A stretch of DNA of 39,394 bases from Lachnospiraceae bacterium (GTDB lineage: Bacteria > Bacillota > Clostridia > Lachnospirales > Lachnospiraceae): the NCBI GenBank assembly GCA_029227035.1, contig JAQXZD010000074.1, positions 1 to 39,394 of the forward strand. Direction: 5' to 3'. Made by a program: the position numbers and the translations under genes. Each line of letters begins with the position of its first letter. Within the stretch, counting starts at the first letter, position 1. Below the pieces are notes generated by a model, which had not been told where the DNA came from, did no database searches, and saw nothing but the letters and a program-made list of their open reading frames with translations. Shown here piece by piece: positions 1 to 39,394 of the stretch.

Positions 1-60
1 GACGAAAGTTCAAAACACATCCCTCCTAACTTCGATGTGCTTTCATTATATCCGTCCACC
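1..60. other. Left-edge non-coding stretch, possible start of a divergent gene
   Basis: On the minus strand an AGGAGGGA ribosome-site-like string lies at about 20-27, followed by possible ATG, GTG or TTG starts at 11-20, and a minus-strand TATAAT lies near 45-50. This would fit a gene running leftwards off the window, divergent from the two-component system. Only a few codons would be present, so nothing can be said of its product. The call rests on the ribosome site and -10 box alone. Confidence 0.25.
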
Positions 61-126
61 CTAAAGCCACGCTAAAGAATACCGGGCTATTTCCTTTAGG
101 GAAACTTTAGGAAACTATGCTATAAT
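61..126 (+). promoter_or_regulatory. Promoter of the two-component operon with paired 11-bp-spaced repeats
   Basis: A TATAAT box at 121-126 lies 25 bases before the start codon, with AAGGAGG at 136-142. Upstream are two direct repeats of CTTTAGG at 94-100 and 105-111, exactly 11 bp apart, and two CTAAAG copies (the same motif inverted) at 61-66 and 72-77, also 11 bp apart. Direct repeats one helical turn apart are typical binding sites of OmpR/PhoB-family regulators. I infer an autoregulatory site, possibly shared with a divergent gene to the left. Confidence 0.6.
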
Positions 127-150
127 TATATTGATAAGGAGGAAAACGGT

Positions 151-819
151 ATGCATTTACTGATTGCGGAAGATAATGAAAAACTATTAAAATCCTTAAA
201 ACATATTTTTGAAAAAAACCAGTATCTTGTAGATGCAGTCTCCACCGGTCCGGAAGCTCTCGATTACGCATTGAATGATGATTATGACGGTATGATTCTG
301 GACATCATGATGCCGGGACTCGACGGCGTGGAAGTACTGCGGAAGCTGCGTGCCAGCGGCGTTTCCACACCTGCCCTGTTTCTTACCGCCAAAACAGAAG
401 TATACCAACGGGTGGAAGGTCTGGATGCAGGTGCGGATGATTATCTCGCCAAACCCTTTGACACGCAGGAGCTTCTTGCAAGAGTCCGGGCAATGCTCCG
501 CCGGAAAGATAATTTTGTTCCCGATCTGCTCAGCTATGACAATCTGACCTTGAACCGCTCCACCTATGAACTGACCTACAAAGACCAGTGCCAGAGCTTA
601 AGCAGCAAGGAATATCAGATTATGGAAATGCTGATGCAAAAACCCGGTGTCGTCATCACTTCGGATCAGCTTATGTCCCACATATGAGGCTGGGACAGCG
701 ATGTGGAAATCAACACCATGTGGGTGCACATCTCCAATATCCGCAAGAAATTAACAGCATTAAGTGCGCCCCATGAAATTCGTTTTATTCGTAATGCCGG
801 TTATATGATTGTATCCTGA
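151..819 (+). pseudogene. OmpR/PhoB-family response regulator with premature TGA stop
   Basis: The receiver domain (residues 1-115) is intact: acidic pair at E7/D8, phospho-acceptor D51 in LDIMMPGLDG, T79 and K101. A winged-helix effector domain follows. The frame meets TGA at 685-687, after ...LMSHI, and then continues in the same frame to a second TGA at 817-819. The continuation starts GWDSDVEINTMWVHISNIRKK and ends RNAGYMIVS, which is the recognition helix and wing expected in this family, where Trp commonly stands at the TGA position (HIWGWD). One TGG-to-TGA change explains this. The short product (178 aa) would lack the DNA-recognition helix, while the full frame gives 222 residues. AAGGAGG supports the start. 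The kinase gene begins 14 bases after the distal stop. Recoding is unlikely, because TGA ends other genes here (for example capA and the ABC ATPase). Confidence 0.85.
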
Positions 820-833
820 CAGGGAGGAAAGAC

Positions 834-2069
834 ATGATATATCAGCTTCAGAAAAAATTTATCCGGATATGTATGATTTCATTTTTGATTGTATTTGGTG
901 TGATTTTTTCCACCATTTACATTTTCAATTACTGGCAGGCAACCGCTTCGACGGATTCCCTTGCCGATATCATCGAAAAAGACGGGGGACAAATACGCCC
1001 TTTTGACCACAGACAGCCAATGCCGCAGAAGCCATCTCCGGTACCGGATGCCATCAGTCCGGAAGCGCCGTTTACCACCCGCTTTTTCACGGTAACCTAT
1101 GATTCCGCCAAACACTATATCTCATCCAACACCGCATCCATCGCCAGTGTTTCCGATGCTGAAACACTGGAGTACGGTCAAAAGGCCCTGGAAAGCAAGA
1201 AAACCCGTGGCTGGCTTGGCGAATACCGCTATAAGGTAACCTCGCAGGCAGATGAAATCTTCATTATTTTTATCCAGAACAGCAATTTCCGTGTCACCGC
1301 AAGAATCATTCTGGTTGCTGCAGCCGCTGTGTTACTTGGCGGCGGAACCATCCTTCTGATACTGGTCTTTGTACTTTCCAAGCGTGCCGTAAAACCTGTG
1401 GCCGAAAGCTACGAAAAACAGAAACGCTTTATTACGGATGCCAATCACGAATTAAAGACCCCGCTGACGCTCATGCTGACAGACCTGGACATTGTGGAGT
1501 CCGAAATCGGGAAAAATGAATGGATTGATGACATCAAAAGCGAAGGGAATAAAATGACGCTTCTGATTAACCGGCTCGTATACCTTGCCCGTATGGATGA
1601 GGAAAATACTCCCGTGGAAAAATCCAAAATCAGCCTGAGCGATATTGCCAATGAGACGGCTTCCCTCTTTTGCCCTCTGGCAGAGCAAAAGCACCTGTCC
1701 TTTACTTCGGAAATCAATTCTGATGTTGTGATTATGGGAAATGAAGCTGAAATCAGCCAGCTTCTGTCGATTTTGATGGATAATGCCATCAAATATTGTG
1801 ATGCTGACGGATATATCCGCATATCCTTACAAAGCGGAAAACATCCGGTATTTTATATTGAAAACAGTTATGCTGCCGTGAGCTCTCTGGAAATGGATTC
1901 TCTCTTTGACCGCTTCTACCGCGCGGACAAAGCCCGGACCTCCGGGAACGGATTCGGTATCGGATTATCTATCGCCAAAGCGATTGCAGATAACCACAAT
2001 ACCAATATCACCGTTCAAAATATGGAAGGGGAAGCGATACGGTTTACGATAAAATTCCGTGCTTCTTAA
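834..2069 (+). CDS. Sensor histidine kinase, two-component partner
   Basis: A 411-aa membrane histidine kinase. Transmembrane helix 1 is at about residues 11-33, an extracytoplasmic sensor of about 120 residues has no recognisable domain, and helix 2 is at 156-182. The dimerisation/phosphoacceptor domain has H205 in DANHELKTPLTLM. The ATPase domain shows the N-box (MDNAIKY, N317), the FDRFYRADKAR F-box and the G-box GFGIGLSIAKAI near 373-384. No clear HAMP domain is seen. AGGGAGGA precedes the start, and the gene follows the response regulator by 14 bases, so the two are co-transcribed. The kinase is intact although its partner carries a nonsense codon. The signal cannot be read from the sequence. 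Confidence 0.93.
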   Translation: MIYQLQKKFIRICMISFLIVFGVIFSTIYIFNYWQATASTDSLADIIEKDGGQIRPFDHRQPMPQKPSPVPDAISPEAPFTTRFFTVTYDSAKHYISSNTASIASVSDAETLEYGQKALESKKTRGWLGEYRYKVTSQADEIFIIFIQNSNFRVTARIILVAAAAVLLGGGTILLILVFVLSKRAVKPVAESYEKQKRFITDANHELKTPLTLMLTDLDIVESEIGKNEWIDDIKSEGNKMTLLINRLVYLARMDEENTPVEKSKISLSDIANETASLFCPLAEQKHLSFTSEINSDVVIMGNEAEISQLLSILMDNAIKYCDADGYIRISLQSGKHPVFYIENSYAAVSSLEMDSLFDRFYRADKARTSGNGFGIGLSIAKAIADNHNTNITVQNMEGEAIRFTIKFRAS

Positions 2070-2076
2070 AAACATG

Positions 2077-2997
2077 CTATTCTCCCAGTGTAAGCATGGT
2101 ATCAATACAACGCTTTGCCTTTTCCATCACTTCCGGCTCCAGCGTAATCTCTTCGCCACCGATTCCCTGTACGCACTGATACACATCACTCAACGTTGTC
2201 AGCTTCATGTTATGGCAGACGCAGTCTTTCGACAGCGGATAAAAGCGCTTGTCCGGACACGCAAACTGTAAATGCTGGACAATGCTGTTTTCCGTGCCGA
2301 TGATAAACTCTTTTGCGTCGCTCTTTTTCGCATATTCCATAATGCCGGTGGTACTTCCTCTGTAATCTGCACGCTCCGATACCTCCGGAAGACACTCCGG
2401 GTGCACCAGAAGCAATGCGTCCGGATGCTCTGCCCTTGCAGCCTCCACATCCTTTAAAGACATCCGTACATGCGTCGGGCAGCCGCCCTGAAGCAGCTTG
2501 ACGTTCTTCTCCGGAACCTGTCCTGCCACCCATCGACCGAGATTGCAATCCGGGATAAATAAGATATTCTTGTTCTCAATATTCTTCACTATAGAGACGG
2601 CAGAAGATGAAGTCACACACACGTCACAGATGGTCTTAAGCTCCGAAGTTGTGTTGATATATGCCACAACCGTATAATCCGGATACATCTTTTTCATATT
2701 GGAAATCAGTTCCACATCCATCTGTTCCGCCATCGGACACCCTGCGTTTGCATTGGACAGAATCACCTTCTTATCCGGTGACAGGATCTTCACCGTCTCT
2801 GCCATAAAACGCACTCCGCACATCAGAACGGTTTTCTGCTGTGCCTGTGCTGCCTGCTTGCTCAGTCCATACGAATCGCCCACATAATCGGCAACCTCCC
2901 AGATATCATGGCTCTGGTAAGCATGCGCCAGTATGCAGACATCCTTTTCCTTCTTCAGCCGTATGATTTCATCCTGCAATTCTCTTGTTGTAAACAT
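2077..2997 (-). CDS. nadA: Quinolinate synthase NadA
   Basis: Condenses iminoaspartate with dihydroxyacetone phosphate to quinolinate in de novo NAD synthesis, using a [4Fe-4S] cluster. The 306-aa protein shows the three quasi-equivalent domains of the family. Start features are LAHAYQSHDIWEVADYVGDS, then SNANAGCPMAEQ (C87), GGCPTHVRM (C173) and CVCHNMKL (C261), the expected cluster ligands. The start has AGGAGAT just upstream. It lies 38 bases after lepB on the same strand, probably in one transcript. Unlike many genomes, nadB and nadC are not adjacent, so the iminoaspartate source must be encoded elsewhere. The length is typical. Confidence 0.95.
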   Translation of the reverse strand: MFTTRELQDEIIRLKKEKDVCILAHAYQSHDIWEVADYVGDSYGLSKQAAQAQQKTVLMCGVRFMAETVKILSPDKKVILSNANAGCPMAEQMDVELISNMKKMYPDYTVVAYINTTSELKTICDVCVTSSSAVSIVKNIENKNILFIPDCNLGRWVAGQVPEKNVKLLQGGCPTHVRMSLKDVEAARAEHPDALLLVHPECLPEVSERADYRGSTTGIMEYAKKSDAKEFIIGTENSIVQHLQFACPDKRFYPLSKDCVCHNMKLTTLSDVYQCVQGIGGEEITLEPEVMEKAKRCIDTMLTLGE

Positions 2998-3035
2998 ATG
3001 TATCTCCTATCATTCCCTGTTTTTTACGTTGGTAT

Positions 3036-3581
3036 TTAGTACCACGGAAGCTTATGGAACGGAATCACAAACAAATACTTCGATTTCACATCATCCAAAG
3101 TAATATAATGGTTCTCCCAGTATCTTGCATCAAAAGACACCTCTCTGTTATCTCCCATCATAAAATAACTGTCCTCCGGCACCGTAAAAGTCTCATCACA
3201 TTCCGTCACCACATCTTCGGACAGATATTCCGACTCATCCAAAGGTTCTCCGTCAATGTATACATGTCCATCAACAAAGGAAACCGTTTCTCCCGGCAAA
3301 CCGATAACCCTCTTAATCAGAGTTGTGTTCTCTTCCTCCAGATAAAACATGAGGATATCGCCCCTCTGCGGTGTTGTATCATCATATGCATTTCTGTCTC
3401 CAATCGCCCAGTCATGCACGTTCAATAACGGTTCCATACTCTCTGACGGAATTCGTCCAATCATCAGGAAAAAGTGAAAAATAATATAAATCGCTGCCAG
3501 AATAATGAAATAAATACCCCATTCCAATATGGTTTTCCGTCTTTGCTTCTTTTTCTGTTCCTGCTCCTTTTCCTGTTCCAT
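3036..3581 (-). CDS. lepB: Signal peptidase I
   Basis: Membrane serine protease that cleaves Sec/Tat signal peptides on the outer face of the membrane. The 181-aa protein has a charged cytoplasmic N-terminus (Glu/Lys/Gln-rich, 1-17), a single membrane helix at about 20-42, then the catalytic Ser in PSESMEP (S48) and the general-base Lys in LIKRVIGLPGE (K90). Conserved box E is MMGDNREVSFDARYW. The size is typical of Gram-positive type I peptidases with one membrane anchor. It is first of a likely lepB-nadA unit. Many Firmicutes carry several paralogues, so this need not be the only one. Confidence 0.95.
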   Translation of the reverse strand: MEQEKEQEQKKKQRRKTILEWGIYFIILAAIYIIFHFFLMIGRIPSESMEPLLNVHDWAIGDRNAYDDTTPQRGDILMFYLEEENTTLIKRVIGLPGETVSFVDGHVYIDGEPLDESEYLSEDVVTECDETFTVPEDSYFMMGDNREVSFDARYWENHYITLDDVKSKYLFVIPFHKLPWY

Positions 3582-3684
3582 ATCTCCGTACCCCTTTCTC
3601 CAAACCGTAACAATTCCCTATAAACCGAAAAGAACCCCAGAAATTTTCCCATTGGAAAACCTCTGAGGTGCCCCTGCCAAGGAA

Positions 3685-3758
3685 TCGGCGCGACAGGATT
3701 TGAACCTGCGACCTCTGCGTCCCGAACGCAGCGCTCTACCAAGCTGAGCCACGCGCCG
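3685..3758 (-). tRNA. tRNA-Pro (anticodon CGG)
   Basis: The reverse strand folds into a complete 74-nt cloverleaf. The acceptor stem CGGCGCG pairs with CGCGCCG, followed by discriminator A. The D-arm is GCTC/GAGC, the anticodon stem CTGCG/CGCAG encloses TTCGGGA with anticodon CGG, the variable loop is five bases, and the T-arm is GCAGG-TTCAAAT-CCTGT with one G-U pair. C1-G72 is the usual proline identity element. The 3' CCA is not encoded (the next bases are TTC). Confidence 0.96.
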
Positions 3759-3776
3759 TTTTACAACTGCCCGATT

Positions 3777-3805
3777 ATAATATCACACTTACACAGCTTT
3801 GTCCA
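3777..3805 (-). promoter_or_regulatory. Promoter of tRNA-Pro
   Basis: On the minus strand TGGACA (3800-3805) and TATTAT (3777-3782) are separated by 17 bp, placing transcription start a few bases before the tRNA 5' end at 3758. A second -10-like TATAAT overlaps at 3774-3779. This is a sigma-A type stable-RNA promoter. Confidence 0.6.
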
Positions 3806-3823
3806 GTAAAATTCCAAATTTTT

Positions 3824-3853
3824 TTGCAGGATTTTTACAGGAAATGGTATACT
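3824..3853 (+). promoter_or_regulatory. Putative promoter of the SDR gene
   Basis: TTGCAG (3824-3829) and TATACT (3848-3853) are 18 bp apart, about 70 bases before the SDR start codon. A second -10-like TATAAT lies at 3859-3864. It is divergent from the tRNA promoter. Confidence 0.45.
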
Positions 3854-3920
3854 ATTTTTATAATCGAAGTTATACTGTAACTGAAAATCTTTCCTCTTAC
3901 ATTCGCGAAAGGACAATAAA

Positions 3921-4652
3921 ATGAACAAAACCGTACTGATTACAGGAGCTTCGCGGGGAATTGGCGCAGCAATTGCGCGCGCCTTCGCCGCGGAAGGATA
4001 CCGGCTGGCGCTGTGCTGCCACAATTCCGGCGAACAGCTCCGGCTGCTGGCACAGGAACTGAAAGAGCACTATCATGCAAACGTGGAAATCTATATTGGC
4101 GATATCGGAGAATATTCTTTTGTGGAAGAAATGATTTCGGATGTATTGGCGGTCTATGGCAAAATTGATGTTCTGATTAACAATGCCGGAATTTCCTATA
4201 TCGGACTGCTGACGGATATGGACATTGCCGACTGGAACCGGATTGTTGCAACAAACCTGACTTCCGTATTCTCCACCTGCCGCCTCACCGTACCACACAT
4301 GGTCTCTGCCAAATCCGGCAGAATCATCAATATCTCTTCCGTCTGGGGCAATGTGGGTGCCTCCTGTGAGGTTGCCTACTCTGCCTGCAAAGGCGGCATC
4401 AATGCTTTTACCAAAGCTCTGGGGAAAGAACTTGCCCCAAGCAATATTCAGGTCAATGCCATTGCCTGCGGCGTCATCGATACCGATATGAATCGCTGTT
4501 TTTCCGAGGATGAGCGGCTGGCACTGACCGAAGAGATTCCTGCCGGGCGCATGGGACAGCCGGAAGAAGTTGCACAGCTTGCCCTCTCCCTTGCCACCGG
4601 AACTGCCTATCTGAACGGGCAAATCCTCACCCTGGACGGCGGCTGGATATAA
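3921..4652 (+). CDS. Short-chain dehydrogenase/reductase, FabG-like
   Basis: A 243-aa NAD(P)-dependent oxidoreductase of the classical SDR type. The Rossmann glycine motif is TGASRGIGAA (8-17), NNAG is at 87-90, and the catalytic set is N112, S140 in NISSVWG, and Y153/K157 in YSACKGG. The C-terminus LNGQILTLDGGWI is typical of FabG, the 3-oxoacyl-ACP reductase of fatty-acid synthesis. It stands alone rather than in a fab cluster, so it may be a FabG paralogue with another substrate. AAAGGA lies 10 bases before the ATG. A hairpin terminator follows the stop. Confidence 0.88.
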   Translation: MNKTVLITGASRGIGAAIARAFAAEGYRLALCCHNSGEQLRLLAQELKEHYHANVEIYIGDIGEYSFVEEMISDVLAVYGKIDVLINNAGISYIGLLTDMDIADWNRIVATNLTSVFSTCRLTVPHMVSAKSGRIINISSVWGNVGASCEVAYSACKGGINAFTKALGKELAPSNIQVNAIACGVIDTDMNRCFSEDERLALTEEIPAGRMGQPEEVAQLALSLATGTAYLNGQILTLDGGWI

Positions 4653-4677
4653 TTTTTCTTATTAGCTAAGACTTTTG

Positions 4678-4695
4678 ACGCGAATCGCGTTTTTT
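4678..4695 (+). terminator. Terminator after the SDR gene
   Basis: ACGCG-AAT-CGCGT followed directly by a run of T gives a short GC-rich stem and U-tract. It lies 25 bases after the SDR stop and upstream of the next gene's start at 4732, which argues against an upstream TTG start at 4675 for that gene. Confidence 0.6.
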
Positions 4696-4731
4696 CGACA
4701 GATTTCAGATAGCAATCTTTACAATATCGCT

Positions 4732-4986
4732 ATGGACATCTATATCGAAAAAATCACGAAAGAAGACTATAATTACACAGTATTTGGGCAACGGCTGGAT
4801 TCTGTTATGCGGCAAAAGGGCATCTCGAATCAGGAACTTGCCCACAAAATGTTTGTGGCTGCCTCCACCATCAGCGGCTATCGCACCGGAAGACGCTCCC
4901 CTGATGTGGTCAGTCTTGCCCGCATGGCAGACATTCTGCAGGTTTCTGCCGACTATCTGATCGGTCTTACTGACTGCCCAAAATAG
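4732..4986 (+). CDS. Small XRE-family (Cro/CI-type HTH) regulator
   Basis: An 84-aa protein that is almost entirely one HTH_3 domain. The helix-turn-helix runs over about residues 18-75 (FGQRLDSVMRQKGISNQELA, then STISGYRTGRRSPDVVSLARMADIL), ending VSADYLIGLTD as in many phage-like and Firmicute regulators. No effector domain is present. I chose ATG 4732 over a TTG at 4675 because the latter lies inside the terminator. No ribosome site precedes 4732, and a -10-like TACAAT at 4720-4725 ends only six bases before it, so the message may be leaderless. Targets are unknown. Confidence 0.8.
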   Translation: MDIYIEKITKEDYNYTVFGQRLDSVMRQKGISNQELAHKMFVAASTISGYRTGRRSPDVVSLARMADILQVSADYLIGLTDCPK

Positions 4987-5016
4987 AAAAGTGGAAAAGA
5001 CTTATGTCTCTTCCAC
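4984..5016 (-). terminator. Terminator of the debranching enzyme gene
   Basis: On the minus strand GTGGAAGAGAC pairs with GTCTTTTCCAC around loop ATAA, followed by TTTTCTATTTT. The stem holds as RNA on the minus strand through one G-U pair, but has an A-C mismatch on the plus strand. The debranching enzyme's TAA stop (5002-5004) sits in the loop. The XRE stop lies just beyond. Confidence 0.8.
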
Positions 5017-7182
5017 CCTTTCTGCAAGAAGGATAATGGTACTACGTTCCGGTATCTTTATCCGATTCCCTTCATGCTCCGTTTTTTCTGCAAAATTCTC
5101 ATTTTCAACAAATTCACAATACGTGTTGGCAACAATTTTCCAATGCCAGCCCATTGGCAAATCCGGTACATACAGATCCTGTGGTTCCCAGAACGCATTC
5201 ATTGCATAGAATACGATATCATCTTCCGTATCCTCACTGTTCCGTCCCGCATACATCACTCCGATTAACCGTGTATTGCTGTCCGTCATATTATTGTACG
5301 GCGCCCCATTGTGCACGCTGACAAACGGCATTCCGTTTGTTGCCGGCTTTGTATCGTTCCGAAGAATCGGATGCGCTTTCCGAAAATGAATCATAAACCG
5401 CACAAAGTCATGGATTTCTCCATATTCCTCCAACCGGTTCCAATCCAGCCATGAGATAATATTGTCCTGACAATATGCATTATTATTTCCAAACTGTGTA
5501 TTGCAGAACTCATCTCCCGCCAAAAACATTGCCGGTCCCCTGCTGCACAACAGTGCCGCGAATGCATTTTTCACCAGCCTGCGGCGCAGTCCTTCCACCT
5601 GCGGATCCTGCGTCTCACCCTCTTCTCCGCAGTTCCAGCTATGACCGTTATTGTCCCCATCGGTATTGTTCCAACCGTTTTTCTCATTATGCTTCTGATT
5701 ATAAGAATACAGGTCATAAAGGGTAAAGCCGTCATGACAGGTCAGGAAATTCACGGATGCGCTGTATCCTCGATTCGCTGCATCATACATATCCAGAGAA
5801 CCTGTAATTCGTGTGATGGCACGTCCTGCCATATCCGCATCACCCTTTAAGAAGCAGCGCATATCATCACGATATCTGCCGTTCCACTCCGCCCACCGGT
5901 TCCATGACGGGAAGCTACCGACCTGATACAGTCCGCCTGCATCCCATGCCTCTGCAATCAGCTTCATCTTACTGAGAATCGGATCAAATGCCAGCGCTTC
6001 CAGAATCGGCGGATTATCCATCGGCGCTCCGTTCTGATCTCTTCCGAGAATCGACGCCAGATCAAAGCGGAATCCATCCACACGGTATTCAATTGCCCAG
6101 TGGCGAAGACAGTCCAATATAAAATGCCGCACCACCGGATGATTACAGTTCATCACATTGCCGCATCCGCTGAAATTGTAGTATTTTTTATCCGGTGTCA
6201 GCATGTAATAGATATTATTATCAATCCCCTTGAAGCTGAAGCTCGGTCCCAGTTCATTTCCTTCCGCCGTATGATTGAACACGACATCCAGAATAACCTC
6301 AATTCCGTTCTGCTTCAGCTCCCGGATCAGGCGTTTCAGCTCATCCCCTTCATGGTTATGCTCCTGTTCGCTGGCATAACTGGTATTCGGTGCGAAAAAA
6401 GAGACCGTATTGTATCCCCAGTAATTGTAGAGTTGTTCACCATCTACCACACGTGGGCTCTCCATCTCATCAAACTCAAAAATTGGCATCAGCTCCACCG
6501 CATTGATTCCAAGATCTTTCAGATACGGAATCTTCTGCCGTAAGCCCTCAAAGGTTCCCTTCGCAGTAACCCCGGAAGATTCATCCTTTGTAAAACCGCG
6601 CACATGAGCCTCATAGATAATCAGATCTTCAAACTTATAATGCAGTTGTTCCAGCCCTTTCCAGTCAAAGCAGCTTCCGACCACCCGCGCCTTGTACATG
6701 AATTTCCTGCCGCTTTCCGGTCTCTCTCCCCATTTTCGCTGCCCCGTTACCGCTTTCGCATACGGATCCAGAATGATATTCTCCTTGTCAAACAAAAGTC
6801 CCTTTTCCGGGCAATACGGACCCTCAAACTGATATGCATACTCAAATTCTTCAATCTTTAATCCATAGATCAGTATGGAATACGTATCCCCTATCCGGTA
6901 ATTCTCCGGAATCGGAATCCGCGCATACGGCTCTGATTCCATTGGATGAAACAAAAGCAGGGTACAGCTTGTTGCCTCGTGGGAGCTGACTGTAAAACTG
7001 ACTCCGTCTGCAATTTCATAAGCTCCGTTCATCCGGTAAAATCCGGGACGTACCGGAAACCCGGATATCGTATCCAAAGGAAATAATCTCTTCGCCGCTT
7101 TTTCTTCCGGCAAAATTGATACGTTCTCTTTTTCTTCCATTTTATGCTCCCTCATTCTTTTCCTGAATTTATTTCTTCTCAT
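5002..7182 (-). CDS. Glycogen debranching enzyme, GlgX/isoamylase type (GH13)
   Basis: Hydrolyses alpha-1,6 branches of glycogen or limit dextrins. The 726-aa protein has an N-terminal CBM48/isoamylase domain (about 40-130) and a GH13 barrel with its four conserved regions: DVVFNHTAEGNE (299-310), GFRFDLASIL with nucleophile D374, LIAEAWD with acid/base E411, and TCHDGFTLYDL with D484. A C-terminal beta domain follows. No signal peptide is seen, so it is cytoplasmic, consistent with glycogen rather than dietary pullulan. The first ATG (7182) overlaps the capA stop as ATGA. Internal ATGs at 7155 and 7140 also have ribosome sites (AGGA, GAGGGAG), and 7140 has the best spacing, so the very basic first 14 residues may not be translated. 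No other glycogen gene is adjacent. Confidence 0.9.
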   Translation of the reverse strand: MRRNKFRKRMREHKMEEKENVSILPEEKAAKRLFPLDTISGFPVRPGFYRMNGAYEIADGVSFTVSSHEATSCTLLLFHPMESEPYARIPIPENYRIGDTYSILIYGLKIEEFEYAYQFEGPYCPEKGLLFDKENIILDPYAKAVTGQRKWGERPESGRKFMYKARVVGSCFDWKGLEQLHYKFEDLIIYEAHVRGFTKDESSGVTAKGTFEGLRQKIPYLKDLGINAVELMPIFEFDEMESPRVVDGEQLYNYWGYNTVSFFAPNTSYASEQEHNHEGDELKRLIRELKQNGIEVILDVVFNHTAEGNELGPSFSFKGIDNNIYYMLTPDKKYYNFSGCGNVMNCNHPVVRHFILDCLRHWAIEYRVDGFRFDLASILGRDQNGAPMDNPPILEALAFDPILSKMKLIAEAWDAGGLYQVGSFPSWNRWAEWNGRYRDDMRCFLKGDADMAGRAITRITGSLDMYDAANRGYSASVNFLTCHDGFTLYDLYSYNQKHNEKNGWNNTDGDNNGHSWNCGEEGETQDPQVEGLRRRLVKNAFAALLCSRGPAMFLAGDEFCNTQFGNNNAYCQDNIISWLDWNRLEEYGEIHDFVRFMIHFRKAHPILRNDTKPATNGMPFVSVHNGAPYNNMTDSNTRLIGVMYAGRNSEDTEDDIVFYAMNAFWEPQDLYVPDLPMGWHWKIVANTYCEFVENENFAEKTEHEGNRIKIPERSTIILLAERVEET

Positions 7183-8330
7183 AAAGCGTCCCCGCTTTCC
7201 CGAACCGTAAGTTTTCCTTCTTGATCAAACTTTATATTACTGTAAGACTGGGAATAATCATTCATATCTTTGATGATTTTTTCCCATTTTTCGCCCTCTG
7301 CAATGGTTGGCTGAAAGTCGTTCCGACTGTCCGTGGAACTGATTCTGCACGGAATAATATCCGCCATAATGTCGGTCTGCAGCTCCCCGTCCACAAATGT
7401 AAAGGTCTGCTCATAAATCGCGGTATCCTTCACCTCCGGATTCAGATTTCCTCCAAAGCAGAAATTTCCAAGGCTGTAGCAAATCACCTTTCCATTGTAT
7501 AATTCAATTCCCTGCAGCACATGGGGATGTGTGCCGATTAAAAGATCCGCTCCCCAGTCAATGATATTATGCGCCAGCGTTCTCTGATAATCATTGGGAT
7601 AATGGTCTCCTTCAATCCCCCAGTGGCAGCTTGCAATCACAAGGTCCGCTCCTTTGTCCCGAAGCTCCTGTATGCCGTCCCTGATATAATTGGCATGCTT
7701 TTCGTCCGCGGAAAGCTGGCTGGCTGAGACAATGCCAATCTTCACTCCGGATTGCGTTGTGTATATATCCGTGTGCTCGTTAAATCCAAACACGATTCCG
7801 GCTTCGTTCAACACCTCTCTCGTCTCGTCCAGTCCCGCCTGCCCATAATCAAAGGTATGGTTGTTTCCAAGACTGCAGCCCTCCACAGAACTGTTCGTCA
7901 TAATACCAACATACTCGGGCTTTCCTTTTAAGTTCCATGTTTTCTCTACCCTGTCATCGGAATTGGACAGTACGCACTCCAGATTCACCAGAGTAAAATC
8001 ATCTGCTTCAAAAACCTCCCGCACTCCGTCAAAAAAGTAATTCTCCCCATATTTGTCATAATAGGAATGAAAATTAACGGAATATGGCTGCTTCTGGGTG
8101 GGCCCCAGTGTACAGTCCCCCACCGCCGTAATCTTAACAGTCCGGATTACCGGCTCTCTCTCCACCTCCGAAGCCGGTTCCTGCTCGGTCTCCGGAACCG
8201 GTGCCTCCGTTACGGCAGTCTGCGTATCCACGACAGGTTCTGCCGCCGGAGAGTCGGTTGTAATCGGCGCCCTGCAACCGGATAACAATACTGTCATACA
8301 AAGCAGTCCCGCCTTAACTATTTTCTTCAT
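7179..8330 (-). CDS. CapA/PGA_cap family metallophosphatase-like lipoprotein
   Basis: A 383-aa exported lipoprotein. Signal peptide MKKIVKAGLLCMTVLLSGC has lipobox C19, followed by a Pro/Thr/Glu-rich linker to about 60. The CapA domain then shows AVGDCTLGP, LVNLECVLSN, GNNHTFDYG, ASCHWG, GTHPHVLQGIE and YSLGNFCFGGN. These are metal-binding motifs of the calcineurin-like fold found in poly-gamma-glutamate capsule proteins. In Firmicutes without pgsBC such proteins are widespread and their substrate is unknown. No pgsB or pgsC is nearby, so I do not infer a capsule. It overlaps the debranching gene by 4 bases and follows the methyltransferase by 29, suggesting one transcript. Confidence 0.88.
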   Translation of the reverse strand: MKKIVKAGLLCMTVLLSGCRAPITTDSPAAEPVVDTQTAVTEAPVPETEQEPASEVEREPVIRTVKITAVGDCTLGPTQKQPYSVNFHSYYDKYGENYFFDGVREVFEADDFTLVNLECVLSNSDDRVEKTWNLKGKPEYVGIMTNSSVEGCSLGNNHTFDYGQAGLDETREVLNEAGIVFGFNEHTDIYTTQSGVKIGIVSASQLSADEKHANYIRDGIQELRDKGADLVIASCHWGIEGDHYPNDYQRTLAHNIIDWGADLLIGTHPHVLQGIELYNGKVICYSLGNFCFGGNLNPEVKDTAIYEQTFTFVDGELQTDIMADIIPCRISSTDSRNDFQPTIAEGEKWEKIIKDMNDYSQSYSNIKFDQEGKLTVRESGDAL

Positions 8331-8359
8331 CGTATCAGGTTTCCCTTCTTACTGCACTT

Positions 8360-9160
8360 CTATACAGAGTCCGAAACCCTGAGGATATCTACGGTGTGAC
8401 CGCTTGCCCCCATAAGGTCCATTCTCTCACAGGTTGTCAGATGGTATTGTAAAAACGCTTCAAATTCTTCAGTGGATAAAGCATTTAAAAACGGACGGAT
8501 ATAATTTGCCGCACCGTCTGCCGCAATGATTTTCTCCCGGAACAGTCCCGCTTTCTCATTCAGCCGCGCAATATCTTCCAGTCGCACCATACTATACAGC
8601 GGATTGGCATTCCTGGTACAGTGAAACTCCGTATCCAGCATCCCTGTATCCAGAGCTTCCATAATATGACGCTCCTTAAATGCGTATGTGATGACACTGA
8701 ACTCATTCATAATATACGCCACCAGAATTCTCCCCTGTGGTTTTGTGACACGCCTGGCTTCCCGAAGGGCGGTAAGCTTGTCCTCTTCCTCATGCAGATG
8801 ATACAGCGGTCCGAACAAAAGAGTGACATCAAAACTGTCATCCGCAAAGCGTTTCAGATTCAGGGCATTTCCCTGATAAGCATGAACCGCGCTGCTTTTT
8901 TGCTTCAGTCTTCCCAGATTGTGCTTAACCGGTTCCACTGCCGTGACATCATACCCCTCTTCCGAAAGCGGAATGCTGTAACGCCCGGTTGCTGCGCCCA
9001 CATCCAGAAGTTTGATTTCTCCCGGCTGTCTGCCCTCTGCAATCTCTTCCAGACACCGGTGGATATAACGCATACTTGTAACAAATTCCACCTGTCCGTG
9101 TCGGCTGTCCAGACGCTTGTCCTCATTAAATTTGTTATAATACTCTTCTAATTCCGTCAT
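8360..9160 (-). CDS. Class I SAM-dependent methyltransferase
   Basis: A 266-aa protein with a Rossmann methyltransferase core. Motif I is LLDVGAATGRYSIPLSEEGY (about 50-69), acidic residue E76 of VTAVEP follows strand 2, DVTLLFGPLYHL is motif IV, and RRVTKPQGRILVAYI matches the post-motif segment. The layout is that of Methyltransf_11/25-type small-molecule enzymes, and the acceptor cannot be told. GAGGATGG precedes the ATG. It leads the capA/debranching unit on the minus strand, with no evident functional link. Confidence 0.85.
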   Translation of the reverse strand: MTELEEYYNKFNEDKRLDSRHGQVEFVTSMRYIHRCLEEIAEGRQPGEIKLLDVGAATGRYSIPLSEEGYDVTAVEPVKHNLGRLKQKSSAVHAYQGNALNLKRFADDSFDVTLLFGPLYHLHEEEDKLTALREARRVTKPQGRILVAYIMNEFSVITYAFKERHIMEALDTGMLDTEFHCTRNANPLYSMVRLEDIARLNEKAGLFREKIIAADGAANYIRPFLNALSTEEFEAFLQYHLTTCERMDLMGASGHTVDILRVSDSV

Positions 9161-9230
9161 TCTTCCATCCTCTGCTATTCCACAATCATTCTATCACAGC
9201 CCCTATGCAAATGCCATGCTTCGGCTGTTC

Positions 9231-9276
9231 TTTTATAAAAACAAAGAGACAGGCGAAACTTTTCGCCTGTCTCTTT
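9231..9276 (-). terminator. Strong terminator after the DUF4358 gene
   Basis: A perfect 16-bp inverted repeat (AAAGAGACAGGCGAAA at 9243-9258 and its complement at 9261-9276) is followed on the minus strand by TGTTTTTATAAAAG. The plus strand also has a T-rich tail. It closes the transglutaminase/DUF4358 unit. Confidence 0.85.
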
Positions 9277-9278
9277 TC

Positions 9279-9758
9279 TTACTTTACAGTCTCTTCAAAT
9301 GCTTTACGCACGGAATCCGTATCGTCGCAGATAATCAGAACCGCATACCGTCCGCTGGAAAAAATGACTCCATCTTCAATTCTCTTCACTTCCTCCGGCT
9401 CGTACTGGTTCAGAAGCTTATACCGGTCTTCCTTATGCGCCTGAAGACTTTTCTTTGCCTCCTCAATATCGGCTTCATCGCGCACTGCAATCACTGCAAT
9501 CTCATCCGCTTTGCCTTCTTTCGAATAGCTGACAAAGTAACTGTCCACTTTGTCATAATCCATATCGGAAATGTTTACAAATAAGTCTTCTGCATCTTTA
9601 TCATTATTGCTTGCATTTAACATCTCCGGCAGACTTGAATCCGCAGCCTCCATCGCCTGCCTGAGATCATACATGCTGACTGTCTCACTTGTTTTTCCTC
9701 CGCAGCCGCACAACAGCAGTGTTAGTACGACTAGCATTACAGATATTCTTTTTTTCAC
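9279..9758 (-). CDS. DUF4358 family lipoprotein
   Basis: A 159-aa predicted lipoprotein. The signal peptide ends in lipobox LLCGC (C19). The mature part matches the DUF4358 pattern known from Lachnospiraceae: an opening helix (DLRQAMEAADSSLPEM), a central FVNISDMDYDKVDSYFVSYS segment, the ADEIAVIAVRDEADIEEAKKSL motif, and a C-terminal GRYAVLIICDD strand. The function is unknown. It shares one base with the upstream transglutaminase-like gene, so the two are translationally linked and probably act together at the cell surface. Confidence 0.8.
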   Translation of the reverse strand: MKKRISVMLVVLTLLLCGCGGKTSETVSMYDLRQAMEAADSSLPEMLNASNNDKDAEDLFVNISDMDYDKVDSYFVSYSKEGKADEIAVIAVRDEADIEEAKKSLQAHKEDRYKLLNQYEPEEVKRIEDGVIFSSGRYAVLIICDDTDSVRKAFEETVK

Positions 9759-10975
9759 TACTCTACGATCCCTTCTTCCGTTCCTCCAATTTCAATGCCT
9801 TTTCCATCGACTGCAATATCACCGGCTTCCACATAACCATCGCCATAGCCTTCGCCCATCATACCGTCGGCAACCGGCTCCAGACCGGAAAATGCTTTCT
9901 GTACTGCTTTTTCAATCTTCTCCAGTTCCTTCTCTGACAGGTTCGCGTTATTCTGTTCATCCGTAGTGTAAGACGGCATGGATACCCGGAACAGATACTC
10001 ATCCGTCTCCGGATCCTTAACCCAGTTATAGGTTCCAAGAGAATACGGCATATCCTTATAGGTTCCGGACATCAGAATATTGTCAATGGACGTTGCCATA
10101 TTAGCAACCACCTGTGCATCCTCTTCCGTAATCTCCTGCTTAAATCCAAACATGACTGCCCCAAGCTTCTCCTTCATGGCTTCCCGGAGAGCCTTCGGCA
10201 AATCATATATATCATCCACCGTCTTCTTATTCTGATATGCCACATTATATTTCATGGAATTGGCAGCCGGGAAGAAATCGTGATCCCAACTCTGCTCCTG
10301 TCCAAACATGGCATCCGTCATATTAAAATGTGCATAACTGGTTGATCCCGCATCCGAATAGATATCCGTAATATACCAGTCTCCATCCAGTTTAACCAGA
10401 TCCCAGGAATGATAACGGTCGGTATTGTGCTCAACCATACACTCAATATCCATCATCTGCATAAACATACGGAACGTTGTGGCATACCCCACACATACGG
10501 CATTGTGATACTTTAACACTCCATACGGATTATCACAATCCTCCTGGGTACTCGGGATAACGGTTAACGCTCCCGCATCCTGCTGCAGAGAGGAAGTCAT
10601 CCACTCATAGACTTTCTTCTCTTTCTCATAATCGGACATATCGTCCTTAATCTTCATCTCTTCCAGCGCCTTCTTTGCCATATCAAGGGTTTCTTTTTCC
10701 TTGTCTGTAAGCTTTGAAGTATCTCCTGACTTATATGCATCAGAGATTGCCGTGGTCGGTTTGATTTCGTAGCTTTCTGCAATCTTTACATAATCTTCCG
10801 TGGTCTCCGGATTCTCTTCCTTTTCTTTCTCCGCAATGTAAGACTTTAAAGTCACCAGATTAAAGGTGGATACCGTTGTACTTCCCAGCACACCGATTAC
10901 CAGCACTGCCGCTACAATGCCCTTCCAGACTCCTCCCTTTTTCTTTTGCGTTTCACAGTTCTCATTCATTTCCAT
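9758..10975 (-). CDS. Membrane-anchored transglutaminase-like (papain-fold) protein
   Basis: A 405-aa protein with a short cytoplasmic tail, one membrane helix at about residues 17-34, a helical region, and a transglutaminase-core domain outside the cell. The catalytic triad is visible as Cys in NAVCVGYATTFRMF (C161), His in YHSWDLVKLDGDWY (H189) and Asp in ITDIYSD (D204). Bacterial members are mostly proteases or peptidoglycan-linked enzymes rather than cross-linkers, and the substrate is unknown. I place the start at the ATG at 10975, nine bases inside the longest frame, because AAAGGA is 8 bases before it but almost touches the first ATG (10984). It forms an operon with the DUF4358 lipoprotein. 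Confidence 0.85.
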   Translation of the reverse strand: MEMNENCETQKKKGGVWKGIVAAVLVIGVLGSTTVSTFNLVTLKSYIAEKEKEENPETTEDYVKIAESYEIKPTTAISDAYKSGDTSKLTDKEKETLDMAKKALEEMKIKDDMSDYEKEKKVYEWMTSSLQQDAGALTVIPSTQEDCDNPYGVLKYHNAVCVGYATTFRMFMQMMDIECMVEHNTDRYHSWDLVKLDGDWYITDIYSDAGSTSYAHFNMTDAMFGQEQSWDHDFFPAANSMKYNVAYQNKKTVDDIYDLPKALREAMKEKLGAVMFGFKQEITEEDAQVVANMATSIDNILMSGTYKDMPYSLGTYNWVKDPETDEYLFRVSMPSYTTDEQNNANLSEKELEKIEKAVQKAFSGLEPVADGMMGEGYGDGYVEAGDIAVDGKGIEIGGTEEGIVE

Positions 10976-11023
10976 TTCGTTCATCCTTTCCTTTTTTCAC
11001 CCGCTATTGGTTTTGTTAGGACG

Positions 11024-11032
11024 ATTATAACA
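11024..11032 (-). promoter_or_regulatory. Extended -10 promoter of the transglutaminase unit
   Basis: Minus-strand TGTTATAAT is a full extended -10 element about 40 bases before the gene start. No good -35 is visible, as is common with extended -10 promoters. Confidence 0.5.
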
Positions 11033-11116
11033 GGAAAAATCGGAAAAATGCGGATAATAAGGAAAACTTAAACTATTATTAAGAAAGTCCCTTTTTCAAA
11101 AGTCTCCCCAAATGAA

Positions 11117-11488
11117 TTAACTGCCTTCTTCAATATGCTCCCGCCCCTGCGCTATGATGCTTCGCACATGTTCATCCGCCAGGGAATAAAATATGGACTT
11201 TCCCTCTCTGCGGTTTTTCACCAGCTTATTCTGCTTTAAAATCCGAAGCTGATGTGAGATTGCAGACTGCGTCATATGAAGAGCTTCTGCCAGATCACAC
11301 ACGCACACCTCCGCCTCAAACAGAACGAAGAGAATTCGTATGCGCGTAGAATCTCCAAACACCTTGAAAAGCTCCGCAAGGTCATACAGCTCCGTTTCCT
11401 CCGGCATGGTCTCATTCACAATCTTAAGAAGATCTTCATGTACACAGGTCTCACTGCAGCATTCCATATCCATCATTTCTTTACTCAT
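11117..11488 (-). CDS. ArsR/SmtB-family metal sensor, CadC-like with two metal sites
   Basis: A 123-aa winged-helix repressor that leaves DNA on binding heavy metals. Both classic sites are complete. The alpha3N site has N-terminal C10/C11 and C15 plus C62 and C64 of EVCVCDLAE, as in CadC (Cd, Pb, Zn). The alpha5 site has D105, H107, H118 and E121, spaced as in SmtB and CadC. The recognition helix is TQSAISHQLRILKQNKLV. The gene follows the P1B-ATPase by 21 bases and ends the operon. I infer that it represses the promoter at 14018-14045, whose palindrome fits this family. Confidence 0.93.
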   Translation of the reverse strand: MSKEMMDMECCSETCVHEDLLKIVNETMPEETELYDLAELFKVFGDSTRIRILFVLFEAEVCVCDLAEALHMTQSAISHQLRILKQNKLVKNRREGKSIFYSLADEHVRSIIAQGREHIEEGS

Positions 11489-11509
11489 TTTTTCTCCTTT
11501 GTCACTGCT

Positions 11510-13438
11510 TTAAAGTTTTTTGGTAAAGAGTGTACGCACCGCATTCAGCACTGCCAGTACCATCACTCCGACATCCGCAAAAATCGCAACCCACATATTT
11601 GCAATTCCAACTGCTCCCAAAAACAGACAGACGCCCTTCACTCCGATTGCAAAATAGATATTTTCATATACAATCCTCATGCACTTTCTTGCGATGCGAA
11701 TTGCTTTGGAAATCTTACTCGGATCATCATCCATCAATACGATATCCGCTGCCTCAATGGCTGCATCCGATCCCAGTGCTCCCATGGCAATTCCGATATC
11801 CGCCCTTGACAGCACCGGTGCATCATTGATTCCGTCTCCCACGAAAGCCACTGCCTCTTTTTCCTTCTTCTGCCCCAGTATCTCTTCCACATAAGTCACC
11901 TTGTCCGCCGGCAAAAGGCCACTGTGATACTCGGTAATTCCAACTTCTCCGGCAACCTTTGCCGCAACCTTAGCGTCATCTCCGGTCAGCATCACAAGCC
12001 GGCGTACTCCGGTCTCTTTTAACTGCCGCATGGCTTCCGATGCCTGTTCCTTTATCACATCAGAAATCAGGATATGTCCCTCATACTTTCCGTCAATTGC
12101 CACATGTACCACCGTGCCGGTGCCGCTGCAATCCCGATAATCAATGTTCTGCTGCTTCATCAGCTTATCGTTTCCGGCACAAACCTGATGTCCATCCACT
12201 TCGGCAATGATTCCATGCCCGCTGATTTCCTGCACATTCGTCACACGCTCCATGTCCAGCCTCTTTCCGTATGCCTTCTGCAGGCTGACACTGATTGGAT
12301 GTGTGCTGTGACATTCCGCAAGAGCCGCATATTCAAGGATCCTTCTTTCGCTCTCTGAATATCCGGCATGTTCTGCTTCTGCGCTTCCGCTTTTGCCTGT
12401 GCAGGACTCCTCATGGATTCCGCACACTTCAAATACACCCTGGGTAATCGTTCCCGTCTTATCAAAGACTACCGCCTTCGTCTGCGCCAGCGTCTCCATA
12501 TAATTCGAGCCTTTTATCAGAATTCCCTCGGCGCTGGCTCCGCCAATTCCCGCAAAAAAGCTAAGTGGTATACTGATTACCAGTGCGCACGGACAACTGA
12601 TTACCAGAAACGTAAGCGCCCGGTAAATCCACTCTCCCCACTGCGGTGCCGCACTCATAAAAAACATCCGGACCACCGGCGGCAGCACGGCAAGTGCCAG
12701 TGCTCCAAAACATACCGCAGGCGTATAATACCTTGCAAATTTGGAGATAAAATTCTCGGAGCGGGACTTTCTGGAGCTTGCATTCTCCATCAGTTCCAGA
12801 ATCTTTGATACGGTGGATTCCCCAAATTCCCTGCTGGTTCGAATCTTAAGCACACCGGACAGATTGATGCAGCCGCTGATAATCTCTTCCCCTGCTGCCA
12901 CCTCTCTCGGTACGCTCTCTCCCGTCAATGCGCTGGTGTTCAGCGTTGAATTTCCTTCTATCACAACTCCGTCAATCGGAACCTTCTCTCCGGGCTGGAC
13001 AACAATAATGCTTCCCGGCTCCACCTCATCCGGATCCACCTTTTCCAACTGACCGTCTTTTTCAATATTGGCATAATCCGGCCGGATATCCATAAGCTCA
13101 CTGATATTGCGGCGGCTTCTGCCAACGGCATAGCTCTGGAACCACTCACCAATCTGGTAAAAGAGCATAACTGCCACGCCCTCTTTATAGTCTCCCAGCG
13201 CAATAGCACCGACAGTTGCCAGCGCCATCAGAAAGTTCTCATCAAAGACCTGCCTGTTTAAAATGCCCTTACCCGCTTTCTTCAATATATCATACCCGAT
13301 AATCAGATACGGAATCAGATACATTCCAAACTGTATCCACCGGTTCACAGACACATATCGTGTCAAGAGAGAAAATCCGACCAGCAAAACAGCCGTCACA
13401 ATAATCCGAACCAAAACCTTCTTCTGCTTTGTATTCAT
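11510..13438 (-). CDS. P1B-type heavy-metal efflux ATPase (CadA/ZntA-like) without N-terminal HMA
   Basis: Exports Zn, Cd or Pb across the membrane using ATP. The 642-aa protein has membrane helices near the N-terminus, actuator TGES (LTGESVPRE), the metal-binding SCPCALVIS helix, phosphorylation DKTGT (FDKTGTITQG), TGDD, and hinge GDGINDAPVLSRADIG. CPC with an N-terminal membrane pair and a CadC-type regulator points to the Zn/Cd/Pb group rather than copper. The usual N-terminal HMA domain is missing, since the protein starts directly at the first helix. A separate HMA protein is encoded upstream in the same operon and probably replaces it. AAAGGAGCAGCAT precedes the ATG. Confidence 0.95.
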   Translation of the reverse strand: MNTKQKKVLVRIIVTAVLLVGFSLLTRYVSVNRWIQFGMYLIPYLIIGYDILKKAGKGILNRQVFDENFLMALATVGAIALGDYKEGVAVMLFYQIGEWFQSYAVGRSRRNISELMDIRPDYANIEKDGQLEKVDPDEVEPGSIIVVQPGEKVPIDGVVIEGNSTLNTSALTGESVPREVAAGEEIISGCINLSGVLKIRTSREFGESTVSKILELMENASSRKSRSENFISKFARYYTPAVCFGALALAVLPPVVRMFFMSAAPQWGEWIYRALTFLVISCPCALVISIPLSFFAGIGGASAEGILIKGSNYMETLAQTKAVVFDKTGTITQGVFEVCGIHEESCTGKSGSAEAEHAGYSESERRILEYAALAECHSTHPISVSLQKAYGKRLDMERVTNVQEISGHGIIAEVDGHQVCAGNDKLMKQQNIDYRDCSGTGTVVHVAIDGKYEGHILISDVIKEQASEAMRQLKETGVRRLVMLTGDDAKVAAKVAGEVGITEYHSGLLPADKVTYVEEILGQKKEKEAVAFVGDGINDAPVLSRADIGIAMGALGSDAAIEAADIVLMDDDPSKISKAIRIARKCMRIVYENIYFAIGVKGVCLFLGAVGIANMWVAIFADVGVMVLAVLNAVRTLFTKKL

Positions 13439-13477
13439 ATGCTGCTCCTTTCTGTTTGCAATTTCACCTAATGATTG

Positions 13478-13729
13478 CGAAACTGCATAAAAACAACTGT
13501 CTAATTAGAAATACTCTATTTTACAGGAGTGCCTCATATTTTGTTCAAGTCAAAAATCGAGTTTGTGCCATGAACGATTTCAAGTAATCACTGACAATAT
13601 GCAAATTTTGCGCTATTATTGTTATTCAATGGAACCATGACACTGTCGATTTTCGGTCTTTCACAAAACACGATACACTCCCGTGATATATCTACAACAG
13701 TATAGGACAATTGTTTTTATGCTGTTTCG
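13478..13729. repeat. 252-bp foldback element (long imperfect palindrome)
   Basis: The two ends are near-perfect inverted copies: 13478-13501, and the reverse complement of 13706-13729, match at 22 of 24 bases (core GACA-TTGTTTTTATGC-GTTTCG). Inside, the arms stay in register: 24 weakly matching bases, then GGAGTG, TTTTGT, AAAATCGA and CATG blocks on both arms, converging on ACAATA...TATTGT and GCAAATTTTGC at the centre. There is no open reading frame of note. It fills the gap between the HMA stop and the ATPase start. No target-site duplication is evident. It could be a non-autonomous mobile element (MITE-like) or a large transcribed hairpin. Confidence 0.75.
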
Positions 13730-13734
13730 TCCAC

Positions 13735-13956
13735 TTATTTGAAGTAGATTTCACAATCATCTTCTACTTTTTTACAGTTCTTCAGCACTTCCTGCATGAC
13801 GGACTGCACATCCGCCCCTTCTTCAAATTCCACGCTCATCTTCAGCGTCATAAAATTAACCACAGCATCCTTTACCCCTGCCGTAGCCTTTGCTGCTTCT
13901 TCCATTTTATTAGCACAGTTTGCGCAATCCACTTCAATCTTATAACTTTTCTTCAT
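13735..13956 (-). CDS. Stand-alone heavy-metal-associated (HMA) domain protein
   Basis: A 73-aa protein that is one ferredoxin-like HMA domain: MKKSYKIEVDCANCANKMEE carries the metal-binding CxxC (C11 and C14), followed by the usual helix, GVKDAVVNFMTLKMSVEFEE strand pair and final helix/strand. Further Cys and acidic residues lie at the C-terminus (KNCKKVEDDCEIYF). It is the first gene of the metal operon, upstream of an ATPase that lacks its own HMA domain, so it probably serves as a detached metal-binding module or chaperone for it. AGAGGAAG precedes the ATG. Confidence 0.9.
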   Translation of the reverse strand: MKKSYKIEVDCANCANKMEEAAKATAGVKDAVVNFMTLKMSVEFEEGADVQSVMQEVLKNCKKVEDDCEIYFK

Positions 13957-13985
13957 AATTATCTTCCTCTCATAATCATCATTTT

Positions 13986-14045
13986 ACATATGAACACGTA
14001 TTCATATGTTTGATTCTATTATAGCACCGTTGCTTCATTTGTCAA
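13986..14045 (-). promoter_or_regulatory. Metal-responsive promoter with SmtB/CadC-type operator
   Basis: Minus-strand TTGACA (14040-14045) and TATAAT (14018-14023) are 16 bp apart. Immediately downstream, over the start point, is a 9-6-9 palindrome: ACATATGAA (13986-13994), six bases, TTCATATGT (14001-14009). TGAA-N6-TTCA inside an AT-rich dyad is the recognised operator form of ArsR/SmtB repressors. The ArsR-type protein encoded three genes downstream is the obvious ligand. Confidence 0.85.
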
Positions 14046-14076
14046 TGTTTTTTCAAAAACTATACATTCTCTCATA

Positions 14077-14661
14077 TTAAAATTTATCTTCCACGATTAT
14101 TTTTCCTGTCGAATCATACAACACAAACTTCTTTACCTTTACAATCATTTGTCCTGCAATGTACTTTGTAGAGGGTTCATGAAAAAATGTTTCTACATAA
14201 CGATAATTCCCCCTTGCATCATATGCAATTCCCATATGATTGTATTCCTTGTTTGGACATTCTTCAAATAACACATAATCACTCTTGATCTTTGCATTTA
14301 TAAGCGTTTTATCAAAATCAATAATTGCACCTGTGTAGTTTAAAGTTGTTAAATTATCATATGAAAAACTTTTGAAACGTTCTTCAATCAGCGGATAGAA
14401 ATGACTTCCTTTTACCATCGCATCTGTAAAAGAACCATTCTTTATCTTCTTAATCACATCTTTTAATTTCACGGATTTATTGCTTTTATCCAACCAAAAC
14501 TGAACTAATTGAATATCCTTCAATTTATGTAAGCCAATCAAATGCGCAAAGTTTTCTTCTTTATAACTGAACTGAATGCAAGTACTATCCACCAATACAT
14601 ACTCCACAATGCAATTTTCTAATCGCATATAATCGTTGTATTTATCTAATAATTCCCCCAT
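14077..14661 (-). CDS. PBECR4-like nuclease-fold protein
   Basis: A 194-aa cytoplasmic protein whose motifs resemble the PBECR4 family (phage Barnase-EndoU-ColicinE5/D-RelE-like nuclease 4). Visible are ENFAHLIGLHKLKDI (about 36-50), a middle helical part, ERFKSFSYDNLTTLNYTGAIIDFD (93-116), and the C-terminal strands with NHMGIAYD and YVETFFHEPSTKYIAGQ. His41, His45, His142 and His161 are candidate catalytic residues by composition only. AAAGGAAT lies 6 bases before the ATG. The gene is AT-richer than its neighbours, suggesting transfer. It is preceded by a terminator and a structured leader with its own promoter. RNase toxin activity is an inference from the fold family. Confidence 0.65.
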   Translation of the reverse strand: MGELLDKYNDYMRLENCIVEYVLVDSTCIQFSYKEENFAHLIGLHKLKDIQLVQFWLDKSNKSVKLKDVIKKIKNGSFTDAMVKGSHFYPLIEERFKSFSYDNLTTLNYTGAIIDFDKTLINAKIKSDYVLFEECPNKEYNHMGIAYDARGNYRYVETFFHEPSTKYIAGQMIVKVKKFVLYDSTGKIIVEDKF

Positions 14662-14685
14662 GTATTCCTTTCATAACCTTTGGTA

Positions 14686-14722
14686 TAACAAAAGAAGCTC
14701 CTGATTATGAGTCAGGAGCTTC
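14686..14722 (-). terminator. Terminator between the leader RNA and the PBECR4-like gene
   Basis: A perfect 11-bp stem GAAGCTCCTGA/TCAGGAGCTTC with a 7-base loop (14694-14722) is followed on the minus strand by TTTTGTTAT. It lies about 25 bases before the PBECR4-like start codon. Transcripts from 14845-14873 would mostly stop here, and read-through would express the gene. Confidence 0.88.
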
Positions 14723-14838
14723 AATTTACTCTTTTGAAATGGTTCCTTTCTTTTCAGCTTGCGCCTATTCGGGAGAGCGAACCGACTCTCTGATGGGAGC
14801 TCCAATTGTGAGCCGAACGACCACAATCTTCTTTGCTC
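14723..14838 (-). ncRNA. Structured leader or small RNA upstream of the PBECR4-like gene
   Basis: About 115 nt lie between a promoter and an intrinsic terminator. Two hairpins are visible: ATTGTG/CACAAT (14805-14827) and GAGAG/CTCTC (14773-14790). Their loops are alike, sharing GTCG-TTCG-CTC (GTCGTTCGGCTC and GTCGGTTCGCTC), so they look like two degenerate copies of a roughly 32-nt unit. A GGAGCTCC string could pair with the terminator's 5' arm over six bases. It does not match any riboswitch class or T-box that I know. It may be an RNA antitoxin, a small RNA or an attenuator. A 76-codon frame across it is probably spurious. Confidence 0.55.
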
Positions 14839-14844
14839 AATTAA

Positions 14845-14873
14845 AGAATAACAGATGACACTGCTTTTTTCAA
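14845..14873 (-). promoter_or_regulatory. Promoter of the structured leader
   Basis: Minus-strand TTGAAA (14868-14873) and TATTCT (14845-14850) are 17 bp apart, with TGT before the -10 box (extended -10). Transcription would begin near 14838. Confidence 0.75.
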
Positions 14874-14933
14874 TACTTTTTTGCTTGCATTTCCGCAACA
14901 AAAATCAAAAAATTATCCAATCTGAAGCGGCTC

Positions 14934-15788
14934 TTATATCTTTTTACAAACCGGTATCTGTATTTCCGTCAGCCACTCTTCCTCTGACTCTTTGTTCCAC
15001 ACACCGTCAATATGCGATTCCCTGATATTTCCGCATACCTCATATCCATTTTTTTCTATATAGCGCAATGCAGTCTCATAAGATTTCGACATGGTATTAT
15101 AAGATCCCTTATGAAAAATGCAGACTGCCTCGTCCACCTTTGGAAGTACTTTAAACTGTACCAGTTTCGAGTCTTCCTTCACTTCCGTGACCGCTTCGCC
15201 GATTTCTACCAGAACCTGCTCCTCCTTGTTTTCGTCTTCCAGATATTTCATAAAACAATACGCAGGTTCCGCACATATGCACCCAAGCCGCTCCATTTCC
15301 GCACCCATCTGCGGCATCGCATCAAACAGGGCATCATAATTATCTATTCGCAGCCGCATGGTCGCTACGATCACTTCCGGCAGACTTTTTACCAGTACCG
15401 GCGATGACAGCTCCATGTTCTCTTCCATCAGATAACTTTCCACCACCGCCAGTCTGGCGGTAAGCTGTGCAATCTCCCGCAAAATGTCCTGTTTCTTCGA
15501 AGCCAAAAGCTCCTTCTCCGGCTTCCCGTTTTGAATTGCCCTGATATCATCCAGCGAAAAGCCCATTTCCTTCAATGCCAGAATCTGATGCAAATCCGCG
15601 ATCTGGCCGGCAAGATAATACCGGTATCCGTTGATTTCATCCACATGCTCCGGCTTTAGCAGTCCCTGTTCATCATAGTATCGCAGAGTTTTAATCGTCA
15701 CACGATTCATTGCGGCAAACATACCGATTTTATATAATCCCGGCGGTTCTTTTTCCTCGCACCACTCATGTTCCTGATACATCTTCAT
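14934..15788 (-). CDS. MerR-family multidrug-responsive regulator with GyrI-like domain
   Basis: A 284-aa activator. After a 20-residue extension comes the MerR winged helix (YKIGMFAAMNRVTIKTLRYY, then EINGYRYYLAGQIADL), a coiled-coil dimerisation helix at about 88-120, and a C-terminal GyrI/BmrR-like effector domain that usually binds lipophilic cationic drugs. It lacks the metal-binding cysteines of CueR/ZntR. It lies 18 bases after the ABC permease gene and ends the operon whose promoter (17290-17320) has the 19-bp spacer needed by MerR activators. I infer autoregulated, drug-induced export. Confidence 0.88.
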   Translation of the reverse strand: MKMYQEHEWCEEKEPPGLYKIGMFAAMNRVTIKTLRYYDEQGLLKPEHVDEINGYRYYLAGQIADLHQILALKEMGFSLDDIRAIQNGKPEKELLASKKQDILREIAQLTARLAVVESYLMEENMELSSPVLVKSLPEVIVATMRLRIDNYDALFDAMPQMGAEMERLGCICAEPAYCFMKYLEDENKEEQVLVEIGEAVTEVKEDSKLVQFKVLPKVDEAVCIFHKGSYNTMSKSYETALRYIEKNGYEVCGNIRESHIDGVWNKESEEEWLTEIQIPVCKKI

Positions 15789-15806
15789 CCTGCTTTCCTC
15801 CTTATT

Positions 15807-16547
15807 CTATTCCCACCGAAATATCCTGACGGAAATCAGCGTGCACACCACTGTAATCCCTGTCAGAAGCGCAACTCTCCACATGAATCCTTCCGTCTGT
15901 ATCCCCATGGATGCTTCTTTCATAAGCTTAATTCCCTGCGTCAGCGGAAGAACCGAAGCAACTTTCTGAAGTCCCTCCGGAAACAATTCAAAAGGAATCG
16001 TTGCACCGGATAAAAAGAGCATCGGAAAATATACCAGACTGGTGATTGCATTCACCGCTTTCACGGTTCTGCAAAGGCTTGCCATCAACAGACCGATACT
16101 TAACATCGAAATCAATGTCAGAAACCACATTCCCACAAATACCAAAACATTTCCCTGCATCCGGTAACCAAATACAAAAACCGATACCAGCACCACCGCA
16201 ACCGCTGACAGTATCGCCATAACCGCGCTGCACAATACGTTGGCTCCAAGCATCCTGACCGGACTGCATGGAGTAACAAAAAAGTGTTTCAATATCTTTT
16301 TGTCCCGATAATCTGCAATGGTTAACGGAAGTCCCATGAAAGCACAGGCACAGATTCCCACTGCAATCAAAGATGCAAAGGCACTTTCCAAAAATGTATA
16401 GCTGCTTCCTCCCGCTGTCTTCTGCCCTGCCACAACGGCAATCAGAAACAATACTCCTATCGGCATCGCAATGCCGAATATCATGGTATCCGCAGAACGA
16501 AACGCCAGCTTCTGTTCAATCCAATACAGTTTTGCAAATTTTTTCAT
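15807..16547 (-). CDS. ABC-2 type exporter permease
   Basis: A 246-aa integral membrane protein with about six helices, beginning KLYWIEQKLAFRSADTMIFG and containing the ABC-2 region PLTQGIKLMKEASMG. ATG 16547 is chosen because it has AGGAGGTTGCTAT directly before it and overlaps the ATPase stop as ATGA, and nine extra upstream codons would lie inside the ATPase gene. It pairs with the ATPase encoded upstream to export drugs or lipids. The substrate is unknown, but a GyrI-domain MerR regulator in the same unit suggests a toxic compound. Confidence 0.9.
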   Translation of the reverse strand: MKKFAKLYWIEQKLAFRSADTMIFGIAMPIGVLFLIAVVAGQKTAGGSSYTFLESAFASLIAVGICACAFMGLPLTIADYRDKKILKHFFVTPCSPVRMLGANVLCSAVMAILSAVAVVLVSVFVFGYRMQGNVLVFVGMWFLTLISMLSIGLLMASLCRTVKAVNAITSLVYFPMLFLSGATIPFELFPEGLQKVASVLPLTQGIKLMKEASMGIQTEGFMWRVALLTGITVVCTLISVRIFRWE

Positions 16548-17266
16548 ATAGCAACCTCCTCTCCCATATGCCAAAGATACGCTTCTTCCAGATTGTCGTA
16601 GGGACTTTTTTTCACAACCTCTTCCACCGTTCCCTCTATAATCTTTTTGCCCTCTTTGATCAGACAGATTCGGTCACACAGGCTTTCCGCCTCCTCCATG
16701 TAATGTGTCGTTAACAGAATTGTCGTACCGTTCTCTTTCAGTTCCTTTAAAGTCTTCCAGACCTCTCTTCTGGCTGCGGTATCCAGCCCGGTTGTCAGCT
16801 CATCCAGAAATACAATCTCAGGATTCGGAATCAACGCCAATACCACCGAAAGCTTCTGACGTTCTCCTCCGGAAAGTTTATTGACCTGAGCATTCTCAAA
16901 CTTCTCCAGTCGGAATTTGCATAAGAGTTCCCGGTAATCTGCCGGCTTCTTATATAATACGGATATCTCCTGACAGATTTCCTTTACTCTGATGTTGTTC
17001 TGATAGTTGGATGCCTGTAACTGTACTCCCACGCGCTCAAAGATTTCCTTACGATTCTTACGAGGTTCCCTGTCAAGTATCGTCACTTTGCCGCTGTCCG
17101 CTTTTTTCAGTCCGAGTATCGTTTCAATTGTCGTACTTTTCCCCGCACCGTTATGCCCCAGAAGGCCAAACACTTCCTGCCGCTTTACTTCAAACGACAG
17201 GTCTTTTACAACCGTTCTTCCATTGAAAGACTTGGTAAGATTTCTTACTTCAATGCATGTACTCAT
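16544..17266 (-). CDS. ABC exporter ATP-binding protein
   Basis: A 240-aa nucleotide-binding subunit. Walker A is GHNGAGKST (37-45), the Q-loop lies in VGVQLQASNYQ, the signature is LSGGERQ, Walker B is EIVFLDELTTGLD, and the H-loop is LLTTHYMEEAE. It is of the DrrA/CcmA-like exporter class that pairs with ABC-2 permeases. AAGGAGG precedes the ATG. It is first of the ATPase-permease-MerR operon, reading from the MerR-type promoter. Confidence 0.94.
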   Translation of the reverse strand: MSTCIEVRNLTKSFNGRTVVKDLSFEVKRQEVFGLLGHNGAGKSTTIETILGLKKADSGKVTILDREPRKNRKEIFERVGVQLQASNYQNNIRVKEICQEISVLYKKPADYRELLCKFRLEKFENAQVNKLSGGERQKLSVVLALIPNPEIVFLDELTTGLDTAARREVWKTLKELKENGTTILLTTHYMEEAESLCDRICLIKEGKKIIEGTVEEVVKKSPYDNLEEAYLWHMGEEVAI

Positions 17267-17289
17267 ATCTCTATCCTCCTTACAAGGAT

Positions 17290-17320
17290 ATCCTAATGTC
17301 TCCCCTTAGGTATGAGTCAA
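17290..17320 (-). promoter_or_regulatory. MerR-type promoter with 19-bp spacer and dyad operator
   Basis: Minus-strand TTGACT (17315-17320) and TAGGAT (17290-17295) are 19 bp apart, the over-long spacing of MerR-activated promoters. The spacer holds the dyad CCTAA (minus strand, 17306-17310) and TTAGG (17292-17296), separated by nine bases. The MerR protein at the end of the operon would bind and underwind it. Confidence 0.85.
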
Positions 17321-17335
17321 TACACTTTTTTCAAT

Positions 17336-18382
17336 TTATTTCCAATTCTCCACAGGCAGTGTCTCAATGTATGCTGCAAGCTCTGTTGCCATCTCCTCAT
17401 CCTCCGGTATCCGCGGATGTCCCGGTGTCGCAGCTCCGTTTCTCTTATATTGAAACTGTGTGATTTTCTCATCGGCAAGCTCTGCAACTACCTGGCCTAT
17501 GGACTTGTCCCAGTTTGCGTCATGCATGAGAACCGTGGTACAACATACAATCTGCGCGTCAGGATACTGTGCGCGAAGCTTCTTCAAAAACTCTTTATAA
17601 TGAGCTCTCCACTTTACTGCACGCTCATCTTCATAATTCTCCTTCATATAATCCACCGGATGATTGTCATTCTGACCGATTGCAACAATCACCACATCCG
17701 GAGTATACAAGGAAAAATCCCACAAAGAAGCACTTCCCAAAAACGGATTATAATGCACCTTATCCCAGGCATACTCCATACCGATGGCATCCGGCTCCTT
17801 GTACCATCCGGTATGATTCATGAGCGCAATTCCGCCCTGCGCGATATCATGAATCTGCGCATTCAGCTTTCTGGCTGTCATCCAGGCATAAGAATACCAG
17901 GCATTTGAATATTCTCCGCTGTGCTCCGGATCTTCCTTTGCAACATACTCTACCGCTTCATTTACTTCCCCGGCAGACACCGAGTCTCCGTAGACCTCAA
18001 TCCTGCGTTCCGGTTTTACCGGCGGTTCCCGCAGTTCCCCTGTCTCTGCCAGTTCAATTCCGCAAAAACTCATCTCATGGCAGGCATCCTGTCTCTTAAA
18101 AAGCAAAGCCTCATGAACTTCCTGTCCGCTTTTTTCAACCGGAAGCTCAATGATGCCCTCTCCCTCCTTCGGAAGCTCGAATTTGAACTGCTCTCCGTCC
18201 AGAATACATCCCAGATAATTGTTCCAGTATTCATTCTTGTTTTTCACATGTACCTTCAACACATCCCCGGTAAAGCGAAAAGCTACCGAAGTACACGGGA
18301 ACACAAATACCGGCTCCTTCCGGTTACTCCAATCGATTCTCCCTGTATATACCAAATTCTGATGTTCTGCACCAATAAACAT
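17336..18382 (-). CDS. SGNH/GDSL esterase, carbohydrate esterase family 2-like
   Basis: A 348-aa cytoplasmic protein (no signal peptide) with an N-terminal beta-sandwich (about 8-120; FTGDVLKVHVKNKNEYWNNY) and a C-terminal SGNH hydrolase. The nucleophile is S134 in EVYGDSVSAGE, with GGIALMNHTGW, the oxyanion block IGQNDNHP, and late His322 in GHPRIPEDEEMA. This two-domain layout matches CE2 deacetylases of acetylated xylo- or manno-oligosaccharides. The catalytic His usually sits in an HP context, as here. A cytoplasmic location suggests that imported oligosaccharides are trimmed. GGAGGAAACATC lies before the start. No glycosidase gene is adjacent. Confidence 0.8.
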   Translation of the reverse strand: MFIGAEHQNLVYTGRIDWSNRKEPVFVFPCTSVAFRFTGDVLKVHVKNKNEYWNNYLGCILDGEQFKFELPKEGEGIIELPVEKSGQEVHEALLFKRQDACHEMSFCGIELAETGELREPPVKPERRIEVYGDSVSAGEVNEAVEYVAKEDPEHSGEYSNAWYSYAWMTARKLNAQIHDIAQGGIALMNHTGWYKEPDAIGMEYAWDKVHYNPFLGSASLWDFSLYTPDVVIVAIGQNDNHPVDYMKENYEDERAVKWRAHYKEFLKKLRAQYPDAQIVCCTTVLMHDANWDKSIGQVVAELADEKITQFQYKRNGAATPGHPRIPEDEEMATELAAYIETLPVENWK

Positions 18383-18486
18383 GATGTTTCCTCCTTAAAC
18401 TTCACCTTGATAACTCTTAAAATAGTAAGCATAGTTTACCATAATCTCCAGCGAAATGAAAGTTCACAGTATATATCCAGTAACAT

Positions 18487-18534
18487 AAATCAAGGGAGAA
18501 ATTAGATAAGCCTCTAATTTCTCCCTTGATTTGT
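18487..18534 (-). terminator. Long perfect hairpin terminator after the ferritin-like gene
   Basis: A perfect 20-bp inverted repeat (18487-18506 and 18513-18532) with loop TAAGCC. On the minus strand it is followed by ATGTTA rather than a pure T-run, though the stem's own end is ATTT. It separates the ferritin-like gene from the esterase gene. Confidence 0.7.
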
Positions 18535-18553
18535 TTCTAGTTCTATTTACCGC

Positions 18554-19012
18554 TTACGACATTCCGTTTACGGTTTTATACTTGTAAAGCATCTCCGCAT
18601 GGTTCTGCTCTTCAATCTGAATATCCGCCAACAATTTTCTGACCTGAGTATCTTCAAAGACAAACACATTGGAATTATACTCCCCGGACACCATCTTCTC
18701 CGTGCCGATACAATCCGTTGCAAGAAAACAGTCATTCTGCTTATCCTCCGAGTTGGTCAGAGAATCGTAGGTTGCCTTCGGCTCATACTGTGCACCCTCC
18801 CTGTCATTGCAATTGCAGGCAGGAACGCTTCCGCTCAGCACCTGCCCCAGAGACTCATAGTGCTCCTTCTCTTCTTTTTCCAGTTCTCCGAACAGATCCC
18901 GGAGTACTGGATCCTTAGCCTCCTGTCCGTATCTGTGGTATTTCTCGATACAGGACTGTTCCTGTGTACGCAGATCCTCAATCGTAGTCTTTTCCTTTTC
19001 TTTTAATACCAT
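18554..19012 (-). CDS. Ferritin-like (CotF/rubrerythrin-type helical) protein
   Basis: A 152-aa protein of two helical halves carrying Glu/His pairs typical of ferritin-like four-helix bundles: the first has RTQEQSCIEKYHRYGQEA and FGELEKEEKEHYESLGQ, the second DCIGTEKMVSGEYNSNVF and DIQIEEQNHAEMLYKY. Between them is a Cys-bearing loop (VPACNCND). A diiron site is plausible. Members are annotated either as rubrerythrin-like or as CotF-type spore coat proteins, and I cannot decide between these. I start at ATG 19012 (AGAGGTG upstream), because a TATAAT lies inside the longer frame, just before it. It sits next to Nudix and SOD genes. Confidence 0.7.
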   Translation of the reverse strand: MVLKEKEKTTIEDLRTQEQSCIEKYHRYGQEAKDPVLRDLFGELEKEEKEHYESLGQVLSGSVPACNCNDREGAQYEPKATYDSLTNSEDKQNDCFLATDCIGTEKMVSGEYNSNVFVFEDTQVRKLLADIQIEEQNHAEMLYKYKTVNGMS

Positions 19013-19065
19013 ACTGCACCTCTTTCCATTATTATACAAGGTCAGTATGTCCACGATTGGGGAAA

Positions 19066-19566
19066 TTATTCCTTTTTCGCCTTTAAGTATATCTCCAACA
19101 GCTCATGTGAAACACTGCCTTTCGGATGCACCCTGTGGATTGCTTCTTCCACAGGAACCCATTCGGCAGCGTCCACCTCGTTCGACAATTCCAATTGTGC
19201 CTTATGACATCTTGCGATAAATCCAATCATCAGCATATCCTTTTTGCCAAACCAGTAGGTTCCGGCAAAGTCAAGCTTTTCTATCCGGATACCGATTTCC
19301 TCTTCTATCTCCCTCTGTGCTGTCTCTTCCGCACACTCCCCAGGCTTCATATATCCGGAAACCAGATTGCAATAATGGTCGGAGATGTATTCCTGCCTGA
19401 GCAGGGCTGCCTCCTCCTGTTCATTGACCACCAGCGCAATAATGCATGTGGAAAACATATCAAACAGCGGCTGATTGCACTTCTGGCAATACGGCACAAG
19501 TCCTTCATCTCCGATTTCTTTTTCCGTCAATTTTGTCCCGCAATGCGGGCAATATACAAATCTCAT
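19066..19566 (-). CDS. Nudix hydrolase with N-terminal zinc ribbon (NudC-like)
   Basis: A 166-aa protein. A zinc ribbon at the N-terminus has C6xxC9 and C27xxC30. The Nudix box lies at about 71-93 (GYMKPGECAEETAQREIEEEIG, matching Gx5Ex7REUxEExG). The segment after it, TYWFGKKDMLMIGFIA, resembles the NudC signature SQPWPF...LMIGF but has lost SQPWP, so NAD(H) or NAD-capped RNA specificity is uncertain. It is shorter than full NudC (about 257 aa), lacking the N-terminal domain. AAAGGCG precedes the ATG. Confidence 0.85.
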   Translation of the reverse strand: MRFVYCPHCGTKLTEKEIGDEGLVPYCQKCNQPLFDMFSTCIIALVVNEQEEAALLRQEYISDHYCNLVSGYMKPGECAEETAQREIEEEIGIRIEKLDFAGTYWFGKKDMLMIGFIARCHKAQLELSNEVDAAEWVPVEEAIHRVHPKGSVSHELLEIYLKAKKE

Positions 19567-19599
19567 TTTTCGCCTTTCTCTTTCGCAACAAAACAGACA

Positions 19600-20049
19600 T
19601 TACAAACCTTCCATAATCTCTCCGCAGGCAATTTTCATGCCGGAATCCCCTGCCGGCTGCGTTTTAAAATCATCCGGCATGTCATGCAATACTACCGTTT
19701 TTCCGATTATGTCCTCCGGCTGAAATCTTCCCGTATAAACCTGCATCCATGCATAGCCATCCGTAAACAGAAGCGGCGGCAAATCCCCGTTATGCTGCGG
19801 ATGCATGGATTTTGTTTTGCTGTAATGCCCATCCGTATCCGAAAATGCATCTTCCTTTGTTCCCGTACAGCTTTCTCCCTCATGGATATGAAATCCTTTA
19901 AATCCATTGGCTTTTATGCTGTTTTCATCTGTCACTCCATAGATTTCCGCAGACACAACCGTGCCGTTTAGCATCGGCAGGAAAGACACTATTCCCCTGA
20001 TATCCGGGTATTGGGGGCTTCCCTTTATTTTCGCATAGGCTGCTCTCAT
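19600..20049 (-). CDS. Cu/Zn superoxide dismutase family protein
   Basis: A 149-aa protein of the SodC fold. Metal ligands are visible: HIH (H54, H56), bridging H75 in DGHY, H83 and H86 in MHPQH, D89 in GDLPP, and late H122 in VVLHDMPDD. The disulfide pair is C61 and C142 (KIACGEI). The usual active-site Arg before ACG (R143 in human SOD1) is Lys here (GMKIACG). There is no signal peptide, although bacterial SodC is usually exported. ATG 20049 is preferred to a GTG six bases upstream. It may still dismute superoxide weakly, or act in copper binding. Confidence 0.85.
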   Translation of the reverse strand: MRAAYAKIKGSPQYPDIRGIVSFLPMLNGTVVSAEIYGVTDENSIKANGFKGFHIHEGESCTGTKEDAFSDTDGHYSKTKSMHPQHNGDLPPLLFTDGYAWMQVYTGRFQPEDIIGKTVVLHDMPDDFKTQPAGDSGMKIACGEIMEGL

Positions 20050-20112
20050 AATCACTCTATGTTACACAACTATCTATATATCATACACGAAAACTCTCTG
20101 CATGGTTCCGGT

Positions 20113-20454
20113 CTACCGCTTCATCCTCTCCAGAATCTTATCATACTGCTCATACATCTTCTGCGTCTCATTCTCCAGAAGATAATAATGCAGGATGTAC
20201 GGAACCAGAAGCACCATAAGAACAATCGTTAATCCAAACAACATCGGAGCCTGCAGAAATACTGCCGCCAGAACCGACAGAATCGTAAAAAAGGCAAAGG
20301 CCAGTGTCACCAGAAGATGAATCAGTCTCTCGTGCTGAAAAAATCCAATCTGCACCAGATGCTCGTCAAGAACCGCCTCCCAATCCGTATCCTTCGCATC
20401 TTCTTCCAGCAAACGATCTATCCTTTTTCGATATCCCAGAATTCTCTTTCTCAT
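20113..20454 (-). CDS. Small two-helix membrane protein, unknown function
   Basis: A 113-aa protein I do not recognise. It has a basic N-terminal helix (MRKRILGYRKRIDRLLEED), two adjacent membrane helices at about 46-67 and 71-92, and a charged C-terminal helix (ENETQKMYEQYDKILERMKR), so both ends are probably cytoplasmic. AGGGAGAG lies before the ATG. It begins 15 bases after the glycerol-1-phosphate dehydrogenase stop and is probably co-transcribed with it. Confidence 0.7.
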   Translation of the reverse strand: MRKRILGYRKRIDRLLEEDAKDTDWEAVLDEHLVQIGFFQHERLIHLLVTLAFAFFTILSVLAAVFLQAPMLFGLTIVLMVLLVPYILHYYLLENETQKMYEQYDKILERMKR

Positions 20455-20469
20455 TGGTCTGCTCTCCCT

Positions 20470-21525
20470 CTACACTAAAATCTCAGTTAAGCGTTTATCG
20501 GTACGAAGTACCTCTTTCGCCAGCTCCCGATATTTTTCTTCATGCAGGTAGGTGTGCCTGAAAGGCTTGATGGACGGCGCCAGGTCGATTGCCTTCTCAA
20601 AATCTTCCCTTCGCATCTGTAACGTCTTTACATAATTCCAGAATCCGGTCTGGGTAAAAATGGTATCCACACGAACATATCTGTGATCCTGCACCACACT
20701 CATCAGATAGGTTGCAATTCCTACCTGTATGCCGTGAAGCTGCGGCTGTTCCAGCATCTTGTCCAATGCATGGGAGATCAGGTGCTCACTTCCGCTGGTT
20801 GGTGCACTGCTGCCTGCAATCTCATTGGCAATTCCGCTCATGGCCAGCGAATCCAGCAGTTCTTTCAGGAATAAATCTTCATCAATTGATGTAAACGGAG
20901 TCCGGACAAAACTGTTTACCGCCTTTTTTGCAATCATAACTGCAAAATCGTTCACCTTTCCGTAACCGTTTTCCTCTTCAAAATTCCAGTCATAGAGCGC
21001 TGTAATCTTGGATACCATATCCCCGATTCCGGAAAAGAGGAAACGCTTTGGCGCACTCTTGATAATCTTTGTATCCACAACAATTCCGTATGCCAGTCTT
21101 GCCGGTACGGACTTTCTGTGCCCATCCACCAGAAGAGAAGCGCTGGCGCTGGAAAAACCGTCACTGGAAGCCGAGGTCGGTATACTGATAAACGGAATAT
21201 TCCTGAGAAATCCACAATATTTCGCTGCATCAATCACTTTTCCACCGCCAATTCCCACGACTGCCTGCGTCTTTGCTGACATGGAGAATGCCAGCTCCGT
21301 CAGATCTTCCAGCTTCACCGTATCCAGTTCCTGATATTCCAGTACCTCAACCTCTGCCTCCTGTAACGATTCCATCACAGACATTCCAAACATGTCAATC
21401 AAACCGTTTCCGAACAGAATCACAACTTTTTCCAATTGCGCTTCCTTAAGATATCTTCCCAATTCATCCAGCGCTCCCGGACCTATCTTAAGGAGTGCCG
21501 GAATTGCAATATGTCTGCTTGTCAT
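20470..21525 (-). CDS. sn-Glycerol-1-phosphate dehydrogenase (AraM/EgsA-like)
   Basis: A 351-aa member of the iron-type alcohol dehydrogenase superfamily that reduces dihydroxyacetone phosphate to sn-glycerol-1-phosphate. Features are the start IPALLKIGPGALDELGRYL, the dinucleotide motif GIGGGKVIDAAKY, the ISIPTSASSDGFSSASASL substrate segment, D192 region FSGIGDMVSKITALYDW, and metal-ligand histidines in SGSEHLISHALD and QLHGIQVG. In Firmicutes such enzymes feed archaeal-type ether-like lipids (B. subtilis AraM/PcrB), although no PcrB-like synthase is seen here. ATG 21525 is used, as the longest frame starts within a few bases of the promoter's start point. Confidence 0.88.
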   Translation of the reverse strand: MTSRHIAIPALLKIGPGALDELGRYLKEAQLEKVVILFGNGLIDMFGMSVMESLQEAEVEVLEYQELDTVKLEDLTELAFSMSAKTQAVVGIGGGKVIDAAKYCGFLRNIPFISIPTSASSDGFSSASASLLVDGHRKSVPARLAYGIVVDTKIIKSAPKRFLFSGIGDMVSKITALYDWNFEEENGYGKVNDFAVMIAKKAVNSFVRTPFTSIDEDLFLKELLDSLAMSGIANEIAGSSAPTSGSEHLISHALDKMLEQPQLHGIQVGIATYLMSVVQDHRYVRVDTIFTQTGFWNYVKTLQMRREDFEKAIDLAPSIKPFRHTYLHEEKYRELAKEVLRTDKRLTEILV

Positions 21526-21566
21526 AAAATACAATACCTTCCTTTCTTTTGCTATCATTATTTTCT

Positions 21567-21575
21567 ATTATATCA
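21567..21575 (-). promoter_or_regulatory. Extended -10 promoter of the glycerol-1-phosphate dehydrogenase unit
   Basis: Minus-strand TGATATAAT is a complete extended -10 element about 40 bases before ATG 21525. No clear -35 is seen. Confidence 0.5.
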
Positions 21576-21652
21576 CGAACCATTCTTTCCTGCTTGTATT
21601 TCTTTCTCCGATGACTTACACTTAGAGTACTTGATGTGGAAGGAGATTCACT

Positions 21653-22288
21653 ATGACAAAAAAAGCTTTGGCTCTTGAAGTAATCAGCCGACTGAAAAAA
21701 GAATATCCGGATGCCAAGTGCAGCCTGGACTATAATGAAGCATGGAAACTCCTCGTCAGTGTCCGGCTCGCCGCCCAATGCACCGACGCAAGAGTAAATA
21801 TTGTAGTGGAAAAACTATACGAAAAGTTCCCGGATGTAAACGCACTTGCGGAAGCACCTGTGGAAGAAATTGAAGAAATTGTCCGTCCCTGCGGACTGGG
21901 AAAAAGTAAGGCAAGAGACATTAATGCCTGCATGCGGGAACTCCGCGACAAATACAACGGACAGGTTCCCGAAGATTTTGACCAGCTTCTGGCTCTGCCC
22001 GGTGTGGGGCGGAAAAGTGCCAATCTGATTATGGGAGATGTCTTCGGCAAGCCTGCCATCGTAACAGATACACACTGTATCCGTCTCTGCAACCGCATCG
22101 GACTTGTAGACCATATCACCGAGCCCAAAAAAGTCGAGATGGCTTTGTGGAAAATCGTCCCTCCGGAAGAGGGCAATGACCTCTGCCACCGTTTTGTTCT
22201 GCATGGACGCGAAATCTGCAGTGCACGCACGGCTCCTGCCTGCGACCGTTGCTGCCTAAATGACATCTGTAAAAAAAGAATTAAGTAA
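21653..22288 (+). CDS. nth: Endonuclease III (DNA glycosylase/AP lyase)
   Basis: Excises oxidised pyrimidines and nicks the abasic site. The 211-aa protein has the helix-hairpin-helix LPGVGRKSANLI with catalytic K121, catalytic D139 in VTDTHCIRLCNRIG, and a C-terminal four-Cys iron-sulfur motif in CSARTAPACDRCCLNDIC. The first Cys spacing is seven residues instead of the usual six. GGAAGGAG precedes the ATG. Its 3' end overlaps the convergent pseudouridine synthase gene by 8 bases. Confidence 0.95.
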   Translation: MTKKALALEVISRLKKEYPDAKCSLDYNEAWKLLVSVRLAAQCTDARVNIVVEKLYEKFPDVNALAEAPVEEIEEIVRPCGLGKSKARDINACMRELRDKYNGQVPEDFDQLLALPGVGRKSANLIMGDVFGKPAIVTDTHCIRLCNRIGLVDHITEPKKVEMALWKIVPPEEGNDLCHRFVLHGREICSARTAPACDRCCLNDICKKRIK

Positions 22289-23234
22289 TAAGTCTTTCCA
22301 TATCTGACGGAAGCGGCGTGGTAAAATCCATAAGCTCTCCTGTCATCGGATGGCGAAATGCCAGCCGGTACGCATGAAGTGCCTGACGGTTTAACTCATA
22401 AGAACCGTCGGACACTTTTTTTGTTCCCGGTAAAAGACGGTCCTTCTGATTACCCGCATATGCCGGATTGTACAAAAAATCTCCTACCAGCGGATATCCG
22501 AGATAGCTCATATGCACCCGAATCTGGTGCGTCCTTCCGGTCTCCAGCTTAAGCCTCACCAGACTGTATCCATTGTGTTCTTTCTCCACACGGTAATGGG
22601 TTACGGCGCGTTCCCCCTGCGCATAATCCACGACGCGCTCTAGACACCGACTCTCTTTTCTGGCAATGGGAGCATCTATTGTTCCGGCTTCCGGCAAAAC
22701 GTGTCCGCGCACTATCGCCAGATATTCACGACAAATCTCCTCTTTTTCCGATTTATTTGCTACCATACGGCTTAAGATTGCGGCACTTACCATATGCTTT
22801 GCCACAATCGTAAGTCCGGACGTATCCCTGTCCAACCGGTTAATACACCGAAACACAAAGGGCCGGTTCTGTTCCCGATAGTACCACGCCAACGCGTTGC
22901 CCAGCGAATTATTATAATTATTTCTGGACGGATGAATCGGCATCCCTGCCGCTTTGTTCACCACCAGAAGATCCTCGTCCTCATACAGGATGTCTAAAGG
23001 CAGTTCCACCGGAACAATCTGATCAGAAGAATCCCGCTCCCGAATCCGCACAGTAAGTCGGTCTCCCTCCTGCAACACATAATTCTGGCGCGTAAAAACT
23101 CCGTTTACCAATATGCTCTCTTCATCCTTTTTCAGGTTGACCAGATTCTGCTCCGAGTATCCCTTTTCTTTCAGAAAACCACTTATTTTCTGCCCCGGTC
23201 TGCTATGTTCTATATGATAAGTAATGCTTCTCAT
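22281..23234 (-). CDS. RluA-family pseudouridine synthase
   Basis: A 317-aa RNA-modifying enzyme that isomerises uridine in rRNA or tRNA. An N-terminal S4-like segment (PGQKISGFLKEKGYSEQNLV...ILVNGV) binds RNA. The catalytic domain has DLLVVNKAAGMPIHPS, the catalytic Asp in INRLDRDTSGLTI (D135), and the closing RTHQIRVHMSYLGYPLVGD. The length and S4 segment fit the RluC/RluD branch. The target base cannot be assigned, since Firmicutes carry several paralogues. It is convergent with nth. Confidence 0.9.
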   Translation of the reverse strand: MRSITYHIEHSRPGQKISGFLKEKGYSEQNLVNLKKDEESILVNGVFTRQNYVLQEGDRLTVRIRERDSSDQIVPVELPLDILYEDEDLLVVNKAAGMPIHPSRNNYNNSLGNALAWYYREQNRPFVFRCINRLDRDTSGLTIVAKHMVSAAILSRMVANKSEKEEICREYLAIVRGHVLPEAGTIDAPIARKESRCLERVVDYAQGERAVTHYRVEKEHNGYSLVRLKLETGRTHQIRVHMSYLGYPLVGDFLYNPAYAGNQKDRLLPGTKKVSDGSYELNRQALHAYRLAFRHPMTGELMDFTTPLPSDMERLIT

Positions 23235-23281
23235 TCCGGTATCCTTTCTTTTAAGTACACCTAAATTATATCATCTTTCTA

Positions 23282-23310
23282 TTGACATATCCAAATCTAT
23301 CTGTTATATT
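23282..23310 (+). promoter_or_regulatory. Promoter of the PadR operon
   Basis: TTGACA (23282-23287) and TATATT (23305-23310) are exactly 17 bp apart, with TGT in front of the -10 box. Transcription should start near 23317, leaving a leader of about 100 nt. Confidence 0.85.
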
Positions 23311-23323
23311 TACTCCATCAGGC

Positions 23324-23380
23324 GTACTACGACAGACGTACCAACGTTTGTCATAGCAACGTTTCTCGTAGTACGACAGA
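23324..23380 (+). promoter_or_regulatory. Nested repeats in the PadR operon leader (putative operator)
   Basis: GTACTACGA (23324-23332) is repeated inverted as TCGTAGTAC (23366-23374). TACGACAGA occurs directly at 23328-23336 and 23372-23380. Inside, two copies of the self-complementary AACGTT lie 15 bp apart. Everything sits just after the start point, where a PadR repressor could block transcription. As RNA the outer repeat would form a 9-bp stem. Confidence 0.6.
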
Positions 23381-23419
23381 TAAAGTAGTTAGTAACTAAA
23401 CAAGATCGGAGGAATCGAT

Positions 23420-23773
23420 ATGAGTATCAGCAGTGACGTTATTCGCGGCTACAATGACACCATGATTCTCTATCTCCTGCTGGAAAAACCATCCTATGGT
23501 TATGAGATTTCCAAACATATTAAAACCCTCTCTGATGGGAAATATATCATCAAAGAGACAACTCTTTATTCTGCTTTCACACGGATGGAAAAGAACGGAT
23601 ACGTGGAATCGTTCCAAAGCCAGAGCGCAGATACCGGCAAGCATCGTACCTACTACCGCATCACGGAAAGTGGACGCCAGTATTACCGTACCAAATGCGA
23701 TGAATGGAATCTCACACAGGAAGTAGTGGAAAAGTTTATTATGAAAGGAGATATCCCAAATGGATACAATTAA
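23420..23773 (+). CDS. PadR-family transcriptional regulator
   Basis: A 117-aa winged-helix regulator. MILYLLLEKPSYGYEISKHI is the typical PadR opening helix-turn-helix, followed by LYSAFTRMEKNGYVESFQ and the wing HRTYYRITESGRQYY, then a C-terminal dimerisation helix. CGGAGGA precedes the ATG. The next gene (HAAS membrane protein) overlaps by 14 bases, the usual arrangement for PadR proteins that control an envelope-stress-like operon of HAAS and DUF4097 proteins. It probably represses its own promoter through the repeats at 23324-23380. Confidence 0.92.
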   Translation: MSISSDVIRGYNDTMILYLLLEKPSYGYEISKHIKTLSDGKYIIKETTLYSAFTRMEKNGYVESFQSQSADTGKHRTYYRITESGRQYYRTKCDEWNLTQEVVEKFIMKGDIPNGYN

Positions 23774-24758
23774 AAGTTATCTGGAAAGTATGTTCTTAAA
23801 TCTTCCCAACACACCGGAAGTCTATCGGGCCAAAAGTGAATTGTTGCAAATGATGGAAGATAAATACACGGAACTTAAAGAAAACGGTAAAACAGAAAAC
23901 GAAGCAATTGGAATTGTCATCTCTGAATTCGGCAATCTGGATGAACTTGCTGAGGATCTTGGAATATCAAGTTTCGTACAGCCAAATAGTCAGATGCCTG
24001 CCGGAAAGACTCTCTCTCTGGAAGATGCCAGACGCTATCTGGCTGACCATGCAAAACATGCATACCTTACCGCACTTGGTGTTATGTTCTGCATTCTGTC
24101 CGTTTGCGGACCAATTTTTTTCAGTACAGCTGCCGAGTTTTCTCCTCGCTATGCAGACCTGCTTGACTCCCTTGGGGGCGCTTCACTGTTTCTGATTGTT
24201 GCAATCGGTGTCGGGCTTCTTGTTTACTCAAATGTTACTATCGGAAGCTGGAAACATTTGAAAACCGAGCGCTATGTGACAGATTTCGCCACCACGGAAT
24301 ATATCCATCATGGCATGGAGAACTACAAAAGTACTTATGCAATGCTTCTGACCATTGGAATCATATTGTGCATCTTAAGCGTACTTCCAAGCATTATTTT
24401 TGATGCCATCTGGGATTCCACCGGATTCTGGGGTGATTTTTCCGGTGCTCTCCTATTTATCTTTGTTGCCATCGGTGTATTCTTAATCGTTATGGCCAGC
24501 ATGAAGCTTGGCAGCTACAAACAACTGCTGCACCTGAACGAACAGGACACTGTAGGCGGTAACTATGTTCCAAACCAGCAGAACGAACCAAAATATATCA
24601 ATCCAACCACAGCCGCCATCATGTCTGTGTTCTGGCCGACAGTTACCTGCCTGTACTTAATCTGGAGTTTTCTGAGTTTTGACTGGTACATTACCTGGAT
24701 CATCTGGCCGATTGCAGCAATCATCCAGGCACTTGTCAAAAACACTATGACAAAATAA
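23760..24758 (+). CDS. HAAS-domain membrane protein
   Basis: A 332-aa protein. The first 70 residues form the helical HAAS-signalling (permease-prefix) domain (SYLESMFLNLPNTPEVYRAK, ELKENGKTENEAIGIVISEFGN). About seven hydrophobic segments follow in two similar halves, each starting with a soluble helical stretch (around 100-160, 195-240 and 275-325). HAAS domains occur with PadR regulators and DUF4097 adhesin-like proteins, as here, and are thought to work in envelope signalling, though no activity is established. AAAGGAGATAT lies before the ATG within padR. Confidence 0.8.
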   Translation: MDTIKSYLESMFLNLPNTPEVYRAKSELLQMMEDKYTELKENGKTENEAIGIVISEFGNLDELAEDLGISSFVQPNSQMPAGKTLSLEDARRYLADHAKHAYLTALGVMFCILSVCGPIFFSTAAEFSPRYADLLDSLGGASLFLIVAIGVGLLVYSNVTIGSWKHLKTERYVTDFATTEYIHHGMENYKSTYAMLLTIGIILCILSVLPSIIFDAIWDSTGFWGDFSGALLFIFVAIGVFLIVMASMKLGSYKQLLHLNEQDTVGGNYVPNQQNEPKYINPTTAAIMSVFWPTVTCLYLIWSFLSFDWYITWIIWPIAAIIQALVKNTMTK

Positions 24759-24783
24759 AAAAATAATTGTGGAGGTTTATGAG

Positions 24784-25551
24784 ATGAAAAAGAATTTATA
24801 TCTTACCATACTAACTATTGTAACCGTTATCTGCATTATAGCCGGAAGCTGCTACCATATTGTCGGTTGGGGTGTTTCTTTCCTGTCCCACCTGCCGTTC
24901 GTATCCTCTTCCGAGAAAGAATCTGCCGGACAGGTAATTGATAAGAACAGAATCGACTTAGACGCTTTTGATACCATTGATGTGGATACCGATGTGGCAG
25001 AACTCAATCTTGTATCCGGTGACACCTATTCCATCAGTATTTCCGCAAATAAGAAACTGGTTCCGGAATACAAAGTGTCCGATGGTACTTTAACCATTAA
25101 ACACACCGCTCATGTCCGCAACCTTATTGGCTCCAAAAAATGCAAGATTACGGTAACTGTACCGGAGGCGCTTGACAAAATCGACATCTCTTCTGATGTC
25201 GGCGATGTCACTCTTACGGATATTGAAGCAAACGAAGTTACTCTCACCGCAGATGTTGGTGATCTTAATATCGATAGCTGCGATTTCGAGTCTGTAACGA
25301 TTGATGCAAATGTGGGAGATGCCGATTTACAGGATATTGTTTTTACCAATATGGAAATAACCAGTGATGTCGGAGATGTAGATATCTCTGCCGGAGATCT
25401 GAATGGCTATGAAATCGACCTGAAAACAGATGTCGGAGATGTAGACGTTAATGACAGGGATTATCATAAAAACTACTATTCGGAGGGGACCGGAACCGGT
25501 CGCCTGTCTGTATCCAACAACACCGGAGATATTGAACTGGATATGCACTAA
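24784..25551 (+). CDS. DUF4097 beta-strand repeat protein (putative adhesin/envelope protein)
   Basis: A 255-aa protein with an N-terminal membrane anchor or signal (about 6-30) and an external beta-helix-like body. From about residue 140 the motif DVGD recurs: SSDVGDVTL, TADVGDLNI, DANVGDADL, TSDVGDVDI, KTDVGDVDV and a last NNTGDIEL, spaced roughly 17-20 residues. This fits a right-handed repeat of the DUF4097 type. GGAGG at 24771-24775 directs ATG 24784. A GTG five codons upstream overlaps that site and is not used. It is the last gene of the PadR operon and is followed by terminator hairpins. Confidence 0.85.
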   Translation: MKKNLYLTILTIVTVICIIAGSCYHIVGWGVSFLSHLPFVSSSEKESAGQVIDKNRIDLDAFDTIDVDTDVAELNLVSGDTYSISISANKKLVPEYKVSDGTLTIKHTAHVRNLIGSKKCKITVTVPEALDKIDISSDVGDVTLTDIEANEVTLTADVGDLNIDSCDFESVTIDANVGDADLQDIVFTNMEITSDVGDVDISAGDLNGYEIDLKTDVGDVDVNDRDYHKNYYSEGTGTGRLSVSNNTGDIELDMH

Positions 25552-25560
25552 TCAAGGAGC

Positions 25561-25630
25561 ACATGCCATGCTATTTTCGCTTCGCGAAAGGCATGTACGT
25601 CAAGGAGCGGGTTAACCGCTCCTTTGATTT
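25561..25630 (+). terminator. Double hairpin terminator after the DUF4097 gene
   Basis: The first hairpin has ACATGCC/GGCATGT (25561-25596) with inner TTTCGC/GCGAAA. The second is AAGGAGCGG-GTTAA-CCGCTCCTT (25602-25624) followed by TGATTT. The second is the likely intrinsic terminator, and it runs up to the convergent ECF gene's stop. Confidence 0.75.
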
Positions 25631-26228
25631 ATGCCTCTGCCGAAGCCTTTCCAACTGTCAAAAACAAATTGGCTTTCTTAAGCGCCGGGCGAAGTGCCAT
25701 ATAAATGATTACCGCAGTAATGACAGAAAACACTGCATTTACACTAGTTGTTAAAATCTTGATTCCGAGCGTACTAACAGCAACAGCTTTACCAAGCAAC
25801 ACTGTATCATAAAAATAACCGAATAACGGATCAAAAATAACATTAAATCCCATTCCACAAACAGCTGAAATAATAGTCCATTTTAAAACATGCTTTGAAT
25901 CATTCGTCTCTGTAATTTTTCCCATTTTGTGTGCAACCAGTCCTGTAACCAAACCAATACAAAACTTTAAAATAAAAGTCTTTGGAGCTCCCATTACATA
26001 CTCCGGTATCAAAAGATCTCCAATCGTCATACCGATTGCTCCACCAATACCTCCATATACACTTCCAAGAAGTAAAGCCGCTAATACACAAATTGTATTT
26101 CCCAAATGTAGAGATGTAGCAGTTCCACCCGGTAACGTAATCTTAATCTGCAGAAATGTAAATACTACATAAGATAACGCAGCCATCAGGGCCGTCAAAG
26201 TTAATTTGTAAATGTTCTCATGTTTCAT
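25629..26228 (-). CDS. ECF transporter S component (substrate-binding membrane subunit)
   Basis: A 199-aa protein with six predicted membrane helices. It has the S-component pattern ALMAALSYVVFTF in helix 1, then GGTATSLHLGNTICVLAALLLG, GGIGGAIGMTIGDLL and APKTFILKFCIGLVTG. It would bind a vitamin-like substrate and dock on a shared EcfT/EcfAA' module encoded elsewhere. Neither the substrate nor any riboswitch upstream could be recognised. ATG 26228 is used because GAGGAG lies 8 bases before it, while the longer frame lacks a ribosome site. Confidence 0.82.
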   Translation of the reverse strand: MKHENIYKLTLTALMAALSYVVFTFLQIKITLPGGTATSLHLGNTICVLAALLLGSVYGGIGGAIGMTIGDLLIPEYVMGAPKTFILKFCIGLVTGLVAHKMGKITETNDSKHVLKWTIISAVCGMGFNVIFDPLFGYFYDTVLLGKAVAVSTLGIKILTTSVNAVFSVITAVIIYMALRPALKKANLFLTVGKASAEA

Positions 26229-26354
26229 AATTGTTCTCCTCTCTTGCAAAACTATACTACCTATCCTACTCATAAATGGTTCTGTGTAAATATCCAATTT
26301 TGCATAAAATAATAAGACCAGATATCTTGTCCCGTTTGTTCCCTGAATTCTCCA

Positions 26355-26383
26355 TAGACACGACCTGCAATTTCGTTTATAAT
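26355..26383 (+). promoter_or_regulatory. Promoter of the thrH-exoA-pdxK unit
   Basis: TAGACA (26355-26360) and TATAAT (26378-26383) are 17 bp apart, about 40 bases before the thrH start, with CGGAGGAAAA as the ribosome site. Confidence 0.7.
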
Positions 26384-26426
26384 AATTCCTGTTAAACAGA
26401 GTGGAATTTGAAAACGGAGGAAAAAA

Positions 26427-27041
26427 ATGGAGATAGTTTGTTTAGATTTGGAAGGTGTACTGGTTCCGGAGATTTGGATTGCATTTGCAGAGGAGACCGG
26501 TATTCCGGAATTGAAAAGAACAACAAGAGACGAGCCTGATTACGATAAACTGATGAAATATCGTATCGGTATTTTAAAGGAGCACGGACTTGGCCTGAAA
26601 GAGATTCAGGATACCATCGCAAAGATTGATCCGTTGGATGGTGCAAAGGAATTTTTGGACAAGCTTCGCGCTATGACACAGGTTATCATTATCAGCGATA
26701 CCTTCTCACAGTTTGCGGGACCGCTCATGAAGAAGCTTGGTTATCCGACCATCTTCTGCAACTCCCTTGAGGTGGCAGAAAACGGTGAGATTACCGGATT
26801 TAAGATGCGCTGTGAGAAATCTAAGTATACAACCGTGAAGGCATTACAGTCCATCGGATATGATACCATTGCCAGCGGAGACAGCCACAACGATCTTGGT
26901 ATGATTCAGGCAAGCAAGGCCGGTTTCTTATTTAAGAGTACCGATGCCATTAAGGCTGAATATCCGGAGATTCCGGCATATGAAACCTATGATGAATTGT
27001 TTACCGCCATCCAAAACGTGATTGAAGGCGGCTCCCGCTAA
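26427..27041 (+). CDS. thrH: Phosphoserine phosphatase/homoserine phosphotransferase ThrH
   Basis: A 204-aa HAD-superfamily enzyme. It matches ThrH closely: MEIVCLDLEGVLVPEIWIAF (nucleophile D7 and acid D9 replaced by E9, as in ThrH), TTRDEPDYDKLMKYRI, motif II ISDTFSQFAGPLM, and motif III/IV SGDSHNDLGMI. Known ThrH dephosphorylates phosphoserine and can transfer the phosphate to homoserine, linking serine and threonine synthesis. A strong promoter and ribosome site precede it. It is followed 23 bases later by the exonuclease III gene. Confidence 0.92.
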   Translation: MEIVCLDLEGVLVPEIWIAFAEETGIPELKRTTRDEPDYDKLMKYRIGILKEHGLGLKEIQDTIAKIDPLDGAKEFLDKLRAMTQVIIISDTFSQFAGPLMKKLGYPTIFCNSLEVAENGEITGFKMRCEKSKYTTVKALQSIGYDTIASGDSHNDLGMIQASKAGFLFKSTDAIKAEYPEIPAYETYDELFTAIQNVIEGGSR

Positions 27042-27064
27042 AGCTCATCAAATAGGAGGACACT

Positions 27065-27823
27065 ATGAAACTGATTTCGTGGAACGTAAATGGATTACGT
27101 GCGATCATGGGCAAAAATTTTATGGAAGAATTCCATAAGCTGGATGCAGATTTTTTCTGTCTTCAGGAGACAAAGCTTCAGGAAGGGCAGATTGAGATGG
27201 AACTGCCCGGATATCTTCAATATTGGAATTACGCACAGAAAAAGGGATATTCCGGTACCGCCATTTTCACAAAGCACGAGCCGCTCTCGGTCGCATACGG
27301 AATCGGGATTCCGGAGCACGATACAGAGGGACGCGTCATTACACTGGAATATGAAGATTTCTATATGATTACCGTCTACACGCCGAATTCACAGAATGAG
27401 TTAAAACGTCTGGATTACCGCATGGAATGGGAAGATGCATTCCGTGCCTATCTGTGCGGGCTGGCTGAAAAAAAAGGTGTCATCGTCTGTGGTGACATGA
27501 ACGTCGCACATGAAGAAATCGATTTAAAAAATCCAAAATCCAACCGGCATAATGCAGGTTTTACGGACGAAGAACGCGGAAAAATGACTACGCTTCTGGA
27601 CAGCGGCTTTATCGACAGCTTCCGCTATTACTATCCGGATCAGACCGGCATATACAGTTGGTGGTCATACCGCTTTCAGGCGCGAAGCAAGAATGCAGGC
27701 TGGCGTATTGACTATTTTCTTGTCTCTGAAAACATAAAAGATCGAATGACCGGAGCTGCAATCCATACGGATATTATGGGATCCGATCACTGCCCGGTAG
27801 AACTGACTTTAAAGGATGAATGA
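27065..27823 (+). CDS. Exodeoxyribonuclease III (AP endonuclease)
   Basis: Cuts DNA at abasic sites and trims 3' ends in base-excision repair. The 252-aa protein has all catalytic residues: N7 (SWNVNGLRA), E35 (LQETK), Y105 (VYTPNSQ), D144 and N146 (CGDMNVAH), and D241/H242 (GSDHCP). It resembles Firmicute ExoA (XthA family). TAGGAGGAC lies before the ATG. The pyridoxal kinase start is just downstream, so the three genes form one operon. A repair partner (nth) is 5 kb away. Confidence 0.95.
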   Translation: MKLISWNVNGLRAIMGKNFMEEFHKLDADFFCLQETKLQEGQIEMELPGYLQYWNYAQKKGYSGTAIFTKHEPLSVAYGIGIPEHDTEGRVITLEYEDFYMITVYTPNSQNELKRLDYRMEWEDAFRAYLCGLAEKKGVIVCGDMNVAHEEIDLKNPKSNRHNAGFTDEERGKMTTLLDSGFIDSFRYYYPDQTGIYSWWSYRFQARSKNAGWRIDYFLVSENIKDRMTGAAIHTDIMGSDHCPVELTLKDE

Positions 27824-27834
27824 GGAGCGTTGCA

Positions 27835-28671
27835 ATGAAGAGAATCTTGACCATTCAAGATATTTCCTGTGTGGGAAAATGTTCCATAACCGTGGCGCTT
27901 CCCATCATTTCCGCAATGGGCGTCGAGACGGTTGTACTTCCAACAGCAGTATTGTCCGCGCACACCATGTTTCCGGATTTTACCTGCCGGAGTCTGGAGG
28001 ATCAGATGCCTCCGATTACCGCCCATTGGAAAAAGGAAAATATTACTTTTGACGCAATCTATACGGGATATCTGGCAAATGAGCATCAGATAGACTTAGC
28101 CGCAGATATTTTTTCCGACTTTGGAAACGAATCCACCCGGATTATCGTGGATCCGGTCATGGCGGATCACGGTCGCTTCTATGCCGGCTTTGACCTTGCC
28201 TTTGCCGAGAAAATGACCGGTCTGTGTGCAAAAGCCGATATCATTTTGCCAAATATTACGGAAGCCGCCCTGATGACCGGAATGGAATACAGAACGTCCT
28301 ATGACGAAGCCTATATTCAGGAACTTTTAAAGCGTCTGTCCGATTTCGACGCTGAAATATCCATTTTAACCGGCGTCAGCTTAGCGCAAGGCTCCATCGG
28401 TGCCATGGGCTACAACCGCACCACAAACGACTTCTATTATTATACAACCGAAAAACTCCCGGACAGCTACCACGGAACCGGTGACATCTTTGCCAGCACC
28501 CTGGTGGGCGCATTGATGAACGGACTTTCGTGGCAGGACTCCATCCCGATTGCAGCAGATTACACGGCAGAGTGTATCCGCTGCACCCGGGAAGAAGAAA
28601 AGCCACGCTGGTACGGGGTGAATTTTGAGCAGGCAATTCCATTTCTGCTCAAAAAGCTCGGAAAGGTCTGA
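27835..28671 (+). CDS. Pyridoxal/pyridoxamine kinase (PdxK/PdxY type)
   Basis: A 278-aa ribokinase-like enzyme that phosphorylates B6 vitamers in the salvage route to pyridoxal 5'-phosphate. It begins RILTIQDISCVGKCSITVAL, has VDPVMADHGRFY and ILPNITEAALMTG, and the anion-hole/catalytic motif YHGTGDIFASTLVGAL. GAGGAG at 27822-27827 directs ATG 27835, and an upstream in-frame ATG at 27820 overlaps the exoA stop but has no ribosome site. The gene ends LGKV, with its TGA at the centre of a palindrome shared with the convergent CDF gene. Confidence 0.9.
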   Translation: MKRILTIQDISCVGKCSITVALPIISAMGVETVVLPTAVLSAHTMFPDFTCRSLEDQMPPITAHWKKENITFDAIYTGYLANEHQIDLAADIFSDFGNESTRIIVDPVMADHGRFYAGFDLAFAEKMTGLCAKADIILPNITEAALMTGMEYRTSYDEAYIQELLKRLSDFDAEISILTGVSLAQGSIGAMGYNRTTNDFYYYTTEKLPDSYHGTGDIFASTLVGALMNGLSWQDSIPIAADYTAECIRCTREEEKPRWYGVNFEQAIPFLLKKLGKV

Positions 28672-28684
28672 TCAGACCTTTCCG
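28651..28684 (-). terminator. Palindromic terminator shared by pdxK and CDF stops
   Basis: Positions 28659-28684 are a perfect 26-bp palindrome with half CGGAAAGGTCTGA. Its centre, TGATCA, contains the stop codons of both convergent genes back to back. On the minus strand it is followed by AGCTTTTTGAG, which serves as the U-tract for the CDF gene. On the plus strand no T-run follows. Confidence 0.7.
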
Positions 28685-29571
28685 GGATTCACATGCACCA
28701 TGATATGCTTAATCTTCGGAAATTTTTTCTCAATCTCATCATGTACTTCTTCTGCTATATCATGCGCTTTCTGTAAGGTGTAGGTACCATCCACTTCAAT
28801 CTCAATATCGACATAAATTTTATTGCCGAATATTCTCGTATGTAACAGGTCAATCCCCAGCACCTGTGGATTTTCCCGGATACATTCCGCCAATTCTGCC
28901 TCTGTCTTTTCGTCGCAGGAGTGATCCACCATCTTATCTATTGCATCTTTAAAGATGTCATATGCAGCTTTTACGATAAACAGGAAAATCACAAGACTGG
29001 CAATTGAATCCATAATCGGGAAACCAAGCATTGCTCCTCCGATTCCAACCAAAGCTCCGATGGAAGAAAAAGCGTCCGAACGATGATGCCATGCATCTGC
29101 CATCAATGCACTGGAGTCAATCTTCTTCGCATAATGCCTTGTATACCAGAACATTACTTCTTTTACAATAATGGAAATCACTGCTGCCACCAGCGCAATC
29201 GGTCCCGGTATCTCCAGGGCTTTGTAATTTCCTCCAAGTATATTCTTCAGTGCTTCATATCCAATGCTCAGTCCCGTGATAAAAAGAACCACTGACAGAA
29301 TCAACGCTGCCACACATTCCATCCTCTCATGTCCATACGGATGCTCTTTGTCCGGCTCCTTGGATGCAAACTTAATTCCGATAATTACCACAATGGTGCT
29401 AAATACATCCGAAGCCGAATGCACCGCATCGCTGATCATGGCACCGGAATGTCCCACGATACCGGCTATCAGCTTACCAAGGGATAAAATCGCATTTTCC
29501 GCAATGGTTACCGCAGATACCTTATTTGCTACCCTCTGAAATTCTCTTTCCGTAATTCTGTTTTGTTCCAT
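28672..29571 (-). CDS. Cation diffusion facilitator metal exporter (CzcD/FieF type)
   Basis: A 299-aa transporter that exports divalent metals in exchange for protons. It has six membrane helices, metal site motifs SDAVHSASDVFS in helix 2 and DAWHHRSDAFSS in helix 5, a conserved DKEHPYGHERME loop, and a C-terminal cytoplasmic dimerisation domain ending in HVNPGKV. I start at ATG 29571 (CGGAGG 8 bases before). The frame is open 35 codons further, without a ribosome site. A NiCo riboswitch in the leader indicates induction by Co, Ni or Fe(II), which therefore are the likely substrates. Confidence 0.92.
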   Translation of the reverse strand: MEQNRITEREFQRVANKVSAVTIAENAILSLGKLIAGIVGHSGAMISDAVHSASDVFSTIVVIIGIKFASKEPDKEHPYGHERMECVAALILSVVLFITGLSIGYEALKNILGGNYKALEIPGPIALVAAVISIIVKEVMFWYTRHYAKKIDSSALMADAWHHRSDAFSSIGALVGIGGAMLGFPIMDSIASLVIFLFIVKAAYDIFKDAIDKMVDHSCDEKTEAELAECIRENPQVLGIDLLHTRIFGNKIYVDIEIEVDGTYTLQKAHDIAEEVHDEIEKKFPKIKHIMVHVNPGKV

Positions 29572-29652
29572 ACTGCTACCTCCGTTTTCATTCATATTGG
29601 GAATACTATCTCTATGACACTCAATATCACGTGGGGTTGCTCGACTCAGGCT

Positions 29653-29775
29653 GAAAAAAGGTATAAGAAAGCCCACGAATCAGTATTAGCAACTACTGTC
29701 CCGTGGGCAAAAGATTCCACTGTCACTCATGTGACCCGACTCCATAACAAGACTGTTACGGTCTGTTCAGTTTGT
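29653..29775 (-). ncRNA. NiCo (czcD) riboswitch with terminator platform
   Basis: The minus-strand RNA matches the NiCo aptamer layout: P1 5' strand with AACTGAACAG (about 29765-29774), hairpin CGTAACA/TGTTATG, the conserved G-AGTCGGG junction, hairpin TCAC-ATGA-GTGA plus CAG, and the closing GGGACAG (to 29690) whose CAGT pairs back with ACTG. Downstream, GCCCACG (29702-29708) pairs with CGTGGGC (29671-29677), and CAGTA pairs with TACTG, followed by TTTCTTAT. The terminator uses aptamer bases, so metal binding would prevent it (ON switch). NiCo riboswitches are known upstream of CDF genes and respond to Co, Ni and Fe(II). Confidence 0.85.
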
Positions 29776-29810
29776 ACTGTAGATTTATATGCAGTGCAAA
29801 GAGCTCTTGT

Positions 29811-29839
29811 AGAATAACATATTCAATTTGGTTTGTCAA
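29811..29839 (-). promoter_or_regulatory. Promoter of the riboswitch-CDF unit
   Basis: Minus-strand TTGACA (29834-29839) and TATTCT (29811-29816) are exactly 17 bp apart with TGT before the -10 box. Transcription would begin near 29804, leaving about 30 nt before the aptamer. Confidence 0.85.
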
Positions 29840-29865
29840 TGTTCCATCGAAAAATATTTAATCAA

Positions 29866-30909
29866 TCAAAATATTTCCCCGACCAGTTCCTCATAAATCC
29901 TCTCCACATCATACTCCGGCGCATACTTTACCGCTACATCACAGATGCGCTGAATGGTTCCCGGTGTCTCTTCCAACATATCCGCAATCTCTTCTACCGA
30001 ATTATTCTTAGCCATTTTCTTACAGACCAATCCTATTAAAGTTTGCAGATATCCCTCCTTGCGCCCTTCCTGACGGCTTTCGTTTCTCATGTCCAATATT
30101 GCTTTGCACATATCTACATTCTCCTCCTCTTGCGAATAAGTCAGTTTTGAATCTGTCACCACATTAATCACATCCACCACGTCTCTTTCCATGCTATGGA
30201 AATGCTTATCTTTCATCACAATTTCCTGAAGCTTCTTCTTATCGCCGGAATACTTGATAAACAACATCAATTCCCGAAAACTTGTATGAAACTGTGCAAT
30301 TTCTTCCTCTGACATACTGTAAGGCGCCACCAGATTAACCTTATAATCCGGTACAAACTGCATCACAGTCTCATCCGCATCCACATACATTTCCCGCAAA
30401 CTCAGCGGTCCGTCCCACTCCTTTGCACTGAAAAACAACACTAAAGTCACCACCGGAATTAATCGATCCGTCTTATAAAAACCGCCAAGATATTCACCTC
30501 CGGATGGTTTCTTCACGCTTTCTCCATCTGTAGCAGCCTCTTTTCCATTCGCTTTTTTCCTCCTGTGAGATGCCGCTGTCTCGGATACCTGATATGCTAA
30601 CTGCATTGCATCATAGACCAGATTCCGCACAGGCATTGCATAATGGATATCGCTCTGATTCTCCACTCCCAAGATGCAATAAGCCATGCTGTCATCTGTC
30701 ATCAGCAGCTTCAGGATATCCCTGTATTTCTGCTCCGGCACCACTGCCCGCTCTGAGCCATAAGGCACTGCAATCTCTGCTGTATCCAATTCTCTTAACT
30801 GCTCCGGCCGAATCCGCCGCTCTCCACGATACAGAAACTTGTTAAACACATCTGCAAATACGCACGGATTCTTCATGTACTTCTTCGTGATAGTATCTTT
30901 CTTACCCAC
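29866..30909 (-). CDS. Rpn-family nuclease (PD-(D/E)XK, transposase_31-like)
   Basis: A 347-aa protein of the Rpn recombination-promoting nuclease family common in multiple copies in Lachnospiraceae. It opens with a conserved helix (MKNPCVFADVFNKFLYRGE), and the PD-(D/E)XK core shows YCILGVENQSDIHYAMPVRNLVYD, with E83/Q85-type active residues. A low-complexity charged insert follows at about 113-137 (HRRKKANGKEAATDGESVKK). The C-terminal part has a coiled, Glu/Lys-rich helix (RNESRQEGRKEGYLQTLIGL) and a small helical end (VEEIADMLEETPGTI). Translation starts at GTG 30909, seven bases after GGAG. An ATG four bases upstream is out of frame and meets a stop at once. Confidence 0.88.
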   Translation of the reverse strand: MGKKDTITKKYMKNPCVFADVFNKFLYRGERRIRPEQLRELDTAEIAVPYGSERAVVPEQKYRDILKLLMTDDSMAYCILGVENQSDIHYAMPVRNLVYDAMQLAYQVSETAASHRRKKANGKEAATDGESVKKPSGGEYLGGFYKTDRLIPVVTLVLFFSAKEWDGPLSLREMYVDADETVMQFVPDYKVNLVAPYSMSEEEIAQFHTSFRELMLFIKYSGDKKKLQEIVMKDKHFHSMERDVVDVINVVTDSKLTYSQEEENVDMCKAILDMRNESRQEGRKEGYLQTLIGLVCKKMAKNNSVEEIADMLEETPGTIQRICDVAVKYAPEYDVERIYEELVGEIF

Positions 30910-31227
30910 CCATTTCTCCTTTCATTGTACACGAAAAACAAGGTTCCCACAACACAAAATGAATGTCCGGGTTCCTGTCCTTTATGAAATTGTAAAAACA
31001 TATTGGGATTATTTCGATATACTGTTCCTCAAGATAACAGTAATCCATAGATATGTCTTCTCAGAGAAGATAACACATCTTCCCTGAGAAGTAAATAGTA
31101 CAATGATAGCATATTTTCAGAAGTTCTTATATATAATTTATAGGTTAGGCATCGAACATTCCCATTTTCCTGGCATATGATATGATGAGCGATAAATATA
31201 CCTACCGCTCAGAAAGGAATGAAACAT
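30910..31227. other. Intergenic region between Rpn and VWA genes
   Basis: This 318-base stretch has no gene. It holds a minus-strand promoter for the Rpn gene: TTGTGG (30947-30952), 17 bp, TACAAT (30924-30929). It also holds the 35-bp palindrome at 31057-31091. For the VWA gene, a sigma-K-like pair (AC at 31156-31157 and CATATGATA at 31174-31182, 16 bp apart) is visible. That motif is short and may be chance. Confidence 0.5.
31057..31091. repeat. 35-bp imperfect palindrome, CTTCTCAG...CTGAGAAG
   Basis: CTTCTCAG (31057-31064) and CTGAGAAG (31084-31091) enclose AGAAGA...TCTTC, giving a stem of 13 pairs with one bulge and a 7-base loop. No T-run lies on either side, so it is unlikely to be an intrinsic terminator. 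It may be an operator or a processed hairpin. Confidence 0.55.
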
Positions 31228-32601
31228 ATGGGAATCACAAATTCTAACAAAGAATTAAGCACCAGCCGCATCGATTGCGGAGACTCTTTCCATGTGAAAC
31301 TATCTCTGACCGCGGAACCGGATATCGTCAACAACCCAACCGATATCGTCTTAATCCTTGACCGTTCCAGAAGTATGTCCGGCAGCCCGCTTGCCAACCT
31401 GAAAAACGGAGCTAAAAAGTTCATTGATATCATCGACGAAGCTACTGACAGTGCTCAGGATGGACATATCGGTCTCGGCAGCCGGATTGGAATTGTCAGC
31501 TTTGCAGATACTGCAACAGCAGATACCGCCCTGATTACTTCCGTTTCTGATTTGAAGGATGCCATAGATGCGCTAAGCGCCAATGGACGAACCAATCATG
31601 CGGATGCCTTTACCAAAGCTCTTCAGCTTTTTGATCCATCCTCCACCAATGCCAAAGTTATGATTATGTTTACGGATGGTCTGACCACTGTGGGCGAAAA
31701 TGCCGCACCGGTTGCTGCCGCCGCAAAAGCACAAGGGGTAACCATCTATTGCATCGGACTCTCCGGAAACGGCGGTATTGATGAACCGGCACTGAATGAC
31801 TGGGCCTCTTCACCTGCTTCATCCTATGTGGTCATTACACCGAGCGATGAAGAACTGGAAAACATTTTCTCTGACCTTGCCAAAAATATTTCCAAACCGG
31901 GAGCAAAGGACATTGTAATCAAAGAAGTGATTGCCTCCTGTTTTAAAATTACTTCTCTTTCCATGCCGACCAAAGGAACCGCAACCCCAATCAACGAGAA
32001 TTCCCTGCTATGGAAAATTGATGAACTGGGAACCCACAAAAGCGAAGGTGCCTCTCTTGAATTTACCGTAAAACATATCGGTCCATGTACCGGAACGATC
32101 GAAGTAAACGAGAGCATCAGCTATGATGACAAGGATCACAATGTTGTGACCTTCCCTTCCCCTGAAATTGAAATTGACTGCGGAGACGCTGTTTTGCCGG
32201 AACACTGTCCTACCCCTGTTTCCATCGATATTGACGGCTGTGAAGATTCTGTTGAATTCAATTGCGGAGATGTCCAGTTGGAATCTCTGGGACGCATCCT
32301 TCAGTTAGATGTGACCTTGAAAAATATCTGCCCGCACCGGCGCGTTGCCCTGGCGGTTATCCTGACCGAAGTGGATTCGTACGGCATGGAACACAATCGC
32401 GGTATGAAAACCATGACAGTTCCTGCCCATACCAAGCAAAACTGCAGTGATGTCATTGTCCGCTGCATCAAATTTGTACTTCCGGAAGATCTAGATGTAT
32501 CCGGCACACCAAAATCGATTTGCAACAAGCGGAACTTCAAAGCAAAATTTATTGCCCACTATATTGATACGGATTTCGAATGCTGCCACACCGTGTACTA
32601 A
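31228..32601 (+). CDS. Cytoplasmic VWA-domain protein with Cys-rich C-terminal domain
   Basis: A 457-aa protein without signal peptide or membrane segment. The von Willebrand A domain (about 35-215) has a complete MIDAS metal site: DRSRS (D45, S47, S49), the Thr of NGRTNHADA and the Asp of MFTDGL. A beta-rich middle domain (215-315) and a Cys-rich C-terminal domain follow, with GCEDSVEFNCGD, LESLGRILQLDVTLKNICP, RCIKFVLPEDLDVSG and FECCHTVY. I know this combination from Lachnospiraceae, where its function is unknown. ATG 31228 is used because GAAAGG almost touches the ATG nine bases upstream. A spore-surface role is only a guess from the Cys-rich end and the sigma-K-like promoter. Confidence 0.82.
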   Translation: MGITNSNKELSTSRIDCGDSFHVKLSLTAEPDIVNNPTDIVLILDRSRSMSGSPLANLKNGAKKFIDIIDEATDSAQDGHIGLGSRIGIVSFADTATADTALITSVSDLKDAIDALSANGRTNHADAFTKALQLFDPSSTNAKVMIMFTDGLTTVGENAAPVAAAAKAQGVTIYCIGLSGNGGIDEPALNDWASSPASSYVVITPSDEELENIFSDLAKNISKPGAKDIVIKEVIASCFKITSLSMPTKGTATPINENSLLWKIDELGTHKSEGASLEFTVKHIGPCTGTIEVNESISYDDKDHNVVTFPSPEIEIDCGDAVLPEHCPTPVSIDIDGCEDSVEFNCGDVQLESLGRILQLDVTLKNICPHRRVALAVILTEVDSYGMEHNRGMKTMTVPAHTKQNCSDVIVRCIKFVLPEDLDVSGTPKSICNKRNFKAKFIAHYIDTDFECCHTVY

Positions 32602-32609
32602 AAAACGGT

Positions 32610-32656
32610 CCTGCCCTTCAACTTACGAAGGGCGGGGCTTGTTGCGGTTTTATTTC
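32610..32656 (+). terminator. Terminator after the VWA gene
   Basis: CCTGCCCTTC (32610-32619) pairs with GAAGGGCGGG (32627-32636) around a 7-base loop. A GCTTGTTGCGGTTTTATTT tail follows. The T-run is not immediate, so efficiency is uncertain. Confidence 0.65.
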
Positions 32657-32670
32657 CCATGTAGTACAAT
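32642..32670 (+). promoter_or_regulatory. Promoter of the MATE exporter gene
   Basis: TTGCGG (32642-32647) and TACAAT (32665-32670) are 17 bp apart, about 45 bases before the start codon. The -35 box overlaps the tail of the preceding terminator. Confidence 0.6.
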
Positions 32671-32716
32671 AGTGGAGTTGCATTTACAACTTAAACTTAA
32701 GAAAAGAGTAATTTTC

Positions 32717-34054
32717 ATGGAAAAAGATTTAACCACCGGTAATGTATTTAAAACAATCGCATCATTTTCTCTTCCGTTCCTGTTGTCCTATTTTCTCCAG
32801 ACTCTCTATGGCATGGCAGATTTGTTTATCATTGGACAATTTAACGGTGTGGAAAGCACCACTGCAGTTTCCATCGGCAGTCAGGTCATGCATATGATTA
32901 CCGTCATGATTGTCGGTCTTGCAATGGGCACTACCGTGATGATTGGACAGGCTATTGGCGCAAAAGCACAGGAAAAAGTCTCTGCAGCAATCAGCAATAC
33001 CATCATCCTGTTTCTCCTATTATCCGTTGTGGCAACCGCCGTTCTGCTTCTTCTGGTTCACCCGATTGTAGCAGCAATGTCCACCCCGGCAGAAGCAGTC
33101 TCCGGAACGGTCTCCTATCTGACCATCTGCTTTATTGGCATTCCTTTTATTACGGCTTACAATGTAATCAGTTCGATTTTTCGCGGACTTGGTGATTCAA
33201 AAAGTCCAATGTACTTTATTGCCATTGCTTGCGTGGTTAATATTGCTCTTGACTTTTTCTTTATCGGGGGACTTCATATGGGCGCTGCCGGTGCCGCCTT
33301 GGGCACAACGTTGTCCCAGACCTGCAGTGTGATTATCTCTCTGATTGTCATTTTACGGAAAAAGAACGGGGTTGTTTTCAGTCTGAAAAATCTCCGTCCC
33401 GACAGAAAAGTAATGGGTTCCCTGTTAAAAATCGGTTCTCCCGTTGCTTTTCAGGATGGCTTTATCCAGATTGCCTTCCTGGTCATCACCGTAATTGCAA
33501 ACAAGCGCGGTCTGAATGACGCTGCCGCTGTGGGTATTGTAGAAAAAATTATCAGCATCCTTTTTCTTGTCAATTCCACAATGCTGTCTACGGTTTCCGC
33601 TCTGTGCGCACAAAATATAGGCGCCGGCAAACACCGGCGCGCTAAGCAGACATTAAAATATTCGATTCTGATTACTACCGTCTTCGGACTTCTTTCAATC
33701 ATTGTCATGCAACTTGCACCGGAACCTTTTATCGAGCTTTTTACCGCCGATTCCGAGGTCATCCGTATGGGTGCCCAGTACATGCACGGCTATGTTTTTG
33801 ACTGCATCCTTGCTGGAATCCATTTCTGCTTCAGTGGTTATTTCTGTGCGCATGGGAAATCCTGGATTTCCTTCGTGCACAATGCCATTGCGATTACCTG
33901 TGCCCGGATTCCATTGGCGTATCTGGCATCCGTTTATTTTCCGGATACCCTGTTTCCGATGGGACTTGCAACCTGCACCGGCTCCTTTGTGTCAGTCATT
34001 ATATGTATCCTGTTCTTTGTATGGATGGAGAAGAAAACAGGCATTAAACAGTGA
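32717..34054 (+). CDS. MATE-family efflux transporter
   Basis: A 445-aa multidrug exporter of the MATE (NorM/DinF-like) family with 12 predicted membrane helices in two homologous halves. The opening is [38 protein letters not shown], with the typical [10 protein letters not shown] and [11 protein letters not shown] stretches, and the second half begins [20 protein letters not shown]. It uses a sodium or proton gradient. ATG 32717 is the family start, and an open frame reaching 74 codons upstream overlaps the VWA gene and is not coding. Its last 11 bases overlap the convergent chemoreceptor gene. Confidence 0.93.
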
Positions 34055-35822
34055 ACCGTTCTACATTTTTCTGCATACCTTCTGCAGAGTCTCCTGCTGT
34101 CTTTGCTTTTTCCAGGACATTGGAAGATCCATTCACAATATTTACTGCTTTCTCCGCAATATTTGTCGTTCCCTGTGCGCCATCATTGGCTGCCGCACTG
34201 ATTCCTTTGATTGCCTCCAAAACACCATCAATGGATGCTAACAGTTCTTCTGATGTCGCACTGAAATCTGCAACCAAATCATTGACTTTGGCCGCATCTT
34301 TATTATAAGCATCTGCCATCTGTTCAAACATATCAAAGCTTTCTACTACTTCTGTATCAACGAAAGATAACAGTTTGTTTGCATCAGCACTCAAATTTGT
34401 CATTGCTTTACTTACACTGTCTGTCACCCCCTGAATGTTTGAAACTGCATCCTCTGACTGCTCTGCCAGAACTCTGATTTCATCCGCAACAACCGCAAAT
34501 CCCTTTCCTGCTTCTCCCGCTCTTGCTGCTTCAATGGATGCATTTAATGCCAGCAGATTCGTCTGTCCGGTAATGTTTAAAATGGATTCTGCCAAAACCC
34601 CGATCTGATCTACTACCTTAGCTTCTTCTAAGGCAGTCTCCAGACCTCCTCTGATTTCATTCAGCATATTTGCCACTTTCTGGCGGTTTTCACCTGCCGC
34701 ATCTTTCGTCTCACTGGCTCTCCTGTGTATTTCTTCTGCTTCCTCTGCGCCATCCTGTGCACGCGTCGCAATTCCTTTTGCTGCAACTTCGATTTCCTGG
34801 GACATCATATTAATCTGGTCTGCAGATGCCGCGGTCTCTTCCATGCTTGCTGCCAGTTCCTGTGTTGTTGCGGAAACATCTTCAATCTCAGAATTAAGCG
34901 ACGATATATTGGCATTGATATCCTGCACAACCAAATCAATATTTCCGGAGTCCGATTTTACCTCGCCAATCAACTGCTGCATGGTTGTCCGCATGGTCGT
35001 AAGTGCGTTTGCCAGCTCACCAAAATCATCTTTTCTGGAAAGATAACCCGGCTTCATCTCTTTTGTAAAATCACCGCCTGCTATCGTCTTAAGCTGCTCC
35101 ATTACCAGCTTTAAGGTCTTTGTAATATCGGCTGCGATTCCACCTGCTAATATGATTACGACAACTAAAAGTGCAACGCAACTTCCAATCAGAATATACG
35201 CTTTTTTCATTGCATAACTTACAAAAGCCGCATCCTGTTGTGCAATGGCATCATCAATATAGTCGGTGTAATTTCCTGTTCCAACTACCCAGTCAAACGG
35301 CTCAAAATATGCACTGTAAGAACGTTTTGGCGATGATTCCGTTTCTCCTTCTTTCGGGAATACATAATCTACATAACCGCCGCCATCTTCTACTGCCACA
35401 CGGATAATTTCTTTTACCATCTGATAACCATCCGCATCTTTTGCCTCCATACGGTTCGTTCCTTCCGTATCACTTCCCAGAAGCACAACGTTTGTTCCGT
35501 TCGACTCATCAATCCAGAAGTAACCTGTATCTCCATAACGCATCTCACGCACTTCATCTGCCGCCAGTTTTTTTGCCTCTTCCAACGTATACTTGCCGGC
35601 TTTATACTCTGCGTCTATTTCCTGCAATAATGAAATAACTCCATCTACCTGTTCCTTAATATTCTGATCATAACTTGCTCTTGTGGATGCTTCCATACTT
35701 TCGATAGCTTCATCCTTCACATCCATCATGTTTTTTACCGATATGATACTACCCGCAAGTACCAGCGCTGCAACCATCAGGATAATAATGCTTAATTTCG
35801 TCTTTACCTTTAAATTTTTCAT
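34044..35822 (-). CDS. Methyl-accepting chemotaxis protein with single Cache sensor
   Basis: A 592-aa chemoreceptor. Membrane helix 1 is at about 10-30. The extracytoplasmic sCache_2-type sensor (about 40-190) has [19 protein letters not shown] and the closing [20 protein letters not shown]. Helix 2 lies at about 200-225, HAMP ([15 protein letters not shown]...GDF) follows, and the long coiled-coil signalling domain has the tip [20 protein letters not shown] and [18 protein letters not shown] start at ATG 35822 (AGGAGGGG upstream). Signals of sCache_2 proteins are often small organic acids, but this one is unknown. No che or flagellar genes are in the window. Confidence 0.94.
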
Positions 35823-35895
35823 AATCCAGTTCCCCTCCTCTGCGCGGCAAGCCGTTTTGTGCATTTTGCACTCTTTTTCATCATTTTCTTTTTCT

Positions 35896-35924
35896 ATTTT
35901 ATCACTTTCTAATAATTGTAGCAA
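35896..35924 (-). promoter_or_regulatory. Promoter of the Cache chemoreceptor gene
   Basis: Minus-strand TTGCTA (35919-35924) and TAAAAT (35896-35901) are 17 bp apart with TGA before the -10 box (extended -10). It looks like sigma-A rather than the sigma-D form usual for motility genes. Confidence 0.65.
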
Positions 35925-35941
35925 GGGGCAACTTATCCTTT

Positions 35942-35998
35942 TTGCCTATAAAATACCCCCTTTCGTCAGACAACATTTCATCCGACAAAAGGGGGGTA
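35942..35998 (-). terminator. Terminator after the second chemoreceptor gene
   Basis: On the minus strand TACCCCC pairs with GGGGGTA (35992-35998 and 35954-35960), extended by CTTTTGTCGGA and TCTGACGAAAG with one bulge around a 10-base loop. ATTTTATAGG follows. The stem is long and GC-rich at its base. Confidence 0.85.
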
Positions 35999-36019
35999 CA
36001 TAAAATGATTTTTACTTGT

Positions 36020-37726
36020 TTATTTTCTCAACTCGAACTTGGATACCATATCGTCCATATTGGCGGCTTCTGCCGACAATTCCTCACTGGTAGCCGAAAT
36101 CTCCTCTGATGTTGCGGAGTTTGCCTGCACAACCTCGGAAATTCTGTTAATTCCGGCATCTGCCTGCTGCATGGACTCTGCCTGCTGTGCAGAAGTCTGG
36201 CTTAACAGTTTGGAAGTCTCTGCAATGGACTGGATGGATTGTACAACCTCTCCCAGCACCTCGGATGTCTTTAAGGCAGCCTGGTTTCCATTTTCCACTT
36301 CGTCAATAGCACTTCCAATCAGTTCTCTGGTATTGACGGCTGATTTTGCACTCTGTTCTGCCAGATTTCGAATCTGCTCTGCAACTACCGCGAAACCTTT
36401 ACCTGCTTCTCCGGCTCTGGCTGCCTCGATTGCCGCATTTAAAGATAACAGATTTGTCTGGCTTGCAATATCCTCTATCTCTCCGATAATGTTTTCAATC
36501 TTCTGGGAAGTTTCGCTAATCTGATTCATTGCCGTCATCAGCGTTTCCATTTCGCTGCGGCTGATCTCAGCCTGCAATGCACAATCCCTTGCCTTGTCGT
36601 ATGCCTTATTCACTTCCGCATAACTGCTCTCCAAGCCAGAAGTAATCTCATCCATGGTAGCCTGCATCTCTTCCACGGAAGCTGCCTGATCCGTAGCTCC
36701 TTCTGCCATTGCCTGAGATGCTTCAGCCAGATTCGTGGCTCCTGCAGAAACCATATCCGCTGCATTATTTACATCCTTCAATGCCTCATCCATCTGACGG
36801 TTCATCGTTCTGATTGCCATCAGAAGGCCATTGAATTCTCCGACATATTCTTCTTCACAGGAAGTAGCAATATTGAAATTGCCGGCTGCCATATCTCCCA
36901 ACAACTGTTCCAGATCTGCAATAATCAACTGCAGCTTTGCGGTTGTCGCGCCAACAGCCTTAACCATATCACCAACTTCATCATCCACGTCATGTACCGG
37001 GAACGGCGAAGATATATCTCCCTGCGCAAAGCTTTGCAGACGGGTATCTAACTCTTTCATCGGTTCTGCAATGCCCTTTGCAATCATATTGCCAATCTTA
37101 ATTGCTGCGGAGCTTGCACCGGCAATAATCAATATCACCGCAATAATCAGTATTACTGTAAGGATTTCCAAGTTACGATGCTTGGAATCTCCCAACCGGA
37201 CATTGGTATCCATCAGTCCCTGTAATGCCTCATATGCCGTTTCATATGCCGGAGCCATTTCTGAAACCGCCATCTCCTGTGCCTGCTTGCATTTTTCCAC
37301 ATCCTCGGTTGCTCCAAGATCCAGACACTTCTGATCAATTTCCATATAGGTTTCAATTGCCGTCACAATATTATTATAGTCTTCCTGACCGGCTTTGGTC
37401 ACAATCGAATCTTCTATAATATCCAGATACTCATATAACTCCGCTTTCTTTTCGTCATGCGTCGCAACCATCTGATCAATCAGATCCTGCTCTTCATAAC
37501 CGATCGCGCCGCGAGTTCCACTTCTCACATCGGCAAGAGCCGCCATCGCATGTCCGATATCACCCTGCGGAAATGCATAATAATTGAGAACATGATTATA
37601 CTGCATCACCATAAAAATAATGGCCAATGTTGCAAATATTGCAGCAATCGCCGTAAGTCCCACTGTAACAAGAAATCCGGATTTGATTCTTTTTTAGATT
37701 CTCATTTCCTGAAGTTTTTTAAACAT
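36020..37726 (-). pseudogene. Methyl-accepting chemotaxis protein with stop at codon 11
   Basis: The ATG at 37724-37726 has a perfect AGGAGG site and opens MFKKLQEMRI, the usual start of Lachnospiraceae chemoreceptors. Codon 11 is TAA (37694-37696), and the same frame then continues KRIKSGFLVTVGLTAIAAIF to a natural end at 36020. Without the stop the protein would have 568 residues: helix 1 (about 17-40), a 4-helix-type sensor, helix 2 (about 185-210), HAMP, a second HAMP-like segment and a signalling tip [21 protein letters not shown]. Reinitiation at GTG 37663 would give 547 aa missing 21 residues, but no ribosome site precedes that GTG. A single AAA-to-TAA change would explain it. Confidence 0.82.
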
Positions 37727-37804
37727 CGCTTTTCCTCCTCGTCTCCCCAACTGACATTCCTGTATAATATGAAATTGTATAAAAATCCCTACAATTCCAT
37801 AAAT

Positions 37805-37833
37805 ATTTTAGAATGTTTTCCTAAAAAAGTCAA
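37805..37833 (-). promoter_or_regulatory. Promoter of the second chemoreceptor gene
   Basis: Minus-strand TTGACT (37828-37833) and TAAAAT (37805-37810) are 17 bp apart, about 80 bases before the ATG at 37726. A sigma-A type promoter is intact although the gene is interrupted. Confidence 0.7.
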
Positions 37834-37882
37834 TGTTTGTCTTTCCTCTGTTATGCTTGCATTTTCCGTGCATTATCGGGAT

Positions 37883-38713
37883 TTACTCATTGACGCAATA
37901 AATCATAATCGCCTGCTGAACCTCTAACAAATACTTCTTAAATTCATAACCCACGAAGAAATCTGATTCTATTACATCTTGTGACACTTCTTCGCTTCGA
38001 TAAAATGGCGGACACGGGTTTAATATTGCACCTTTATTTGCCATTTCCATAATCTCCTTTGTCACTTTAAGGTTTTCCCATTTTTCGAGAGCATGTGCAG
38101 GCAAGGAATCTGTACAGACAATATCTTTTCCGACAATTGCCTTTTCGATGTCATGGTGAACCTTAAGTCCGTCTATTTCATGTCCTTCTGCACAGCATTG
38201 TTCCAATTCAAAGCCAAATACTTCCGACGCCTCTTTCCAAGCTTTTCCAATGTTTCCGTTCACACCGCAAAAAAGGAATTTATCCTTTGCAATATTATCT
38301 CTAAGCTTTGAAAGCGCATACAAATCCGATAGCATTTCGCAAGGATGATTTATATCCGTCAAGGCATTTATTACCGGCACTTTGGAATATTTTGCTATTT
38401 GCTCTATCACGCCAATATCTTTGTGACGAACAATTACCAAATCTGCCCAATTATTCAAATAACCGAAAACATCCTGCAGCTCTTCCTTTTTATCTAATGT
38501 TTCTGTCGGGAAAAGAATGGTTTGTCCACCCAACAAGTAAATACCCTTTTCAAAAGTCACTCGCGTCCGGATGCTGTTATTGGGGAAGAACATTACAACC
38601 GTCTTCCCCTTTAAACAACCTGCATTTTTATTTGTTTCATTTTCACTTGCGATTTTATATATTTTTGTGATGTCTTTTAAAGTCAAATCGGTTAATCTGA
38701 TTAAATTTTTCAT
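37883..38713 (-). CDS. Aspartate/ornithine carbamoyltransferase family protein, substrate unknown
   Basis: A 276-aa enzyme of the carbamoyltransferase fold, about 30-50 residues shorter than usual. The carbamoyl-phosphate site is intact as NNSIRTRVTFE (SxRTR) with HPCE in ALTDINHPCEMLSDLYAL, where OTC has HPCQ and ATC has HPTQ. The second-substrate loop is NPCPPFYRSEEV, in the place of the HCLPA.RGEEV loop of OTC. This set differs from both classical enzymes, so the amino-group acceptor is probably different. GGAGAGAAAGA precedes the ATG. It is linked to two small genes upstream and lies in an AT-richer end of the window. Confidence 0.8.
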   Translation of the reverse strand: MKNLIRLTDLTLKDITKIYKIASENETNKNAGCLKGKTVVMFFPNNSIRTRVTFEKGIYLLGGQTILFPTETLDKKEELQDVFGYLNNWADLVIVRHKDIGVIEQIAKYSKVPVINALTDINHPCEMLSDLYALSKLRDNIAKDKFLFCGVNGNIGKAWKEASEVFGFELEQCCAEGHEIDGLKVHHDIEKAIVGKDIVCTDSLPAHALEKWENLKVTKEIMEMANKGAILNPCPPFYRSEEVSQDVIESDFFVGYEFKKYLLEVQQAIMIYCVNE

Positions 38714-38740
38714 TCTTTCTCTCCAATATCATCCATAATC

Positions 38741-39100
38741 TCATTCCTCCGGCTGATATTCATTCAAAATCTCAAGAATTCCCTTTTGATAGACATTGCC
38801 TTGCAAAACATCACCATTCGGTGAAAATCCTATCGCCCTGATATCTCTCGGATCTTCATCGTAAGGACTGGAATACTCTGCATTTTTGTCAAAATAATCT
38901 TTGAGATACTTTAATGCATTTCCACTTGGAAAGATTACATTTCCGGTTCCAATGGGTATTTTCAAATAATCCAATTCTCTTAATATCTGTCTTGTCCAGA
39001 CATTATATGGATTATTATCTTCTTCGTCAATAACATAATACCATCTCAGCAAAAAGTCCAAGATTATCTGAAAATCCTTATTAATAAATTCCCTTTTCTT
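38741..39100 (-). pseudogene. C-terminal fragment, possibly of a radical SAM/SPASM-type protein
   Basis: The frame is open from 39100 to 38741, with TTG 39061 as the only near-start codon. It overlaps the preceding gene's end and lacks a clear ribosome site. The 106-residue part has NPYNVWTRQILRELDYLKIP, IFPSGNALKYLKDYFD and IRAIGFSPNGDVLQGNVYQKGILEILNEY. The last segment resembles the C-terminal end of radical SAM proteins with a SPASM-like tail. No CxxxCxxC core or other iron-sulfur cysteines are present. I infer a truncated gene, but a small genuine protein is possible. Confidence 0.35.
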
Positions 39101-39394
39101 TCATTATTTGTTTCAATCTAATATTATTATCGAATATGTTTTCAGTCAGATTATTAATCTCTAACAGGCTTTTAATACACCATTCCGGATCTTGTGTATG
39201 AAATGAATAATATACATCATTCATTTGCTTATAATCAAATAACTTCATAATAAATTTTGTAGATTGTTCTCTTGTGTACGAAATATATCTATACATATAT
39301 CCCATCCAAAAAAGTGCACTTTTTGAATATTTCACTTTACCGTAATCTGATTCTCCGAATTGTTCCAGAATGCTATTAATACCTTCATTTATGT
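39081..39394 (-). CDS. Partial gene at right edge, small antitoxin-like protein
   Basis: The frame is open from 39081 to the window end. A GTG at 39335 gives 84 residues, but 19 further codons upstream (INEGINSILEQFGESDYGK) have no stop, so the real start lies outside. The body has SKSALFWMGYMYRYISYTRE, then a segment with FHTQDPEWCIKSLLE. Proteins of this type accompany DUF3791/DUF3990 toxin-antitoxin-like pairs in Lachnospiraceae, from memory of family patterns only. Codon use is AT-rich. An accessory toxin-antitoxin remnant is plausible. Confidence 0.45.
   Translation of the reverse strand, partial: INEGINSILEQFGESDYGKVKYSKSALFWMGYMYRYISYTREQSTKFIMKLFDYKQMNDVYYSFHTQDPEWCIKSLLEINNLTENIFDNNIRLKQIMKEKGIY

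Follow-up and report, generated by a model that had tools for sequence, protein, structure and literature searches.

A conserved drum-related RNA encoded upstream of PBECR4 genes: a candidate type III-like toxin–antitoxin locus in Lachnospiraceae

The locus and its PBECR4 protein

The window analyzed here is a 39,394-nt stretch of DNA from a Lachnospiraceae bacterium (contig JAQXZD010000074.1, assembly GCA_029227035.1). Its minus strand carries a unit of about 800 nt that runs from a promoter through a leader and a terminator to a gene. The features of the unit and its two flanking genes are the following:

14873-14868 and 14850-14845, minus strand: promoter-like site, TTGAAA and TATTCT with a 17-nt spacer (sequence scan)
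14737..14840, minus strand: structured RNA of the window type ("drum-B", a name coined here; covariance model R1)
14694..14722, minus strand: intrinsic terminator between RNA and gene, 11-bp perfect stem followed by TTTT (sequence scan)
14666..14671, minus strand: ribosome binding site AAAGGA (sequence)
14077..14661, minus strand: gene of a PBECR4 domain protein of 194 aa (open reading frame, PF18813)
15788-14934, minus strand: MerR/GyrI-like regulator gene, 5' flank of the unit
13438-11510, minus strand: gene with E1-E2 ATPase domains, 3' flank of the unit

The promoter (14873-14845), the perfect 11-bp terminator hairpin with its T tract (14722-14694) and the 194-aa gene with its own ribosome site (14661-14077) had been described in a first-pass annotation of the window, and all three were found in place. 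The promoter scores 9 of 12, a value equalled by 10% of shuffles, and scanning of the region gave 12 promoter-like sites versus 7.4 (sd 2.5) expected. We infer the start and stop sites of transcription. The -10 box ends exactly 4 nt ahead of the start of the RNA model in 18 of 22 window-type leaders, and from this spacing the transcript would begin at stem P1 of the RNA.

Elsewhere in the window, a promoter of perfect consensus (TTGACA-16-TATAAT, the -10 box preceded by TG; 14045-14018, minus strand) lies just past the end of PBECR4 and has the orientation of the E1-E2 ATPase gene. A NiCo riboswitch (70.4 bits; 29694-29780, minus strand) is directly followed by a gene of the cation efflux family (29676-28672).

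The 194-aa protein matches the PBECR4 family (PF18813) with 29.9 bits (E 8.7e-07; 29.4 bits in the genome search) versus a curated cut-off of 27, and the domain call of the first-pass annotation is thus upheld by the profile search that it had proposed. PBECR4 is the only family over its Pfam cut-off, and 33 of the 38 rows in an alignment of the window protein with 37 relatives match PBECR4 and none a ToxN family, in agreement with the earlier remark that the protein is not ToxN-like. Residues F38, H40, L41, G43, L44, H45, L47 and R95 are invariant in this alignment, and by eye all 38 rows have S or T at position 158. PBECR domains have been described as having a histidine in an N-terminal helix and a serine or threonine in a late strand (PMC5512222). 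In an AlphaFold2 model of the window protein (pLDDT 96.4, pTM 0.89), H40 is placed in helix 35-42 and T158 in strand 153-162, and the protein thus appears to have the active-site pattern of PBECR domains. A fold search of solved structures and a search of PDB sequences revealed no significant match to the window protein, hence the nuclease assignment rests on the Pfam match and the conserved residues; a missing match does not speak for a new fold. No model of PADLOC or NCBIfam matched the three proteins searched. The PBECR4 protein is predicted from its sequence to be, probably, a metal-independent endoribonuclease. The PBECR4 type of domain has also been named in C. difficile proteins (PMC9403866). 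The genome of the window contains a second PBECR4 gene (G000, contig C2:2209-2766; 122 bits), which has an internal stop and a different leader.

The leader RNA and its relation to drum

The leader is a structured RNA of about 104 nt (14840-14737, minus strand). Relatives of the PBECR4 protein that are 64% and 40% identical to it in the same genus have the same kind of leader upstream of their genes. The covariance model R1 was built from 16 leaders of loci found through the protein, leaving out the window and its closest relative. It matches the window leader with 72.8 bits (E 4.6e-14 within the window), and in the 2.4-Mb genome this leader is the sole match at E up to 10 (E 2.8e-12; 150 of 1212 first-look candidates scored). 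The covariance search across PBECR4 homologues that had been suggested earlier therefore finds both the leader and its two hairpins conserved. Folding energy does not set the leader apart from shuffles when the terminator is left off (z 0.32); with the terminator, z is -2.29. The case for a real RNA is built on conservation in relatives, since the signals of the single sequence are partly within chance.

No Rfam family matches the leader at curated thresholds. A permissive search gave a full-length match to drum (RF02958; Rfam type "Gene; sRNA") of 27.2 bits, which is below the curated cut-off of 43 (E 0.0028 on 351 nt). With the stricter filters of an RF02958 search of the whole genome, the window leader is not among the matches. 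Weak cross-matches connect the two groups in both directions: R1 finds canonical drum loci with a best E of 0.002, and the covariance model R2 finds a window-type leader (L005) with E 0.0017. The architecture and the neighbour are common as well, as the window RNA has the same helices, pseudoknots and position 5' of PBECR4 as drum. By these sequence comparisons, the window leader is a divergent relative of drum, not a member of RF02958 by the Rfam cut-off (27.2 vs 43 bits). A relation to a catalogued RNA had not been foreseen by the first-pass annotation; drum itself sits 5' of PBECR4 genes. Among the other sub-threshold Rfam matches, OrzO-P was rejected (30.8 bits, below its cut-off of 60, with the terminator hairpin as the best-aligned part), and PyrR and the remaining ones were set aside.

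The RNA is composed of the following elements:

14797..14838, minus strand: stem P1, GAGC (14838-14835) with GCUC (14800-14797); R1 and covariation
14797..14838, minus strand: GA/GA internal loop beside P1, kink-turn-like; read here from the sequence
14804..14828, minus strand: hairpin P2, eight pairs at most, G-U at the ends; fold and R1
14813..14817 with 14768..14772, minus strand: pseudoknot 1, UUCGG in the P2 loop with CCGAA; covariation
14773..14790, minus strand: hairpin P3, 5 pairs GAGAG/CUCUC; R1
14779..14783 with 14741..14745, minus strand: pseudoknot 2, GGUUC in the P3 loop with GAACC; covariation in canonical drum
14756..14765, minus strand: small hairpin P4, GGC-GCAA-GCU; R1

In 22 window-type leaders, including that of the window, 97.1% of alignment cells are paired under this fold, and 19 of 30 pairs have double changes. 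The covariation is 0.379, compared to 0.168 for shuffled alignments and at most 0.082 for slid partners; this alignment was fitted to the nested part of the structure, not to the pseudoknots. A MAFFT alignment of 16 rows gives 0.280 versus 0.149 shuffled. Canonical drum RNAs have the same layout (64 RNAs, 60 of them distinct), with 90.5% of cells paired, double changes in 27 of 30 pairs, and covariation of 0.463 versus 0.199 shuffled and at most 0.104 slid. Three rows (L021, L023 and L026) are badly aligned mid-way in alignment A8 and were kept.

Pseudoknot 1 shows double changes in three of five pairs in the window type; in canonical drum it is 99.1% paired, with two-sided variation at all four of its four pairs. 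The window type hardly varies in pseudoknot 2 and has no double change there; support for this pseudoknot is therefore drawn from canonical drum, where 75.4% of cells are paired and five of five pairs show double changes, one pair being mostly unpaired. Minimum-energy folds of the leader contain P2 and lack P3, whose loop pairs with the downstream GAACC instead. A home-made double-pseudoknot score separated real leaders poorly from dinucleotide shuffles: the window was equalled by two of 60, and shuffles scored as high as the leader in 48 of 60 cases for L100, 28 for L056 and 22 for L086. The claim for the fold hence depends on covariation. The drum motif has been shown to contain a k-turn, which binds L7Ae and folds in the presence of magnesium (PMC8191799).

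The two hairpins noted in the first-pass annotation (14828-14804 and 14790-14773) both lie within the conserved RNA. The likeness of their loops, described as GTCG-TTCG-CTC, is literally present, but it is not a conserved repeat, as the loops differ in relatives. The proposed pair of degenerate repeats is replaced by one compact unit, in which each loop pairs with a downstream segment of its own to form two pseudoknots. Twin loop repeats were consequently ruled out, since the loops differ among relatives and have different pairing partners.

Association of the RNA with PBECR4 genes

The association was counted from both sides. On the RNA side, RF02958 was searched in three sets of genomes. Among 145 relatives, 15 genomes had 17 matches; of 392 genomes from the order, 20 had 25 matches (one of which repeats the relatives' set and three are below cut-off); and of 398 genomes from the phylum, two had one match each. 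The total is 43 distinct loci. A PBECR4 profile match is present in 33 of these loci, on the strand of the RNA and 13-112 nt after it. None was found upstream or on the opposite strand in the 43 loci, searched on both strands with flanks of about 1.5 kb. The genes beside drum are full length in 25 cases and partial or broken in eight, and seven of the RNAs next to the latter are over the cut-off. Ten of the 43 loci have no PBECR4 profile match; gene remnants visible by eye (L017, L123) were counted as misses. Three RNAs found in this way are below the RF02958 cut-off: L134 and L139 look false, and L133 (41.6 bits) has a partial PBECR4 gene. In the same 145 genomes, PF18813 has 42 matches, 12 of them directly after drum.

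Starting from the protein, 60 loci were selected by the PBECR4 protein alignment alone in a scan of genome contigs; as one peptide pattern was used, this set samples only PBECR4 proteins of the FxHLxGL type. A drum or window-type RNA lies within 400 nt 5' of the gene in 50 of the 60 loci, identified by RF02958 over its cut-off in 29 and by R1 (E 2.4e-07 or better) in 21. Sixteen of these 21 loci were used to train R1, and the untrained ones are L061, L065, L066, L072 and L102. The set contains near copies (L093/L095/L099/L105/L107, L083/L084, L110/L111, L089/L092 and others). The misses include two loci at contig ends (L106, L114) and one in which drum is 1.5 kb away with an apparent inserted element between (L090). 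Seven of the 60 loci have neither an RF02958 match over the cut-off nor an R1 match (L074, L076, L078, L086, L087, L100 and L108). The same two loop-to-downstream pairings were seen by eye in the leaders of six of them, all except L086, and R2 weakly matches L087 (E 0.0008) and L100 (E 0.003). A terminator scan between RNA and gene was positive in 45 of the 50 related loci.

The phylum sample of 398 genomes contains drum in two genomes and PBECR4 in four: the two stand side by side in G499, drum occurs without PBECR4 in G539, PBECR4 has a drum-like leader by eye in G146, and leaders of other kinds precede it in G767 and in the second copy of the window's genome. Judged from genomic position, drum RNAs and PBECR4 genes belong together, and these counts show the pairing of RNA and gene at the sequence level.

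On the protein tree, obtained by a quick method with 38 rows, 32 of them labelled, the RNA type changes once; six changes are obtained if the six unlabelled rows are treated as a third state. The proteins that have the window-type RNA group together. Treponema rows are placed among Bacillota, suggesting joint transfer of RNA and gene. A drum acting as a general sRNA on other targets, with the PBECR4 gene merely sharing its promoter, would agree with the Rfam type of the family and with the solitary and extra copies described below. We consider it highly improbable in view of the adjacency found from both sides (33 of 43 and 50 of 60 loci) and the single change of RNA type on the tree.

The cassette occurs as a unit at different sites. 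It shares 70% identity over 806 nt with a cassette from a genome labelled Roseburia, and neither flank of the cassette has a match in the locus of that genome that was compared (L004, L072). No PBECR4 gene adjoins four relatives of the MerR gene inspected by eye with their neighbours (L151-L154). Relatives of PBECR4 were found in 21 PLSDB plasmid records, 20 of Enterococcus and one of Streptococcus, and RF02958 over its cut-off precedes the gene in all four plasmid loci examined among these records. Two PBECR4 queries gave no match in 50,697 phage records. On one IMG/VR contig (L180), R2 matches (E 2.7e-06) at a distance of 85 nt ahead of the matched portion of a PBECR4 relative.

Genes for TIR and AAA ATPase proteins, or AbiH, are located near the pair on two Enterococcus plasmids. 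Such neighbours, together with the frequent pairing from both sides and a complex RNA with two pseudoknots, could point to an RNA cofactor: PBECR4 and drum would form an active ribonucleoprotein for defence between mobile elements, in which the RNA positions or licenses cleavage. The terminator between RNA and gene, which would put the RNA in excess as for an antitoxin, speaks against a cofactor, and we saw no variable, guide-like stretch in the alignments. The partial or broken genes beside drum (eight of the 43 loci) also argue against it, as they are in keeping with a protein that does harm and a partner that does not. We give this possibility little weight.

Solitary RNAs and other leaders

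Two drum RNAs (L010 and L135) have a terminator-like hairpin behind them but lack a PBECR4 match 3' of it. In L079, extra drum RNAs (2691-2802 and 3071-3183) lie beside an RNA-gene pair, likewise with no PBECR4 match after them, and their promoter and terminator are repeated, by eye. Additional RNAs of the drum or window type also accompany an RNA-gene pair in L096 (1480-1595) and L075 (32-136). In L021 the place of PBECR4 after drum and its terminator is taken by a small gene with a Cro/C1-type HTH domain according to Pfam (1695-1919); L023 has an open reading frame similar to it 3' of the drum RNA, and an unrelated-looking open reading frame follows drum in L141. As ten of the 43 drum loci lack PBECR4 and three have a different gene after the RNA, drum may have other roles.

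These loci bear on a leader acting in cis. An attenuator or riboswitch-like sensor could set read-through of the terminator, with the PBECR4 protein not binding the RNA. The consecutive order of RNA, terminator and gene in most loci would agree with such a leader, and so would the drum RNAs before a different gene in three loci (L021, L023 by similarity, and L141). However, the drum RNAs that have a terminator-like hairpin with no gene evident immediately behind it (L010, L135 and an extra copy in L079) argue for action in trans, the RNA type follows the protein tree, and a competing anti-terminator pairing is seemingly not conserved, by eye. The attenuator that the first-pass annotation had offered as an alternative is weakened by the RNAs without a gene after them, and we regard a cis-acting leader as unlikely.

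Other kinds of leaders precede some PBECR4 genes. In a second PBECR4 clade, two tandem repeats of 43-54 nt lie ahead of the gene in six of 11 leaders tested (L030, L032, L033, L041, L042 and L044), at about 100-235 nt upstream of the match to PBECR4. They contain conserved GUUGGC..CAAC and AAAA parts and are followed by a terminator-like hairpin, as seen by eye. In L051 and L054, two successive H-type pseudoknots (GGUC-x-GACC-x', by eye) and a terminator-like hairpin precede PBECR4. Matches to the Rfam 6A RNA occur about 70 nt ahead of two window-type RNAs (L058:1719-1769 and L075:1714-1765).

Proposed mechanism and comparison with known systems

We think it probable that the locus is a type III-like toxin–antitoxin system, in which the RNA restrains the PBECR4 ribonuclease. 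The reading of the leader as an RNA antitoxin in the first-pass annotation is supported by the conserved RNA accompanying PBECR4 and by the order of promoter, RNA, terminator and gene; its layout of two repeats is not supported. A single promoter would drive a short RNA that starts at P1 and folds into the double pseudoknot with a kink-turn. Most transcripts would end at the intrinsic terminator, and occasional read-through would yield the PBECR4 mRNA; with the terminator between RNA and gene, the RNA is proposed to be in excess of the mRNA. The excess RNA most likely binds the nuclease and holds it inactive, as in type III systems. If the RNA or its transcription failed, for example during phage attack or upon plasmid loss, the protein would be freed and RNA cut. 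We infer the toxicity of the ribonuclease, its neutralization by the RNA and the trigger of its release. The partial or broken genes beside drum fit this proposal of a harmful protein with a harmless partner.

In the literature searched, which did not include the original description of drum, no paper links drum or any other RNA with PBECR4, and no function for drum and no regulator of PBECR4 were found. The pairing gives an orphan RNA family a likely partner, and both of them a testable role. It also suggests that the proteins and RNAs of type III-like pairs are of more kinds than a definition built on ToxN allows. The pair is small, occurs on chromosomes of gut bacteria and on enterococcal plasmids, and could be assayed in laboratory strains. 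A broader proposal, for which we see the chances as even, is that PBECR4 constitutes a second superfamily of RNA-restrained toxins, in which a single protein fold would have been combined more than once with antitoxin RNAs that are unrelated to one another. These RNAs would comprise drum, the window type, the two repeats of about 50 nt and the tandem H-type pseudoknots, all of which stand before a terminator and the gene. If so, drum would be an antitoxin family, and type III-like systems would extend beyond ToxN, in both Bacillota and Spirochaetota.

Among known systems, the PBECR domains of phage polyvalent proteins share with the window protein the PF18813 match and the placement of His and Ser/Thr, but the latter is a stand-alone protein of 194 aa with an RNA partner. 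Drum resembles the window RNA in the order of P1, P2, P3 and P4, the two loop-to-downstream pairings, the A-rich 3' linker and the PBECR4 gene 3' of it; in contrast, the window type scores below the cut-off, and the Rfam label of drum names no protein partner.

In C. difficile, RCd22, which contains two abiF Rfam motifs, has been shown to neutralize AbiF by direct binding (PMC12373285). The AbiF_Cd/RCd22 system (RF03085) resembles the window locus in that a toxin gene of Bacillota is preceded by RNA motifs known to Rfam and by a terminator (PMC12373285). It differs in its Abi_2/AbiD/F protein and in its two RNA motifs of 33 and 35 nt (PMC12373285); no match to Abi_2 was found in the window protein with Pfam, nor to RF03085 in the leader with Rfam.

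Type III toxin–antitoxin systems are defined by an RNA, a Rho-independent terminator and a toxin gene expressed in that order from one promoter, and the terminator is thought to make the RNA exceed the mRNA (PMC5086642). The locus shares with ToxIN, CptIN and TenpIN the order of promoter, pseudoknotted RNA, terminator and gene of a predicted ribonuclease, and covariation points to a pseudoknotted fold of its RNA. The repeats of type III antitoxins are 34-50 nt long (PMC12373285), whereas the window RNA is a single double-pseudoknot unit of about 104 nt and not a tandem array; its protein is PBECR4 and not a ToxN homologue by sequence. The second PBECR4 clade has the classical type III anatomy of repeats, terminator-like hairpin and gene, with a different protein. 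As its protein is no relative of ToxN by sequence and its RNA no repeat array, the window locus falls outside the definition of a type III system; by analogy, it would work like one.
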